Below, piece by piece: positions 1-64,000 of a stretch of DNA of 64,000 nt. Both the position numbers and the translations under genes were made by a program. This stretch comes from Haemophilus sp. C1 (lineage in GTDB: Bacteria; Pseudomonadota; Gammaproteobacteria; Enterobacterales; Pasteurellaceae). The notes beneath the pieces were generated by a model. It was not told the origin of the DNA and ran no database searches. It was given only the letters and a program-made list of their open reading frames with translations. The stretch is from contig NZ_LDVZ01000010.1 of assembly GCF_001276515.1 (NCBI RefSeq), positions 4,195-68,194 of the forward strand. The letters are read 5' to 3'. Position 1 is the stretch's first letter; every line of letters begins with the position of its first letter.

Positions 1-29
1 GCTTCAATAATTGCTTGTAAATTTGACAT
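1..29 (-). CDS. dapD: DapD N-terminus, partial (tetrahydrodipicolinate N-succinyltransferase)
   Basis: The first 29 bases read on the minus strand as ATG followed by codons for MSNLQAIIE, preceded by an AGGAAG ribosome-binding site. This matches the start of the Haemophilus DapD protein as I remember it. DapD succinylates tetrahydrodipicolinate in lysine and diaminopimelate synthesis in the cytoplasm. Only the first nine codons and part of the tenth are in the window, so the call rests on a short match and on the position next to purR. Confidence 0.7.
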
Positions 30-110
30 AGAACTTCCTATATATGTTGTGAATAAAACGGCGTTAGTTTTACCATATTTTAAACAGGCAAGCAAAACAC
101 CGAAAAAAAA

Positions 111-144
111 TCACCGCACTTTGTCTTAAAACAAACTGCGGTGA
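111..144 (-). terminator. Hairpin terminator built on an uptake signal
   Basis: TCACCGCA and TGCGGTGA arms, extended by TTTGT/ACAAA, enclose a short loop. On the minus strand the stem is followed by a run of eight T. It lies just downstream of the 26-codon gene at 162-242 and upstream of dapD, so it probably ends transcription of the small gene. Confidence 0.7.
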
Positions 145-161
145 TCCTAAAACATCATAGA

Positions 162-242
162 TTAAAAAATAGAAAGCGCCAAACCACAAACGACTGACAT
201 ACTCAATACAACTGCAATCATTGCATAACCAAAATCACTCAT
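162..242 (-). CDS. 26-residue single-span membrane protein (YnhF-like)
   Basis: A small gene encoding MSDFGYAMIAVVLSMSVVCG followed by LALSIF. It has a strong ribosome-binding site (GAGGAG, six bases before ATG), a TAA stop and its own terminator. The protein is one hydrophobic helix with a short polar N-terminus, typical of small inner-membrane proteins. In E. coli the 29-residue membrane protein YnhF lies close to purR, and size, topology and position here fit that family; the sequence similarity itself is weak. Function is unknown. Upstream of it lies the purR promoter region in divergent orientation. Confidence 0.6.
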   Translation of the reverse strand: MSDFGYAMIAVVLSMSVVCGLALSIF

Positions 243-383
243 GTTTTTCTCCTCACTAAAAATGATGGCGCATTGTAGCAAGATTTTAAAAAAAAAATCA
301 TCCCTTTTACAAAAAAATCTCAATAAAAGTAACGAAATTTTCTACAAACCTTTATAATGAGCAAAATTTTTTGGGAGCGGAAT

Positions 384-1394
384 ATGGCAACAATTAAAGA
401 TGTGGCAAAAATGGCTGGCGTGTCCACCACAACAGTATCTCATGTTATTAATAAAACCCGTTTCGTAGCAAAAGATACGGAAGAAGCCGTTCTATTGGCA
501 ATTAAGCAACTTAATTATTCACCCAGTGCCGTGGCGCGCAGTTTGAAAGTTAATACCACAAAATCCATTGGGATGATTGTGACGACCAGTGAAGCACCGT
601 ATTTTGCGGAGATTATTCATTCTGTTGAAGAACATTGCTATCGACAAGGTTATTCGTTGTTCTTGTGTAATACACAAAATGATCCTGAAAAAGTCAAAAA
701 TCATTTAGAAATGTTGGCAAAAAAACGGGTTGATGGCTTACTTGTGATGTGTTCTGAATACACACAGGATTCATTAGATTTACTTTCGTCATTTTCCAGT
801 ATTCCAATGGTTGTAATGGATTGGGGCCCAAATGCGAATACCGATGTAATTGATGATCATAGTTTTGATGGCGGTTATTTAGCAACCCAACACCTCATTG
901 AGTGCGGTCATAAAAAAATTGGGATTATCTGCGGTGAACTCAATAAAACTACAGCAAAAACTCGTTATGAAGGCTTTTTAAAAGCGATGGCAGATGCAAA
1001 TCTTGAAGTGCATGAACCTTGGATTTTCGAAGGTGCATTTGAGCCTGAAGACGGTTATGAATGTATGAATCGTTTACTGGCTCAAGAGGAATTACCAACC
1101 GCCCTATTCTGTTGTAACGATGTGATGGCACTCGGTGCAATTTCCGCTCTGACAGAAAAAGGCTTGCGTGTGCCAGAGGATATGTCGATTATCGGCTATG
1201 ATGATATTCATGCCTCACGTTTCTACGCACCACCATTAACCACCATTCACCAATCGAAGCTACGATTAGGCAGACAGGCGGTGAATATTTTATTAGAGCG
1301 CATCAGCCAAAAAGATCAGGGCGTTCAGCAATATAGCCGTATTGATATTGGCCCTGAACTTATTATTCGAAAATCCGTTAAATCAATTTTATAA
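384..1394 (+). CDS. purR: PurR, LacI-family purine repressor
   Basis: Cytoplasmic repressor of purine and pyrimidine biosynthesis genes that binds DNA with hypoxanthine or guanine as co-repressor. The N-terminus [20 protein letters not shown] is the LacI-type helix-turn-helix and hinge (residues 1-55), followed by a periplasmic-binding-protein-like effector domain ending near residue 336. The start at 384 is preferred over an upstream in-frame ATG at 357, because MATIKDV is the invariant N-terminus of the family and GGGAGCGG sits seven bases before it. Length (336 residues) is that of Haemophilus PurR. It is followed by its own terminator. Confidence 0.95.
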
Positions 1395-1409
1395 AACTTA
1401 TTAAAAATA

Positions 1410-1453
1410 AACCGCACTTTTTAAACAATCACTAAAAAGTGCGGTTCTTTTTT
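1410..1453 (+). terminator. Uptake-signal inverted-pair terminator after purR
   Basis: AACCGCACTTTTTA and TAAAAAGTGCGGTT form a stem, with a T-rich tail. The two arms are complete uptake signals in opposite orientation, a common terminator design in Haemophilus. Confidence 0.85.
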
Positions 1454-1577
1454 AGCTATTTTTTCGCTTTTCTTGATTATCTTCAATGTTTCTATAAATA
1501 GCATTTGCCCTCCACCCTATTTTTAGTTATATCTATCGCCAACTTACGAGTTTTATTTTTTACTTTTAGGAGTTCCT

Positions 1578-4217
1578 ATGACACAAGAGTACACCACTCT
1601 GCGCAATAACATTAGTATGTTAGGGCGTTTTCTCGGAGAAACAATCAACGATGCACAAGGTGCCGATATTCTCGAGTTAATCGAAAATATTCGTAAACTT
1701 TCTCGTAATTCTCGTGCGGGTGATGATAAAGCAAGACAAGAATTGCTCGACACGCTCGGTAGTATTTCTAATGAAAATATTATTCCCGTCGCACGCGCTT
1801 TCAGCCAATTTTTAAACCTCACGAATATTGCGGAACAATATCAAACGATTTCGCGTGAACATTCTCTAGCACAAAGTTCTTCTCAATCCTTAAGCGAACT
1901 TTTCAAACGCTTAAAAGAACAAAATGCCTCTGTAGAAGAGGTGCATAAAACCGTTGAAAAATTATTAATTGAGCTTGTTCTGACCGCACATCCAACAGAA
2001 ACAACACGTCGTTCACTCATTCATAAACACATTGAAATCAATAAATGTTTAAGCAAGCTAGAACATCATGATTTAACGGAAAAAGAACGCAATATTATTG
2101 AGCGTCTATTACTTCGCTTAATCGCTGAGGCTTGGCATACCAACGAAATTCGTACTGTTCGTCCAACGCCATTTGATGAAGCAAAATGGGGATTTGCAAT
2201 GTTGGAAAACAGTTTGTGGCAAGCTGTACCAGAATTTTTACGCCAACTCAACGAAACCGCTCGTGAATTTTTAGGTTACGATTTGCCAGTAGGATTAAAA
2301 CCTGTGCGTATTTCCTCTTGGATGGGTGGCGACCGTGATGGAAACCCATTTGTCACCGCACAAATCACCAAAAAAGTACTTTATTTTGCCCGTTGGAAAG
2401 CAGCAGATTTATTCTTGCAAGACATCAGCAAATTAGCCGATGAACTTTCAATGGTGAAATGTAGCGATGAATTTCGTGATAAATATGGCGAGCATTTAGA
2501 ACCCTATCGCTTTGTGGTGAAAAATTTACGCAATCAACTTACGGCAACATTAGCTTATTTTGATGATCACCTATCAGATCGCACACCGCGCGTATCCGAA
2601 AGCGAGATTATTTTAGAAGATAGCCAACTTTGGGAGCCGCTTTACGATTGTTATCAATCTTTAATTCAATGCGGAATGCGCATTATTGCAAATGGTTCAT
2701 TGTTGAATATTTTGCACCGTATTAGTTGTTTTGGCGTGACGCTTTCTCAAATGGATATTCGCCAAGAAAGCACACGTCACACCGATGCCATTGCAGAAAT
2801 CACACGCTATATTGGTTTAGGCGATTACTCTCAATGGACGGAAGACGATAAACAGGCTTTCTTAATTCGGGAATTAAGCTCGCGCCGTCCATTAATTCCG
2901 CAAAACTGGACGCCATCGCCTGAAACCAAAGAAATTTTAGATACTTGCAAAGTCATTGCGCAACAAAAACAAGGTGTTATTGCTTGTTATGTTATTTCGA
3001 TGGCACGCAGTGCCTCTGATGTTTTAGCCGTTCATTTACTCTTAAAAGAAGCAGGCGTGCCATATCACATTCCTGTTGTGCCGCTATTTGAAACCTTAGA
3101 CGATTTAGATGCAGCCGAAAAAGTGATGACTCAACTTTTCAATGTGGGTTGGTATCGTGGCGTGATCAATAATCGTCAAATGGTGATGATTGGTTATTCA
3201 GATTCCGCCAAAGATGCTGGAATGATGGCTGCCTCTTGGGCGCAATATCGTGCGCAAGAAGCCTTAGTGAATTTAACGGAAAAACTTGGCATTGAACTCA
3301 CTTTATTCCACGGACGTGGTGGCACCATTGGTCGTGGTGGTGCGCCAGCTCACGCGGCATTACTTTCTCAACCGCCTCGTTCACTAAAAAATGGTTTACG
3401 TGTGACAGAACAAGGCGAAATGATTCGCTTTAAACTGGGTTTACCGGCTGTGGCAGTAGAAACCTTTGATCTCTACGCCAGCGCCATTTTAGAAGCAAAT
3501 TTGTTACCGCCACCAGAACCAAAACCAGAATGGCGCACTGTAATGGACGAACTTTCCACTATTTCTTGCGATATTTATCGTGGCGTGGTTCGTGGCGATA
3601 AAGATTTCGTGCCTTATTTCCGCAGTGCGACGCCAGAACAGGAGCTCTCCAAATTGCCACTTGGTTCTCGCCCTGCAAAACGCAATCCAAATGGCGGCGT
3701 GGAAAGTTTACGCGCCATCCCTTGGATTTTTGCCTGGATGCAAAATCGCTTAATGCTACCAGCTTGGTTAGGGGCTGGTGCCTCTATACGTCAAATTATC
3801 GAACAAGACAAAGACGATATTATTCATGAAATGTGCGAAAACTGGCCGTTCTTTTCAACGCGAATTGGTATGTTGGAAATGGTCTTTAGTAAATCAGATG
3901 CTTGGCTTTCCCAACAATATGATCAACGATTAGTGAAAAAAGAACTTTGGTATTTAGGCGAAAATTTACGTAAGCAACTTAAAGATGATATTCAAACTGT
4001 GCTTTCACTTTCTCACCAAAGTGAATTGATGTCTGATTTACCTTGGATTGCAGATTCAATCGCATTGCGTAATATCTACACGGATCCACTCAACCTACTG
4101 CAAGTGGAATTACTTCACCGTTTCCGTGAAAATCCTGAGCAAGTGAACCCCGATGTGGAACAAGCATTGATGATTACCATCACAGGTATCGCGGCAGGGA
4201 TGCGCAATACGGGCTAG
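1578..4217 (+). CDS. ppc: Phosphoenolpyruvate carboxylase
   Basis: Cytoplasmic enzyme that carboxylates phosphoenolpyruvate to oxaloacetate, replenishing the C4 pool. At 879 residues it has the usual enteric length. Diagnostic motifs include [19 protein letters not shown] (around residue 135, catalytic His), [15 protein letters not shown] (around 247), and [20 protein letters not shown] (around 577, phosphate-binding loop), with the expected C-terminus MRNTG. The start follows an AGGAG site at 1568. It is a single-gene unit, ended by a terminator shared with convergent ycjX. H. influenzae lacks the early steps of the citric acid cycle, so this oxaloacetate input feeds the dicarboxylate branch (established knowledge, not visible here). 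Confidence 0.98.
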
Positions 4218-4224
4218 AAAGATG

Positions 4225-4256
4225 AAAAAAGTGCGGAAAATTTTCCGCACTTTTTT
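4225..4256. terminator. Bidirectional uptake-signal terminator between ppc and ycjX
   Basis: Perfect palindrome AAAAAAGTGCGGAAAA/TTTTCCGCACTTTTTT with T runs on both strands. It overlaps the ycjX stop codon (4255-4257) and serves both convergent genes. Confidence 0.9.
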
Positions 4257-5667
4257 ATTCAAATCGATCACTTAATAAAAATTGTAAAACCGCATCCATT
4301 CTCAAATGAGGAATCGTTTCGCCTTGTTCTAAAGGCTGAGGTTCAAAACTATCAAAATCAAAGTGCGGTTGTTTTTGCCAGAATTCTGTTTTTGGTAATT
4401 TACTTGGTACTGTTCCTGGATAAAGCGTAATCGGTTGTTTATCAATAGAACGAATCCCTTGAATCGCTTTTATTTCTTTTCCTTGCTGATTCACAATCAC
4501 TTGCTTTGTGGTACGAACAGCAGCAATAGCGGTATATTCCGTATCGATTCCTTCAAATTCCACATGGCGACCACCCTCTTGCACAATTTGACGCATTAAA
4601 CTCACTAAATTAGGAATTTGATCACGAGTAATATGATCCGCCTTCGTCGCAACAAACATTAATCGATCAATTCTCGGGAAAAACAAACGATGAAGAAAAT
4701 TTCTGCTGCCATAATGGAAATTATTAAATAACTGGTTTAAACCCATTTGCATATCTAAAAAGGCTTGCTGACTATGATTTAAAGGCGTTAAACAATCCGC
4801 CAAAATCACTTGGCGATCAAAGGTAGAAAAATAATTTTCGTAAAAACCTTTCACAATTTTATTGCGATAATAATCATAACGTTTTGTCAACACGGCAAAA
4901 TAGCTATTTGATTTAGCTGTTTTTTTCAAGGTTTGCCAATGTTCTTCCGAAAGATGAATTAATGGAAAAAATTGTAATGCTGGCGCACCCTCTAAATCAC
5001 TTGGCAATACAAATCGCCCAGGCTGAATAAATTGCATGCCTTGCGACTTACATTGGTGTAAATAATCCGTATAACTTTTCGCTATCTTAGCTAAAACATC
5101 TTCATTTGCGACTGCACTTAAATCCAAATCCTGTAACATGGAAAGCCAATTCTGCGCCAATTCTTCACGAACGCCAGTGGTAACCTTGATTTGCTCTTGT
5201 GACCATTGTTGAAAATCTAGATTTAACAACGGTAAATCGAGCAGCCACTCCCCTGGATAATCAAAAATATCCAGATAAAGCGTGCCGCGTTCTTTCAAAT
5301 GACGTAGCAAGCCAGATTGGCGTTGAAAACGAATTGCTAAACGCGTTTCACTCACACCCCGAGTAGATTGAAACCATTGCGGCGGATTTTGTGACAAATC
5401 ATTTAAATTACTTTCATAATCAAAACGTGGCACGCTGAGATCTTGTTGAGATACTCGTTTCACCGACAAGATCGCACCATTTCTAGCTGCTTCAAACAAG
5501 GGCAAATGCTGTGATGAATTTTGATTAATGGAGAGAAGTTGATTGATTAAACTTGTAATAAACGCCGTTTTTCCACTCCGACTTAACCCTGTTACCGCCA
5601 AGCGCAAAGTGCGGTCAAAACCACGATTAATAATTTGATTGATTTCGTTTTGAACCCGATTAAACAT
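4255..5667 (-). CDS. ycjX: YcjX-family P-loop NTPase
   Basis: 470-residue cytoplasmic protein of the DUF463/YcjX family, P-loop proteins of poorly known function linked to stress in enterics. The Walker A motif GLSRSGKT lies near residue 28, a DxPGEW switch-like motif (IFDYPGEWLLDLP) near 138 and a TKADH nucleotide-specificity-like motif near 340. In E. coli ycjX is followed by ycjF, a membrane partner; here no ycjF follows, because the next gene is convergent ppc. The start gives an N-terminus MFNRVQNEINQIINRGFDRT, as in relatives. It is divergent from sapA with only about 70 bases between them. Confidence 0.9.
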   Translation of the reverse strand: MFNRVQNEINQIINRGFDRTLRLAVTGLSRSGKTAFITSLINQLLSINQNSSQHLPLFEAARNGAILSVKRVSQQDLSVPRFDYESNLNDLSQNPPQWFQSTRGVSETRLAIRFQRQSGLLRHLKERGTLYLDIFDYPGEWLLDLPLLNLDFQQWSQEQIKVTTGVREELAQNWLSMLQDLDLSAVANEDVLAKIAKSYTDYLHQCKSQGMQFIQPGRFVLPSDLEGAPALQFFPLIHLSEEHWQTLKKTAKSNSYFAVLTKRYDYYRNKIVKGFYENYFSTFDRQVILADCLTPLNHSQQAFLDMQMGLNQLFNNFHYGSRNFLHRLFFPRIDRLMFVATKADHITRDQIPNLVSLMRQIVQEGGRHVEFEGIDTEYTAIAAVRTTKQVIVNQQGKEIKAIQGIRSIDKQPITLYPGTVPSKLPKTEFWQKQPHFDFDSFEPQPLEQGETIPHLRMDAVLQFLLSDRFE

Positions 5668-5736
5668 TCAATATCCTAGCCATTTTTACTAATATGCCTT
5701 ACAATTTGACACATAATTTATCACAATGCATTTGTT

Positions 5737-7431
5737 ATGTTACGCAAAAATCTTACGTTTTTCTGTTTTCTATTTGGTATTGGCTTGAACTCCCAATTTC
5801 AAGCGGCCCCGCGCGTACCAGAACACCTAACAGAAAACGGATTAACTTATTGTACTAATGCCTCTGGATTTTCTTTTAATCCACAAACTGCGGATGCAGG
5901 CACCAGTATGAATGTCGTCACAGAACAAATTTATAACAAACTTTTTGAAATAAAAAACCATAGTGCGAACGTTACACCAGTGCTCGCACAATCCTATTCA
6001 ATTTCACCTGATAACAAAGAAATTTTGATTAATTTACGCCGCGGGGTGAAATTTCATCATACGCCTTGGTTTACCCCCACTCGTGATTTTAATGCGGAAG
6101 ATGTGGTGTTTTCAATTAATCGTGTCTTGGGTCATGACACCTACTTGCCAACCCTAGCAGAAACAGCAATTACCTATAAAAATCCACAATATAAAGTGTT
6201 TCACGAGCAAGCAAGAAAAGTTCGCTTTCCTTATTTTGATAGCATTAAACTTAATGAAAAAATCAAATCAGTGACCGCACTTTCACCTTATCAAGTGAAA
6301 ATTGAATTGTTTGAGCCTGATTCATCGATCTTGTCGCATCTTGCCAGCCAATATGCCATTATTTTTTCACAAGAATATGCCTATCAATTAAGTGCTGACG
6401 ATAATCTCACTCAATTAGATACTCACCCCGTGGGCACTGGGCCTTATCAAGTAAAAGATTATGTGTATAACCAATATGTTCGCTTAGTGCGTAACGAAAA
6501 CTATTGGAAAAAAGAAGCAAAAATTGAAAATATCATTGTGGATTTATCTACCGATAGAAACGGGCGACTCGTCAAATTTTTCAATAATGAATGTCAAATA
6601 GCCTCTTATCCTGAAGTGAGCCAAATTGGCTTATTAAAGAGCAATGATAAGCACTACTATATGCAATCCACTGACGGAATGAATTTGGCATATCTTGCTT
6701 TCAATTTTGAAAAACCATTGATGCAGGATCGTAGTATTCGAGAAGCCATTTCACAAAGTTTGAACCGCGCACGCATTATTCACAACATCTATCACAATAC
6801 TGCGACAGTGGCGAATAACATTATCCCTGAAGTATCTTGGGCTTCTAGCGTAAACACGCCAGAATTTGATTTTGATTACAGTCCAAAAGTCGCGAAGAAA
6901 AAATTAGAAAATAAACATCTTTCGCTCAATTTATGGATGATTAATGAAGAACAAATGTATAACCCAGCTCCTTTTAAAATGGCGGAAATGATTAAATCCG
7001 ATTTAGATCAAGTCGGTGTGAAAGTGAAAGTGCGGACAGTGACACGCACATTTTTGAGTGAGCAACTTCGTAATAAATCAGAAAATTATGATTTAATTTT
7101 AGCTGGATGGTTAGCAGGAAATCTTGATCCTGATGGATTTATGCGCCCTATTTTGAGCTGTAATACGCAAAATGAAATCACAAATTTATCTAACTGGTGT
7201 AACGAAGAATTTAATCATTTAATGGATCGCGCGATTGCTACATCTAATTTATCTGAACGAGCGCGTGCTTATAATGACGCTCAAGAACTGATTCTACAGG
7301 AATTACCAATTATCCCTATCGCAAATGTGAAACGTATTTTAGTAGCCAATAGCCAAGTAAAAGGTGTGGAAATGACACCTTTTGGTAGTCTTAACTTTTC
7401 TGACTTACGCTTACACAAGGAGAAACCCTAA
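5737..7431 (+). CDS. sapA: SapA, periplasmic peptide-binding protein
   Basis: Solute-binding component of the Sap ABC transporter. In non-typeable H. influenzae, SapA binds host antimicrobial peptides and heme and is needed for resistance and colonisation (established knowledge). A signal peptide occupies roughly residues 1-23 (MLRKNLTFFCFLFGIGLNSQ, cleavage near QAA). The remaining 540 residues form an SBP_bac_5 (DppA/OppA-type) fold with motifs such as FNPQTADAGTS and PVGTGPYQVKDY. It is the first gene of sapABCDF; its stop codon overlaps the first base of the sapB ATG. Confidence 0.95.
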   Translation: MLRKNLTFFCFLFGIGLNSQFQAAPRVPEHLTENGLTYCTNASGFSFNPQTADAGTSMNVVTEQIYNKLFEIKNHSANVTPVLAQSYSISPDNKEILINLRRGVKFHHTPWFTPTRDFNAEDVVFSINRVLGHDTYLPTLAETAITYKNPQYKVFHEQARKVRFPYFDSIKLNEKIKSVTALSPYQVKIELFEPDSSILSHLASQYAIIFSQEYAYQLSADDNLTQLDTHPVGTGPYQVKDYVYNQYVRLVRNENYWKKEAKIENIIVDLSTDRNGRLVKFFNNECQIASYPEVSQIGLLKSNDKHYYMQSTDGMNLAYLAFNFEKPLMQDRSIREAISQSLNRARIIHNIYHNTATVANNIIPEVSWASSVNTPEFDFDYSPKVAKKKLENKHLSLNLWMINEEQMYNPAPFKMAEMIKSDLDQVGVKVKVRTVTRTFLSEQLRNKSENYDLILAGWLAGNLDPDGFMRPILSCNTQNEITNLSNWCNEEFNHLMDRAIATSNLSERARAYNDAQELILQELPIIPIANVKRILVANSQVKGVEMTPFGSLNFSDLRLHKEKP

Positions 7432-8396
7432 TGTTGTGGTCTGTTATTCGCCATTCCCTTTGGGTAACGTTGCTCTTGCTCGTATTATCTTTGCTAAGTT
7501 TCGTGATTTTATTACGAGATCCACTTAATGCTGATCTCGTCACTCACAATATTTACACCAGTTATTTTAATTATTTAAGCACCTTATTACATGGTGATTT
7601 TGGGATTACTTATAATGGTGGAAAATCGCTGATAGATTTGATTCTAACAGTGCTTCCACCCACATTGGAACTCTGTTTTACCGCACTTTTATTGGCATTC
7701 ATTCTCGGTGTGCCGCTTGGCATTATAAGCGCGGTAAATTCTCAGCATATTTTTGCAAAGAGTTTAAAAAGTTTATCTTATGTTGGTTTGTCGATCCCAA
7801 TATTTTGGCTCGCGCCGATTTTGCTTTATGTCGCAGCGGTAAATCATTGGGAAATTGCGTCTATTGGGCAATACAATTTACTCTATGAAATAAAACCGAT
7901 TACTGGTTTCCCTGTCATTGATGTTTGGTTTATAGATGTGCCTTATCGCACCAAAATTGTACAAAATGTTTTACAACATTTAGCCTTACCAACACTGGTG
8001 CTTTGCATTTTGCCAACAATGGAAATTATCCGAATTATTCAACAACGAGCAGAATATATTTTGAACCAAAATTTTGCCAAAGTTGCCACAACACGCGGTT
8101 GGTCAAAATGGAAAATTCTCCATCAATATGTATTCCGTAACACGTTTCCTCTGCTTGTTCCACAAGTACCGCGTGTGTTTACCCTAGTATTAACTCAATG
8201 TATGTTGGTAGAAACGGCTTTAGGTTGGCCTGGAATTGGTCGATGGCTGATCGATGCCGTAACGCAACAAGATTACAATAGTATTTCTGCGGGGGTAGTT
8301 GTCATTGGCGTTTGCATTATTTTGATCGACACTTTAATTAAAGCGATAACATTAGTGCTTGATCCATTTAAAAAGAAAGGTTGGTATGCAAGATAA
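7431..8396 (+). CDS. sapB: SapB, inner-membrane permease
   Basis: One of two permease subunits of the Sap peptide transporter. 321 residues with about six hydrophobic spans and the binding-protein-dependent transport signature (EAA loop) around KVATTRGWSKWKILHQYVFR. Its start overlaps the sapA stop by one base (TAATG), indicating translational coupling, and its 3' end overlaps sapC by 11 bases. The family is DppB-like. Confidence 0.95.
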   Translation: MLWSVIRHSLWVTLLLLVLSLLSFVILLRDPLNADLVTHNIYTSYFNYLSTLLHGDFGITYNGGKSLIDLILTVLPPTLELCFTALLLAFILGVPLGIISAVNSQHIFAKSLKSLSYVGLSIPIFWLAPILLYVAAVNHWEIASIGQYNLLYEIKPITGFPVIDVWFIDVPYRTKIVQNVLQHLALPTLVLCILPTMEIIRIIQQRAEYILNQNFAKVATTRGWSKWKILHQYVFRNTFPLLVPQVPRVFTLVLTQCMLVETALGWPGIGRWLIDAVTQQDYNSISAGVVVIGVCIILIDTLIKAITLVLDPFKKKGWYAR

Positions 8397-9273
8397 AGAA
8401 CCTGAAGAATTTCGAGAAAATACTTCAATATTCCAAATCTGGCTGCTATTTCGCAAAAATACCATTGCGTTGTTCAGCTTTTATTTATTAACGTTGTTAA
8501 TTCTAACCGCACTTTTCAGCGGTTGGATCGCGCCTTATGCTCATAATATGCAGTTTGTCGGGCAAGAATTAATGCCGCCATCTTGGGTCGAAAAAGGGCA
8601 AATTGCCTTTTTCTTTGGTACCGATGATTTAGGCCGTGATGTACTAAGCCGACTAATTATGGGCACAAGTTACACTATTGGATCATCGTTGATAGTCGTA
8701 CTTGCCGTTGCCTTAATTGGTGGAACGCTTGGCATTGTTGCTGGTATGTTGAAGGGCTTAAAAGCGCGTTTTGTTGGCCATATTTTCGATGCTTTTTTAT
8801 CGCTCCCTATTTTGCTCATTGCCATCGTGATTTCCACATTAATGGAACCGAGTTTATTAAATGCGATGTTCGCAACACTTTTAGCGATATTACCGTATTT
8901 CATCCATGCAATTTATCGAGCAATTCAACAAGAATTGAAAAAAGATTACGTGCTGATGTTAAAACTCGAGGGAATTTCTAACTGGGAATTATTAAAAAGT
9001 ACGATTTTGCCGAATATCACCGTAATCTATGTTCAAGAAATTGCACGCGCATTTGTTGTCGCTATATTGGATATTAGCGCCTTGAGTTTTATTTCCCTTG
9101 GCGCACAACGACCAACCCCAGAATGGGGAGCAATGATTCGAGATTCTTTAGAACTACTCTATCTTGCACCTTGGACAGTATTACTCCCAGGCTTTGCAAT
9201 TATTTTTACCATTTTATTAAGCATTATTTTTAGCAATGGCTTAACTAAAGCTATCAACCAATATTACGAATAA
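8386..9273 (+). CDS. sapC: SapC, inner-membrane permease
   Basis: Second permease subunit of the Sap system, DppC-like, 295 residues. The ATG at 8386 (MQDKEPEEFREN) is chosen over an upstream in-frame start at 8359 because AAGAAAGG lies just before it and the length then equals that of known SapC proteins. It has an N-terminal span, a large periplasmic segment with the GTDDLGRDVLSRL motif typical of this permease class, then five more spans and an EAA loop near KLEGISNWELLKSTILPN. Confidence 0.95.
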   Translation: MQDKEPEEFRENTSIFQIWLLFRKNTIALFSFYLLTLLILTALFSGWIAPYAHNMQFVGQELMPPSWVEKGQIAFFFGTDDLGRDVLSRLIMGTSYTIGSSLIVVLAVALIGGTLGIVAGMLKGLKARFVGHIFDAFLSLPILLIAIVISTLMEPSLLNAMFATLLAILPYFIHAIYRAIQQELKKDYVLMLKLEGISNWELLKSTILPNITVIYVQEIARAFVVAILDISALSFISLGAQRPTPEWGAMIRDSLELLYLAPWTVLLPGFAIIFTILLSIIFSNGLTKAINQYYE

Positions 9274-9276
9274 TTT

Positions 9277-10326
9277 ATGGCACTACTAGACATCCGTAAC
9301 CTAAATATCGAGATACAAACCTCAAACGGCCTCGTTAAGATTGTAGACGGCGTAAACTTATCGATCAATGAAGGGGAAATTTGTGGGCTTGTTGGCGAAT
9401 CAGGTTCTGGCAAAAGTTTAATCGCTAAAGTAATTTGTAATGCCATCAAAGAAAACTGGATTATTACCGCCGATCGCTTTCGCTTTCATGATGTAGAGTT
9501 ACTAAAACTTACTCCCAATAAACGCCGAAAATTGGTCGGCAAAGAAATATCCATGATTTTCCAAGATCCCCTTTCTTGTCTTGATCCAAGTCGGAAAATT
9601 GGTAAACAATTAATCCAAAATATCCCGAATTGGACATTTAAAGGCAAATGGTGGCAATGGTTTGGTTGGAAAAAACGCCGTGCCATTGAATTATTGCATC
9701 GTGTAGGGATAAAAGAACACAAAGACATCATGGCAAGCTATCCTAATGAATTAACGGAAGGAGAAGGGCAAAAAGTCATGATTGCTATTGCAGTAGCAAA
9801 TCAGCCTCGCTTGCTTATTGCCGATGAACCGACTAATGCATTAGAAGCGACAACAGCATTACAGGTATTTCGATTACTTTCTAGTATGAACCAAAACCAA
9901 GGCACAACCGTTTTATTGGCTAGCAATGACATCAGAAGTATTAGTGAATGGTGCGATCAAATTTCTGTACTCTATTGTGGGCAAAATACGGAATCAGGCC
10001 CAACACAAATGTTGCTTGAAAGTCCTCATCATCCTTACACGCAAGCATTAATTAATGCCGTGCCTGATTTTACTCAGCCCTTAGGATTTAAAACCAAGCT
10101 AAGCACCTTAGAAGGTAGCGTGCCAATTTTAGAACAAATGCCTATTGGTTGCCGTCTTGGTCCTCGTTGTCCTTTTGCACAGAAAAAATGTATTGAAAAA
10201 CCAACTCGATTCAAAATAAAACAACATGAATTTTCTTGCCATTATCCAATTAATTTACGCGAGAAAACCTTCAAAGAAAAAGCAACGAGTGCACCATTAA
10301 CACTTGCAAGCAAAGGAAATGAATAA
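9277..10326 (+). CDS. sapD: SapD, transporter ATPase
   Basis: ATP-binding subunit of the Sap transporter; in enterics SapD is also linked to Trk potassium uptake. 349 residues. Walker A is GESGSGKS (about residue 40) and Walker [10 protein letters not shown] (about 182). The ABC signature reads LTEGEGQ rather than LSGGQ, as in other SapD proteins. The switch position that is normally SHD reads SND in [11 protein letters not shown], so the H-loop histidine is Asn. The C-terminal oligopeptide-transporter domain has the cysteine pattern [15 protein letters not shown], a possible Fe-S or metal site seen in this subfamily. sapF overlaps by one base. Confidence 0.94.
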
Positions 10327-11135
10327 TGCCGTTATTACAAGTAGAAGATTTAACGAAAACCTTCAAAGGCCGCAAGCGTTTATTTGGTACGAGTGACTTT
10401 AATGCGGTAGAAAATGTAAGTTTTTCTCTTGAGCGCCAACAAACCTTAGCAATTATCGGCAAAAATGGTTCTGGGAAATCAACGTTAGTAAAAATGATCG
10501 CGGGCATTACTCAGCCCACTTCTGGCAGAATTTTATTTAACGATCATGAATTGCAATTCGAGGATTTCCAATACCGTGCACAACATATTCGAATGGTGTT
10601 CCAAGATGCGAATTCAGCGTTTAATCCTCGCTTAAATATCGGTGAGGCATTAGATGCGCCGCTACGTTTAGCAACAGATTGGGATGAAGAACGTCGCAAT
10701 CAAAAAATCTTTGAAACACTGCTACTTGTAGGGCTTTACCCTGATTACACAAATCTAAAAATTAAAAATCTTTCTATCAGCCAAAAACAGCGTGTCGCTT
10801 TGGCACGCGCGCTGATTTTAGAACCTGAAATAATTATTATAGATGATGCACTAGGTAATTTAGATGCCTCAGTGCGCATTCAATTACTAAATTTAACTCT
10901 TGATCTGCAGCAACGTTTAGGTATTTCTTATATTTATGTGGGACAGGATCTCGGTGTAATTAAACATATTGCAGATACGATTATCGTAATGGATGAAGGA
11001 AAAATGATTGAATATGGCAGCCCTCAAAATCTTTTTACTGATCCACAAACTGATGTTACTCGTCGCTTAGTCGAAAGCTATTTTGGCAAAATTTTAGATG
11101 AAACCGCTTGGGTAAAAGACAAAAACACTCACTAA
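10326..11135 (+). CDS. sapF: SapF, transporter ATPase with degenerate catalytic motifs
   Basis: Second ATP-binding subunit of the Sap peptide transporter, 269 residues. Walker A is intact (GKNGSGKST, about residue 45). The signature reads [15 protein letters not shown] instead of LSGGQ. The residue after the Walker B Asp, normally the catalytic Glu, is Asp ([12 protein letters not shown]), and the H-loop reads GQDLG without its His. The last gene of the sap operon proper; the YeiH-type gene starts 11 bases after its stop with a strong ribosome-binding site, so it is probably co-transcribed. Confidence 0.93.
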
Positions 11136-11146
11136 GGAGAGAAAAA

Positions 11147-12163
11147 ATGAACACACGTCCCTTTTATTTCGGACTTATATTTATTGCGATTATCGCTATA
11201 CTTGCTAACTATTTAGGAAACACTGATTTTTCCCATCATTATCATATCAGTGCTTTAATTATTGCTATCTTGCTGGGAATGGCAATCGGCAATACCATTT
11301 ATCCGCAATTTTCAACACAAGTGGAAAAAGGCGTGTTATTTGCCAAAGGCACGCTTCTTCGCACTGGCATTGTGCTGTATGGTTTTCGCCTCACTTTTGG
11401 CGATATTGCCGATGTAGGATTAAATGCGGTTGTCACTGATGCAATCATGCTAATTTCAACCTTCTTTTTTACCGCACTTTTAGGCATTCGTTATCTAAAA
11501 ATGGATAAACAATTGGTTTATCTCACTGGAGCAGGTTGCAGCATTTGTGGTGCGGCAGCGGTTATGGCGGCAGAGCCTGTGACCAAAGCAGAATCCCATA
11601 AAGTTTCAGTGGCGATTGCCGTAGTGGTCATTTTCGGGACGCTTGCTATTTTTACTTACCCCTTGTTCTACACGTGGTCACAAGATTTAATTAACGCTCA
11701 TCAATTCGGTATTTATGTTGGCTCTAGCGTGCATGAAGTGGCTCAAGTTTATGCGATTGGGGGAAATATTGATCCTATCGTGGCGAATACCGCCGTCATT
11801 ACCAAAATGATCCGAGTGATGATGCTCGCACCATTTTTATTAATGCTTTCTTGGTTATTAACACGTAATGATGGGGTATCAGAAAATACGTCACACAAAA
11901 TTACAATTCCTTGGTTTGCTGTACTTTTTATTGGCGTTGCCATTTTTAATTCTTTTGATTTATTACCAAAAGAACTTGTGAAATTATTCGTTGAAATCGA
12001 TTCTTTCTTATTAATTTCAGCGATGACTGCCCTTGGATTAACGACGCAAGCAAGCGCAATCAAGAAAGCAGGATTAAAACCGCTTGTTTTAGGAACTCTG
12101 ATTTATTTATGGCTAGTGATTGGTGGATTTTTAGTGAATTATGGAATATCAAAATTAATATAA
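11147..12163 (+). CDS. YeiH-family (UPF0324) membrane protein
   Basis: 338-residue integral membrane protein of the Cons_hypoth698/UPF0324 family with about ten hydrophobic spans. Family motifs visible are [12 protein letters not shown], the cysteine-containing [14 protein letters not shown] segment and [14 protein letters not shown]. Relatives include sulfonate or sulfite exporter candidates, but the function is not settled. The start at 11147 (MNTRPFYFG) is chosen over 11108, because TAAGGAGAG lies directly before it and the upstream extension lies inside sapF. It sits behind sapF and ends in a terminator, so it is probably the last gene of the sap transcript. Confidence 0.88.
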
Positions 12164-12178
12164 AATTCACTTAAGATT

Positions 12179-12208
12179 GACCGCACTTTTAAAGTACGGT
12201 CTTTTTTT
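12179..12208 (+). terminator. Terminator after the sap-yeiH operon
   Basis: GACCGCACTTT and AAAGTACGGTC form a stem (one mismatch), followed by seven T. The left arm contains a perfect uptake signal, and the right arm has one change from it. Confidence 0.85.
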
Positions 12209-12255
12209 ATGAAGAATATTTTCAGATATGATTATTTAAAACATGAAATTACGCT

Positions 12256-13065
12256 TTACTTCAAAGTACGATTTAATAAACCATCCTCTAAAAATAAAGG
12301 ACCAATTGGGCGTTTAGGAATATCAAACTTCTGCGGATAAATCACATCAACCAAATACAATCCATCGGGTTTTGCTGTTGGTGCGGCAAGCTGACGATTT
12401 TTCTGCTCAAGTAGCCATTGCATCCATTCAATCGGCTGATTTCCAGCACCGACCTCCATCAAACTGCCCACAATATTGCGCACCATATGATGCACAAAAG
12501 CGTTTGCCTGAATATCAACAATAATATATTTTCCAATACGAGACACATTCAAATGATGCACATTACGCCAAGGGGTATGAGACTGGCATTGCGCCGCACG
12601 GAAAGAGGAAAAATCATGTTCCCCTAATAAACATTGCCCTGCCTGATACATTTTTTCGGCATCTAAATCTAAATGACAATGAGTCATTCCTCCTGCTAAA
12701 ATCGCAGAGCGTAATTTATTACAATAAAGAATATAACGGTAACGGCGTGCTATTGCGGAAAATCTGGCGTGAAATTCATTATCAACTTGTTTTGCCCAAG
12801 CCACCGCAATGTCATCGGGTAAATGAGCATTAGTGCCAAAAGCCCAAGCCTTCTCTGGGCGAACCGCATTGGTTTCAAAATGAACAACCTGCCCCGTTCC
12901 ACTTACGCCAGAATCCGTTCTGCCAGCACAAAATATTTCAATTTTTTCATTTGCAATACAAGAAAGTGCCTTTTCTAATTCTTCTTGTACACTACGGACT
13001 TTTTCTTGTCTCTGCCAACCATAATAATTTTGCCCGTTATACTCAATGCCTAATGCGATTTTCAT
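12256..13065 (-). CDS. truA: tRNA pseudouridine(38-40) synthase TruA
   Basis: Converts uridines 38-40 in the tRNA anticodon stem to pseudouridine. 269 residues, usual length. The catalytic Asp lies in [20 protein letters not shown] (around residue 52), and the family motif [17 protein letters not shown] lies near 190. The N-terminus [20 protein letters not shown] is typical. A single gene, convergent with yeiH and divergent from fbp. Confidence 0.97.
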
Positions 13066-13299
13066 TTTTTACCTTTTGGCTTAATAAAGTGCGGTTATAG
13101 TAGCTCAAGTTTATTTGGAGCGCAAATTCATAAAAGCACTCCAAAATTTATTCAAAAATAAGCGATAGTTTCTAAAAATTGCAGTAATAAATGTGAATTT
13201 TTTGTGATAAAGATCCCATTCTGATAATCTGCCATTAGAGTTTATACGCCAAACTCCCTATAATTAACTTACGCATTATGAAAAACTAAAAGGAAAATT

Positions 13300-14301
13300 A
13301 TGAAAACATTGAGTGAATTTATCGTTGAACGTCAAGCTGAATATCCAAACGCAAAAGGGGAATTGAGTGGTATTTTGTCGTCAATTCGTCTTTTAGCGAA
13401 AATTATTCATCGAGATATTAACAAAGCAGGCTTAACAAATATTCTCGGTCAATCTGGTGTTGAAAATGTACAAGGCGAAAGTCAGATGAAACTTGATTTA
13501 TTCGCCCATAACACGATGAAAGCGGCATTAATGGCACGCGAAGAAGTGGCTGGTTTTGCATCTGAAGAAGAAGAAAGTTTTATCGCATTTGATACGGAAC
13601 GTGGACGCAATGCAAAATACATTATTTTAACGGATCCCCTTGATGGTTCTTCAAATATTGATGTAAACGTATCCGTCGGTACAATTTTCTCCATTTATCG
13701 TCGCGTATCTCCAATTGGCACACCTGTCACCTTAGAAGATTTCTTACAACCAGGGAATAAACAAGTTGCCGCGGGTTATATTGTTTATGGTTCATCAACT
13801 ATGTTGGTATATACCACTGGTAACGGAGTAAATGGGTTTACTTATGATCCATCAATCGGTACATTCTGTCTTTCTCACGAAAACATGCAAATGCCAAAAA
13901 CGGGGCGTATTTATTCCATCAATGAAGGACAATACCTTAAATTCCCGCAAGGTGTGAAAAAATATATTAAATATTGCCAAGAAGAAGATAAAGCAACCAA
14001 TCGCCCTTACGCCTCTCGCTATATTGGTTCACTTGTAGCAGACTTCCACCGCAACTTATTAAAGGGTGGCATTTATATTTACCCAAGTGCAACCAACTAT
14101 CCAAATGGAAAACTCCGTTTATTATATGAAGGCAATCCAATTGCATTTTTAGCGGAGCAAGCTGGTGGTGTGGCAACAGATGGTTATCGCCGAATTTTAG
14201 ATATCGAACCAACCGCACTTCATGAACGTGTTCCACTATTTGTTGGTTCTGAAGATATGGTGAAAAAAGCGCAAGAAATGATGGAAGAATTTAAAGAATA
14301 A
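13300..14301 (+). CDS. fbp: Fructose-1,6-bisphosphatase, class I
   Basis: Gluconeogenic enzyme that hydrolyses fructose-1,6-bisphosphate to fructose-6-phosphate. 333 residues. The metal-binding motif [20 protein letters not shown] (around residue 114) and the C-terminal [20 protein letters not shown] are diagnostic. The start follows an AAAGGAAAA site at 13288. The 13066-13299 gap upstream holds the divergent truA and fbp promoters, including TATAAT-like CTATAATT near 13257-13264. Confidence 0.97.
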
Positions 14302-14306
14302 TAAAA

Positions 14307-14335
14307 ATCCCCTCGACTAAAAGAGGGGATTTTTT
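14307..14335 (+). terminator. Terminator after fbp
   Basis: AATCCCCTC/GAGGGGATT stem followed by a T run, starting five bases after the fbp stop. Confidence 0.9.
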
Positions 14336-14354
14336 ATCAATAAACTGATCAAAA

Positions 14355-14380
14355 AAACCGAACTTAATGTTCGGTTTTCT
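14355..14380. terminator. Second terminator between fbp and the NlpC/P60 gene
   Basis: AAAACCGAAC/GTTCGGTTTT stem with T-rich tails on both strands, just below the convergent NlpC/P60 gene stop; it most likely serves that gene. Confidence 0.8.
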
Positions 14381-14386
14381 TTTTTA

Positions 14387-14938
14387 TTACATGATACGGC
14401 GCGATTGAGTGTAAGTTCTAACCCAATATTCTTCATCAAGGGAACTTATTGTCACACCTTGCCCTGTACTTGCGTGCATAAATTGGTTATTACCAATATA
14501 AACACCAACGTGATTATTTTTACGGAAGAAAACTAAATCGCCTTTTTTAAGTTCTGATTTATTAATTTTTCTACCTAAATGACGCTGTTCAGCCGTAGAA
14601 CGAGGCAATTCAATACCAAAAACTTCAGAAAAAGTCGTTTGCATAAATGCAGAACAATCAATACCACGTTTGGTTGTACCGCCCATACGATAGGCGGTTC
14701 CCACCCATTCATTATACACACCAGCTAAAGCCTTATCCCCCATTAAAGCTGATGAACGGTTTGTTCTCACTTTATGGAAAATCCCTGAACGATTACCTTT
14801 TTCTAAACTACTAATCAAACCCGTTAATTGAGCATCATCACTTTCAGAAATAGCCTGATGATTTGCCGTTCGAGGGCCATTAGAACAAGCGGTTGCGAGT
14901 GTCGCTAAACCAATAATAACTAAAATTCTTTTTAACAT
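14387..14938 (-). CDS. NlpC/P60 lipoprotein, MepS-like murein endopeptidase
   Basis: 183-residue predicted outer-membrane lipoprotein. A signal peptide ends in the lipobox LATAC (lipidated Cys at 18). The NlpC/P60 domain (about residues 75-183) shows the catalytic Cys in GIDCSAFMQTTF, His in NNHVGVYIGN and a third polar residue in FMHASTGQG. E. coli MepS (Spr) and NlpC have this architecture; MepS cuts D-Ala-mDap crosslinks during cell-wall growth. Which of the two it matches more closely cannot be decided by eye. Single gene with its own terminator; it is separated from tldD by 122 bases. Confidence 0.88.
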   Translation of the reverse strand: MLKRILVIIGLATLATACSNGPRTANHQAISESDDAQLTGLISSLEKGNRSGIFHKVRTNRSSALMGDKALAGVYNEWVGTAYRMGGTTKRGIDCSAFMQTTFSEVFGIELPRSTAEQRHLGRKINKSELKKGDLVFFRKNNHVGVYIGNNQFMHASTGQGVTISSLDEEYWVRTYTQSRRIM

Positions 14939-15060
14939 AATTTAAAATAATTAAAAGATATAAAATAAAATTCTGCCCGAGACTATCAAAATTTGAATAA
15001 GATTGCCAGTAAAAATCCAATTTTAATGGGATTTTTGTGATCTTTTGCGCAATTTTATGT

Positions 15061-16509
15061 TTAATTTGTACCACCAACAGTAATTTCATCAATTTTTAGT
15101 GCGGGCTGTCCAACGCCGACTGGCACACTTTGCCCCTCTTTGCCACAAACCCCGATACCTAAATCAAGTTCTGATTTATCTGCAACCATAGAAATCTTTT
15201 GCATCACCTCAATACCACTGCCAATTAAAGTTGCGCCCTTCACAGGTTTCGTTATTTTTCCTTTTTCAATTAAATAAGCTTCTGAAGTAGAAAATACAAA
15301 TTTACCAGACGTAATATCCACTTGCCCGCCACCAAAGTGCGGTGCATAAATCCCCTGTTCTACAGAAGCAATCAAATCATCAAAGTGACTTTGTCCCGCA
15401 AGCATATAGGTGTTGGTCATTCTAGGCATTGGCAAATGAGCATAAGACTCACGTCGTCCATTTCCCGTTGGAGCCACGCCCATCAAACGGGCATTCATTT
15501 TATCTTGCATGTAACCTTGCAAAATCCCGTCTTTGATGAGTACATTGCACTGGCTTGGCACACCTTCATCATCAATAGTCAATGATCCTCGACGATTTTC
15601 AATCGTGCCATCATCCACAATCGTACATAACGGTGAAGTCACTTGTTCGCCAATCTTGCCTGTAAAAAGTGAACTTTCTTTACGGTTAAAATCCCCCTCT
15701 AAACCGTGACCTACTGCTTCGTGTAGCAACACCCCAGGCCAACCAGCACCTAATACAACAGGCATTAATCCCGCTGGTGCTGCAACTGCACTAAGGTTTA
15801 CTAAGGCTTGACGAACCGCTTCTTTAGCAAATCTTACAGCTCTAATATCGCCATCAACAATTTCAAAGAACCAATCTAAACCGAAACGCCCACCTGAACC
15901 ACAGCTGCCGCGCTCACGTTTGCCATTTTCTTCTACTAACACTGAAATAGATAAGCGAACTAAAGGACGAATATCTGCTGCTAGTGTACCATCCGTCGCC
16001 ATGACTAATACTTCTTCATAAACGGAACTAAGACTTGCTGAAACCTTGGTTACACGATGATCTTCAGCTCGAGCTGTACGATCAACCAAATGTAATAGCT
16101 CAATTTTTTTCTCTTTGGTTAAACTTTCCAAAGGATTAATCGCCGCATAACGAGCAATAGGATTTACAACATTAAAAGCGGATGGCGAAATCAAATTCCC
16201 CTGTTTGACTTGCGCAATTCCTTTCACTGCTTCTGCACATTGCTGCAAAGAAGCAAGATTAATTTGATCGGCATAAGCAAAGCCTGTTTTCTCACCAGAA
16301 ACTGCCCGCACGCCAACACCACGATCAATATGAAAACCGCCTTCTTTTATAATGCCATCTTCCAATACCCAACTTTCATCTTGGCTAAGTTGAAAATACA
16401 AATCAGCATAGTCAATATTACGATGCGACATCATGTCGAAAATATTGAGCAATGCTTTAGTTGAAAGATTACTTGGTGTCAGTAATGTATTTGAAACTTG
16501 GTTTAACAT
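15061..16509 (-). CDS. tldD: TldD metalloprotease subunit
   Basis: 482 residues. TldD works with TldE (PmbA) as a heterodimeric zinc protease that degrades unfolded peptides and matures some modified peptides. The zinc motif [11 protein letters not shown] lies near residue 258. C-terminal glycine-rich stretches ([22 protein letters not shown]-like) are typical. PmbA is not in this window. The start [20 protein letters not shown] is reasonable, although the ribosome-binding site is weak. Confidence 0.95.
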
Positions 16510-16610
16510 ATTTTTTCCAGTCTAAAGTAAATATCTTGTGAGTGCTTGTATCCGTTTAATACAACAGCACAGATTAAAATCGGATTAATAAAGTGCGGTT
16601 GATTTTGAGG

Positions 16611-17462
16611 TTATTTTTCCAAATGCGCTAATCCAAATTGATACAAAGCATTCTTCTTATAACCATACAACTCAGCAACTATAGCTGCTGCTTTTTTAAG
16701 TGGCAATTCTTCTGCAATTAACTCAAGTGCCTTCACCGCTTGTGGGGAGATTTCATCGTTATTGTCAGACTTTGGTTTTCCTTCAACAATCAAAACCATC
16801 TCGCCTTTTGTACGATTTGGCTCTTCTAACAGCCATTCTCGTAAATTTTTAATCGTATTCCCCGTAATCGTTTCCCAAGTTTTAGTAATTTCGCGGGCTA
16901 ACACAATATATCGTTCTTCCCCTAACACCGATTGCATATCTTCTAATGTATCTAAAATACGGTGAGTGGATTCATAAAAAATTAAAGTGCGGTCTTCTTC
17001 TGCGATATTTTCTAATTTATCTTTGCGCGCTTTACTTTTCGCAGGTAAAAAGCCTTCAAAACAAAATCTATCAGAAGCAATTCCCGATGCGCAAAGTGCG
17101 GTAATTGCCGCACAGGCTCCTGGTAAAGGAACAACACGAATGTTTGCCTCACGGCATTGACGCACTAAATGAAAACCAGGATCGCTAATTAATGGCGTCC
17201 CCGCATCAGAAATCAAAGCAATATTGCTACCTTGCTTGAGTTTTTCCACCAAAATATGGGCTTTTTCTTGTTCATTGTGATCATGCAAAGCAAAAAAGGG
17301 CTTTTTAATACCGTAATGACTTAATAAAAGGCCACTATGACGGGTATCTTCTGCAGCAATTAAATCCACTTGCGCAAAAGTCTCTAAAGCACGCTGGGTA
17401 ATATCTTGTAAATTGCCAATCGGCGTGGCAACAATGTATAAAATTCCGGTTAAATCAGTCAT
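16611..17462 (-). CDS. rsmI: 16S rRNA 2'-O-methyltransferase RsmI
   Basis: Methylates the ribose of C1402 in 16S rRNA using S-adenosylmethionine. 283 residues of the tetrapyrrole-methylase fold: [16 protein letters not shown] at the N-terminus, [11 protein letters not shown], and the SAM-binding [14 protein letters not shown]. It is divergent from lpoA, the same layout as E. coli yraL/yraM. Confidence 0.97.
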
Positions 17463-17536
17463 TTTTGTTTGCTTTTAAGTTATGAGATAAGTAAGATCTG
17501 CTACAACTATTGTCTGTTTATTATGATGGAGCGAAG

Positions 17537-19264
17537 ATGTCTATTCTATTACAAGGCGGACGTTTTAAAAAACGTTTAATGCCAATTTTATTGTCAATGG
17601 CCTTAGCTGGCTGTTCAAATCTACTTGGTAGCAATTTCACACAAACTTTACAACAAGATGCGAATGCAAGTTCCGAATTTTATATGAATAAGTTAGGACA
17701 AGCACAAGAACTTGAAGATCAACAAACCTATAAATTGCTCGCAGCTCGTGTGTTAATCAGTGAAAATAAAGTTGAACAATCAGAAGCGTTATTAAGTGAA
17801 TTAGGTGAATTAAATGATGCGCAAAAATTAGATCGTGCATTAATTGAAGCGAGAATTTCTGCTGCAAAAAATGCTAATGAAGTCGCTCAAAATCAATTAC
17901 GTGCGTTGGATTTAAATAAATTAAGCCCGTCACAAAAATCTCGTTATTACGAAACCTTAGCTATTGTTGCTGAAAACCGTAAAGACATCATTGAAGCCGT
18001 AAAAGCGCGGGTAGAGATGGATAAGAATTTAACAGATGTACAACGTCGTCAAGATAACATTGATAAAACTTGGGCATTGTTACGTTCAGCAAATACTGGC
18101 GTAATCAATAATGCTTCAGATGAAGGCAACGCGGCTTTAGGTGGTTGGTTAGCGTTAATCAAAACCTACAACGATTATATTCGCCAACCAGTTCAATTAA
18201 GCCAAGCATTACAAAGTTGGAAAAATGCTTACCCAAATCATGCAGCCGCAACGTTGTTCCCAAAAGAATTGCTTACATTGCTTAATTTCCAACAAACTAA
18301 TGTGTCACAAATTGGTTTACTCTTGCCATTAAGTGGTGACGGACAAATTCTTGGTACAACTATTCAATCTGGTTTTAACGATGCAAAAGGCGATTCTATG
18401 ATTCCAGTACAAGTATTTGATACCTCAATGAATTCTGTCCAAGAGATTATTGCACAAGCCAAACAAGCGGGAATTAAAACCTTAGTCGGTCCATTACTAA
18501 AACAAAATCTTGATGTGATTTTAGCGGATCCTGCACAAATTCAAGATATGGATGTGCTTGCATTAAATGCCACACCAAATTCTCGCGCTATTGCTCAACT
18601 TTGTTATTACGGACTTTCGCCAGAAGATGAAGCTGAATCTGCTGCCAATAAAATGTGGAACGATGGCGTGCGTAATCCACTTGTCGCAATGCCACAAAAT
18701 GATTTAGGGCAACGCGTAGGCAATGCCTTTAATGTACGTTGGCAACAATTAGCAGGTACTGATGCGAATATCCGTTACTACAATTTGCCTGCGGATGTGA
18801 CCTATTTCGTTCAAGAAAATAACTCAAATACAACCGCACTTTACGCCGTAGCAAGTCCAACTGAACTGGCAGAAATGAGAGGTTATTTAACAAATATCGC
18901 GCCTAATTTAGTGATTTATGCCAGCTCACGAGCAAGCGCAAATGCGACAAACACCAACACGGACTTTATCACACAGATGAACGGTGTACAGTTTAGCGAT
19001 ATTCCATTTTTTAAAGATACCAATTCACCACAATATCAAAAACTAGCCAAAACAACTGGCGGTGAATATCAATTAATGCGTTTATATGCAATGGGTGCGG
19101 ATGCTTGGTTACTCATTAATCAATTTAATGAATTACGCCAAGTGCCAGGCTATCGCTTAAGTGGCTTAACCGGTATTTTAAGCGCAGGCACTAATTGTAA
19201 TGTTGAACGTGATATGACTTGGTATCAATATCAAAATGGTGCAATTGTACCAGTTGCAAACTAA
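17537..19264 (+). CDS. lpoA: LpoA, outer-membrane lipoprotein activator of PBP1a
   Basis: Outer-membrane lipoprotein that reaches through the periplasm to activate the peptidoglycan synthase PBP1a; essential in H. influenzae (established knowledge). The lipobox is SMALAGC after a short signal peptide. The N-terminal TPR-like helical domain covers roughly residues 35-255 and the periplasmic-binding-protein-like C-terminal domain 260-575 (starting [12 protein letters not shown]). The ATG at 17537 (MSILLQGG) is preferred over 17510: it gives 575 residues, the known length, and a regular lipoprotein signal. Its stop overlaps the yraN start by one base. Confidence 0.95.
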
Positions 19265-19623
19265 TGTTTTCTTTAAAACGTCAGCAAGGGGCGAGCTTTG
19301 AGCATCAAGCTCGCCTTTTTTTAGAATCAAAAGGCTTAACATTTATTGCGGCTAATCAAAATTTCAAATGTGGTGAACTTGATCTAATAATGAATGACAA
19401 AGAAACTATCGTTTTTGTTGAAGTTCGCCAACGTTCTAATAATGCCTTTGGCTCAGCAGTAGAAAGCGTAGATTGGCGAAAACAACAAAAATGGTTAGAT
19501 GCCGCAAATTTATGGCTTGCAAAACAAAATATGAGCTTAGAAGATGCCGATTGTCGTTTTGATTTAATCGCCTTTGGCAAAACGCCCCAAGATATTCAAT
19601 GGATTCCTAATTTTCTCGATTAA
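19264..19623 (+). CDS. yraN: YraN/UPF0102 nuclease-fold protein
   Basis: 119-residue cytoplasmic protein of the UPF0102 family, a small PD-(D/E)XK-like nuclease fold whose role is unclear, though genetic context suggests DNA metabolism. Visible motif: [11 protein letters not shown] ... [10 protein letters not shown], with the E-x-D ... ExR active-site pattern. Start at 19264 overlaps the lpoA stop (TAATG), giving coupling; a longer in-frame start lies inside lpoA and is rejected. Confidence 0.92.
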
Positions 19624-19635
19624 CGGCTTTTTATA

Positions 19636-20220
19636 ATGTTACAAAAAGTAAAAGATATTTATAGCGAAAGTATTCAAATTCAAATTGCAGCGTCTAGCAT
19701 GCTTTCGGAAAATATTGCTAACGCTACCCAAATGGTGATGCAATGTTTGCTAGGCGGAAATAAAGTGATCGCTTGTGGCGTCTCGCGTTCTTATGCCAAT
19801 GCACAGTTTCTCGTATCTAACTTACTTAATCGATACGATTTAGCAAGACCAAGTTTTCCCTCAGTGCTCTTAAGTTTAGAAAGTGCGGTGGGTTCTTCTC
19901 TTGTTTTTGAACACTCGCCTGAGGAATTGTATTGTCATCAATTTAATGCCGTTGCCAAATCGGGTGACTTACTTATCGCTTTTGCGCCTTTGGGAACAGA
20001 GAAAATTGTACTAAACATTATTTCTCATGCAGTAAATAAAGAGGTTAATGTTATTGCACTCACTGGCTCTAATAACGATGCTATTCAGGGAATTTTAGCA
20101 GACAATGACTTGGAAATATCCATTCCTGCCACCAAAGAAAGTCGAGTCTTAGAAAACCATCTTTTTGTTATCAATGCCCTTTGTGAATTAGTTGACCATA
20201 CCTTGTTCCCAAGTGCTTGA
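19636..20220 (+). CDS. diaA: DiaA-like SIS-domain protein
   Basis: 194-residue SIS-fold protein related to sedoheptulose-7-phosphate isomerase GmhA. In E. coli the orthologue at this position (YraO/DiaA) binds DnaA and helps replication start on time. The phosphosugar-binding loop region reads VIACGVSRSYANAQFLVSNL. Position between yraN and dolP argues for DiaA over a GmhA paralogue. Confidence 0.88.
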   Translation: MLQKVKDIYSESIQIQIAASSMLSENIANATQMVMQCLLGGNKVIACGVSRSYANAQFLVSNLLNRYDLARPSFPSVLLSLESAVGSSLVFEHSPEELYCHQFNAVAKSGDLLIAFAPLGTEKIVLNIISHAVNKEVNVIALTGSNNDAIQGILADNDLEISIPATKESRVLENHLFVINALCELVDHTLFPSA

Positions 20221-20276
20221 CAGAAAAATAAATCAATTTCAAACTAGCAGTAATTTCATCTAAAAAGGAGTTAATT

Positions 20277-20858
20277 ATGACATTATCCCCATTAAAAAAA
20301 CTGGTTATCGTACTTGGCACAACAATCTTTTTACAAGGATGTGTTGCCGCTGTGATTGGTGGTGGAGCTGTAGCGGCTAAAGTAGGTACCGATCCTCGAA
20401 CCACAGGGACACAAATTGATGATGAAACCCTAGAATTTAAAGTAGAAAATGCTGTAGAAAAAGATGCCCAAATTAAGGCTGAAGGCCGTGTAAATGCCGT
20501 ATCTTACAATGGTCGAGTGCTTTTAATAGGTCAAGTTCCTAATAGTGGTGTAAAGGAAACTGCCACAGCTCTTGCAAAAGGTGTTGAAGGTGTCAATGAC
20601 ATTTATAACGAGCTGACTGTTGGCCCGAAAATCTCTTTTGCACAAATCAGCAAAGACAGTTGGATTACCACTCAGGTCAAATCAAAAATGTTAGTCGATG
20701 GTCGAGTTAAAGCGACAGATGTAAAAGTTATTAGCGAAAATGGAGAAGTTTTCCTACTCGGTACAGTGACTCATGCCCAAGCTGATGCGGCCGCAGACAT
20801 TGCGAGTAAAATCAGTGGCGTGCAAAAAGTAATTAAAGTTTTCAAATATCTCAACTAA
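20277..20858 (+). CDS. dolP: DolP, dual-BON-domain outer-membrane lipoprotein
   Basis: 193-residue lipoprotein with lipobox IFLQGC and two BON domains (about residues 50-115 and 125-193). DolP (YraP) binds anionic lipids at the division site and supports outer-membrane integrity. Ribosome-binding site AAAAGGAG lies seven bases before the ATG. Its downstream terminator has been split by the transposon at 20883-27195. Confidence 0.93.
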   Translation: MTLSPLKKLVIVLGTTIFLQGCVAAVIGGGAVAAKVGTDPRTTGTQIDDETLEFKVENAVEKDAQIKAEGRVNAVSYNGRVLLIGQVPNSGVKETATALAKGVEGVNDIYNELTVGPKISFAQISKDSWITTQVKSKMLVDGRVKATDVKVISENGEVFLLGTVTHAQADAAADIASKISGVQKVIKVFKYLN

Positions 20859-20863
20859 TCTTC

Positions 20864-20873
20864 AAAGTGCGGT
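20864..20873 (+). terminator. Left arm of the dolP terminator, now separated from its partner
   Basis: AAAGTGCGGT here is the inverted partner of ACCGCACTTT at 27214-27223. With the inserted element and one copy of the 8-bp duplication removed, the two arms would face each other across a 19-base loop, followed by a T-rich tail, as in other uptake-signal terminators of this window. Confidence 0.7.
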
Positions 20874-20874
20874 A

Positions 20875-20882
20875 AAAACTCA
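20875..20882. repeat. Target-site duplication, left copy (AAAACTCA)
   Basis: Identical to 27196-27203, directly outside the two terminal inverted repeats. Eight bases is the duplication length made by IS1595-family transposases. Confidence 0.9.
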
Positions 20883-20908
20883 CGGTATTATGTAGCAGTT
20901 GCACAAAG
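20883..20908 (+). repeat. Terminal inverted repeat, left
   Basis: 26 bases beginning CGGTATTATGTAGCAGTTGC and ending ACAAAG. The perfect reverse complement is at 27170-27195. A partial inverted copy of its core (CTGCTACA) recurs at 20925-20932, a possible subterminal transposase contact. Confidence 0.93.
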
Positions 20909-20970
20909 ATTTAATTTGTTGTTTCTGCTACATTTTCTTATCTTTTATGTACAAAAGGTAAGAATAGTCA

Positions 20971-21435
20971 ATGACAAAACAAAAATCAACTTTGGAAAAT
21001 GCGCTTGAAGAAGCGATTGAAGAAATTGAAACCGAAAAGAAAGAAATTGCAGCGCAAATCAAGCAACTCCATAAAGAATTAAAAGATCTTGATCGGAAGA
21101 TTTCAGACTATCGTATGGCATTAAATCACGCAAAAGGTCGGGAAGAACCGCCTTTACCGTCAAACCCAAAATTTAGAAATCTTCGTTTTCAAACTTCGCC
21201 TCAACAGTTGATTGCTCAGGTACTAAAACAAGAGCCTTCAAAATGGTTAAGTGTGAAGGAGATTACATATCTAGCGATGAAGTTAGATGGGCAAGAGATT
21301 GAAGAAGTCATACCGTATAAACAATCACAAACGATTGCTTGTACATTAAACTATTTAAAGTATAAATCGTTAGTGGAAAAATGCTTAATAGATAACTCAC
21401 AACATTGGCGATTGAGAACACTTGAGCAAGGATAG
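20971..21435 (+). CDS. Coiled-coil protein with winged-helix-like C-terminus, unknown function
   Basis: 154 residues, not recognised. Residues 1-58 are highly charged with heptad character (ALEEAIEEIETEKKEIAAQI, then KQLHKELKDLDRKI) and should form a coiled coil. A proline-rich linker follows (REEPPLPSNPKF). Residues 75-154 look like a winged-helix fold (SPQQLIAQVLKQ, WLSVKEITYLAM, SQTIACTLNYLKY, HWRL). AAAGGTAAG lies 13 bases before the ATG. It lies 62 bases inside the left inverted repeat and faces another gene of the same architecture (21457-21879). Probably DNA binding; a role in transposition or in regulating the element is only a guess. Confidence 0.7.
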   Translation: MTKQKSTLENALEEAIEEIETEKKEIAAQIKQLHKELKDLDRKISDYRMALNHAKGREEPPLPSNPKFRNLRFQTSPQQLIAQVLKQEPSKWLSVKEITYLAMKLDGQEIEEVIPYKQSQTIACTLNYLKYKSLVEKCLIDNSQHWRLRTLEQG

Positions 21436-21456
21436 TAAATAGCGGTAGAAATACCG

Positions 21457-21879
21457 CTATTTTTGTTTCCATTGCCAGTGAACCTCATTTCGGCTGATTT
21501 GAATTCTATCAATCCATTCTCTTTTATAAAACTCATTCAGTTGTTTACGAACGGAATCAAGATGTTTTTCGGATGGTGTATCAGGATTTTGTTCAATCTC
21601 AAAAATGCGTTGCATGAGTTCGGCAATTGTAAAGGCTTTGTTGGGGGATTCTCGCATCATTTGCACGATGTATTTACGAATTTTCCCTTTAAAAAGCTTA
21701 TATTTGGAACGGTACACAAAGTTGTCCGTATTATAAAGGGCTACATCACTTTCCTGTTGAGTAAGCTCAATAGCACGTTTTAATGTGGTAATGTTCACAT
21801 CAAGTAACGCAAGATGATGCAATACCTGTTTACGTTCAAACTCAAATTCTTTGAGCTTCTTATCTAAGTTATATGCCAT
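21457..21879 (-). CDS. Coiled-coil/winged-helix-like passenger protein coupled to the transposase
   Basis: 140 residues, not recognised. N-terminal coiled coil (about 1-45, KKLKEFEFERKQVLHHLALL), then a helical C-terminal region (about 65-140) with FTIAELMQRIFEIEQ, SVRKQLNEFYKREW and a final HWQW that resembles the HWRL end of the gene at 20971. The ATG lies three bases after the transposase TAG stop, so the two are co-transcribed and perhaps translationally coupled. This fits a passenger or accessory gene of the insertion element. The two proteins share layout, suggesting distant paralogy. Confidence 0.7.
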   Translation of the reverse strand: MAYNLDKKLKEFEFERKQVLHHLALLDVNITTLKRAIELTQQESDVALYNTDNFVYRSKYKLFKGKIRKYIVQMMRESPNKAFTIAELMQRIFEIEQNPDTPSEKHLDSVRKQLNEFYKREWIDRIQISRNEVHWQWKQK

Positions 21880-21882
21880 AAT

Positions 21883-22833
21883 CTACTGCCAAATCACTTC
21901 TTGATGAATAATTTTACGTTGCCAATAACCGCACCATTCATTGTTATTGTTGGTGGTTTTCAAACATCGGCTTAATACATCAATAAACTGCGCTTTATTT
22001 GAGGTACGGTGATTGTCCTCACTGTACGCAATTTCATTAGCATAGTTAAGTAAGTATTCGTTGCTGATACGGTGAACTTGTCCGTAGTACATACGTTTAA
22101 AACGACTAAACAAACTTTCTGCCTGATTGTTTGTTACACCTAAGTCACTACGATATTCTTCCTTATGGTTTACCGTTCTCAAATCATAGTAGGGCAACAA
22201 GACATCATAAGCCGTGCTTTCATCCGTATTGATTTGCGTATTAGGTTTAATGAATTTGTCAGCAAAACTTTTTATCACTGATTGCGATTCCGTATGTACC
22301 ACAAAAACGTGAGAGCGTTTTGCCCCACAATGCAGCACATTACTGGCTTTTGCTTCTGGCGAATAATGCTCACGAGCAACCATGACACAACGTTTATCAG
22401 GATTCTGATTTTCTTTTAAACGATAGTCAATGCGGTCAGATTTCTTATTTGCTTTACGTGGTGCAGGATGAACATAAGTACCGTCCATATCCACTACACC
22501 TGAAAGTGGTTTCATATCACGACTTTCCAGTAATGCCTTGCGGAATTTATGTGATAAAACAAATGCCGTACGAGGATTAAGTTTTGCATTACGGGCTAAT
22601 TGAAGGGATGATAAGCCTTTGACAGCATTTACCCATCCCATTAAAGCATAGAGATAAACCTTAATTGGTTTCTTGCGATTGGCAAAAATTGTACCTGAAG
22701 TGACGCTAAAGGTATGATTACAATGTTTGCAGAGCCATTGTTTACGTGTAGAAATATAATAAGGCTTGTGTTGTACCCCACATTTAGGGCAAGCGATAAA
22801 CTCTCTGCCACCCCATCTTAATTCACAAAGCAA
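21883..22833 (-). CDS. IS1595-family transposase (DDE type)
   Basis: 316 residues from a TTG start. It has an N-terminal zinc ribbon (CPKC at 15-18, CKHC at 35-38), a helical DNA-binding segment, and the DDE_Tnp_IS1595 catalytic domain: D117 (or D115) in VVDMDGTYV, D204 in INTDESTAY, E239 and K246 in NQAESLFSRFKR. The motifs are intact. The reading frame stays open upstream to 22941 and encodes family-like residues (FNTIPQYFLLSSKARTLSSY) but offers no ATG or GTG before an in-frame TAA at 22942-22944; the true start is therefore unclear, or the original start codon has been lost. It is unlike IS1016, the other Haemophilus member of this family. Confidence 0.85.
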   Translation of the reverse strand: MLCELRWGGREFIACPKCGVQHKPYYISTRKQWLCKHCNHTFSVTSGTIFANRKKPIKVYLYALMGWVNAVKGLSSLQLARNAKLNPRTAFVLSHKFRKALLESRDMKPLSGVVDMDGTYVHPAPRKANKKSDRIDYRLKENQNPDKRCVMVAREHYSPEAKASNVLHCGAKRSHVFVVHTESQSVIKSFADKFIKPNTQINTDESTAYDVLLPYYDLRTVNHKEEYRSDLGVTNNQAESLFSRFKRMYYGQVHRISNEYLLNYANEIAYSEDNHRTSNKAQFIDVLSRCLKTTNNNNEWCGYWQRKIIHQEVIWQ

Positions 22834-22960
22834 ATCATACGCTTCTTCTTCCGAGAGTTGTGCAATCTCGTAGGAAGAAAGCGTGCGAGCTTTGCTAGAT
22901 AGAAGAAAATATTGGGGTATAGTATTGAAATCACACCTTGATTAAACTAAGATATGAAAC

Positions 22961-22992
22961 ACTATTCATAGTGATTGTACATAATGTATCAC
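22961..22992. promoter_or_regulatory. Overlapping palindromes before the HTH-methyltransferase pair, candidate operator
   Basis: Two dyads lie together: ACTATTCATAGT (22961-22972) and TACATAATGTA (22978-22988), the latter inside a larger imperfect dyad with GTGAT and ATCAC ends (22971-22992). They lie 35-66 bases before the regulator ATG at 23027, where an XRE-type repressor would bind to control its own gene and the methyltransferase. No binding evidence beyond symmetry. Confidence 0.5.
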
Positions 22993-23026
22993 GATCATTT
23001 ACTTTTTTCAATAGGAATGTGAAATC

Positions 23027-23374
23027 ATGTGCATGTCAGAGCGCTTAAAGCTGGTCTTAGATGCTAAAAATATGACCGTCACTGAATTTTCTAATGTAAC
23101 GGGAATCTCATATCGTTCGGCAATGAATTACTTGAATGAGGGGCGCGATCCAAGTGTGGATGCTCTAATCAAGATCTATAATGGATTAGGAGTTAGCATT
23201 ACTTGGTTACTTACTGGGAGTGGAGCAATGTTCCAAATTGAGAATAAAGAGAGTGATATTTCAGAGCAGGAAAAGAAACTAATTTCTCATTACCGAACTA
23301 TGCCAATGAGTTTAAAAGAAGCTTTTGATGTTTCTTTTAAAGAAATTTCAGATAAAATAAATTATTTAATATAG
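23027..23374 (+). CDS. XRE/Cro-type regulator upstream of the methyltransferase
   Basis: 115 residues. A helix-turn-helix of the XRE type covers about residues 3-65 (RLKLVLDAKNMTVTEFSNVT, then GISYRSAMNYLNEGRDPSVD), followed by an acidic tail (DISEQEKKLISHYRTMP) resembling phage-type repressor tails. It starts with ATG after GGAATG and ends eight bases before the methyltransferase ATG, so the two are one operon. It probably sets methyltransferase expression. It differs clearly from the second HTH protein at 25305-25541. Confidence 0.8.
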   Translation: MCMSERLKLVLDAKNMTVTEFSNVTGISYRSAMNYLNEGRDPSVDALIKIYNGLGVSITWLLTGSGAMFQIENKESDISEQEKKLISHYRTMPMSLKEAFDVSFKEISDKINYLI

Positions 23375-23382
23375 AGGTCTTT

Positions 23383-24417
23383 ATGTATTATGCTAATCCT
23401 AGTACCGTTGGTAGAGGTAAGAGGTTTGAGATTACTAATAAGCAAAAAAATGGTGATCATTTTTTTAAAAATGGTATAAATTTGCATTTTGGAGATAGCT
23501 TAGATTTTTATCAAGATTGGTCCACTCCAACCGTTATAATTTCTGATGGAGCTTACGGTATTTTAGGGTTTAATGGTGATACAAGTAACCATCTATCTAT
23601 TGCTGAATGGTATGAACCACATATATTAGAATGGACAAAAAAAGCCACTAGAAGAACAACTCTATGGTTTTGGAATACTGAAATTGGATGGGCTTGTGTG
23701 CATCCTATTTTAGAAAAGTTAGGCTGGAAATATGTTAATGCTAATATTTGGAATAAAGGCAAAGCTCATATTGCAGGCAATGTAAATACTTCAAAAATAA
23801 AGAGATTTCCAGTTGTTACTGAAGTTTGTGTTCAATATGTATTTGAGCCTCTAATAGATGGAAAGAATTTACAGGAATGGTTACATCAAGAGTGGAAAAG
23901 AACAGGATTATCTCTTAAATCCGCTAATATCGCTTGTGGTGTTGCTAATGTTGCCTCAAGAAAATACTTAGATAAAGGACATTTATGGTATTGTCCTCCT
24001 GATGAAATGTTTGAGAAATTATCTAATTATGCTAATTTACATGGCAATATTGAAGGAAAACCATATTTTTCTTTTAATGGAGTATCACCATTAAGTAGGC
24101 AAGAATGGGAAATGATGAAGCCTATTTTTAATTGTCCAATTGGATTCACCAATGTATGGAATAGAAATCCATTAAAAGGTAAAGAACGAATAAAGGTTCC
24201 AAATTCTCAAACTGCATCCGCTCATTTGAATCAAAAACCTTTAGATTTAATGATGTTAATTATTGAGGCTTCTAGTTATGAAAACGATGTCATCTGGGAA
24301 CCTTTTGGGGGGCTGTTTTCAGGTTCATTAGCAGCAATGAACCTGAAAAGAAGAAGTTTCGCAGCCGAAATAGATAAGGATTACTTTTTGATCGGAGTAG
24401 AACGATTTAATACCTAA
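23383..24417 (+). CDS. Type II DNA methyltransferase (amino-methyltransferase, beta-like motif order)
   Basis: 344 residues. The motif IV position reads SDGAYG (54-59) instead of DPPY or SPPY. Motif X-like HLNQKP lies at 281-286, and the S-adenosylmethionine-binding motif I, WEPFGGLFSGS, at 305-315. Motif IV first and the SAM motif last is the beta-class order for N6-adenine or N4-cytosine methylation; which base cannot be read from sequence. I recall a family of methyltransferases with SDG(A/P)YG and WFWNTEIGWA-type motifs, but cannot name its recognition site. The 3' end overlaps the convergent nuclease gene by 11 bases. Confidence 0.88.
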   Translation: MYYANPSTVGRGKRFEITNKQKNGDHFFKNGINLHFGDSLDFYQDWSTPTVIISDGAYGILGFNGDTSNHLSIAEWYEPHILEWTKKATRRTTLWFWNTEIGWACVHPILEKLGWKYVNANIWNKGKAHIAGNVNTSKIKRFPVVTEVCVQYVFEPLIDGKNLQEWLHQEWKRTGLSLKSANIACGVANVASRKYLDKGHLWYCPPDEMFEKLSNYANLHGNIEGKPYFSFNGVSPLSRQEWEMMKPIFNCPIGFTNVWNRNPLKGKERIKVPNSQTASAHLNQKPLDLMMLIIEASSYENDVIWEPFGGLFSGSLAAMNLKRRSFAAEIDKDYFLIGVERFNT

Positions 24418-25312
24418 TATTAAATGTTGATGAGAATGCTCTTGCAATATCATCAACATTACCTTTTGATAAAAGTTTTGACCAATAAGATACTGTTTGA
24501 TTACAAATTTTTGAATTTAAAACCCTCTCTTTAAATGCTTCTATTTCAGGATGATTAATCCTATCTATTTTAGCGAAATTTGTATCCAACCTATATGGAA
24601 ATCTAGACATTAAATCTTGTATCATTTCCTGATATATTGGTAATGTTGGATTATGTTTATTGAATAACCCTTTCATCTCCCAATAATTGCATATATTCAA
24701 AGCCTCGTTAAATTGTGATGAAGAACCTTGAAATTTATATCCATTAGTATTGCTTTGTTGCAAATTTACAGTGCGATTAGATGTATCTCTAGGTTCAACA
24801 ATAAGATAATCAGGTGGGTTACTATAATGAAGATCTCTCATATAAGCTACTGATTTCGCAGTTATAACAACAATATCAATTATCTTGGGATAGCCAAAAA
24901 TTATGTATTCAGGTAGCCACGCGACTAATACAACATTAGTCTGCCCTTTTGTGAAATAAGATTGGCTATCTTTAAATCTAGCTGTAATTTCTGTTGATAA
25001 TGGAAACCAAGCTTTAATTTCTATCCCTGGTTCGGGATATATATGACTACGGAAAATAGTATCTGGAAATCCAGGATCCTGCCTATACCATCTACCTATA
25101 GTGTTAAATGTTTGGATAGAGTTTAAATATTCACATATACTAAATTCTATTAAGTTACCCATCATAGGAGATAGTTTAGAAACAATTTTTGTTAAATTAA
25201 TTGCGGAGTCAATATTGTTAGGCTTAGCCAAATGTATTGCGTCAAAAGATTTATCTTTTAACAACTTTAGATTTTCAGTTGCAATATTGAGAAGTTTGAT
25301 AGTATCAGACAT
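24407..25312 (-). CDS. Putative type II restriction endonuclease (PD-(D/E)XK)
   Basis: 301 residues. A textbook PD-(D/E)XK site is visible: P83-D84 in GFPDTIF, then E98-I-K100 in PGIEIKAW, with an upstream Glu (E55) in GNLIEFSICEYL that often completes this fold. No other domain is recognised. It lies beside a methyltransferase (convergent, 11-base overlap) and is preceded by a small HTH gene overlapping it by eight bases, the usual controller-endonuclease layout. The recognition sequence is unknown. Base composition is very AT-rich compared with the flanking genes. Confidence 0.85.
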   Translation of the reverse strand: MSDTIKLLNIATENLKLLKDKSFDAIHLAKPNNIDSAINLTKIVSKLSPMMGNLIEFSICEYLNSIQTFNTIGRWYRQDPGFPDTIFRSHIYPEPGIEIKAWFPLSTEITARFKDSQSYFTKGQTNVVLVAWLPEYIIFGYPKIIDIVVITAKSVAYMRDLHYSNPPDYLIVEPRDTSNRTVNLQQSNTNGYKFQGSSSQFNEALNICNYWEMKGLFNKHNPTLPIYQEMIQDLMSRFPYRLDTNFAKIDRINHPEIEAFKERVLNSKICNQTVSYWSKLLSKGNVDDIARAFSSTFNIRY

Positions 25313-25541
25313 TTTTAATTATTTTAATTAATTCTACAGGGTCAATATCTAAAGCTTCACATATTTCAATAAACTCAGTGACTTTCAATGACCTTTCATT
25401 ATTTTCATATTTTGTCACATAAGACTGGCTTCTAACTATCCTAGAAGAAAGTTCAATTTGAGTCATACCTTTATCCTCTCTAGCTTTTTTAAGTAGAGAT
25501 ACTAAGGCTAAATTCTTGGATGTGTATAATGCTTTACTCAT
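25305..25541 (-). CDS. Controller-type XRE regulator of the restriction endonuclease
   Basis: 78 residues, nearly all one helix-turn-helix domain (LLKKAREDKGMTQIELSSRI, then VRSQSYVTKYENNERSLKVT), the size and layout of C proteins that delay endonuclease expression until the host DNA is methylated. Its 3' end overlaps the endonuclease start by eight bases, indicating coupling. No clear C-box was found upstream; the leader holds an AT palindrome (TAAATTAATTTTA) around 25541-25553. Confidence 0.82.
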   Translation of the reverse strand: MSKALYTSKNLALVSLLKKAREDKGMTQIELSSRIVRSQSYVTKYENNERSLKVTEFIEICEALDIDPVELIKIIKNV

Positions 25542-25842
25542 AAATTAATTTTATAACGCCAAGTAAAATATTCCATTTTGGACTATTAATGCTAAGAAAT
25601 TTGATACACTTGGAAAGGCTCTTGTTGGCAAGTTGCTTATTTTTGATAGACTGAACCATTGCTTGATATTGAAGTCTAGCGAGTTTTTCTTGTGTTTAAG
25701 GCAAGAGAATAGGTTAGCTTTAACCTTTAAAAGCTGCCCTCATTGGCTCACCCTTCTGGTTTTATTATTACATCATTACATCTACCATATACTCTTATTG
25801 AATATGTGGTGGGAAGCTATGTAATAAAATTCGGGGTTTCCA
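25542..25842. other. Intergenic stretch between controller gene and decayed transposase
   Basis: 301 bases. It holds the promoter region of the minus-strand controller-endonuclease pair. A 63-codon open frame at 25633-25824 has no ribosome-binding site or family resemblance and is not called. I see no inverted-repeat copy matching the element ends here, so the inner boundary of the second IS cannot be placed. Confidence 0.5.
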
Positions 25843-26958
25843 ATGCAACACTTCCTACTTTCCCCTAACTAGCGCACATTCAGCCTAAAAAAACATCGCG
25901 CGCTTGTCCGAAGATGAAGCCTTTAAGCTAATGAAAGGTGCTCGCTGGGGCAATCCTGACAATCTCCACGATGTCTGCTGTCCGCATTGCAACACGCGGC
26001 ACAATGCCTATTTTCTAGCTTCTCGCAAGCGTTGGATGTGCAAGCATTGCAAGAGCAATTTCTGCATCACTACTAACACCGCTTTCGCCTTTCACAAATT
26101 GCTGCTGTCGGATTTGCTTATTGCGATTGCTCTGTTTGTGAATGAAATCAAAGGAATTTCCGCCATTACCCTAGGCTGACACTTGAATATTCAATACAAA
26201 ACTGCTTTTGTGTTGTGCCACAAGCTACGCGAAGCCCTATTCAAAACCCGTGATTTAAGCCCATTACAAGGTGAAATTCACGAAGATGGCGCGTGGATTA
26301 GCTTCAAGCAACGTCCAACCAACTACCGTAAAAACCACTATAATCAGCAACAAAAAGCCGATACGCAAGGGCGAAGATTTCCCAAATTTAGACCGACTAA
26401 ACGCTGTATTCTTAGCTTAGTGCAACGCGCCGCCAATGATGAGCCTTACAAGGCTCAAATCGAACCCTTGTGGCAATGGATTACAGCGAAAGTACCAATA
26501 CCGTACTGATAATGAACCACCGATTTGTCAAACAAGGCAGCGAGATTTTCTGCGATGAAAATCCTACCTATTTGGGCTTAGATTTTCACTACAAGAGATG
26601 GTCTGTCAATCATCAAGAGTGCTTTAACAATCTGGCAGAATCCTTCAACGCAAGATTTCGGGATTTACATCGTGGCGTACACCATAAATGCGACAATAAA
26701 TACGCTTTGCATTACACCAATCAAGCCGCCTATATGTCGGACAACCGCCGTAAATCGAATGGTGAGATATTCCAAGACGTGCTAAAACGTTGCTTATGGG
26801 AATTGCCACTAAGAGAATGGGTTGGTTATTGGCAAGGAAATCATCGTGAAGGTGAGCTTCTAGACATAAAAGCCTTTGCACCTAACGAAATTTCATCACA
26901 CTACTTTAAGCGACTTGAAGAACAAGCTGCATACGATGAAATTCTGATGGCAGCATAG
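25843..26958 (+). pseudogene. Decayed IS1595-family transposase
   Basis: Reads as an IS1595-type transposase broken by several lesions. It starts MQHFLLSPN at 25843 and meets TAG at 25870-25872. A frameshift before LSEDEAFKLMKG (around 25905) is followed by the zinc ribbon CCPHCNTRHN ... CKHCKSNFC. A TGA lies at 26177-26179 after ISAITLG. Another frameshift near 26480-26508 leads into the last frame (CDENPTYLG, NNLAESFNARFRDLHRG, WVGYWQ). Catalytic positions remain recognisable (EDGAW, CDENPTY, AESFNARFR). It is clearly diverged from the transposase at 21883, not a recent copy. Protein production is not expected. Confidence 0.88.
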
Positions 26959-27102
26959 AACCGAATAGACGCTTATAGACTAGATAGAAAGAAATAGCTT
27001 ACCTGAATGAAGGTTGAGCGAAATAGCTATGCCTTGAGTTTAAAAAAATGGAAATTTGATATGAAAAATTGCGAGGTTGAAGTTAGAATTTTAGTTAAAA
27101 GA

Positions 27103-27136
27103 AATGCCTTTCACGATTTTCATTCGGAAAGGCATT
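27103..27136. repeat. Hairpin inside the right end of the transposon
   Basis: AATGCCTTTC and GAAAGGCATT are perfect 10-base arms around a 14-base loop, 34 bases inside the right inverted repeat. It has no long T run, so termination is uncertain; it could limit transcription running into the element from outside. Confidence 0.5.
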
Positions 27137-27169
27137 CAAATTTATGTGGTAAATTAGTCAATTTTCGGA

Positions 27170-27195
27170 CTTTGTGCAACTGCTACATAATACCG
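27170..27195 (-). repeat. Terminal inverted repeat, right
   Basis: Perfect 26-base reverse complement of 20883-20908, beginning CTTTGTGCAACTGCTACATA on the plus strand and ending ATACCG. It marks the right boundary of the transposon. Confidence 0.93.
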
Positions 27196-27203
27196 AAAAC
27201 TCA
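27196..27203. repeat. Target-site duplication, right copy (AAAACTCA)
   Basis: Same eight bases as 20875-20882. The following sequence contains the right arm of the interrupted terminator, ACCGCACTTT at 27214-27223. Confidence 0.9.
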
Positions 27204-27344
27204 ACGAATTTCAACCGCACTTTTCTCATTTTTACAAGTAAAAATTTGATTTTTTTGCTCTTCGAAAAAACTGTTTATTTTTAAATAAGTTACCTATTGT
27301 CAATAATTCAAGTAAAAAATTTATTGCTTGATCTCGTTCTTAAA

Positions 27345-27391
27345 ACACATTACCTTGTGCATGATTTCATTACAAACACTATATATTGTGT
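27345..27391 (+). promoter_or_regulatory. Tandem NrdR boxes upstream of nrdAB
   Basis: The box at 27376-27391 reads ACACTATATATTGTGT, a full match to the NrdR consensus as I know it. A weaker box, ACACATTACCTTGTGC, lies at 27345-27360. Their starts are 31 bases apart, three helical turns, which is the usual NrdR arrangement. NrdR represses ribonucleotide reductase genes when bound to ATP or dATP. The rest of the 219-base leader (27204-27422) has no other recognised site. Confidence 0.82.
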
Positions 27392-27422
27392 TTAACATCT
27401 CCATAATAACAAGGGTCGTACA

Positions 27423-29693
27423 ATGAATAAAAGCTTAATGGTAACCAAGCGTGATGGCACGCAGGAACAAATCAATCTTGATAAAATCCACCGTGTTATT
27501 ACATGGGCAGCAGAAGGTCTAGACAATGTATCTGTTTCCCAAGTTGAGCTTCGCTCACACATTCAATTTTATGAAGGCATTCGTACTTCAGACATTCACG
27601 AAACCATTATTAAAGCAGCCGCAGATTTAATCAGCAAAGATACGCCTGATTATCAATTTTTAGCGGCTCGCTTAGCAATTTTCCATTTACGTAAAAAAGC
27701 CTACGGTCATTTTGATCCCCCTCGTTTGTACGATCACGTCAAAAAATTAGTACGCATGGGTAAATACGATCATGCCTTATTGGATGATTATACCCGTGAA
27801 GAATGGGACACAATGGACGGATTCATCGACCATTGGCGTGATATGACGTTCTCTTATGCTGCCGTGAAACAATTAGAAGGTAAGTATTTAGTTCAAAACC
27901 GTGTGACGGGAGAAATCTACGAGTCTGCACAATTCCTCTATTTACTGGTTGCCGCTAGTTTATTCTCTAAATATCCAAAAGAAACCCGCTTGGATTATAT
28001 AAAACGTTTCTACGATGCAACATCCACCTTCAAAATTTCCTTACCAACGCCAATTATGGCGGGAGTTCGCACACCAACTCGTCAGTTCAGCTCTTGCGTA
28101 TTAATTGAATGTGATGACAGCTTAGATTCAATCAATGCAACCGCATCCGCTATTGTGAAATATGTTTCACAACGCGCGGGAATTGGCATTAATGCAGGTG
28201 CAATTCGTGCATTAGGTAGTGAGATTCGTGGCGGTGAAGCATTCCATACGGGTTGTATTCCATTCTATAAATATTTCCAAACTGCAGTGAAATCTTGCTC
28301 ACAGGGTGGCGTTCGTGGCGGTGCTGCGACACTTTATTACCCTATTTGGCACTTAGAAGCGGAAAGCTTGCTTGTGTTAAAAAATAACCGTGGTGTGGAA
28401 GACAACCGTGTTCGTCATATGGATTATGGCGTCCAATTAAACAAATTAATGTATCAACGTTTAATTAAAGGTAGCGAGATTACTTTATTCAGTCCATCAG
28501 ATGTACCAGGACTTTATGAAGCATTCTTTGCGGATCAAGATAAATTTGAAGAACTCTACGTAAAATACGAACAAGATCCAACCATCCGCAAACGTACTGT
28601 CAAAGCCGTTGAGATTTTCTCTTTATTAATGCAAGAACGTGCATCAACGGGCCGTATCTACATTCAAAACGTAGACCACTGTAATACTCACTCTCCTTTT
28701 GATCCACAAGTAGCACCGGTTCGCCAATCTAACTTATGTTTAGAAATCGCGTTACCAACAAAGCCGCTTGAGCACATTAATGATGAAAATGGAGAAATCG
28801 CACTTTGTACCCTTTCCGCATTTAACTTAGGTAAGATTGAAAACTTAGATGAATTAGAAGAACTTGCCGATCTTGCTGTGCGTTCACTTGATGCATTATT
28901 AGATTATCAAGATTATCCTGTCGTGGCGGCAAAACGTAGTTCACTTGCTCGTCGTGCATTAGGTATCGGTGTAATTAACTATGCTTATTATCTTGCGAAG
29001 AATGGTGTTCGTTATTCTGATGGTTCAGCTAATGATTTAACTCACCGCACTTTTGAAGCTATTCAATATTATTTATTGAAAGCCTCTATGAACTTAGCAA
29101 AAGAACAAGGTGCTTGTGAATACTTCAATGAAACTACTTATGCAAAAGGCATTTTACCTATTGATACTTATAAGAAAGATTTAGATGCCTTAACACAAGA
29201 GCCATTACATTATGATTGGGAAAGCTTGCGTAAAGATATTCAAGAATTTGGTTTACGTAACTCAACACTAACCGCCTTAATGCCATCGGAAACATCATCG
29301 CAAATTTCCAATGCGACTAATGGTATTGAACCACCGCGTGGTCATGTAAGTATTAAAGCGTCAAAAGATGGCATCCTAAAACAAGTTGTACCTGAATACG
29401 AAAACTTAAGCGACAACTACGAATTACTTTGGGATATCCCAAGCAATGACGGCTACTTACACCTAGTTGGTATTATGCAAAAATTCGTAGACCAAGCGAT
29501 CTCCGCCAACACCAACTACGATCCAAAACGTTTTGAAGACGGTAAAGTGCCAATGAAAGTGTTGTTAAAAGATCTTTTAACCGCTTATAAATATGGCTTA
29601 AAAACCCTTTACTATCAAAACACCCGTGACGGTGCCGAAGATGCTCAAGAAGATCTTGATGACGGCTGTGCTGGTGGGGCTTGTAAGATTTAA
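27423..29693 (+). CDS. nrdA: Ribonucleotide reductase class Ia, alpha subunit
   Basis: Large subunit of the aerobic enzyme that reduces ribonucleoside diphosphates to deoxy forms. 756 residues. N-terminal ATP-cone (LMVTKRDGTQEQINLDKIHR) for overall activity control, active-site cysteines in QFSSCVLIECDD and SNLCLEIALPT, and the C-terminal redox pair CAGGAC at the flexible tail. NrdR boxes lie upstream. It forms an operon with nrdB, interrupted by a palindromic repeat. Confidence 0.97.
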   Translation: MNKSLMVTKRDGTQEQINLDKIHRVITWAAEGLDNVSVSQVELRSHIQFYEGIRTSDIHETIIKAAADLISKDTPDYQFLAARLAIFHLRKKAYGHFDPPRLYDHVKKLVRMGKYDHALLDDYTREEWDTMDGFIDHWRDMTFSYAAVKQLEGKYLVQNRVTGEIYESAQFLYLLVAASLFSKYPKETRLDYIKRFYDATSTFKISLPTPIMAGVRTPTRQFSSCVLIECDDSLDSINATASAIVKYVSQRAGIGINAGAIRALGSEIRGGEAFHTGCIPFYKYFQTAVKSCSQGGVRGGAATLYYPIWHLEAESLLVLKNNRGVEDNRVRHMDYGVQLNKLMYQRLIKGSEITLFSPSDVPGLYEAFFADQDKFEELYVKYEQDPTIRKRTVKAVEIFSLLMQERASTGRIYIQNVDHCNTHSPFDPQVAPVRQSNLCLEIALPTKPLEHINDENGEIALCTLSAFNLGKIENLDELEELADLAVRSLDALLDYQDYPVVAAKRSSLARRALGIGVINYAYYLAKNGVRYSDGSANDLTHRTFEAIQYYLLKASMNLAKEQGACEYFNETTYAKGILPIDTYKKDLDALTQEPLHYDWESLRKDIQEFGLRNSTLTALMPSETSSQISNATNGIEPPRGHVSIKASKDGILKQVVPEYENLSDNYELLWDIPSNDGYLHLVGIMQKFVDQAISANTNYDPKRFEDGKVPMKVLLKDLLTAYKYGLKTLYYQNTRDGAEDAQEDLDDGCAGGACKI

Positions 29694-29716
29694 ATTAGAC
29701 ATTTCTTTCTATTCTT

Positions 29717-29779
29717 GTAGGGTGGGCTTTAGCCCACCAAAACTTTCTTATTAAAATGGTGGGCTAAAGCCCACCCTAC
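29717..29779. repeat. 63-bp palindromic repeat between nrdA and nrdB
   Basis: Perfect 23-base arms, GTAGGGTGGGCTTTAGCCCA plus CCA, in inverted orientation around a 17-base AT-rich loop. Each arm contains its own smaller palindrome (GTGGGCTTTAGCCCAC). The same GTAGGGTGGGC ends are found in the elements at 52856-52940 and 58264-58348, with different interiors. It could form a stable RNA hairpin between the two cistrons. Confidence 0.88.
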
Positions 29780-29794
29780 GATATGGAGACAAAA

Positions 29795-30925
29795 ATGGCA
29801 TACACCACTTTCTCACAAAACAAAAACGACCAACTAAAAGAACCGATGTTCTTCGGTCAAAACGTTAACGTTGCCCGTTACGATCAACAAAAATATGAGA
29901 CGTTTGAAAAACTCATTGAAAAACAACTTTCTTTCTTCTGGCGTCCAGAAGAAGTGGATGTGTCGCAAGACCGTATCGACTATGCCGCGTTACCTGAGCA
30001 TGAAAAACATATTTTCATCAGCAACTTAAAATATCAAACCTTGTTGGATTCTATTCAAGGTCGTAGCCCGAACGTGGCGTTGTTACCGTTGGTGTCGATT
30101 CCGGAATTAGAAACTTGGATCGAGACTTGGACATTCTCTGAAACCATCCACTCTCGTTCTTACACGCACATTATTCGTAACATTGTGAACGATCCATCTA
30201 TCGTATTTGATGACATCGTGACTAACGAAGAAATAATTAAACGTGCGCGCGACATTTCTTCTTACTACGACGATTTAATCCGCGATAGCCAACTTTACAG
30301 CCTATATGGCGAAGGTACTTACACAGTAGATGGTAAAGAATGCGTTGTGACATTACGTAATTTGAAAAAACAACTTTACCTTTGCTTGATGAGTGTAAAT
30401 GCACTTGAAGCGATTCGTTTCTATGTATCCTTCGCTTGCTCATTTGCCTTTGCAGAACGTCAATTAATGGAAGGTAATGCGAAAATCATTAAATTTATCG
30501 CACGTGATGAAGCCCTACACTTAACTGGTACGCAGCACATTTTAAACATCATGGCAGCAGGTCAAGACGATCCTGAAATGGCAGAAATTGCAGAAGAATG
30601 TAAACAAGAAGCCTACGATTTATTCTTAGCTGCTGCAGAGCAAGAAAAAGAATGGGCTGATTATTTGTTCAAAGACGGTTCAATGATTGGTTTGAACAAA
30701 GACATTTTGGTGCAATATGTGGAATATATCACTAATATCCGTATGCAAGCTGTTGGTCTTCCATTGCCATTTGGTGCACGTTCTAATCCAATTCCATGGA
30801 TTAACGCATGGCTTGTTTCTGACAACGTACAAGTAGCACCACAAGAAGTGGAAGTGAGTTCTTACCTTGTAGGTCAAATTGACTCAAAAGTTGATACGAA
30901 TGATTTTGGGGATTTCGATCTCTAA
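29795..30925 (+). CDS. nrdB: Ribonucleotide reductase class Ia, beta subunit
   Basis: Small subunit that carries the diiron centre and tyrosyl radical. 376 residues from MAYTTFSQ. The ATG at 29795 is used because GGAG lies seven bases upstream; an in-frame ATG at 29783 lies before that site. Iron ligand motifs: [17 protein letters not shown] (contains the radical Tyr), [13 protein letters not shown] and [12 protein letters not shown]. The C-terminal tail [11 protein letters not shown] docks to NrdA. The ribosome-binding site lies right after the palindromic repeat. Confidence 0.96.
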
Positions 30926-30944
30926 TTAAAAACACACAAGAAAA

Positions 30945-30997
30945 TAACCGCACTTTTGAATATACTTTTTAAATATTTAAAGTGCGGTTAATTTTTT
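30945..30997 (+). terminator. Terminator after nrdAB
   Basis: TAACCGCACTTT and AAAGTGCGGTTA (30979-30990), an inverted pair of uptake signals, followed by TTTTTT. Confidence 0.82.
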
Positions 30998-31006
30998 GTT
31001 CATTTT

Positions 31007-31035
31007 AAAAGGCTTTCTAACGCAGAAAGCCTTTT
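31007..31035 (-). terminator. Terminator after sucAB
   Basis: AAAAGGCTTTCT and AGAAAGCCTTTT enclose a five-base loop directly after the sucB stop on the minus strand, ending in T-rich sequence. Confidence 0.82.
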
Positions 31036-31040
31036 ATTTC

Positions 31041-32270
31041 TTAGATTTCCAATAACAATCTTGTTGGATCTTCCAATAATTCTTTAATTGTCACTAAGAA
31101 ACCAACAGATTCACGACCGTCAATTAAACGATGATCGTAGGATAAAGCAAGATACATCATTGGGCGAATCACAACTTGACCATTAAGCGCAATCGGACGT
31201 TCTTTAATTGCGTGCATCCCTAAAATTGCACTTTGTGGTGGATTGATAATTGGAGTAGACATAAGAGAACCAAACACACCGCCATTTGTAATGGTAAAAT
31301 TGCCGCCAGTAAGATCTTCTACTGTCAATTTACCATCACGACCTTTTTCAGCTAATGCTTTAATTTGTTTTTCGATCTCTGCCATACTGAGCTTATCGCA
31401 ATCGCGAAGCACTGGTGTGACTAATCCACGAGGAGTCGAAACCGCAATACTGATATCAAAATAGTTATGGTAAACAACATCATCGCCATCAATAGAAGCA
31501 TTAACTTCAGGATAACGTTTTAATGCTTCCACAACTGCTTTGATATAAAAAGACATAAAGCCTAAACGGACACCATGCTGTTTTTCAAATTTTTCGCCGT
31601 AGGTTTTACGCAGAGTCATTATCGGCTGCATATCCACTTCATTGAAAGTAGTAAGCATTGCTGTACTATTTTTGGCTTCAAGTAAACGTTCAGCAATACG
31701 TTTACGCAAACGGGTCATTGGCACACGTTTTTCAGAACGCGTACTATAAGCTACCGTACTAATCGTATTTTGCTCAGTAGCAGCGTCTTGTTTCGCTTGC
31801 AATGCTTGTCGTTTTGCGATTTCACGTTCAATATCTTCGCGCGTTAAACGGCCACCCACGCCTGAACCTTGAATTTGATCTGCTTGTAAATCATGTTCTG
31901 CTAATAAACGACGAATTGCAGGGCCTTGATCCGCATTATGATTATGACTATTTTCAATCGCTGCATTTTGACGATCAGATGGTGTGGGTTCATTCGTTGC
32001 TTTTAATGTCTCTGAACTCACATCCCCTTCTTGAGCCGTAGAAATTTTGCCTAGCAACTGTTTACTCACCACAGTTTCGCCCTCAGCTTGAACAACTTCT
32101 GCCAACACACCATCAGAAAGTGCGGGCACTTCTAGTACAACTTTATCCGTTTCAATTTCTACAATCACTTCATCACGTTTAACGGTATCACCTACTTTTT
32201 TATGCCAAGTAGCAACGGTTGCATCTGCAACTGATTCAGGTAGGTCTGGAACAAGAATTTCAATGGTCAT
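31041..32270 (-). CDS. sucB: Dihydrolipoyl succinyltransferase (E2 of 2-oxoglutarate dehydrogenase)
   Basis: Core subunit that transfers the succinyl group from lipoate to CoA. 409 residues: lipoyl domain with the attachment Lys in [11 protein letters not shown] (about 43), a charged linker, the E1/E3-binding domain ([18 protein letters not shown], about 115-150), and a catalytic domain ending with [15 protein letters not shown]. Downstream of sucA by 118 bases on the same strand. Lpd is not in this window. Confidence 0.97.
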
Positions 32271-32388
32271 TTTATTTTTCCTTATTTCTTAGTGCAACTT
32301 ATTGCACTGAATTACTCTTTTACTTTTATCAAGGATGCAACACGTACACCTGTAAATTTATAAAAATATCTTAATTTTTAACCGCACT

Positions 32389-35196
32389 TTATAGGCTTAG
32401 AGCATCTTCCACTAACTGTTTTTGTTGTTTAGTGTGAAGCGACATATAACCCACAGCAGGCGAAGCTGAAGCTGGACGCCCTGCATATTTGAGTTTAACG
32501 GATTCTGGAATTGCTGATTCAAAATTATGTTTGCTGCAATACCAAGCCCCTTGGTTAAGTGGTTCTTCTTGGCACCATACATAATCCGAGACATGTACAT
32601 AAGGCTCAAGCGCTTTCTTCACATCCTCATGCGGGAATGGATAAAGCTGCTCAATGCGGATAATCGCTACATCTTTCTGATTATTTGCACGACGTTGTTC
32701 AAGTAAATCGTAATAAACTTTACCTGAACACATTACCACACGTTTTACATCTTTAGGATCAAGCTCGTCAATTTCTCCAATGACCGTTTGGAAAGCCCCA
32801 TTAATCAGCTCATCTAAACTGGATACAGCCAATGGATGGCGTAACAACGATTTTGGAGAAATAGCAATCAATGGACGGCGCATTTTACGTAAAGATTGAC
32901 GGCGCAACATGTGATACACCTGTGCTGGCGTTGATGGCACGCAGACTTGCATATTTTGTTCAGCACAAAGTTGCAAATAACGTTCAAGACGTGCGGAAGA
33001 ATGTTCTGGGCCTTGTCCCTCATAGCCATGAGGCAATAACATAACTAAACCACACATTCTGCCCCATTTTTGTTCGCCGGAGCTAATAAATTGGTCGATA
33101 ACAATTTGTGCACCATTAGCAAAATCGCCAAATTGAGCTTCCCAAATGGTTAAAGTTTTTGGATCCGTTGTTGCATAGCCATATTCAAAAGCAAGTACGG
33201 ACTCTTCTGAAAGTACAGAATCCCATACTTCAAAACGACCTTGGTTAGCATGTAGATGTGTCAATGGTACATACCCCGTACCATCATTTTGATTATGCAC
33301 CACGGCATGACGATGGAAAAAGGTTCCACGCCCTGCATCTTCACCTGATAAACGGACATTAACACCTTCATCAAGTAAGGTTGCATAAGCCATGGTTTCA
33401 GCCATACCCCAGTCGAGCAATTTTTCGCCTTGATACATTGCTTTACGATCATTATAGATTTTTTCTACACGAGGATGCGCACGTAAACTTTCTGGATATT
33501 CACACACACGTTTAGCAAGCGTTAAAAAACGTTCCTGTGAAAATTTGCTTTCATACGGTGCAGTCCAATCATAGTTGAGATATTGCAACCAATCCATTTT
33601 TGCCGTATCCATTTCTCGCCATTCAGATACGACTCGATCACCATTATCTAGCGCATCGCGATAATCATTCGCCATCTCGGTGACTTGTTCTTCAGTCATC
33701 ACGCCTTCTGAAACTAAGCGATCTGCATAAACTTTACGGGGTGTAGGATGTTTTTTGATGATGCTATACATCATTGGCTGAGTAGCTAATGGCTCATCAG
33801 CTTCATTATGACCATGACGACGATAAGAAATCAAATCAATAAAAATATCTCGTTTGAATAAATTACGATATTCCACCGCCATACGCGCAGCAAAAGCAAC
33901 CGCTTCAGGATCATCACCATTAACATGAATAATCGGCGCTTGAATCATTTTCGCAATATCGGTGCAATACTCTGTGGAACGCGTGTCATTCGGGTTAGAT
34001 GTCGTAAAACCAATTTGGTTATTAATCACGATACGAATAGTTCCGCCCACACTGTAACCCCGAGCATTTGACATATTCAATGTTTCTTGAACAACGCCCT
34101 GCCCAGCTACAGCAGAATCACCATGTACTGTAATCGCTAAAACTTGACTACGCGTTGTATCATTAATGCGAGTCTGTCTTGAACGTACAGAGCCCACCAC
34201 TACTGGGCTTACAATTTCCAAATGAGATGGGTTAAATGCCAAAGTTAAGTGAACTCGCTTATCATCCACTGCGAAATCAGAAGAAAAACCTTGATGATAT
34301 TTCACATCTCCCGTACGTTCACTCGAATGTTTACCCGCAAATTCATCAAATAAATCCTCAGGCTTTTTACCTAATACATTCACGAGCATATTCAAACGCC
34401 CACGGTGTGCCATTCCCATTACCACATCATTTACCCCTTGGCGACTGGCATGACGGATAATTTCTTTCATTAATGGAATAAATGCATCACTTCCTTCTAA
34501 GGAAAAGCGTTTCGCCCCTGGGAATTTTGCACCGAGATAACGTTCTAAACCGTCTGCAGCGGTAAGTTCACGAAGAAAATTAACACGTTCTTCAGATGTA
34601 AAAATCGGTTTATCTAACACACTTTCCATTTTGCTCTGAAGCCAAGTTTTCTGTGCCATATCTTGCACATGCATAAACTCTAAGCCAATTGAGCCACAAT
34701 ATGTCTCTTTCAACATTTGAGCTAACTCACCAAGCTTAATAGTATCGCGTTTGTAAACGTAATGATTAATATTGAAGGTTTCGTTGAGATCTTGTTCAGT
34801 AAAACCGTGATGACGATAATCTAATTCAGGGACGGAAGATACTTTCCAACGATAATAATTGAGGGGATCGAGATTAGCCTCTAAATGGCCACGAAAACGA
34901 TAGGCATTGATAAATTGTAGAACTTTCACCAATTTTGCACCGGCAGCAGGATCTATCACTGTCACTGCTTCATTATGATTTTCTCGCGCTAAACGACGAA
35001 AATAATCTCGCACTGGTGTATGAGGCTGTTCAAGTGCGGTTATTTTTGGTAAAGAATCAAAAGTGGCTCGCCAGCTTTCCTCTACCGACTGCGGATCACT
35101 CAAATAGCTTTCATAAAGTTCTTCTATATAAGATTGATTTGCACCGCCTAACGCTGTACTGGCTAACCAATCATCAAATGCCTTGTTTTGCTGCAT
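32389..35196 (-). CDS. sucA: 2-oxoglutarate dehydrogenase E1
   Basis: Thiamin-diphosphate enzyme that decarboxylates 2-oxoglutarate in the first step of the complex. 935 residues. N-terminal E2-binding segment (SYIEELYESYLSDPQSVEES), GMAHRGRLNMLVNVLGK, and the thiamin-binding HVNGDDPEAVAFAARMAVEY and YRRHGHNEADEP motifs. The 204-base gap before gloC holds its promoter and the gloC terminator. It forms an operon with sucB. Confidence 0.97.
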   Translation of the reverse strand: MQQNKAFDDWLASTALGGANQSYIEELYESYLSDPQSVEESWRATFDSLPKITALEQPHTPVRDYFRRLARENHNEAVTVIDPAAGAKLVKVLQFINAYRFRGHLEANLDPLNYYRWKVSSVPELDYRHHGFTEQDLNETFNINHYVYKRDTIKLGELAQMLKETYCGSIGLEFMHVQDMAQKTWLQSKMESVLDKPIFTSEERVNFLRELTAADGLERYLGAKFPGAKRFSLEGSDAFIPLMKEIIRHASRQGVNDVVMGMAHRGRLNMLVNVLGKKPEDLFDEFAGKHSSERTGDVKYHQGFSSDFAVDDKRVHLTLAFNPSHLEIVSPVVVGSVRSRQTRINDTTRSQVLAITVHGDSAVAGQGVVQETLNMSNARGYSVGGTIRIVINNQIGFTTSNPNDTRSTEYCTDIAKMIQAPIIHVNGDDPEAVAFAARMAVEYRNLFKRDIFIDLISYRRHGHNEADEPLATQPMMYSIIKKHPTPRKVYADRLVSEGVMTEEQVTEMANDYRDALDNGDRVVSEWREMDTAKMDWLQYLNYDWTAPYESKFSQERFLTLAKRVCEYPESLRAHPRVEKIYNDRKAMYQGEKLLDWGMAETMAYATLLDEGVNVRLSGEDAGRGTFFHRHAVVHNQNDGTGYVPLTHLHANQGRFEVWDSVLSEESVLAFEYGYATTDPKTLTIWEAQFGDFANGAQIVIDQFISSGEQKWGRMCGLVMLLPHGYEGQGPEHSSARLERYLQLCAEQNMQVCVPSTPAQVYHMLRRQSLRKMRRPLIAISPKSLLRHPLAVSSLDELINGAFQTVIGEIDELDPKDVKRVVMCSGKVYYDLLEQRRANNQKDVAIIRIEQLYPFPHEDVKKALEPYVHVSDYVWCQEEPLNQGAWYCSKHNFESAIPESVKLKYAGRPASASPAVGYMSLHTKQQKQLVEDALSL

Positions 35197-35342
35197 AATT
35201 ACCTCTTTATTATGATTATTTGGAACGATATTTTTCGCTCCATTTTTTATGCATTATACATAGGATTGAAAAGGAAATAAGCCTCTTATAATAAATTGTT
35301 ACAGATTTGTGATCTGATTCAAACTATTTCCTTTTTCAGATA

Positions 35343-35371
35343 AAAAGAGCCGATAAAAAATCAGCTCTTTT
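35343..35371 (-). terminator. Terminator after gloC
   Basis: AAAAGAGCCGAT and ATCAGCTCTTTT form an imperfect stem with a T-rich tail on the minus strand, 30 bases after the gloC stop. Confidence 0.72.
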
Positions 35372-35400
35372 AAAAAATAAGAATAAGATTCACCGCACTT

Positions 35401-36033
35401 TTAACAATTTAAAAATGGGTTTGTCTGTTTTTCTCGACCAATGGTTGTATAAGGTCCATGCCCAGCAATAATAATAAGATCGTCATTCAATGGTAATAGT
35501 TTTGTTCGAATTGAAGAAATCAATGTTTCATAGTCGCCACGAGGAAAATCGGTGCGACCAATGCCACCTTGAAATAATACATCGCCTGTAAATGCCACTT
35601 TTTTCTCATGTTCAATAAAACCAATATGCCCTGGTGTATGCCCTGGTAAATGTAAAATCTCGAAATTAAAGCCATCTAATTTTAAAATTTCACCTTCTTG
35701 ATTAAACCAACGATCAGGTAAAAAGGCTTCTATATTTGGTAAACCAAAACGTTGCGCTTGTTCAGGTAAACTCTCAAATAAAAATTTATCTTCTTCATGA
35801 GAGCCCCAAATTTCAACGCCAAAATGTTGTTTTAACTGCATCGCTGCGCCAACATGATCTAAATGACCATGGGTAAGTAAAATCACTTTAAGATTTAAAT
35901 CCAGTTCTTCAATACGTTGAATTAGGCGTTCGGCTTCACCGCCAGGGTCAATAATTGCGGCATTTTTTTCATCATCCCAAATCAAAGAACAATTTTGTTG
36001 AAATGCGGTAACGGGGATAATTTCGATATTCAT
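35401..36033 (-). CDS. gloC: GloC (YcbL), metallo-beta-lactamase-fold glyoxalase II
   Basis: 210-residue cytoplasmic hydrolase of the glyoxalase II type that cleaves S-lactoylglutathione. Zinc ligands: LTHGHLDHVG (THxHxDH), LHLPGHTPGHIGF, FTGDVLFQGGIGRTD and IIAGHGPYT. The short C-terminus, without the long helical domain of GloB, points to YcbL/GloC. The neighbourhood agrees: mepK (ycbK) and ldtD (ycbB) lie just upstream, as in E. coli, though here a TatD gene intervenes. Confidence 0.88.
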   Translation of the reverse strand: MNIEIIPVTAFQQNCSLIWDDEKNAAIIDPGGEAERLIQRIEELDLNLKVILLTHGHLDHVGAAMQLKQHFGVEIWGSHEEDKFLFESLPEQAQRFGLPNIEAFLPDRWFNQEGEILKLDGFNFEILHLPGHTPGHIGFIEHEKKVAFTGDVLFQGGIGRTDFPRGDYETLISSIRTKLLPLNDDLIIIAGHGPYTTIGREKQTNPFLNC

Positions 36034-36048
36034 TTTTGCTCCTTATAA

Positions 36049-36798
36049 TCAATAAAATTGTTTAGTATTCAAAAAGATTTGCTCTTGAACATAATGCAAT
36101 GGTAAGGATTTTAATTCAGCTATTTTCTTCACTACTGCGAATAATTGCTCAGAAATTACCGCACTTTCAAATCCCTCGTGTTGCCAAGGACTATCCGTTT
36201 CAATCATCAAACGGTTTAACGACAAATGTTGAGCAACATACTGCGTTTTAGGATTCCATAAAATATCAGGGGTTAGACTTGCAAAATAGGGTGTAGATAA
36301 AAATTTCTGAAAAGATTTTTCATCTGTCTTAAACCAGTGAAAGTGAGCACGTTGAATATTATGTTTCTGCAATAATTCAAGGGCAATATCTACATCATTA
36401 TGCACAATATGTAAATTTAACGGCAAATCCAATTTTTTCGCTATCAGAATAAATCGTTCTAGTAATTCAATGTAAAGTGCGTAATCCAAATTTGCATTTT
36501 CACGTTTAGAATAATGCGGCAATCCCACCTCGCCAATCGCAGAAATCGATGAATGATGTTCATCAATCCATTGAAATAATTCATCTTGCTCTTCTAAATT
36601 CAGCAAGGGCTGTTCAGGATGAAAACCAACTGCTATATAAAGTTTCTCGGGATAAGCCTGTTTTAAATTCAATAGTTTTTTAGCACTTTTTAGATTCGTA
36701 CTTACTGCAAGCATACCTGTAATCTTTGAATCACCAAGTGTTTTCTGAATATTCTCATCAGAGAGTTGATCCAAATGAAGATGACTGTCAAATAGCAT
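36049..36798 (-). CDS. TatD-family metal-dependent hydrolase
   Basis: 249 residues, amidohydrolase (TIM-barrel) fold. Metal ligands: FDSHLHLDQ at the N-terminus, AIGEVGLPHY (Glu), NLHIVHND (His) and MIETDSPW (Asp) near residue 204. TatD proteins are 3'-5' DNases or related hydrolases; this one is YjjV-like in length. The ATG at 36798 (MLFDSHLHL) is used because family members start with the metal site almost at once and GGAAAAA precedes it; a longer frame starts at 36822. It lies 15 bases upstream of gloC and is probably co-transcribed with it. Confidence 0.85.
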   Translation of the reverse strand: MLFDSHLHLDQLSDENIQKTLGDSKITGMLAVSTNLKSAKKLLNLKQAYPEKLYIAVGFHPEQPLLNLEEQDELFQWIDEHHSSISAIGEVGLPHYSKRENANLDYALYIELLERFILIAKKLDLPLNLHIVHNDVDIALELLQKHNIQRAHFHWFKTDEKSFQKFLSTPYFASLTPDILWNPKTQYVAQHLSLNRLMIETDSPWQHEGFESAVISEQLFAVVKKIAELKSLPLHYVQEQIFLNTKQFY

Positions 36799-36814
36799 AT
36801 TTTTTCCAATGAAA

Positions 36815-36834
36815 AACCGCACAAAAGTGCGGTT
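36815..36834 (-). terminator. Uptake-signal hairpin after mepK
   Basis: AACCGCAC and GTGCGGTT with a four-base loop between the mepK stop and the tatD-type start; short T run on the minus strand. It may be a partial terminator. Confidence 0.65.
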
Positions 36835-36849
36835 AATTTTAAATTTGTT

Positions 36850-37410
36850 TTACACGCCTTTCCAAGTTCTTACAGGGCCTGTATCTACGTGAATAAAATT
36901 GCTTGTTGGATAATAACCCACGCCACCATTTCTAAGACTTTCTGCAGAGGATTTCACTTTAATTAAAGGTACACCTACAATACGAAAATCAATAGCTTTT
37001 CCTTTAATATGATAGCTATTACTTGCCACGCCTTTACTTTGACGATGGCGCATTGCATTAGTTGCAGCGGAACGATATCCACAAATTACTTCAATTTCAG
37101 CATTGCGAAAACCTAAATTACTTTGAATATTATAAAACTTGTGGAATAAACTTGGATCCATTCTATGAACTTGGTTTGTTCGTTTATCGCGCATAAAATG
37201 GTCCAATTTCTTTAATATTGCGCTCGAGAAACCTTTGTGTGCAGAAAATTCACCACTTAATCGCTCTCCCGTATTAATGTTACGGAACGTCAAGATACGA
37301 GGCTTAGGTGTTGAAACCATTGCTAATACAGAATTTGGTAAAACTGATGCACCTAAAACAATTCCACCGAGCGACAGCCATTTACGTTTCTGTTTATCAA
37401 CCTTCATCAT
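36850..37410 (-). CDS. mepK: MepK-like murein endopeptidase (DUF882, YcbK)
   Basis: 186 residues exported by a signal sequence with a basic twin (DKQKRKWLSLGGIVLGASVL), possibly Tat-dependent as for E. coli YcbK. The M15-like zinc peptidase core shows CGYRSAATNAMR, SYHIKGKAIDFRI (His and Asp ligands) and NFIHVDTGPVRTW (His). In E. coli, MepK cuts mDap-mDap (3-3) crosslinks, the bonds made by the neighbouring L,D-transpeptidase. Gene pairing with ldtD supports this role. Confidence 0.88.
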   Translation of the reverse strand: MMKVDKQKRKWLSLGGIVLGASVLPNSVLAMVSTPKPRILTFRNINTGERLSGEFSAHKGFSSAILKKLDHFMRDKRTNQVHRMDPSLFHKFYNIQSNLGFRNAEIEVICGYRSAATNAMRHRQSKGVASNSYHIKGKAIDFRIVGVPLIKVKSSAESLRNGGVGYYPTSNFIHVDTGPVRTWKGV

Positions 37411-37437
37411 CTCTCCTTTCTATTTTTTGATGGATTA

Positions 37438-38904
37438 TTAAAGATATTTTTTGACGACATTCCAGTTAATTCCACTGAAATTCATCAATCCATCATATTT
37501 ATAAATATCTGGCAATGCCTGAATATTTCCATTCTCAACCCAAGATGTCACATAGTATATAAATACTGGGTTTTCTGAACGAATTGGGGCAGAAACCGTT
37601 TTTTTACTTTCTAAAATATTCTTTCTACGTTCATCAGACCAACCGACTTCTTTTAATAAAATACTAGCAAGTTGATCTGATTTTTCAACACGTACACAAC
37701 CAGAACTTAATGCGCGATCTTTACGGCTAAACAGCCCATGATTTGGTGTGTCATGTAAATAAATCGCATCTGAGCTCGGCATATTAAATTTATAATTACC
37801 CAATGCACTATCGCCAGCGGCTTGTCGAACACGATAAGGGAATTTATTACTAATAGATTCCCAATCAATAGAAGCTGGATCAACGACATTTCCCTGACTA
37901 TCTAAAATTGAATAATTATGCTCCGCAATATAATTTGGATCCGCTTTCATTTTTGGCAATAAATCTTCATTGATTAAACGAGTTGGCGCATTCCAAGGGG
38001 GATTAACTACTACATTGCTTAATTTACTATACATTACCGGTGTTCTGCGCGAATTTTTTCCAACAATCACCCGAGATTCTAAAATCAGCTCACCATCCCG
38101 ATAATACTGTAATTTATAACTTGGAATATTTACAAAGATACCATTATGAAAATCAGGAATTACTCGCAAACGCTGTGCATTAATTGCAAGTTTCTGCCCA
38201 ATCTCGGATAATCCTGATGCAGATACCATTGATGATAATGCTTTAACAGTTTGATGATATAAGTGATTATCGCCCGATAAACTTTGTACAAAAACTAAAA
38301 GTTGGCCATTTTCTACCGCACTTAACCAACGTTGAATATGCTCATCTGCAGGTTGTTGAACTTGATAAGCACTAGATGAATAAAGCCAACGTTGAGCTTG
38401 TGCGCCTACATTTTGAGTATAATATAAATAATCTAGAAATATATCGCTCAATAAAACATCATAAGCTAATCCACCTTGTTGTTCGATCAATTCAAAGGAT
38501 TCTAAGGATTTTGCTGAACGTTTAGAAATACCGCTAGCTACCATTGCGGCATAATCCTGTAATAATTGGCGAGCCGCAGCATTATCTTTCCATAATGGTG
38601 TATATTTACGTTCTGCATATAAACGAGCTAACAAAGGCTTAAACTGTAAAGCATGCTCACCTATTTCATGGGTTAGCGACATTTCTAAAATTGCTTGCTT
38701 TTCCTGTAATAAGCGAGCTTGATCTAACTTAATTTCTTCTTCAAGCTTTTGTTTTTCTTCTGGAGATAAATGCGAAACATCAATGCCATGAAGTTTCACA
38801 GATTGCTCATTTTTTGCAAAATCTGCTAAAGCGCATCCTGATGTCATCATTGATAATGACAACGCAAATACTGAGAGCTTTGCAGTGCTTTTAAACATAG
38901 CCAT
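37438..38904 (-). CDS. ldtD: L,D-transpeptidase, YcbB/LdtD-like
   Basis: 488 residues. N-terminal signal with a lipobox-like SMMTSGC, a helical region with a peptidoglycan-binding-like segment, and the YkuD catalytic domain (about 250-440): YLHDTPNHGLFSRKDRALSS followed by GCVRVEKSD gives the catalytic Cys and His. It forms 3-3 (mDap-mDap) crosslinks in the periplasm. Shorter than E. coli LdtD (about 615 residues as I recall). mepK follows after 27 bases. Confidence 0.9.
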   Translation of the reverse strand: MAMFKSTAKLSVFALSLSMMTSGCALADFAKNEQSVKLHGIDVSHLSPEEKQKLEEEIKLDQARLLQEKQAILEMSLTHEIGEHALQFKPLLARLYAERKYTPLWKDNAAARQLLQDYAAMVASGISKRSAKSLESFELIEQQGGLAYDVLLSDIFLDYLYYTQNVGAQAQRWLYSSSAYQVQQPADEHIQRWLSAVENGQLLVFVQSLSGDNHLYHQTVKALSSMVSASGLSEIGQKLAINAQRLRVIPDFHNGIFVNIPSYKLQYYRDGELILESRVIVGKNSRRTPVMYSKLSNVVVNPPWNAPTRLINEDLLPKMKADPNYIAEHNYSILDSQGNVVDPASIDWESISNKFPYRVRQAAGDSALGNYKFNMPSSDAIYLHDTPNHGLFSRKDRALSSGCVRVEKSDQLASILLKEVGWSDERRKNILESKKTVSAPIRSENPVFIYYVTSWVENGNIQALPDIYKYDGLMNFSGINWNVVKKYL

Positions 38905-38925
38905 TCCTTAAACATTCCCTAAAAC

Positions 38926-38962
38926 AACCGCACTTTATTTAGTTCTAAAATAAAGTGCGGTT
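38926..38962 (-). terminator. Terminator after prc
   Basis: AACCGCACTTTATTT and AAATAAAGTGCGGTT, an inverted pair of uptake signals, lies just below the prc stop on the minus strand. Confidence 0.78.
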
Positions 38963-38971
38963 AAAATAATT

Positions 38972-41047
38972 TTATTTTTTCTCTTCTACTGTCTCTGTTG
39001 GTTTCTGAGTTTCTTTACCAACATCTTGCCCAGTTGAATTCAACATAACAAAATCCGCAGCCATTTTTTCTGCTTCTTTTAAGAAGAAATCTGGCGCCTC
39101 ATAATCTTTCGGTAAATCATCAATATCATTTAAGGCTTTTTTACCTTCGCGTTTAAAACGCTCATTAATATCTTTTAAGCGTCTTGCATCATCCTTATCA
39201 TTTTCAGCTTTACGCGTTTGATAATTCAATGATAAGAATTTGCGATCACGTCGCTCATTACGAATTTTTAAATCTTCATTCAATGCAACAAATTCAGGAT
39301 CTTTAGCAATACGCTCAAGATGTTTTTTATTTAATACATCAACATCTTTGCGGGCATTACCAACTTCTTTATAAGTTGCAGATGGAATTTTATCCCACGG
39401 CAATGCATTATCTTCTTTATCTTCGCCATATTCTTTCGCATCGATAATTTCAGGGAAATTAATATCTGCCGCCACACCTTTTAATTGTGTTGATCCGCCA
39501 TTAATTCGATAGAATTTTTGGATGGTATATTGCAATAAACCTAACGGCGTCTGATCCAAATCATACACAAAATTCAAAGGACGACTTTGCTGAACGGTAC
39601 CTTTACCATAAGTATTTTGTCCAATTACAATACCGCGATTATAATCCTGCATTGCCGCTGCAAAAATCTCTGATGCAGAAGCGCTGTAACGGTTAATCAT
39701 CACAAACAAAGGACCTTTATATTGTTGTTCTGCATCATCGTCCTCATGTACACGAATTCGTTGGTAAGCATCACGTACTTGTACAACGGGACCATTAGTA
39801 ATAAACAAACCACTTAAAGCAACCGCTTCTGTTAATGCGCCACCACCGTTCTCACGCAAATCAATAATTAACGCATCGACTTTTTGTTTTTCTGCTTTAA
39901 CCAATAATTTTTTAACATCATCAGTTAAACCAATATAGAAACTTGGCACTTTAATTACCGCAATATTTTTACCATCTGCTTTATCCATGGTTAATTTTGC
40001 AGCTTGATCTTCAATACGCACTTTATCGCGCACTAAAGTAATAATACGAGATTTTCCACCTTTAGACGGCTCAATTTCTAACCGCACTTTTGTGCCTTTT
40101 TTACCTTTGATTTTCTCAACGATATCTTCTAAACGCCAGCCAACGATATCTTCAATCTCCCCTGTAGCTTGCCCCACACCAATAATTTTATCTCCTGGAT
40201 GCAATTTTTTGCTTTTCTCCGCAGGTGCGCCAGGAACAAGTGATTTAATACTTGTTTCATCATCTTCTGATTGTAACGTTGCCCCAATCCCCTCAAGAGA
40301 AAGATTCATGCTTTCGTTAAAACTTTTCGCGGTTCTTGGTGCAAGATAGCTTGTATGTGGATCAATTTCGCGAGCAAATGCATTTAAATAAGTTTGAAGA
40401 ATGTCATCTGCCTTCGTTTGAGTTAAACGGCGAATTGCCAAATTATAACGTTTAGTAAGTTTTGACTTAATTTCTGACCATTTTTTATCTTTTAATTTAA
40501 GATTGATAATGTCATTTTTTACTCGTTCTTCCCAAAGTTTGTTGGCTTCCTCTTCGGTTTTCGGAAATGCCGCTTTTTCACGATCAATTTCAATTTGATC
40601 CTGTCCATTCAAATCAGGCTCTTTATCTAATAAAGACAACGCGTAAGCATAACGTTCATAACGACGTTTCATCATTACATCATAAATATCAAAAGCAGCA
40701 GAAAGATCACCTTGATTTAACTGGTCATCCAACTTAGCACCATATTTTTGACGAAGTTCATCTATATCAGATTGCAAAAAGGTGTTATGGCTAAAATCAA
40801 TATTTTTGATATAACGATCAAAAATCTTCTCAGAAAAAGCATCATCCAATGAGATCTTTCGATAATGCGATTGGGTCAATCGAGTCGTTGCACGCTTAGT
40901 CGCCAACTGATTCGCTTCGCTTGCTGTTGGAATAGTAATATCGCTCAGTTTTAATTTAGGCTGCACAGCAAAAGCAGGCACAGAGCCGATTAACAATGCC
41001 GATAACAATGCGCTAGTAATCACATTTTTTGAAATATTAGATCTCAT
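38972..41047 (-). CDS. prc: Tail-specific protease Prc (Tsp)
   Basis: Periplasmic serine protease that trims C-termini and degrades cell-wall hydrolases such as MepS with the help of NlpI. 691 residues: signal peptide (about 1-28, ending VPAFA), helical N-domain, PDZ domain (about 240-330, SLEGIGATLQSEDDETSIKS), and the Ser-Lys catalytic core with RYSASASEIFAAAMQDY (Ser) and GQNTYGKGTVQ (Lys). It follows proQ on the same strand with a 27-base gap, as in E. coli. Confidence 0.96.
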   Translation of the reverse strand: MRSNISKNVITSALLSALLIGSVPAFAVQPKLKLSDITIPTASEANQLATKRATTRLTQSHYRKISLDDAFSEKIFDRYIKNIDFSHNTFLQSDIDELRQKYGAKLDDQLNQGDLSAAFDIYDVMMKRRYERYAYALSLLDKEPDLNGQDQIEIDREKAAFPKTEEEANKLWEERVKNDIINLKLKDKKWSEIKSKLTKRYNLAIRRLTQTKADDILQTYLNAFAREIDPHTSYLAPRTAKSFNESMNLSLEGIGATLQSEDDETSIKSLVPGAPAEKSKKLHPGDKIIGVGQATGEIEDIVGWRLEDIVEKIKGKKGTKVRLEIEPSKGGKSRIITLVRDKVRIEDQAAKLTMDKADGKNIAVIKVPSFYIGLTDDVKKLLVKAEKQKVDALIIDLRENGGGALTEAVALSGLFITNGPVVQVRDAYQRIRVHEDDDAEQQYKGPLFVMINRYSASASEIFAAAMQDYNRGIVIGQNTYGKGTVQQSRPLNFVYDLDQTPLGLLQYTIQKFYRINGGSTQLKGVAADINFPEIIDAKEYGEDKEDNALPWDKIPSATYKEVGNARKDVDVLNKKHLERIAKDPEFVALNEDLKIRNERRDRKFLSLNYQTRKAENDKDDARRLKDINERFKREGKKALNDIDDLPKDYEAPDFFLKEAEKMAADFVMLNSTGQDVGKETQKPTETVEEKK

Positions 41048-41074
41048 AACCTTTCCCGAGTAAAAATTAAATCA

Positions 41075-41713
41075 TTATGCAAATAAACGATCTGCAGCTA
41101 CACTCATAACCAAACCGTTTTCAAGTTGAACACGTGCTGAATCTTTTAGAACTTCCACCACAGTTGCTTTTTTCGCATGATCGCCAGCTTTTACTTTCAC
41201 CACAGAACCAACAGAAATTTGTGAAAAATCAACCGCACTTAATGACGGCTTATTGAAATGTTTAGCATTTTTATTTGCAGGTTTACGTGGACGTTGTTTT
41301 TGTTGAGCTCTTTTCGCTGCCGCTTCAGCTTTACGTTTTTCAGCAACGCGTGCTTTAGCTTCAGCAAGCTGTTGAGTTGCATGGGCTACATGTTCCGCTT
41401 CTAATACTCCAGCTGGATTACCTTGTAAATCTACACGCACTGCGCCTTCGCGACAGCCATGTAAATAACGCCAATTTGATGTGTATTGACGAAGAGCCTG
41501 ACGCAACTGAGTTTTGCTTACACGCTCATCATCTTGTAATGCTTCCGCTAAATCTTGGAACAGACCAATTTTTAATGGTTTTGCTTCGCCTTCTAAAATA
41601 AAGCAAAGAGGGAATTTTTCAGCCAAATACGCAATAATATCTTTTGTATTGGTTAATTTTTGTGAATTTACTTGCGCATCAGCTACCTGAACGCTAGATT
41701 GAGAATCAGTCAT
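41075..41713 (-). CDS. proQ: RNA chaperone ProQ
   Basis: 212-residue global RNA-binding protein. The FinO-like domain covers about residues 22-130 (IAYLAEKFPLCFI ... LRQALRQYTSNWRYLHGCRE), followed by a basic Ala/Lys/Arg/Gln-rich linker and a C-terminal Tudor-like domain (VGSVVKVKAGDHAKKATVVE). First gene of the proQ-prc operon, divergent from letA. Confidence 0.96.
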   Translation of the reverse strand: MTDSQSSVQVADAQVNSQKLTNTKDIIAYLAEKFPLCFILEGEAKPLKIGLFQDLAEALQDDERVSKTQLRQALRQYTSNWRYLHGCREGAVRVDLQGNPAGVLEAEHVAHATQQLAEAKARVAEKRKAEAAAKRAQQKQRPRKPANKNAKHFNKPSLSAVDFSQISVGSVVKVKAGDHAKKATVVEVLKDSARVQLENGLVMSVAADRLFA

Positions 41714-41892
41714 GTTAGTTATCCTAGGGTAAATATAAACTGGTTTAGTTTATCGCACTTTTTACAAAATTTACAATGAATCAAAACATTGTGAATAAAT
41801 TTCGCACAAAAATAGTCAAGATCACTTCACATACAAGCTGAAACAAGGCTAAAATGCGCCGTTTTTAACAACCGAATAAAAGATAATCTTTC

Positions 41893-43146
41893 GTGCAAGA
41901 ATCAAACCTCACACAAAAATTATTTCAAATTATAAAATGCGAAGAATGTGATGCTAGTAGCGTAGAAACACCTTTAATATTAAATAAAGATGAACAAGCT
42001 GAATGTCCACGTTGCCATCATCATTTAGCGACAGGTGGGCGTTGGTCTGTTCATCGTTGCGCAATGGTTGCTTTGTCGATCCTTATTTTGATGCCATTTG
42101 CCTTAGGTTATCCCCTATTAAGTCTTCATTTATTAGGTGTAAAAATTGATGCCTCTATTTGGGAAGGTATTTGGAAAATGTCAGTGGCAGGCTATGAATA
42201 TACTGCCTTTATGGTGTTTATCTGTGCCGTTGTGATGCCAATTACCTTTGCAATTTTAGTCATCATGCTCTGGATTGCAAAAATTTTGCATATTAAACCT
42301 CGCAGTATTTTGCTTTTTTTAGGTTATATAAAACCTTGGGTTATGTTTGATGTATATTTAGTCGCGCTGGGCGTCACAATGTTCAAAGTGCGTGAATATG
42401 CAACACTGGAAATTAATGTTTATTTAATTCCCTTTATTTTCACCGCACTTTTGACAACCTTACTTTTTATCAAATTAAACCTTAAAGCATTATGGAAAGA
42501 GTTTTATCCCGAAAATGAACCCGCTTATGATGCAAACAACATTGAATTATGTGATGCTTGTAACTATACATTTTCAGAAAATGGTATTCATTACGATAAA
42601 AAGAACAACCCACGATGTCCGCGCTGTTTATCTCCGGTTCATATTTCAGATAATATTAAGTTACAACGCACTTGGGCAAGTTTGATTGCAGGGATTATTA
42701 TGCTCTTCCCAGCAAATTTATTACCCATATCAGGCATTTATTTAACAGGAGCACTCTCTGAAGATACATTAATATCTGGTGTCATTTCTTTTGTTAACAT
42801 GGGCAGTTATTTTGTTGCTTTCGTGGTATTCTTTGCGAGTATTTTTGTCCCAATCAGTAAAGCTGTAATTTTACTTTATTTACTAAGTTGTGTTCATTTT
42901 AAATGGCGACATTCTATAAAATGGCAAATACGTTTATTGCATATTGTGCATTTCGTTGGACGCTGGTCGATGCTCGATTTATTTGTATTGGCCTTAATGA
43001 TGTCTCTAGTAACGCGCGGTGAAATTATTAATTTTACCGTTGGTCCTGGCGCATTTTACTTCGGCGCTGCCGTATTTTGCAGCATGATTTCAACCTCACA
43101 ATTTGATAGTCGATTAATTTGGAAAATTTATGACAGAGAAAAATAG
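41893..43146 (+). CDS. letA: LetA (YebS), PqiA-family inner-membrane protein
   Basis: 417 residues, two PqiA repeats each beginning with a zinc ribbon (KCEECD ... CPRCHHHL; LCDACN ... CPRCLSPV) followed by four membrane spans. LetA works with LetB in lipid transport between inner and outer membranes. The start is GTG at 41893; no better ATG lies upstream. The 3' end overlaps letB by 17 bases. LetA rather than PqiA, because the partner has seven MCE domains and E. coli has the same yebST pair close to proQ. Confidence 0.9.
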   Translation: MQESNLTQKLFQIIKCEECDASSVETPLILNKDEQAECPRCHHHLATGGRWSVHRCAMVALSILILMPFALGYPLLSLHLLGVKIDASIWEGIWKMSVAGYEYTAFMVFICAVVMPITFAILVIMLWIAKILHIKPRSILLFLGYIKPWVMFDVYLVALGVTMFKVREYATLEINVYLIPFIFTALLTTLLFIKLNLKALWKEFYPENEPAYDANNIELCDACNYTFSENGIHYDKKNNPRCPRCLSPVHISDNIKLQRTWASLIAGIIMLFPANLLPISGIYLTGALSEDTLISGVISFVNMGSYFVAFVVFFASIFVPISKAVILLYLLSCVHFKWRHSIKWQIRLLHIVHFVGRWSMLDLFVLALMMSLVTRGEIINFTVGPGAFYFGAAVFCSMISTSQFDSRLIWKIYDREK

Positions 43147-45769
43147 TTCTTCAATGAAAGATCAACATACAGAAATGACAGCGGCAGTACGAAAAACTCG
43201 TCGTATTTCTCCATTTTGGTTACTTCCCTTTATTGCATTATGTATTGGGGCAATTTTATTCTTCCAAATTGTTAAGGAACGTGGCTCAAGCATCACGATT
43301 ACCTTTACCAATGGTTCTGGTATCGTTGCGGATAAAACACAAGTTCGCTACCAAGGTTTGCAAATTGGTGTAGTAAAAAAAGTAAATTTCACAGATAACA
43401 TGCAAAAAGTGGAGGTTGTTGCCAATATCAATCCTGAAGCATCAAGTATTTTGCGTGAAAATACAAAATTCTGGCTTGTTCAACCAAATGTATCACTTGC
43501 AGGCATTTCAGGTTTAGATTCTCTCGTATCAGGCAATTACATCGCTCTTCAACCGGGTGATGGCGATCGCGAAGATGAATTTATTGCGGAAGAACAAGGC
43601 CCCATTGCCCAAGTTTCGCCTGGAGATTTATTGATTCACTTAATTTCTGATGATTTAGGCTCAATTTCTATCGGTGCGTCCGTCTATTTTAAAAAATTAC
43701 CTGTAGGAAAAATTTATGATTACCGCATTAATAAAGACAATAAAGTAGAAATAGATGTGGTGATTGATAAAGCCTATGCACGGTTTGTGAAAAAAGATTC
43801 ACGTTTTTGGAACATCAGTGGCATTAACGCTAACATTAGCCCGTCGGGCCTAAATCTAAATGTAGAAAGTTTAAATGCGGTTGTACAAGGTGCCGTTTCT
43901 TTTGACTCTCCAGCTGACAGCCCAAAGGCAGATGAAAATAGTCATTTCACGCTGTATACCAATTTAAAAGCCGCAAAACGTGGGATTGAAGTCAACGTAA
44001 ATATCCCAGCATCTGCTGGTCTCGTTGCAGGACAGACTGAAGTTTATTCTCAAGATAATCCTATCGGGATTCTTTCTAAAATAAGTGCGATTGAAAATAA
44101 CGATGAAATTTTAGAAGGCAGTTTATTGATCGATCCAAACCAAGCCTCTTTATTTAAAGCAAATAGCAAAATCGTACTTCGCAATAAAAAAATGGATCTT
44201 GGTAATTTAGCAGATCCCAAAAAATTCTTTCGTGGCGAATATTTTGATGTCATTGCTGGAGATGGTGAAACTAAGCATCAATTTGATGTCATTAAAGAAA
44301 ATGAGTTATTACTCAATGCACCTAATACATTAGTTTTAACACTCACCGCACCAGAAAATTATGGTGTAAGTGAAGGGCAAAGTGTGTTTTATAACAATAT
44401 ACCAATCGGACAAATTGTTTCACAAAAAATTGATGTAAATGGTGTGCAATTTAAGGTGGCAATTGCATCTGAATATCGCAATTTAATTCACGAAAACACA
44501 CAATTTGTCGCAGCAACAAATTTTGATATCAGCGTTGGATTAGACGGATTGCGTTTTGAATCCGCGACACCAGAAAAATGGTTACAAGGTGGCGTACGAG
44601 TATTAACGAAACAAGGTCAGGGAAAAGCTAAAGATAGCTATCCGCTTTATCAAAATATCAGCAATGCTGAACATGGCATCACAGGAAATATTCTTACGCC
44701 AACGATAACCTTACACACCCAAACGTTACCAAGCATTGATAAAGGCTCTCTCGTGCTATATCGTCAATTTGAGGTAGGAAAAATTTTAAATATTAAACCT
44801 AAAACTAATAGCTTTGATGTAGAGGTTTATATTTATCCCTCCTATCAACATTTGTTGACCGATAAAAGCCGTTTTTGGGTAGAAAGTGCGGCAAAAATTG
44901 ATATCACACCTAAAGGAATTAGCATTCAAGCAACGCCACTTGCGCGTTCGTTAAAAGGTGCGATTAGCTTTGATAATAGTGGTTCGGGCAATAATCGAAC
45001 ACTTTACGCAAATGAAAGTTATGCAAAATCTATCGGGCTTGCCATCACCTTAACGGCAGATGATGCAACCAATCTAAGCAAAGGGATGAGTCTGCGCTAT
45101 TTGGGTTTAGACGTGGGGCAAATTGACAGTATTCAGCTTGATGCCAAATCTAAACGCATCACTGCAAAAGCGTTAATAAATCCGAATTATATGAATATGA
45201 TTGCAAAAGAAGGTTCTAACTTTACGATTATCTCACCACAAATTTCAGCAGGTGGAATAGATAACCTTGATAGCCTATTACAGCCTTATATCGATATTGA
45301 AATCGGGAATGGTAAAGCAAAAACACAATTCAATTTAGCTCAAACAGCACCACAACGTAATAAATTTAATGGTACGCCATTTATTTTAGAAACACGTGAT
45401 GCCATGAATTTAAGTGAAGGTTCACCAATTCTTTATCGAGGCGTAGAAGTGGGTACAGTGAAAAAATTTGAGCTTAACAGTCTTGGTGATCGCGTCTTAG
45501 TGCATATTGCAATCATGCCGAAATATAGCCATCTTGTTCGACAAAATACAGAGTTTTGGATTGCATCAGGCTATGACTTTACCTTAGGCTGGAAAGGTGC
45601 AGCATTTAATACAGGAAGTGTTCAACAGTTGCTAAAAGGTGGTATTTCTTTCTCCACACCAGCAGAAAAAGAAATTCAACCACAGGCGCAACCAAACAAA
45701 CGTTTCTTACTTCAAATAAAACGCCCTGAAGAAGTGCAAACTTGGGGAAGCGGCGCGTTACCACAATAA
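43130..45769 (+). CDS. letB: LetB (YebT), seven-MCE-domain lipid transport tunnel
   Basis: 879 residues, one N-terminal membrane span (FWLLPFIALCIGAILFFQIV) and seven MCE repeats in the periplasm. Each is recognisable by a GxxVxYxGxxxGxV-like motif (for example RYQGLQIGVVKKV, YFKKLPVGKI, YSQDNPIGIL, YNNIPIGQI, YRQFEVGKI, RYLGLDVGQI, YRGVEVGTV). In E. coli LetB the seven rings form a hydrophobic tunnel that spans the periplasm. Seven repeats distinguish it from PqiB, which has three. Confidence 0.93.
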   Translation: MTEKNSSSMKDQHTEMTAAVRKTRRISPFWLLPFIALCIGAILFFQIVKERGSSITITFTNGSGIVADKTQVRYQGLQIGVVKKVNFTDNMQKVEVVANINPEASSILRENTKFWLVQPNVSLAGISGLDSLVSGNYIALQPGDGDREDEFIAEEQGPIAQVSPGDLLIHLISDDLGSISIGASVYFKKLPVGKIYDYRINKDNKVEIDVVIDKAYARFVKKDSRFWNISGINANISPSGLNLNVESLNAVVQGAVSFDSPADSPKADENSHFTLYTNLKAAKRGIEVNVNIPASAGLVAGQTEVYSQDNPIGILSKISAIENNDEILEGSLLIDPNQASLFKANSKIVLRNKKMDLGNLADPKKFFRGEYFDVIAGDGETKHQFDVIKENELLLNAPNTLVLTLTAPENYGVSEGQSVFYNNIPIGQIVSQKIDVNGVQFKVAIASEYRNLIHENTQFVAATNFDISVGLDGLRFESATPEKWLQGGVRVLTKQGQGKAKDSYPLYQNISNAEHGITGNILTPTITLHTQTLPSIDKGSLVLYRQFEVGKILNIKPKTNSFDVEVYIYPSYQHLLTDKSRFWVESAAKIDITPKGISIQATPLARSLKGAISFDNSGSGNNRTLYANESYAKSIGLAITLTADDATNLSKGMSLRYLGLDVGQIDSIQLDAKSKRITAKALINPNYMNMIAKEGSNFTIISPQISAGGIDNLDSLLQPYIDIEIGNGKAKTQFNLAQTAPQRNKFNGTPFILETRDAMNLSEGSPILYRGVEVGTVKKFELNSLGDRVLVHIAIMPKYSHLVRQNTEFWIASGYDFTLGWKGAAFNTGSVQQLLKGGISFSTPAEKEIQPQAQPNKRFLLQIKRPEEVQTWGSGALPQ

Positions 45770-45771
45770 AT

Positions 45772-45811
45772 AAAAAATGGATTAAACGGTAAAAGGTTTA
45801 ATCCATTTTTT
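45772..45811. terminator. Bidirectional terminator between letB and the patatin-like gene
   Basis: AAAAAATGGATTAAAC and GTTTAATCCATTTTTT, perfect 16-base arms with an eight-base loop and T runs on both strands. Confidence 0.92.
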
Positions 45812-45812
45812 A

Positions 45813-46655
45813 TTATCGATTTAAATAGTCCAATAAATTTTTCCACTGTAATTGCATATCTTTTATACCCAACTCATACATTGCCTGCAATTTATTGGGG
45901 TCTTTTTCAATGCGCTTAATTTTCAAATCAACAGAAGGTCGAATAACAAAAATATCGCCTTTTTCTGCTAGCTTAATCACATTTTCAACTTGTCGATTAT
46001 ACATAGCATAACGCTCATTTACGGCATCTGCAAAATGTGGATAACGTCGATAAAACCATTTGGCAATCCAAGTCATTGGCTTAGATTTTCTATAATCTAA
46101 AGTGCGGGTAAGAATAACAATAATTTTATCGTATCCTAACTTCTTCATTTGTTCGATAGGAATAGAATCCGCAATGGCACCATCCAAATAAGGAATTCCG
46201 TCTATCTCAACAGGACGAGAAACATAAGGCATCGCAGAAGTAGCACGCAACACCTCCATTTGCGCCAAAGGATCTGTTAATTTGACATATTTCGCTTGTG
46301 CAGTTTGTACATTAGTCACAGCCACATAAAAATCGATATCTGATTCTTTAAAGGTTTTATTATCAAACACATCATATTTGAAAGGTACTTCATAAAAAGC
46401 AAAATCTTTATTTACGATATTGCCTGTGCTCACCAAACTTTTTAGACTGATATAACGCTTATCTGATATAAATTTCTTGTTGTAACGAATTGCACGCCCT
46501 TTTTGCCGAGAAGGATAATTAACCCCAAACAATGCACCTGCAGAAACAGAAATGATACCATCCACCCAAAAATCTTTATCTAAGAACGTATCCAGTACAC
46601 CCGCAGTGTACATGCCTCGCATCGCCCCACCTTCTAATACCAAGCCAATTTTCAT
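45813..46655 (-). CDS. Patatin-like phospholipase-family protein (YjjU-like)
   Basis: 280 residues from MKIGLVLEGG; in-frame ATGs at 46676 and 46709 are possible but add a tail not typical of the family. Patatin motifs: oxyanion hole EGGAMRGMYTAGVLD, nucleophile elbow IISVSAGALFG and catalytic Asp in YLDGAIADSIP. The elbow reads SxSxG instead of GxSxG. Bacterial relatives include YjjU; substrates are unknown. It stands alone, convergent with letB. Confidence 0.82.
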   Translation of the reverse strand: MKIGLVLEGGAMRGMYTAGVLDTFLDKDFWVDGIISVSAGALFGVNYPSRQKGRAIRYNKKFISDKRYISLKSLVSTGNIVNKDFAFYEVPFKYDVFDNKTFKESDIDFYVAVTNVQTAQAKYVKLTDPLAQMEVLRATSAMPYVSRPVEIDGIPYLDGAIADSIPIEQMKKLGYDKIIVILTRTLDYRKSKPMTWIAKWFYRRYPHFADAVNERYAMYNRQVENVIKLAEKGDIFVIRPSVDLKIKRIEKDPNKLQAMYELGIKDMQLQWKNLLDYLNR

Positions 46656-46741
46656 TGATTTTTTAACTTCTTCCATTTGAAAACAACACATAAAAATATT
46701 GCGTGCCATTTCTGAACACGCAATTATTTGAACAATCTAAA

Positions 46742-47818
46742 TTAATCCCGTTTTCGACTCAGCAACCACCAAATCATCACAATAAATAGCAAACTTGGCA
46801 TTAGCGCTCCGAAAACAGCAGGTATGTTATAAACAACGCTCATTTGCCCGAAAATTTCATTTACGACATAGAACAAAAAGCCAAAACAAATGCCCGTTAC
46901 AATTCTTGCTCCTGCAGTCACACTACGTAGCGATCCAAAAATAAAAGATAATGCCAATAGCATCATTACACCAACAGACACAGGTTGGAAAATTTTCCGC
47001 CAGAATGTGAGTTCAAAGCGACTCACATCCTGACCTGTTTCACGTAAAAATGAAATGTAATTATACAAACCTGAAATAGACAGTGATGTAGGACGTAAAG
47101 AAACAGCGCCTAATTTATCTGGCGTTAAATTTGTTTCCCATTTTTCCGATAAGCGATTACTTGTCGTGATTTCATCTTTGCTAATCATAGAATGGTTCAC
47201 TTGACGTAAAGTCCATTTACTTTCATCTTCCGAATAACTTGCTTGGTTAGCATGCATCAATTCCGTCAAATTACGATGCTGATCAAAAGTATAAATATAA
47301 ATATCGTTTAATTTTGCGTCATCAGTAACACGTCGAACAAACACAAAATTATTACCATCTTTTGCCCAAACCCCATTTTTCATGGAAAGCATTGAACCAC
47401 CAGAAAGCGCTCGAGCACGCATATCACGCGCGAACTGTTCTGTTTGCGGAATCCCCCACTCACCAATCACCATGGTTAACAACACTAGTGGTAATGCGGT
47501 TTTCATCACTGCCATACCAATTTTAAAACGAGAAAATCCTGCAGCTTGCATAACAACGAGTTCGCTTCGACTTGCAAGGTTGCCCAAAGCCATTAGCGCA
47601 CCAAGCAATGCGGCCATGGGAAAGAAAGTTTCGATATCTTTTGGAATGGTTAAGCCAGTAAAAGCCACCGCTTGCCAAATATCATAAGTACCTTTACCCA
47701 CACTACGAAATTGTTCCACAAATTTGATAATGGCAGAAAGTCCAACCAATGTAAGCAAAGTAGCAAAAATTGAGCCAAGAATACTTTTTCCAATATAACG
47801 ATCGAGGGTATTCATCAT
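46742..47818 (-). CDS. lptG: LptG, lipopolysaccharide export permease
   Basis: 358 residues, six membrane spans in the YjgP/YjgQ arrangement: three before and three after a periplasmic jellyroll domain. Pairs with LptF and LptB to pull lipooligosaccharide from the inner membrane. N-terminus MMNTLDRYIGKSILGSIFAT is typical of LptG. It follows lptF after five bases. Confidence 0.95.
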   Translation of the reverse strand: MMNTLDRYIGKSILGSIFATLLTLVGLSAIIKFVEQFRSVGKGTYDIWQAVAFTGLTIPKDIETFFPMAALLGALMALGNLASRSELVVMQAAGFSRFKIGMAVMKTALPLVLLTMVIGEWGIPQTEQFARDMRARALSGGSMLSMKNGVWAKDGNNFVFVRRVTDDAKLNDIYIYTFDQHRNLTELMHANQASYSEDESKWTLRQVNHSMISKDEITTSNRLSEKWETNLTPDKLGAVSLRPTSLSISGLYNYISFLRETGQDVSRFELTFWRKIFQPVSVGVMMLLALSFIFGSLRSVTAGARIVTGICFGFLFYVVNEIFGQMSVVYNIPAVFGALMPSLLFIVMIWWLLSRKRD

Positions 47819-47823
47819 TTTGC

Positions 47824-48918
47824 TTATCCTTTTCTACTGAATAAATGGCGGAATTTATACATCGCAGCGCTATCCCAACCATTTAACACGATACCAAGTA
47901 ACAAAAAGCCGATATTAACAAGAGGCATAAAAATAGCAGCATCTAATTTTCCTGCTGCCCCCGCAGATTTAAAGGAGCTTTGTAATAAAAAATAAATTAA
48001 ATAGAGTAAAAGTGCGGGTAAAATTTTGGCAAATCTACCTTGTCGAGGATTTACACGACTTAATGGCACAGCAATTAACGCCATGAGTGGAACAGCTAGG
48101 ATTAATGTTATACGCCAATGCAATTCAGATTTCGCCGAAAGAGAATCTAAACCGATAAGTTGAGACAATGTTAATTCGGCTACTTCATCATTCGTATTTT
48201 CTGTTTCCTGATGACCTAAATAGGCTTGATATTCATCAAAATGCGTAATACGGAAATCAGGCAAAACAGACGTGCCTTCAACTCGTTGCGTATTTTGTAA
48301 ATTCAGAATTTGATCGCCATTTGGCAGCGCTTTTAATTCGCCTTTTTCAGCAGTCACAACTGACGGTTTCGTTTGTCCTTTTGGTGCAGTTTGGAACAAA
48401 TACACGTCATTGATTTGATTTTCCTTGATACTATCAATAAATAAAACAAAATTGTTGTTATTCGTTGCTATAAACTGACCAGAAGCAAGCGCCCCCATTG
48501 TTGGATTCGCTTTGGCATCTTCCACAATTGCAGCTTGTTTTTGAATTGACCAAGGCGAAAGCCATAAGACGTTATAAGCAGCAAGTCCCGCAGTAACCAA
48601 TGAAAGCATTAACGCCACACGCACTAAAACACGTTGCCCGACACCACAAGCACGCATCACCGTTATTTCACTTTCCGCATAAAGACGACCAAAAGTGAGT
48701 AAAATCGCAATAAACAAACATAATGGCAACATTAATTGCGCCATAGCAGGCATGCCTAGCCCAAGTAAGGAAAATACCAAGTCAGCCGGCACTTTACCAT
48801 TAGCCGCAGATCCAAGTACGCGCACTAACTGCTGAGAGAAAAAAATCAGCAATAAAATGAACAAAATGGCTATTTGGCTCTTAAATACTTCTTTTGTTAA
48901 ATATCGAATTAAAATCAT
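47824..48918 (-). CDS. lptF: LptF, lipopolysaccharide export permease
   Basis: 364 residues with the same six-span/jellyroll layout as LptG. N-terminus [20 protein letters not shown] is typical. The central motif [20 protein letters not shown] is well conserved in the family. First gene of the lptFG operon, divergent from pepA, as in E. coli. Confidence 0.95.
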
Positions 48919-49025
48919 CTTATTTCGTTTGTTTTTCTAAATCTAAAACGGGGGAAAACTGGATAAAATTGGTCGCGTATGATACCTTATTTTCGCTGAA
49001 TTAAACAGAAATTTAAGGACATCAA

Positions 49026-50501
49026 ATGAAATATCAAGCAAAAAATACCGCACTTTCTCAATCCACTGATTGCATTGTTTTAGGCGTATATGAGAACAAT
49101 GAATTTTCAAAAAGTTTTAATGAAATCGATCAATTAACCCAAGGCTATTTAAACGATTTAGTGAAATCAGGTGAGCTAACTGGCAAATTAGCCCAAACTA
49201 TTTTACTTCGAGATCTTCAAGGTCTGGCTGCCAAACGCGTGTTAATCGTTGGCTGTGGCAAAAAAGGAGAACTCACGGAGCGTCAATATAAACAAATCAT
49301 CCAAGCTGTATTAAAAACACTAAAAGAAACCAACACTCGTGAAGTCATTTCTTATTTAACTGAAATTGAATTAAAAGATCGCGATCTTTATTGGAATATC
49401 CGCTTTGCCATTGAAACGATTGAACACACTAATTATCAATTTGATCATTTCAAATCTCAAAAAGCGGAAACCTCTGTTTTAGAATCGTTCATCTTTAATA
49501 CGGATTGTGAGCAAGCACAACAGGCTATTGCTCATGCCAATGCGATTAGCTCAGGTATAAAAGCCGCACGCGACATCGCAAATATGCCACCAAATATCTG
49601 CAACCCTGCTTATCTTGCTGAGCAAGCAAAAAATTTAGCAGAAAATTCTACCGCACTTTCTTTGAAAGTTGTGAATGAAGAAGAAATGGCAAAACTTGGA
49701 ATGAATGCTTATCTTGCCGTCTCAAAAGGCTCTGAAAACCGTGCTTATATGTCTATTTTGACCCTCAATAATGCACCAGATAAAAACGCCAAACCCATTG
49801 TACTTGTAGGCAAAGGATTAACCTTTGATGCGGGCGGTATTTCACTTAAACCTGCCGCTGACATGGATGAAATGAAATATGATATGTGTGGTGCAGCCTC
49901 TGTCTTCGGCACAATGAAAGCCATTGCCGAGTTGAACTTGCCATTAAACGTTATTGGTGTTTTAGCCGGTTGTGAAAATCTGCCTGATGGTAATGCTTAT
50001 CGCCCTGGCGATATTCTTACTACTATGAACGGTTTAACCGTAGAAGTGCTCAACACCGATGCGGAAGGTCGCTTAGTCCTTTGTGATGCACTTACTTATG
50101 TTGAACGTTTTGAACCAGAGCTTGTTATTGATGTTGCAACCTTAACGGGGGCTTGTGTGGTTGCCCTTGGGCAACACAATAGCGGATTAGTTTCTACAGA
50201 TAACGCTCTTGCCAATGCACTACTCCAAGCCGCAACAGAAACCACAGACAAAGCGTGGCGTTTACCATTAAGCGAAGAATATCAAGAGCAACTGAAATCG
50301 CCTTTCGCCGACCTTGCCAATATTGGGGGTCGCTGGGGTGGCGCAATTACAGCGGGTGCATTTTTGTCTAACTTCACGAAAAAATATCGCTGGGCACATT
50401 TAGACATTGCAGGTACAGCTTGGCTACAAGGCGCAAATAAAGGTGCAACAGGTCGCCCTGTTTCGCTATTAACCCAATTTTTGATTAATCAGGTTAAATA
50501 A
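49026..50501 (+). CDS. pepA: Leucyl aminopeptidase PepA (M17)
   Basis: 491 residues, dizinc or dimanganese aminopeptidase; in E. coli it also binds DNA in Xer recombination and carAB regulation. Metal and catalytic motifs: [20 protein letters not shown] and the [10 protein letters not shown] signature (around residue 345). The first codons contain an uptake signal (TACCGCACTTTC at about 49047). Ribosome-binding site TTAAGGAC before the ATG. Confidence 0.97.
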
Positions 50502-50537
50502 TCAAAAAACGAGGCACACGTTGCACCTTTAAATCGA

Positions 50538-52565
50538 TTACTCTGCTAGTTCGGTTTGCTCGTGTGCCATTAGTTCCTGACCCACATCATCAAGCAAACT
50601 TAAATAACGTTCATATTGTTTCAACATATCGGCGATCAATTCATCTTGATCCATATATTGAACATCGTAACCGACTCGTCCATCAAAGAAATAAGTGTAA
50701 GGCTCGTAAGTAACACTATGCTGAATGTGCGGTAAATTTTCATCGTTAATTAATTGCTCTGACACTTCACGCCCAACAGATTTAATACCATACATAAAAT
50801 CTCGCATTGATTCTTTATGAATTACCAATTCTAAAGCTGGCTCTTCTTGTTCAAATAATGTGTTGATTTCTACACTTAAATTATATTTTCCTGTTAATTC
50901 CTGACGTAATTCTCGCATAGCGGGTAACGCCGTATTTTTAAGAAAACGTAAAATATCTTTCTCTTGCGTTTGATTCATCATTTGCTCTAAATGTGATTTC
51001 CATTTATCGCCGCTCCAGAAAATGCTAGTTGGATTGACTTTAGTAGAAAAATATTTTTTATCCGCAATTAAGCCTTTCCATAAACTAAAACACATTACCA
51101 ACATCAATAAAGCAAAAGGCAAAGCAACAATTAATGTCATTGTTTGCAAATTAGCAAGTCCACCAGACTGCATAAGCACAATTGCAACAACAGACATTAA
51201 AGTTCCCCACATTATCGCTTGCCACGCAGGCGAAGCTAAACTTTTATCACGAGATGCAATGTTGTTTAACACATAAATGCCTGAATCCGCTGAAGTGATA
51301 AAAAACAATGAAATCACTAATAAACTCACAAAACCAGTTATTGTTGGTAAAGGCAGATAATTTAAAAATTTAAATAATAAAATTTCTGGGGAAGAAATAA
51401 ATTCGCCAAGCCCGCCCGCAGCAATGCCATCATTTAGCCATACTGCTGTATTACCAAAAACAGTAAACCATAAAATACCAAATAAACTTGGAATAACTAA
51501 TACGCCAAAAATAAATTCACGGATAGTTCGTCCTTTAGAAATACGGGCAATAAATAAACCCACAAACGGAGCCCAAGAACACCACCAAGCCCAATAAAGC
51601 ACAGTCCATCCACTAAACCAGCTAGTATGTTCTTGTTCATAAGCATAGGTTTTAAAACTGAGTTGCACTAAATTGCTGAAATAATTCCCCATATTGTCGC
51701 TAAATGCAGATAAAAGGTATAACGTAGGGCCTGCAATTAAAACAAAAAGAAGTAAACAAAATGCTAAAGTTAAGTTAATTTCACTTAATATTTTCACGCC
51801 TTTTCCAACACCAGAAATAGCAGAAAACACCGCTAAACACATCACCACAACAATAACGCCAACTTGTAAACCAAAGCTGTTCTGACTTATCCAACCTATT
51901 TGTTCAAGCCCTGCACCAAGCTGTGATGAACCGAAACCTAATGTAGTAATAATCCCAAATAATGTGGCAAGTAATGCCATAACATCAATCGCATCGCCAA
52001 TTTTGCCATTAATACGATCTTTTAATAAAGGATAAAAACAAGAGCGCAACGCTAAAGGTAATTTATAACGAAACCCAAAATAAGCCAATGCTAAAGCAAT
52101 GGTGCCATATACTGCCCACGCGTGAATTCCCCAGTGGAACAGAGTATGAAGTAAAGCCTCTTGTTGTTTATGTTCGGCTGAACCCGTTGTAATGTCAGAA
52201 AGATAATGGGTTAATGGTTCTGCTACGCCAAAAAACATCAACCCAACCCCCATTCCAGCGGCAAATAACATCGCAAGCCAAGATAAGAAACTAAATTCAG
52301 GTTCTTCTTCATCCTGCCCTAGTTTTATATTGCCAAGACTACTTACTGATAAAATTAATAAAAATCCTAAAAACACTGAAAAAGTGAGAACATAAAACCA
52401 ACTAAAATTGGCAAAAATGCTAGTTTTAGCTTGATTCAATAATGCTTGCGTTTGTGCTGGGAGAATTAAAATCATCGCCATAAGTAACAACACAAAAAAT
52501 AATGTAACGCCAATTACCAAAGGATTAAATGACGTTCGCTTTGTCATAAATTGAAATAAAGACAA
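50538..52565 (-). CDS. betT: BCCT-family choline/betaine transporter, BetT-like
   Basis: 675 residues, twelve membrane spans and a long cytoplasmic C-terminal domain (about 500-675), as in BetT. Signature region YWAWWCSWAPFVGLFIARIS (around residue 330) and HWGIHAWAVYG are BCCT hallmarks. It imports choline; in H. influenzae this feeds phosphocholine decoration only through other transporters (LicB), so the role here is probably osmoprotection or choline supply (inference). Confidence 0.92.
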   Translation of the reverse strand: MSLFQFMTKRTSFNPLVIGVTLFFVLLLMAMILILPAQTQALLNQAKTSIFANFSWFYVLTFSVFLGFLLILSVSSLGNIKLGQDEEEPEFSFLSWLAMLFAAGMGVGLMFFGVAEPLTHYLSDITTGSAEHKQQEALLHTLFHWGIHAWAVYGTIALALAYFGFRYKLPLALRSCFYPLLKDRINGKIGDAIDVMALLATLFGIITTLGFGSSQLGAGLEQIGWISQNSFGLQVGVIVVVMCLAVFSAISGVGKGVKILSEINLTLAFCLLLFVLIAGPTLYLLSAFSDNMGNYFSNLVQLSFKTYAYEQEHTSWFSGWTVLYWAWWCSWAPFVGLFIARISKGRTIREFIFGVLVIPSLFGILWFTVFGNTAVWLNDGIAAGGLGEFISSPEILLFKFLNYLPLPTITGFVSLLVISLFFITSADSGIYVLNNIASRDKSLASPAWQAIMWGTLMSVVAIVLMQSGGLANLQTMTLIVALPFALLMLVMCFSLWKGLIADKKYFSTKVNPTSIFWSGDKWKSHLEQMMNQTQEKDILRFLKNTALPAMRELRQELTGKYNLSVEINTLFEQEEPALELVIHKESMRDFMYGIKSVGREVSEQLINDENLPHIQHSVTYEPYTYFFDGRVGYDVQYMDQDELIADMLKQYERYLSLLDDVGQELMAHEQTELAE

Positions 52566-52826
52566 ACTTTTCCCCTTAACGATTAAGTGAATAAATTAAA
52601 AAATAGATTTAATAAACATTGCCTAAAAGCAAAAGTGTGTAATGGAACCACTACAAATGACAGCACATAGAAGTGCGATTTTGAAGGAAACGTTCAGTAG
52701 GAATTGAAGGATTGTTTCCAAAAAGTGAAAACATAATAACAAAATTTGATTATTATTTCAAATTAGTGAAGTTTTACTTTAAAAATACAGTGAAAATTCA
52801 CCGCACTTTATGCTTGTTTCAACTTG

Positions 52827-52843
52827 GGTTATTGATATGACAA
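52827..52843. repeat. Direct repeat of the adhesin 3' end, outer copy
   Basis: GGTTATTGATATGACAA, identical to 52947-52963, which encodes the last residues (LSYQ) and stop of the adhesin gene. The palindromic element lies between the two copies. Confidence 0.85.
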
Positions 52844-52855
52844 CATAAATCCAAT

Positions 52856-52940
52856 GTAGGGTGGGCGTAAGCCCACACATTTAACTCAAATAATTATCCT
52901 TAGTCATATTCATTTTATCGTGGGCTGAAACCCACCCTAC
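52856..52940 (-). repeat. 85-bp palindromic element, inverted copy
   Basis: Ends GTAGGGTGGGC and GCCCACC-like/CCCACCCTAC. Its reverse complement aligns over its full 85 bases with 58264-58348, including the interior GATAAAATGAATATGACTAA-type segment, with scattered substitutions. Each end is itself a small palindrome. Lies just past the adhesin stop and may act as its transcript end. Confidence 0.85.
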
Positions 52941-52948
52941 GGGCTTGG

Positions 52949-54202
52949 TTATTGATATGACAAGGTATAAGTCGCGAGACCTTCTAATTGGCCACCGTCT
53001 ACTTTTTGGGTTGAATTTAGCTTCACTAGCTGAGGAGTCAAAGTAACAGAATATTTATTAAGCCCATCATAAACTAATCTAAATTGATTTTGCGTATTTA
53101 TTTTTGAACTGTCTGGGCCAAAACTAACATATGTATTATCCTGTTTTTTTAATTTCACACCTACGTTTACACCTTTTGAAGGATCCCCAATATATTTCAT
53201 CGTTAAAATACTTGTTCTATTATTAAGATTGTTATCGTCTGTAAATACAATCCATGGATCAATGTTTCGATTTGCTCCACAATTTACCTTAATAGTAACA
53301 TCTGATGCACTAATATCTTTTAAGCCGACATCTTTGTTCTTAATTGTGCCAAAATTTCGAGTTTCATGCCAACCTGCCTCTGTCCAGCAGGTAGCAGCAG
53401 AAATTCTGAGCGTGACATTCTTACCATTAATAGTCGCACCACTATCTTCTGTAACACGAGGTCTATAACCACTTGTATCTCGACTATCTCGTCCATTCAA
53501 GGAAAATGCACCAAAAAAGGAATGTTCTAAGTTTAAACTAAAATCCCCACCTGTTGGGAAATTAAAATCACTCGGAGCTTGATCCCTCACATCAATTGGC
53601 TCAATACTCATGACGGGCTGAATAGTAACATCATATCCAAATGCACATCCAGTAGGAAAAGTTAGCTCATATCCTTCAACATTATGCCAACCTCTAAAAA
53701 AATTATTCGCTGGGAGTCGTCCTGAAGGTCCCCCTATGTTTGTTTTAATTTTAAAAAGAAAACCTAGATAAGGGAAAGATTTCAATTGAAAAGCAATGCC
53801 TCGAGACGTATTAACTCTTGTCCAAATAGATGAATCTAAGCGGAATGATCCTTCAAAACACTGAGAAATTCCCCCACTTGCTCCATTTGCAGTGATGGCG
53901 TAGTCTGTCATTGCAATCTCTTTTTTACCTAAGGCATTAATCAACTTCACCATATTGATGGAATTAATCCCTTTTTTAGGATTATCTCTTGGGAATTGGT
54001 AAATATCTGATGTCACTGCATTATTAGGATAAGTGGCAACATTTTGTGCTTCAGGAAAGCGAATACATCCAGAATAGATACCCGTGGGACATCCATCACG
54101 ATGCCACACTCCTACTCGTGAAGCAAAAGCAGGTGCTTGTATTAAACTAAGAAAAAAACAAAGAGCGGTCAATTTTTGAAATGTTTTTGTTCCTTTATTC
54201 AT
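52949..54202 (-). CDS. Fimbrial tip adhesin (two-domain, HifE-like role)
   Basis: 417 residues from MNKGTKTFQK; the ATG at 54202 is preceded by GAGGTG, better than the upstream frame start at 54214. Signal peptide to about residue 28 (IQAPAFA). A long N-terminal domain (about 30-270) with several Cys (DGCPTGIYSGC, QCFEG, TGCAFGYD) is the probable receptor-binding lectin-like domain. The C-terminal part (about 290-417, VTIKVNCGANR ... YTLSYQ) is pilin-like and would accept a donor strand. Last gene of the operon; overlaps the preceding pilin gene by eight bases. The receptor is unknown. Confidence 0.82.
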   Translation of the reverse strand: MNKGTKTFQKLTALCFFLSLIQAPAFASRVGVWHRDGCPTGIYSGCIRFPEAQNVATYPNNAVTSDIYQFPRDNPKKGINSINMVKLINALGKKEIAMTDYAITANGASGGISQCFEGSFRLDSSIWTRVNTSRGIAFQLKSFPYLGFLFKIKTNIGGPSGRLPANNFFRGWHNVEGYELTFPTGCAFGYDVTIQPVMSIEPIDVRDQAPSDFNFPTGGDFSLNLEHSFFGAFSLNGRDSRDTSGYRPRVTEDSGATINGKNVTLRISAATCWTEAGWHETRNFGTIKNKDVGLKDISASDVTIKVNCGANRNIDPWIVFTDDNNLNNRTSILTMKYIGDPSKGVNVGVKLKKQDNTYVSFGPDSSKINTQNQFRLVYDGLNKYSVTLTPQLVKLNSTQKVDGGQLEGLATYTLSYQ

Positions 54203-54800
54203 ACCACACCTCAAAGGTTAATTCGCTGGCGACTTTACCAGGTTTGTCGGTTGAACCTGCGGTACGTCCGTAAAATTTTGCGATAAGCTCAATATCAAAA
54301 GCATCGCCATTGATGTGTGCATTTAATTGAGTACCACTATAGCCGCCAGATATACGATTGTGTTCAGGCAAGGCTTGACGCAATACTTTAATTGGCGTGT
54401 TATTATGTTTGCTAAAAAGCTGAATGCCCACCGAATTATGGTTGCCTGATGAGGTAAGTGAGTTGGTTAAAATACCAGTGGTAGCCTCAGCATAATTAGG
54501 GGAGACAAAATAATATTTAAGACGATTTTTTGTATTATCTGAGGCACTCGCACCACAATCTTTTACTGAGAGAGTAAACTCTTTGCCTGTACCTACAGCT
54601 TGATTAGCCGTGGAAAATTGGCTACTTAAAATATAACCTAAATCAACAGTTTTATTATCCGATCCAGCTTTCACCGTACAAAGCTTCGCAGCAATTACCT
54701 CGCCTTTAAAGGTAACTTTTCCCTGAGTGGTTGCTGCATAGCCGTTAGGTAACATACACAAACATAACATCATGCCAGTAAATAAGGTCGTTTTTTTCAT
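54195..54800 (-). CDS. Minor fimbrial pilin 2
   Basis: 201 residues. Signal peptide MKKTTLFTGMMLCLCMLPNG to about residue 22 (GYAA), then a pilin domain with the expected disulfide pair (AAKLCTVKAG and SVKDCGAS) and the penultimate-Tyr ending (TFEVWYE) typical of chaperone-usher subunits. Probably a tip or adaptor subunit between shaft and adhesin, inferred from its position directly before the adhesin gene. Similar to the next minor pilin in layout. Confidence 0.85.
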   Translation of the reverse strand: MKKTTLFTGMMLCLCMLPNGYAATTQGKVTFKGEVIAAKLCTVKAGSDNKTVDLGYILSSQFSTANQAVGTGKEFTLSVKDCGASASDNTKNRLKYYFVSPNYAEATTGILTNSLTSSGNHNSVGIQLFSKHNNTPIKVLRQALPEHNRISGGYSGTQLNAHINGDAFDIELIAKFYGRTAGSTDKPGKVASELTFEVWYE

Positions 54801-54814
54801 AATTACTTCTTCCT

Positions 54815-55432
54815 TTATTCGTAATAGGCGGAAAAAATGAATTCCGCTTGAACCGCTCCCGCTTTATTGGAGAGCCCGTTGGTAAGTGAATAGAATCGGG
54901 CTTTTAAGGGCAACTTAAATGCATGTGCTTGTGTCGCAACTGCCCCTAATGTATCCCCATTTGATTTTGTCTCTAATCCTTCTGGTGCGGCGGGCAAGGC
55001 AAACCACTTGATTGGAACAGGATGACCATCACTTTTTAGTAACTGTACGCCTACCGTGTCTTTATTAGCAGAGGTGAGGAGCATATTGGGTAAAATACCT
55101 TGTGTCAGCTGTGTTTGGTTTCCTCTTGTGCTAATCATCACAAATTTCACTTTATTAGGTTCATTGAGTAAATCTCCACATTCTTCCACAGAGATATCAA
55201 AGCTAGTTTCCTTAGCAGTTTGCCCCATATTTTGCAAATCTCCTGCTAAAGCGATGCCTAAATCAATCTCTCGATTGACATCACCACCTCTGACTTTACA
55301 AATTCCCCCCTCTTTAATTTCCACAGTAAATTTCACCCAACCATCAGATGCAGAGCCAAAAGGTGTCACAAATAACAAGCTGAATAAGCCTATCATTTGG
55401 CGGAATAAACGCTGTTTTTTCACTTTTTTCAT
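54815..55432 (-). CDS. Minor fimbrial pilin 1 (HifD-like position)
   Basis: 205 residues from MKKVKKQRLF; the ATG at 55432 follows a GGAAG site, while the upstream in-frame ATG at 55447 overlaps the usher stop without one. Signal peptide to about residue 30 (TPFGSA). Pilin Cys pair in GGICKVRGGD and SVEECGDL, and C-terminus FIFSAYYE. Like its neighbour it is probably a minor or adaptor subunit. Confidence 0.84.
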   Translation of the reverse strand: MKKVKKQRLFRQMIGLFSLLFVTPFGSASDGWVKFTVEIKEGGICKVRGGDVNREIDLGIALAGDLQNMGQTAKETSFDISVEECGDLLNEPNKVKFVMISTRGNQTQLTQGILPNMLLTSANKDTVGVQLLKSDGHPVPIKWFALPAAPEGLETKSNGDTLGAVATQAHAFKLPLKARFYSLTNGLSNKAGAVQAEFIFSAYYE

Positions 55433-55447
55433 TGGTTTATCTTCCAT

Positions 55448-58027
55448 TTATTGACACACTTTTTCATATTGTTGCATTTCGGTGGCATTGTCTAAATTCA
55501 CGCTGTAATCAAAATGGCATTGATTTTCTTCACCATTTCCCCAGCTGACTTTGATTGTGCCTTTTGGCTGTTGTAAACCACCAGCAAACAGCACACCATT
55601 TTGCACCACATAGCCGACAAATTGCCCTTGTTCGTCATAAGCTTCTGATGCCATTGGTAATAATTCGCCGTTCGTACGGGTTAAGTTAAACAGTACGAGG
55701 CGATTACGTTTGGTTTCAAAATCAATCACGTGAATACTATTGGCTCGCGGAATAATTTTTTTCTCCGTACCATCAAATTCAATATTTAGCGGTAAATTTT
55801 GCGGATCGATACCAATTTCATTAATGCGATAAGGCTGGGTGTAAGGCACAATGGCATTACCGAACCAATCCAACATTTGCCCTTGTCCGCTATTCACTTC
55901 CGCACCAGCTGCACCATCTGCATGCACCACTGCAAAACTGTCGCCAACAGATTCGCCAAAAGTTAATCCGTGGCGATGTGCAACCACGACACCAGATAAA
56001 TTAGAACTCATTTGACGAGATCCACGATTATCTCTAGAAGCAGAAGCATCAAAGTCGAAATAAGAATTACGATAACTCATATTTGCTGACATATTGCGAT
56101 ATCCCTCTTGTCCTGAGTTGCCATATACGCCATAACTCCATTGACTATTTTTACCAAAACTTCCATTAATACCAATTTGACTACTGCTATTACCTGCCGA
56201 ATTACGTGCGTAATTAGACGAAAGTGAATGGTTATGACCTAACGGCACACTCATACTCAAATAAATTTGGTTATCGCGCTGCCCACTTTGTCGATCAATC
56301 GTTTGTGAAAAGCCGATTTGATAACTTAGCCATTTAAAACGATTCGCATAAGAGAGTTGATATTGGTGATAGCTGCCTGATTTATTCCAATAATTACGTG
56401 TTGCGCCAACTAAATATAAACTTCCCCATTTATCAAAATCTTGAATAATGGATAGTTGATACTGATTTTTAGGACGAGGCGATAACACAGAAAAAAAGCT
56501 TTTCCCAATGACATGATTCGCATTAATCACGTCACTTAAACTATAAAAATCACGAGAAGAATAACGATAGGCTGCTAGCGTAATATTGGTGCGAGTGCGG
56601 TTAAAATTAATACTGTAATTACCATGTAAACTATAACCTTTTCTCACGCTTGGCTGTGTGTTCATTGCACCATTTTCATCCACAAGACTGTTCGGCAAAA
56701 AGGTACTACGAGTCCAAGTACTATCTACAGAAAACGCACCAATCGGGGTATTCAATCCTAACCCTAACGCACCTGACAAATAATTTTTACTATAAGTCAC
56801 ACCTGTATTAATAGTAATATTATTATACAAACCATATTGCAACATACTTTGCGCGACATTATCAGGATAGATTTCTTCCCCGCTGCGATAACGCCCTGCA
56901 GCGACTTGATAGCGGAATTGTCCCATTCTAATTAGAGGGGCAACATTAGAAAACGGCACGATAAATGACCGCACTTTGCCGTCTGCCTCTTTGATTTCCA
57001 CCGTGAGATCGCCGTTATAGCCACTAGAATAAAGATCATCAATCACAAAAGGCCCAGGCGTGACATTAGTTTGATAAATGATATTGCCATTTTGATAAAT
57101 GCTCACTACGGCATTACTATTTGCAATACCTTGCACACGAGGCGCAAAACCAAGTTGTGATGGCGAGAGCATTCGATCATCAGAAGAAATATCAATACCA
57201 CGTAATGCAAACCCTTCGACCACTTGTCCAGATGTATAAAAATCGCCTAAAGTAACCAGCCCACGAATCGGTGCAAAATCTCTCTGTACATAGGTTTCGT
57301 AAGTTTGGTATGGCGTATTGTAGCTTTGACCTTCACTTTGGCTCCAACTTTTTGAACCAGAATGACGAAATGCCCAGTTACCTAAATTAACCCCTGTTCG
57401 CAAATTTAAAAACATTTGCGAAGATTGCGAACCTTGGTTTGCATAACGACTGTGGTTAATATTGTAATCAGCAAATGCTGCCACATCGCCTGTTTGCCAA
57501 CGGCTTGGCGCAATGTAATCGCGAGGACGATTAATCGTTAAGGCTTGTGCAATCGTAAATTCTAAACGCTGTTGCCCTGTGTTAAATACCGCTTTCCCGT
57601 CAGGAATAGCTTCTTGAATAAACACGCACTCATTCTCACTTGGTGAGAGTTTGATCGCGGCTGATTCTAAATCCAACAAGGCTTCTAATTCAGGGGTAAA
57701 ACAAAGCTGTGCAAAAGGCATATCTGCATTTTCATTATCACGAAAACGCAATGTCATTTCGCCTTTTTCTTTGCCATTTACCCAAATAGCAGCAGGGTAT
57801 TCTCCAGGTAATACGCTGTTTTTTTGTTGAAAACGTGCAACATCAATGTTAGAACCATTACCGCCCATATTCAGAAAGCCAGCACTAAATTCCACATCTT
57901 CATCTTCTACATTCAAGCTTTCTGGTGTATTTGGTACGTTTTCCGCCTTTGTATACAAGGGGAAAAAAGCCAATCCAATTAAAAAACCAATTAGACTTAA
58001 ATGCGGATTAAAAGAAAATTCTCTCAT
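55448..58027 (-). CDS. Fimbrial outer-membrane usher
   Basis: 859 residues of the FimD/PapC/HifC family. Signal peptide (to about residue 28, LYTKA), N-terminal chaperone-docking domain (FNPxFL-like VEFSAGFLNMGGNG), 24-strand beta-barrel with plug, and C-terminal domains ending in a Cys pair (NQCHFDY ... YEKVCQ). It takes chaperone-subunit complexes and assembles the fimbria. An uptake signal at 56968-56976 inside the gene suggests the operon has been resident, or has circulated, in this species group. A gap of 353 bases with three palindromic repeats separates it from the chaperone gene. Confidence 0.92.
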   Translation of the reverse strand: MREFSFNPHLSLIGFLIGLAFFPLYTKAENVPNTPESLNVEDEDVEFSAGFLNMGGNGSNIDVARFQQKNSVLPGEYPAAIWVNGKEKGEMTLRFRDNENADMPFAQLCFTPELEALLDLESAAIKLSPSENECVFIQEAIPDGKAVFNTGQQRLEFTIAQALTINRPRDYIAPSRWQTGDVAAFADYNINHSRYANQGSQSSQMFLNLRTGVNLGNWAFRHSGSKSWSQSEGQSYNTPYQTYETYVQRDFAPIRGLVTLGDFYTSGQVVEGFALRGIDISSDDRMLSPSQLGFAPRVQGIANSNAVVSIYQNGNIIYQTNVTPGPFVIDDLYSSGYNGDLTVEIKEADGKVRSFIVPFSNVAPLIRMGQFRYQVAAGRYRSGEEIYPDNVAQSMLQYGLYNNITINTGVTYSKNYLSGALGLGLNTPIGAFSVDSTWTRSTFLPNSLVDENGAMNTQPSVRKGYSLHGNYSINFNRTRTNITLAAYRYSSRDFYSLSDVINANHVIGKSFFSVLSPRPKNQYQLSIIQDFDKWGSLYLVGATRNYWNKSGSYHQYQLSYANRFKWLSYQIGFSQTIDRQSGQRDNQIYLSMSVPLGHNHSLSSNYARNSAGNSSSQIGINGSFGKNSQWSYGVYGNSGQEGYRNMSANMSYRNSYFDFDASASRDNRGSRQMSSNLSGVVVAHRHGLTFGESVGDSFAVVHADGAAGAEVNSGQGQMLDWFGNAIVPYTQPYRINEIGIDPQNLPLNIEFDGTEKKIIPRANSIHVIDFETKRNRLVLFNLTRTNGELLPMASEAYDEQGQFVGYVVQNGVLFAGGLQQPKGTIKVSWGNGEENQCHFDYSVNLDNATEMQQYEKVCQ

Positions 58028-58047
58028 AATATCTTGTCAATAATTAC

Positions 58048-58126
58048 GTGGCTTACGCTCACGATAAAATGAATATAACCAGCGATAACAATTTGAATTA
58101 AACGCGTGGGCTCACGCCCACCCTAC
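58048..58126 (+). repeat. Palindromic element copy a (left end truncated)
   Basis: 79 bases, starts GTGGCTTACGCTCACGATAA and ends GCCCACCCTAC. It aligns with 58264-58348 but lacks the terminal GTAGGG. Confidence 0.78.
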
Positions 58127-58203
58127 ATTAATCACTCTCACAACATTGAATATTGCTCGTATCCATTACTTGAACATATTTCATCTCATCCCCCAAAAAC
58201 CTC

Positions 58204-58224
58204 GTAGGGTGGGCGTAAGCCCAC
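58204..58224 (+). repeat. Palindromic element copy b (left end only)
   Basis: 21 bases, GTAGGGTGGGCGTAAGCCCA plus C, followed by GGTAAAATGAATAT as in copy c, then diverging. A solo end or remnant. Confidence 0.75.
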
Positions 58225-58263
58225 GGTAAAATGAATATATTCATCACATCCCCCCAACACTTC

Positions 58264-58348
58264 GTAGGGTGGGCGTAAGCCCACGGTAAAATGAATATGA
58301 CTAATCATAACCATTTGAGTTAAACGCGTGGGCGTAAGCCCACCCTAC
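58264..58348 (+). repeat. 85-bp palindromic element copy c
   Basis: Begins GTAGGGTGGGCGTAAGCCCA and ends with the exact reverse complement of its first 21 bases (58328-58348). It is in the same orientation as copies a and b, and inverted relative to 52856-52940. Lies between chaperone stop and usher start, where the transcript would form a strong hairpin. Confidence 0.88.
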
Positions 58349-58380
58349 GTTAGCTCAGCGTACAATTGAGGGGCGTACGG

Positions 58381-59088
58381 TTAATTGATGGTTGATTCGC
58401 CTGCTACATCGCCGCCATAATCGTTAATTAACGACCATTTCACTTTTTGTCCGTTATTTACACCTTTTACGTTAAATTCGCCTTGGCTAAAAGGGGCGAC
58501 CATCACGGCTTCAGGGGCGGATTTACCACCAACTGTGGCTTGTGTAAAAGTTAAATAATAAGGTGTTGGATTATCTGCCCAAAGTTTGCCGCCTTTGGCT
58601 TGCCAAGACACTTTTTTGTAGGCCTCTGCTGGTGGATAAGGCAAATTGCTTGGGCGGTAAAAAAGTTTTAAACGGCTACGCACTGAAAATTGCAGATAGT
58701 TTTGGTTATCTTTAAGATCTTTCTTGCTTGGTTTGGGTGGAATATCCAATAAATTAAAATAATAGAGCGATTCTCGATCTTGTGGTAAAGCTTGTGTGCC
58801 AGTAAAGGTGATACGCAAGGTTTGCCCTTGATTCCCCTCCACACGCGTGACGGGTGGCGTAATAATAAATGGCACCTGTGCTTGGCTGCCTTGTTTGTCT
58901 TCAATCCAGCTTTGCACTAAAGCAGGGGAAGAATCTTGATTATTCAATTGCACATTGAGACTGCTTTGATTCCCTGGGTAAATTAAACGCGTACCCAGAA
59001 TAATCACACTAGCGTGAGCGGAAAAGGTAGCAAATAAACAGGATAAAATCGCAGAAATAAAAATAGACTTTTTAGAAAAGGACAACAT
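58381..59088 (-). CDS. Periplasmic fimbrial chaperone (PapD/HifB type)
   Basis: 235 residues. Signal peptide to about residue 26 (FSAHA), two immunoglobulin-like domains. The donor-strand and anchor region reads VPFIITPPVTRVEGNQGQTL and RESLYYFNLLDIPPKP, the PapD signature; SRLKLFYRP follows. It resembles HifB as I remember it, but with many differences, so this is a related, separate system. Short F1-G1 loop, typical of rod-forming (FGS) fimbriae. Confidence 0.9.
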   Translation of the reverse strand: MLSFSKKSIFISAILSCLFATFSAHASVIILGTRLIYPGNQSSLNVQLNNQDSSPALVQSWIEDKQGSQAQVPFIITPPVTRVEGNQGQTLRITFTGTQALPQDRESLYYFNLLDIPPKPSKKDLKDNQNYLQFSVRSRLKLFYRPSNLPYPPAEAYKKVSWQAKGGKLWADNPTPYYLTFTQATVGGKSAPEAVMVAPFSQGEFNVKGVNNGQKVKWSLINDYGGDVAGESTIN

Positions 59089-59166
59089 ACATCACTCTCT
59101 TAGCATAAATAATGATACCGAAAAGCCCACCAAAAGGTGGGCAAGGGAATAAACGTAATATTTTGA

Positions 59167-59841
59167 TTACTCGTATGCTAAGTCTAATTCAGCTTCACCT
59201 TGTACTTCACCAGCTTTAGATGGACCTGTTGCAAAATAGCGAGCTAAAAATTCAATTACGTGCTCGCCACCTGCAACATTAGTTGTAGGAGTTAATGTAT
59301 TATTCGGATCGTTAGTACCAAGACGAATAGATGTACCATTTAAATTGGCAAATTGAATATTAACATTTTGGGCTGCAGTTGCACCTGTTATCTGATTTTT
59401 TAATGTCCCATCAAAGTAGTTATCAATTTTGTTGGTTGCATTAAATGTAACAGTAACTTTGTCATTTCCTGTACCAGCTGTAGTGCCTGCACCAGCAGCT
59501 GCCTTTGTCTGACAATTTTCTAACTTAATTTGAACTAGATGATCAGCAGCAACATCTCCCACTTTTGTTAATTGGTTTACACCAACTGACTTAAGTTGAA
59601 CTGTTTGATTTCTGCTGTCAGTTTTGATTTCGCAAGTTGAATCAACAACTTTACCTTTTACAGTAATTTTAGCGTGAGTCCTAGTAGTATTATCTGCAGT
59701 AGTAGTTGCTCGTTGATATGGAATTTCAGCTCCAGCAGTGCCAGCCGGTTTAATTGCTGTTCTAGGTTCGCCATCTACCGAAGTCGCATTTGCAACACCA
59801 AACACCCCTAATGCTAATAAAGCTAAGATTGTTTTTTTCAT
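59167..59841 (-). CDS. Major fimbrial pilin
   Basis: 224 residues from MKKTILALLALGVFGVANAT; this ATG has AGGATG eight bases upstream, while the in-frame ATG at 59898 would add a non-signal tail. Signal peptide about 1-20. Pilin domain with Cys pair (DSTCEIKT, KLENCQTK), a low-complexity Ala/Gly/Thr loop (AAAGAGTTAGTG), and C-terminus EAELDLAYE with the penultimate Tyr. First gene of the operon, 78 bases before the chaperone. Expression probably depends on the length of the A tract at 59939-59955. Confidence 0.88.
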   Translation of the reverse strand: MKKTILALLALGVFGVANATSVDGEPRTAIKPAGTAGAEIPYQRATTTADNTTRTHAKITVKGKVVDSTCEIKTDSRNQTVQLKSVGVNQLTKVGDVAADHLVQIKLENCQTKAAAGAGTTAGTGNDKVTVTFNATNKIDNYFDGTLKNQITGATAAQNVNIQFANLNGTSIRLGTNDPNNTLTPTTNVAGGEHVIEFLARYFATGPSKAGEVQGEAELDLAYE

Positions 59842-59933
59842 GTTAAACATCCTATATAAAAACTTTAGAATAAATTTCATCCTAGATTGGATGACCACGT
59901 TTAAACCCGATTTTTTAGAGTAAAAACTTACCC

Positions 59934-59960
59934 ATTCTAAAAAAAAAAAAAAAAATGCAA
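59934..59960 (-). promoter_or_regulatory. Candidate phase-variable promoter of the fimbrial operon
   Basis: On the minus strand, TTGCAT (59955-59960) and TAGAAT (59934-59939) stand as -35 and -10, with all 15 bases between them T. TAGAAT is five of six to consensus; TTGCAT only three of six, but includes TTG. A 15-base spacer is shorter than the best 17, so gaining two bases in the tract would raise activity and losing bases lower it. The start would be near 59927, leaving an untranslated leader of about 85 bases. Confidence 0.6.
59939..59955. repeat. 17-base poly-A/T tract
   Basis: Seventeen consecutive A on the plus strand, the longest homopolymer I noticed in the window. It fills the spacer of the pilin promoter. 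Homopolymers of this length are prone to slippage during replication. Confidence 0.95.
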
Positions 59961-60016
59961 GCTGTATAAATATTAAGGTAATTTGATAAATTTCTTTATT
60001 TTTCTAGATGTTAAGC

Positions 60017-60054
60017 AAAAAAAACGCTTGTAATATACACTACAAGCGTTTTTT
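60017..60054 (-). terminator. Terminator after modABC
   Basis: AAAACGCTTGTA and TACAAGCGTTTT with an eight-base loop and T runs, 40 bases after the modC stop on the minus strand. It also insulates the fimbrial promoter from mod read-through. Confidence 0.88.
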
Positions 60055-60094
60055 ATATTATGTCATATTAGTGTTTTATTCAGTAAAGCGTTTA

Positions 60095-61150
60095 CTACAT
60101 CACCGATACCGCTTTAATTTGAACATAAACATCCTGCCCAACAGAAAAACGCAGTTCATTTTGCGCCCATTTACTGATACTTGCCCAAATCTTATGTCCA
60201 TCCACCAGCACCGCAATATCTACCCGAGAATCTTGTATCTCAATTTGTGTGACTTGTCCACGTAAAATATTACGAATGCTTGTTTGTTCTGGCTTTTGCA
60301 GTGTAATAGAAACATCTGAACTATAAATACAAACTCGTACTCGCTCGCCTACATTTGCAGGCACTTGATGAATCCAAAGCACCTGTTCGCCTAACGAAAG
60401 TGCGGTCATTTTATAAGGTGGATTATGCAAATGAACGGGCAAGGCAAGTACACTACTCTGTTCGCTTTCTCCTTTCCAAGGGGCAAAAATAGGACTATTC
60501 CAAATTTTTTCTACGCTGTCATAGGCTTTCACAATGCCGTTTTCCATCAGTACGACCCGATCAGCTAAACGCAACAATTCGTCCAAGCTATGTGTAACAT
60601 ATAAAATCGGGATATTAATTTCTTTAGAAAGACGTTCCAAATATTGCATTAGCTCGCGTTTGCGGGGAACATCAAGGGCTGAAAGTGGTTCGTCCATAAG
60701 TAAAATGTCGGGCTCAGCCAATAATGCTCGACCGATTGCGACACGCTGCTTTTCACCACCAGAAAGCGTGAGCGGATAACGCTTTAATAAGTGAGTAATG
60801 CCGAGAAGATCGACAATATAATTAAAATCATCTTGCGAGACATTTTTCATGCCATAGCGCAAATTACCTTTAACGGTGTAGTGAGGAAATAAACGCGCAT
60901 CTTGGAATACATAGCCAATTTTACGCAAGTGGGTTGGCAATGATTCTTGGGTTTCCATATCCACTAAAGTGCGGTCATTTAAACGGATGAATCCTTCGTC
61001 TGGTTGCATCAAGCCACTGACTAGATTAATCAGCGATGTTTTGCCTGAACCAGACAAACCGAAAATGGCTGTTACACCTTGATCTGGCACTTGTATATTC
61101 GCTTGCAAGGCAAGTTGTCCGAGCTGTTTTTTCACATTAATCTGCAACAT
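60095..61150 (-). CDS. modC: ModC, molybdate transporter ATPase
   Basis: 351 residues. Walker [10 protein letters not shown] (about 31), signature [15 protein letters not shown] (about 125), Walker [15 protein letters not shown]-loop [11 protein letters not shown]-terminal molybdate-binding (MOP/TOBE) domain covers about 285-351 ([20 protein letters not shown]). It overlaps modB by 14 bases. Confidence 0.96.
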
Positions 61151-61865
61151 TTCCTTGTCCTAATTTTTTCTGCATTCGCTTGCTCAACCACTCTGACAAT
61201 AGCAAAGAAATCAATGAAAGAATGATAGCAAATAAACATAAGCGAGCGGTTTGTTCTTCTGCTCCCGGTGTTTGAATAAAAGAATACATCGCAAGTGGAA
61301 TCGTTTGAGTTTCGCCTGCAATGTTCGATACAAACGTAATGGTCGCGCCAAATTCCCCCAATGATCGTGCAAAACCAAGCACGAGCCCAGCTAAAACTCC
61401 AGGTAAAGAAAGTGGCAAGGTTATTGTAAAAAATACACGCCAAGCGGAAGCGCCCAATGTTTGCGCTGCTTGCTCCAATTTAATATCAATATTTTCTAAA
61501 GAAAGTCGAATCGCGCGAACAACCAATGGAAAGGCAACCACTGCAGAGGAAAGCACCGCACCTTTCCAACTAAAACCAAAAGATAAGCCAAACCACTGAT
61601 ATAAATACTTACCAATGAAACCATTGCGCCCCATTGCCACAAGCAATAGATAACCGATAACCACAGGTGGCAATACTAAAGGCAAATGAATTACGCCAGT
61701 AATCAGGGATTTTCCATAGAAGTTTTTGCGCGCTAAAAGCCACGCAACAAAAATAGCTAACGGCAAACTCCAAAGCATAGAACTGACGGCGACACTCAGG
61801 CTTAAATTAATCGCTGAGATTTCCATTGGCGTCAAATTGAAAAATGAAAAAAATTGGGTAATCAA
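61137..61865 (-). CDS. modB: ModB, molybdate transporter permease
   Basis: 242 residues, five or six spans, with the EAA loop [20 protein letters not shown] near residue 135 and [19 protein letters not shown]. Imports molybdate with ModC and the binding protein ModA. Confidence 0.96.
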
Positions 61866-61942
61866 ATAAATAGCCTCTGTTTAAATGCCTGATTAATGGG
61901 AAAAATCCCACATTTACGAGAGATATAATAACGCTAATAACA

Positions 61943-61964
61943 AAGGGCAGAAATATCTGCCCTT
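61943..61964 (-). terminator. Hairpin between modA and modB
   Basis: AAGGGCAGA and TCTGCCCTT with a four-base loop, 22 bases after the modA stop. It has no long T run, so it may protect the modA message or cut expression of modBC relative to modA. Confidence 0.65.
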
Positions 61965-61985
61965 AATAAATGTTAAAATGCCACC

Positions 61986-62750
61986 TTATTTTGCAGAGAA
62001 ACCATACCCTACAAGCACTTTCTTCGCTACATCTGATTCTAAATATTTCAAGAAATCGCGAGAATCCGCATTATCATGACCTTTTACAATAGAAACAGGA
62101 TAAACAACCGGTTTATGGCTATCCGCTGGGAAAACCGCAACCGTTTTAACTTGTTGGCTCACTTTTGAGTCAGTGCTGTACACAATACCGTAAGGTGCTT
62201 CTGCACGTTCAACTAAAGCTAATGCACCACGCACATCTTTAGCACGCGCTAAACGATCTTGCACTTTATCCCATAAATTTAATTTAGTTAATGCTTCTTC
62301 TGCGTATTGACCAGCAGGCACGTGCGCAGGATCGCCAACAGATAAATAACTATCTTTTAATGCATTAATCCATTCGCCTTTTGCAATATCCACAGAATTT
62401 ACCGCACTTTTTGCTGGTGCGATTAAGACTAAATCATTACCCACTAAAACTTTTTCGGTTTCTTTCACTGTTAAGTCTTTTTCAGAAAGATATTTCATCC
62501 ATTTATTGCTTGCAGATACAAAAATATCCGCTGGCGCGCCTTCCTCAATTTGTTTTGCTAAAGTTGAAGAAGAAGCAAAAGAAAACACCACTTCATTTTT
62601 CGGATTTTGTTTTGCGTAATCTTTTGCTACTTGTTGTAAAGCATCTGTCATTGAAGCCGCTGCAAATACAGTCACTTTAGCAGATGCCGCAAAAGAAAAG
62701 CCTAATCCTGCGATTAAAAGTGCAGTTGAAATTTTCGTTAATTTTTTCAT
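61986..62750 (-). CDS. modA: ModA, periplasmic molybdate-binding protein
   Basis: 254 residues with signal peptide (1-24, GFSFAASA) and ligand-site motifs of the family: VFAAASMTDALQQV, FSFASSSTLAKQIEEGAPAD, APYGIVYSTDSKV. High-affinity oxyanion capture for molybdoenzymes. First gene of modABC, divergent from modE. Confidence 0.96.
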   Translation of the reverse strand: MKKLTKISTALLIAGLGFSFAASAKVTVFAAASMTDALQQVAKDYAKQNPKNEVVFSFASSSTLAKQIEEGAPADIFVSASNKWMKYLSEKDLTVKETEKVLVGNDLVLIAPAKSAVNSVDIAKGEWINALKDSYLSVGDPAHVPAGQYAEEALTKLNLWDKVQDRLARAKDVRGALALVERAEAPYGIVYSTDSKVSQQVKTVAVFPADSHKPVVYPVSIVKGHDNADSRDFLKYLESDVAKKVLVGYGFSAK

Positions 62751-62823
62751 AAATCATCTCCTATGATTAAACGTTATCTACTTAATTATATATTGAAATA
62801 AATAACAATCATATAGCAAAAGA

Positions 62824-62851
62824 AAAATTATTTAGTAAAATATATAACGAT
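62824..62851. promoter_or_regulatory. ModE-type operator between modA and modE
   Basis: The right half TATATAACGAT (62841-62851) matches the E. coli ModE half-site as I remember it. The left half AAAATTATTTA is imperfect, with a six-base spacer, giving an 11-6-11 layout. It lies 74 bases before modA and 37 before modE, so it could serve both. Confidence 0.6.
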
Positions 62852-62887
62852 TAGGCTTACCACTTAGGATTACTTAGGGACAGCAAA

Positions 62888-63655
62888 ATGAAAAATACCG
62901 AAATTTTACTCACCATTAAACTTCAACAAGCACTTTTTATCGATCCAAAACGAGTGCGTTTACTCAAAGAAATTCAACAATGCGGTTCGATTAATCAAGC
63001 AGCGAAAAATGCAAAAGTGAGCTATAAAAGTGCGTGGGATCATTTAGAAGCGATGAATAAAATCAGCCCTCGCCCATTGCTTGAACGAAATACAGGTGGA
63101 AAAAATGGCGGAGGCACGGCGCTTACCACTTATGCCGAGCGCTTGCTACAACTTTATGATTTATTAGAACGTACGCAAGAACACGCTTTTCATATTCTAC
63201 AAGATGAATCCGTACCGTTAGATAGTTTACTCACGGCAACTGCACGTTTTTCTTTACAAAGTAGCGCACGCAATCAATTTTTTGGACGAGTGGCACAACA
63301 GAGAATTATTGACGCCCGTTGTGTTGTGGATGTGAATGTGCAAGGATTACCAACGCCGTTGCAAGTTTCTATTACCACAAAAAGCTCTGCTCGTTTGAAA
63401 CTGATTACGGAAAAAGAAGTGATGTTGATGTTCAAAGCCCCTTGGGTCAAAATTAGTGAACAACCATTGGGAAATCAATCTAATCAGTTCCCTGTAAATA
63501 TCAAATCACTAAATGAAGAAGAAGCCATCCTTCAATTTGCTGACAGCGATATTGAATTTTGTGCCACAGTCCACCAGCCAAATCAATGGAAAATCGGGCA
63601 ACAGGTTTGGATTCACATTGATCAAGAGCAAATTATTTTAGCGACGCTGGGTTAA
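62888..63655 (+). CDS. modE: ModE, molybdate-responsive regulator
   Basis: 255 residues. N-terminal LysR-like winged helix (VRLLKEIQQCGSINQAAKNA, KVSYKSAWDHLEAMN), followed by two molybdate-binding MOP repeats (about 120-190 and 195-255; SARNQFFGRV is the family start). With molybdate bound, it represses modABC and activates some molybdoenzyme genes. Ribosome-binding site AGGGAC. Confidence 0.95.
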   Translation: MKNTEILLTIKLQQALFIDPKRVRLLKEIQQCGSINQAAKNAKVSYKSAWDHLEAMNKISPRPLLERNTGGKNGGGTALTTYAERLLQLYDLLERTQEHAFHILQDESVPLDSLLTATARFSLQSSARNQFFGRVAQQRIIDARCVVDVNVQGLPTPLQVSITTKSSARLKLITEKEVMLMFKAPWVKISEQPLGNQSNQFPVNIKSLNEEEAILQFADSDIEFCATVHQPNQWKIGQQVWIHIDQEQIILATLG

Positions 63656-63960
63656 TCCCAAAGTGCGGTGGAAAAATTGAAAGTTTAGTTATAGTAAAGC
63701 CTAATAGTTTCTTTCACTAGAAATGTAAAGAATTGTAAATATTCTTTACCCCTATCACTTTTTAAGTACAATAACTCACTTTAGAAGGTCATCAAAAACA
63801 GTTTCAAAACGAACCGCACTTTCCATTACATCAGTATTGATTGTGTATCAAGCGATGGCTGCAGTATCAATCGATGCCCACGAGACAGTCTTACGATAAA
63901 ATTCATACAATAATCTTGCTCTTCACCATTTTTGATAAAGCAAACAAGGATAAAAAAATT
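63656..63960. other. Intergenic region after modE
   Basis: 305 bases without a credible gene. Contains uptake signals at about 63660-63668 and 63812-63820 and the promoter region of the gene starting at 63961. No further site recognised. Confidence 0.5.
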
Positions 63961-64000
63961 ATGGAATTAAATAGATTATTAATAGTGAAATTTGTGAAAA
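63961..64000 (+). CDS. N-terminus of a gene cut by the window end, unidentified
   Basis: ATG at 63961 follows AAGGATAAAA and reads MELNRLLIVKFVK before the window ends. Thirteen codons are too few to identify it. In H. influenzae Rd the genes beyond modE belong to the lsg lipooligosaccharide locus (memory), which would be a candidate. Confidence 0.5.
   Translation, partial: MELNRLLIVKFVK

Follow-up and report, generated by a model that had tools for sequence, protein, structure and literature searches.

Organization of the inserted unit

The window, i.e. the whole stretch of 64,000 nucleotides analyzed here, contains a unit of 6,313 bp delimited by 26-bp inverted repeats and an identical 8-bp duplication (Table 1). 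The repeats are 100% complementary over 26 nt and are the longest perfect pair listed for positions 20500-27600, and AAAACTCA is found at both outer edges of the unit; both features had been claimed in the initial annotation and were verified. There is no third copy of the end within the unit at up to three mismatches (one forward and one reverse match in total). The target duplication of the IS1595 family is 8 bp long, and the window unit has both the terminal inverted repeats and the 8-bp duplication expected of that family. Chance repeats as an explanation of the ends, and two separate insertion sequences in place of one unit, were considered and rejected. A prophage or Tn7-like origin was rejected because genes of neither kind are present; the TnsA, TnsB and TnsC genes by which Tn7-like transposons are recognized were absent from the ten window ORFs scanned. 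A blastn search with the left end gave no match in 72,556 plasmid and 50,697 phage records.

Table 1. Features of the inserted unit and its flanks (positions in the window).
Feature	Position	Strand	Basis or remark
DNA uptake signal AAAGTGCGGT, left arm of split terminator-like hairpin	20864..20873	+	Intact hairpin in 10/10 empty sites
Left 8-bp target duplication AAAACTCA	20875..20882	.	Sequence
Left 26-bp terminal inverted repeat	20883..20908	+	Repeat listing
cc1, chassis, coiled coil and winged helix, 154 aa	20971..21435	+	Model pLDDT 84; winged-helix matches weak
cc2, chassis, diverged paralogue of cc1, 140 aa	21457..21879	-	hhalign 99%
TnpA1, IS1595 transposase, clade A1	21883..22833	-	Frame continues upstream without the start codon of its relatives
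Overlapping palindromes TATGAAACACTATTCATA / CACTATTCATAGTG between divergent genes, candidate operator of HTH gene	22953..22973	.	Sequence
Chassis HTH regulator	23027..23374	+	Domain scan; its cluster in 44/60 elements
N6/N4 DNA methyltransferase, cargo	23383..24417	+	PF01555 2.9e-13; PADLOC MTase_II
Type II restriction endonuclease, PD-(D/E)XK, cargo	24407..25312	-	No Pfam match; PADLOC REase_II PDLC03583 4.4e-44
Small HTH, cargo, possibly R-M control (C) protein	25305..25541	-	Homologue in 27/57 related loci
TnpA2 remnant, second IS1595 transposase	25904..26958	+	Three ORFs, interrupted by a stop codon and a frame change
Right 26-bp terminal inverted repeat	27170..27195	-	Repeat listing
Right 8-bp target duplication AAAACTCA	27196..27203	.	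Sequence
Uptake signal ACCGCACTTT, right arm of split hairpin	27214..27223	-	Sequence, repeat listing

All the contents previously proposed for the unit (an IS1595 transposase, a methyltransferase, a nuclease, two HTH proteins and two coiled-coil proteins) were confirmed. The transposase matches PF12762 (1.5e-42) and PF12760 (2.4e-11) and exceeds the cut-off of NF033547, and thus has the catalytic and zinc-ribbon domains of an IS1595-family DDE transposase. Two proteins match no family over cut-off and are read as coiled-coil proteins, the first of them (cc1) also on the basis of a structure model; a further chassis protein of related elements, c4, was rejected as a relative of cc1 and cc2. 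The palindromes of the candidate operator occur in a longer version in 7 of the 36 elements examined for them. A decayed second transposase had been overlooked; positions 25901-26894 are 86% identical to the A2b transposase region of the related element L162.

The cargo of the window unit is, as far as can be judged from the genes themselves, a convincing type II restriction-modification (R-M) pair, with methyltransferase and cognate endonuclease genes lying together. These genes adjoin each other in 56 of 57 related loci and are convergent in 56 of 56. In the methyltransferase we take SDGAYG at residue 54 to be motif IV-like and EPFGG at residue 306 to be motif I-like. The assignment of the nuclease to the PD-(D/E)XK class is supported by the residues P83, D84, E98 and K100, which do not vary among 24 aligned sequences (that of the window is one of them), and by matches of the predicted fold in PDB, the best of which, to HincII, NlaIV and EcoRV, are all weak (best E 0.02). 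The small HTH_3 gene overlaps the endonuclease start, and its PADLOC Control_protein match is weak (1.1e-5) and ranked behind other HTH models. In plasmids, the methyltransferase/endonuclease stretch was matched by two records at 66-70%.

Related elements bounded by these ends

All counts were drawn from 140 genomes of the bacterial family to which the nearest genome belongs. End-like sites are present in 93 of these genomes and in 32 of 43 genera, solo ends and short elements included. We examined 60 end pairs, the window unit and 59 others from 43 genomes, a pair being defined as a plus end followed about 1.5-11 kb further on by a minus end on one contig, chosen blind to cargo. Pairs shorter than about 170 bp were excluded, and 11 high-copy genomes (G068, G069, G099, G117-G119, G121, G123, G124, G126 and G131) were left unsampled. 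An exact 8-bp duplication was found at 46 of the 60 pairs; the other 14 include L124, for which the left flank is missing. L154 is likely to be a false pair, and the left boundary of L101 and L136 is less certain because both begin with a short element. Two pairs outside the 60, L165 and L166, were rejected as false, having neither a duplication nor a related gene.

The chassis common to the family consists of coiled-coil/winged-helix genes, an HTH gene and two diverged IS1595 transposases. Its order runs from one end through cc1, cc2 and TnpA1 to the HTH gene, then to the cargo, with TnpA2 (and c4 in some elements) at the other side. A 3.3-kb unit (L110, L111, L113 and L140) is bounded by four different duplications; L110 and L111 are 97.7-99.7% identical, and L113 is 97.7-98.4% identical to the other three. 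L140, L142 and L144 share one site, and L114 and L147, which match over 84% of L114, have different duplications; the two members of each pair, L110/L111 and L114/L147, come from different genomes.

Probable insertion as one unit at an empty site

The dolP-nrdA site is uninterrupted, with a single target copy, in all ten genomes of the genus that were searched, and the joined window flanks match these empty sites at 84-95%. The initial annotation had expected one copy of the window's own target there and had named its absence as grounds for refutation. One target copy was indeed found in 10 of 10 sites, but it reads AAAATTCA, one base off the window's duplication, and so the refuting observation was literally made. 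We regard the mismatch as a strain difference, because the window's two copies are identical and the flanks are 84-95% alike. Insertion of the whole unit is supported by the empty sites and by units with the same ends that bear other 8-bp duplications elsewhere; it is not the case that the repeats occur only singly, since they bound whole units at the 46 exact duplications mentioned above. The expectation that the same unit would recur was borne out in part: the same ends bound units at other targets, but homologues of the window's endonuclease were absent from all 140 family genomes, and for this reason we infer the mobility of the exact window unit from the ends and the empty site, together with the related elements. 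Judging by the empty sites and by like units with different duplications, the passengers of these elements have moved as one unit, as in the transporter insertion sequences compared below, and for the window's own cargo the support consists of the ends and the empty site. The interval very probably represents one insertion of an IS1595-family cargo transposon, in which a DDE transposase acting at both ends would cut or copy the whole unit.

Two diverged transposases at opposite ends

The 76 transposase ORFs of at least 250 aa form three clades, A1 (38), A2a (19) and A2b (19), and the catalytic columns D, D and E are conserved in 74, 75 and 76 of them, respectively. A1 is accompanied by one A2 in 33 elements, in every one of which the two genes lie at opposite ends and face outward; elements with both transposases measure 6.4-10.6 kb. 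Only one long transposase is present in five elements with A1 (including the window unit) and five with A2, and 17 of the 60 elements have no transposase of at least 250 aa. A tblastn search of plasmids with TnpA1 of L119 returned 253 records, none reaching 60% identity.

Outward-facing IS1595 transposases near opposite ends are what one would expect of a classical composite transposon, in which two complete, opposed insertion sequences flank the R-M genes and move them by their outer ends, and the 1.6-kb L159, which combines a single transposase with these ends and an exact duplication, could be taken for such a component. However, two complete copies, each with two ends, are not what the window contains: inner ends are absent at up to three mismatches, and the transposases of all 33 paired elements come from separate clades and are not copies of one insertion sequence. 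We consider a present-day composite very unlikely; this structure fits better as ancestry than as present state.

Somewhat less than even weight can be given to the idea that TnpA1 and TnpA2 are not partners but redundant remnants of a composite ancestor, either of which moves the element by itself. Of the 43 elements in which a long transposase is present, ten have just one, so having both may not be essential, and exact duplications bound L067 and L114, each of which has one shortened transposase. These two, however, could have transposed while still intact or with transposase acting in trans, and redundancy alone would not maintain distinct clades with both proteins of at least 330 aa in 26 of 33 elements. 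Since they are kept as distinct proteins, TnpA1 and TnpA2 probably work together or each prefer one end.

The description of the window unit as a self-contained mobile defence element is supported as regards mobility, but self-containment is doubtful because its TnpA1 is without the start codon of its relatives and its TnpA2 is broken. With both transposase genes apparently damaged, this copy is probably not autonomous now and would depend on transposase supplied by another element.

A variable slot with mostly restriction-modification cargo

The slot between the chassis ends holds R-M genes or a DNA methyltransferase in 38 of 60 elements, another defence-like system in 5, and something else or nothing identified in 17. 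Cargo calls were based on 60 PADLOC and 30 Pfam scans of proteins outside the window (some proteins in both); remaining proteins were assigned by BLAST cluster, and the count for each category was made manually. For eight of the R-M elements, recognition was limited to methyltransferase and specificity subunits of type I. To call an insertion element that moves an R-M system unusual, as had been done for this locus, is an understatement: no other kind of cargo is as common as R-M genes in the elements sampled.

The slot would be refilled through homologous recombination between chassis ends, and R-M cargo would repay its carriage through phage defence and by imposing a cost when it is lost. 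The same recombination, taking place during transformation, could also have swapped the cargo in place, so that an older and possibly different element was present at this site and the R-M genes came later; in that case the age of the duplication would be that of the chassis and not of the R-M system. Near-identical left ends do hold different cargo: the left 2.0-2.35 kb of the window unit is 90-95% identical to the differently loaded L067, L141, L145, L146, L147 and L161, which also speaks for exchange of modules within the family. In L163 and L164, from two genomes of one genus, homologous left flanks (85%) go with type III and IIG-like cargo, respectively, which could reflect exchange in place or two insertions into a single hairpin. 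GC content is 0.32 across the segment that runs from the chassis HTH regulator through the small HTH gene, compared with 0.36 overall in the element and 0.44 at its right end, and A1 is combined with A2a in 17 elements and with A2b in 16. All ten genomes of the genus, however, have a clean empty site with no alternative element there, and a single insertion is the simpler account. We consider a later swap at this locus unlikely, and prefer insertion of the unit together with its cargo.

Insertion into hairpins, often formed by DNA uptake signals

A pair of uptake signals astride the insertion had also been overlooked; they form the arms of the hairpin that the unit splits. Terminator-like hairpin loops are the preferred insertion targets of the family, the hairpin often being two DNA uptake signals (target statistics were computed after shared sites were removed). 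The unit would be joined to an AT-rich target in such a loop. It is possible, if rather doubtful, that the transposon exploits natural transformation through these loops, with the slot taking on new R-M systems en route and the two-transposase design keeping the cargo attached. An element inserted between two uptake signals would be taken up by competent relatives and would recombine via its flanks, and movement that depends on both ends would leave the cargo attached. If this is true, the cargo ends up between two DNA uptake signals while the element itself carries almost none.

Relation to known mobile elements

The family is a variant of the known transporter insertion sequences of the IS1595 family, and is new as such. 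Transporter elements carry passenger genes between their ends (Siguier, Gagnevin and Chandler 2009, via PMC8496243 and PMC3129680), and they share with the elements reported here the IS1595 transposase domains, terminal repeats and position of the passengers. Unlike transporter elements as described there, those found here have two diverged transposases (33 of 60), conserved coiled-coil/winged-helix and HTH genes, and interchangeable, mostly R-M cargo, at 6.4-10.6 kb with both transposases. IS1016 and ISHps3/ISHps4 are IS1595-family insertion sequences of the same bacterial family, IS1016 having ends of 18-29 bp and one transposase of 217 aa (PMC3339403, PMC6211672). Compared by description only, they share the transposase family with the window element, whereas their descriptions mention no cargo.

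Tn7-like transposons also have a variable slot that is enriched in defence and in which R-M is the commonest class; known innate immune systems are reported in 26% of those transposons (PMC8649781), compared to 43 of 60 elements here by a broader count. Insertion sequences on either side of R-M genes have been described as well (PMC3031569, citing Rochepeau 1997 and Khan 2010). R-M genes are moved with the help of insertion sequences in both cases, but there the repeats surround one R-M system, while the present elements have a dedicated chassis that is found repeatedly, with R-M systems of many types.

That R-M systems pass from one genome to another is known, but what carries them is often unclear. 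In the elements described here, a single chassis bounded by defined ends carries genes of types I, II, IIG and III, together with some other defences, across many genera within a single bacterial family, and it offers a concrete route by which restriction defences could spread. Its 26-bp ends are fixed markers by which slots with R-M genes or unknown defence genes can be located, and the family makes cargo exchange directly testable. It also suggests a specific way in which transposition, terminator hairpins and DNA uptake signals may be connected.

A mobile element inserted between dolP and nrdA

The inverted repeats and the 8-bp duplication lie at exactly the positions that the initial annotation had given for them around the restriction-modification (R-M) genes. 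Pfam and NCBIfam scans covered ten ORFs of the interval, and seven of these were also compared with PADLOC. From left to right the element encodes cc1, cc2, the transposase TnpA1, an HTH protein, a methyltransferase (MTase), a restriction endonuclease (REase), a small HTH protein and a decayed second IS1595 transposase, TnpA2. The TnpA1 frame is open but lacks the start codon present in its relatives, and TnpA2 is broken into three ORFs.

Coordinates of the element in the window
Feature	Position
Element with flanking duplications	20875-27203
Left terminal inverted repeat (26 bp)	20883-20908
Right terminal inverted repeat (26 bp)	27170-27195
REase	24407-25312

It had been proposed that related strains would show an empty site with one copy of the duplicated octamer. 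The empty site was found, dolP-nrdA being uninterrupted in all ten genomes of the nearest genus; none of them has the literal octamer AAAACTCA at this site, which differs there by one base. In all ten, facing uptake signals (DNA uptake sequences) AAAGTGCGGT and ACCGCACTTT enclose a single AAAATTCA, and in the window AAAACTCA is present in two copies with the element between them. We are confident that this is the insertion of one element with an R-M cargo.

The restriction-modification pair

The MTase and REase very likely form an R-M pair, a prediction from sequence and fold. This reading is based on a strong PADLOC match of the REase to REase_II, a PD-X13-ExK pattern invariant across 24 aligned REase sequences, a predicted fold (pLDDT 88) whose best matches, though weak, are type II enzymes such as HincII, NlaIV and EcoRV, and the position of the MTase in 57 related loci from genome contigs of many phyla. 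The REase is present in all of these loci by construction; the MTase lies within 1.5 kb of it in 56 and is convergent with it in 56 of 56, and the small HTH gene was matched in 27 of the 57. A Pfam scan found no family for the REase, and there was no PDB sequence match at E 1. A protein cluster (P0021, 26 contigs) that shares 99% identity with the window's REase bears the name of Campylobacter showae, a very distant bacterium, which may reflect either transfer or contamination.

Distribution of the ends and organization of the chassis

The end sequence occurs in three of ten genomes of the nearest genus and, at up to two mismatches, in 93 of 140 genomes of the family (32 of 43 genera), versus one match, in genome G010, for the end read backwards. 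An order-wide search found it in 24 of 394 genomes, one of them outside the family (G200, one site, two mismatches). The uptake signal, together with protein matches named for Aggregatibacter aphrophilus and Pasteurella multocida, points to Pasteurellaceae as this family. Many end sites are solo ends or pairs ~75-165 bp apart, not full elements. The short same-ended elements of this size are MITE-like and occur in family genomes such as G056, which has six, G012 and G013; in genome G117 the end is present 73 times on one strand and 61 times on the other.

We fetched 59 elements with paired ends from 43 genomes, making 60 with that of the window; 46 of these are flanked by an exact 8-bp duplication, all in the same register. 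Their 76 transposase ORFs of at least 250 aa fall into three highly supported clades of a midpoint-rooted tree, A1 (38), A2a (19) and A2b (19). A1 transposases lie on the side of the element that holds cc1 and cc2, those of A2a or A2b on the opposite side. At this length, A1 is accompanied by one A2 in 33 elements, A1 stands alone in five, A2 alone in five, and 17 have neither. In 33 of the 33 elements with both, the two lie at opposite ends facing outward, and in 26 both reach at least 330 aa. We infer that the two transposases are partners.

The chassis HTH gene is found in 44 of the 60 elements. Another gene, c4, occurs in 16 elements; a long A2a is present in 12 of these and an A2b in one. 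By hhalign (99%), cc1 is a diverged paralogue of cc2, and no relation of c4 to either was found. The predicted model of cc1 combines a coiled coil with a winged helix; its weak matches are winged-helix structures such as Fur, none at E 0.001. Among 36 elements examined, seven (L067, L104, L112, L116, L146, L155, L157) carry the palindrome AATATGAAAyATnATTCATATT between A1 and the HTH gene, and the window and L148 a shorter version. The HTH protein is a candidate binder that may control both sides.

Siguier et al. 2009 are credited with insertion sequences bearing passenger genes (cited in PMC8496243, PMC3129680), for which PMC8496243 names the IS1 and IS1595 families, and IS1595-family insertion sequences are reported from the same bacterial family (PMC3339403, PMC6211672). 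Among the literature matches listed, comprising titles and abstract openings with few subscription papers and preprints, there was no description of a two-transposase IS1595 element or of the present R-M-carrying family.

Target choice and uptake signals

Uptake signals were counted around the targets in three dialects. A signal lies within 40 nt of 31 of the 46 sites with exact duplications, versus 5.1% among 8,222 points of the host DNA in the window, and on both sides of 20, versus 0.05% of these points. A perfect stem of at least 9 is centred on the duplication at 22 of the 46, versus 0.75% of 400 random pieces; these controls come from a single 57-kb stretch whose composition differs from that of other genomes. 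With sites sharing common flanks counted once, the values are 30, 19 and 21 of 40, and in a cruder test a stem of at least 8 was found at 21 of 46 sites versus 15% for mismatched flanks. Since some target hairpins, such as that of L135, are built without uptake signals, the element may in fact be aiming at the loops of hairpins. Uptake sequences that form terminators are described in Neisseria (PMC2397512).

Uptake signals number 0.056 per kb in the 59 elements versus 0.81 per kb in the window's host DNA, and the window element has zero. Because of the flanking signals, the signal-poor elements and the lack of a match to the left end in plasmid or phage records, spread by transformation is a possible reading. 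Among our three inferences, hairpin targeting is the best supported, followed by partnership of the transposases and then by transformation.

Cargo, movement and module exchange

Cargo was assigned from Pfam and PADLOC scans plus protein clustering.

Cargo of the 60 elements (L, fetched element)
Cargo	Elements
R-M genes (36)	window, L066-L069, L100, L102-L106, L108, L109, L112, L114-L118, L120, L121, L124, L139, L141, L143, L145, L147, L150, L153, L155-L158, L161, L163, L164
Type III, among these	L115, L121, L143, L163
Type I methyltransferase and specificity subunits alone recognised, no type I restriction subunit recognised, among these	L109, L112, L114, L116, L147, L155, L157, L161
Methyltransferase (PF01555)	L149, L162
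IetAS	L122
PDC-S01	L123
AbiL-like ATPase (by cluster)	L137
Reverse transcriptase, ATPase	L151
PD-T4-4	L160
RTX-type gene	L101, L136
VasX-like (VasX-N protein), DUF4123	L107
YadA-like adhesin (YadA-type, by Pfam)	L119
YadA-like adhesin (YadA-type, by cluster)	L135
YadA-type cluster, short-chain dehydrogenase	L138
DoxX, MbnB/ChrH-type enzyme	L110, L111, L113, L140, L142, L144
Uncertain	L146, L148, L152
Probably false pair	L154
None	L159

R-M or methyltransferase genes are thus carried by 38 of the 60 elements, other defence-like genes by five further ones, and neither was recognised in the remaining 17. The R-M cargo includes type II pairs, IIG-like fused enzymes, type III and type I systems; the end-bounded unit of L158 encodes a PrrC-like protein as well as a type I restriction subunit, and L162 also has a gene related to the small HTH gene of the window. 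Among ~300 matches listed, at least seven PF01555 and at least nine PF00145 places (matches, not genes) lie inside the sampled elements, which make up 450,116 bp of ~318 Mb (an estimate from rounded genome sizes); fewer than one would be expected. Known innate immune systems are reported in 26% of Tn7-like transposons (PMC8649781).

The cargo of L107, L119 and L135 is of a surface or secretion kind. L101 and L136, from two genomes of different genera, have the same ends and exact 8-bp duplications around the RTX-type gene with neighbouring and integrase-like genes, and most of the chassis is missing. Protein clusters c31 and c32 and the HTH protein c13 recur in the slot of L146, L148 and L149, and in L151 c13 adjoins the reverse transcriptase and ATPase; these are possible candidates for new defence.

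The six 3.3-kb units with DoxX match at ~95-99.7% over their length and are found at four different sites, one of which is common to L140, L142 and L144, read on opposite strands. They lack a transposase and must move in trans. The domains scanned in L110 are those of DoxX, an MbnB/TglH/ChrH-type RiPP enzyme and a DUF2063 protein, and two related genes of 71-86 aa lie close to the ends of the unit. L114 and L147 match across 84% of L114 and have different duplications, and six elements bearing other cargo share 90-95% identity with the window element over its left 2.0-2.35 kb. From such comparisons we conclude that the elements move as units and exchange modules. The left flanks of L163 and L164 are homologous and their cargo differs, which may reflect exchange in place or a common hot spot. 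L135, L155, L163 and L164 differ in cargo, with flanks homologous on one side (72-85% identity) and a hairpin without uptake signals, possibly a hot spot or a place of cargo exchange. Within this sample, we are confident that the elements form a family with an R-M-rich slot.
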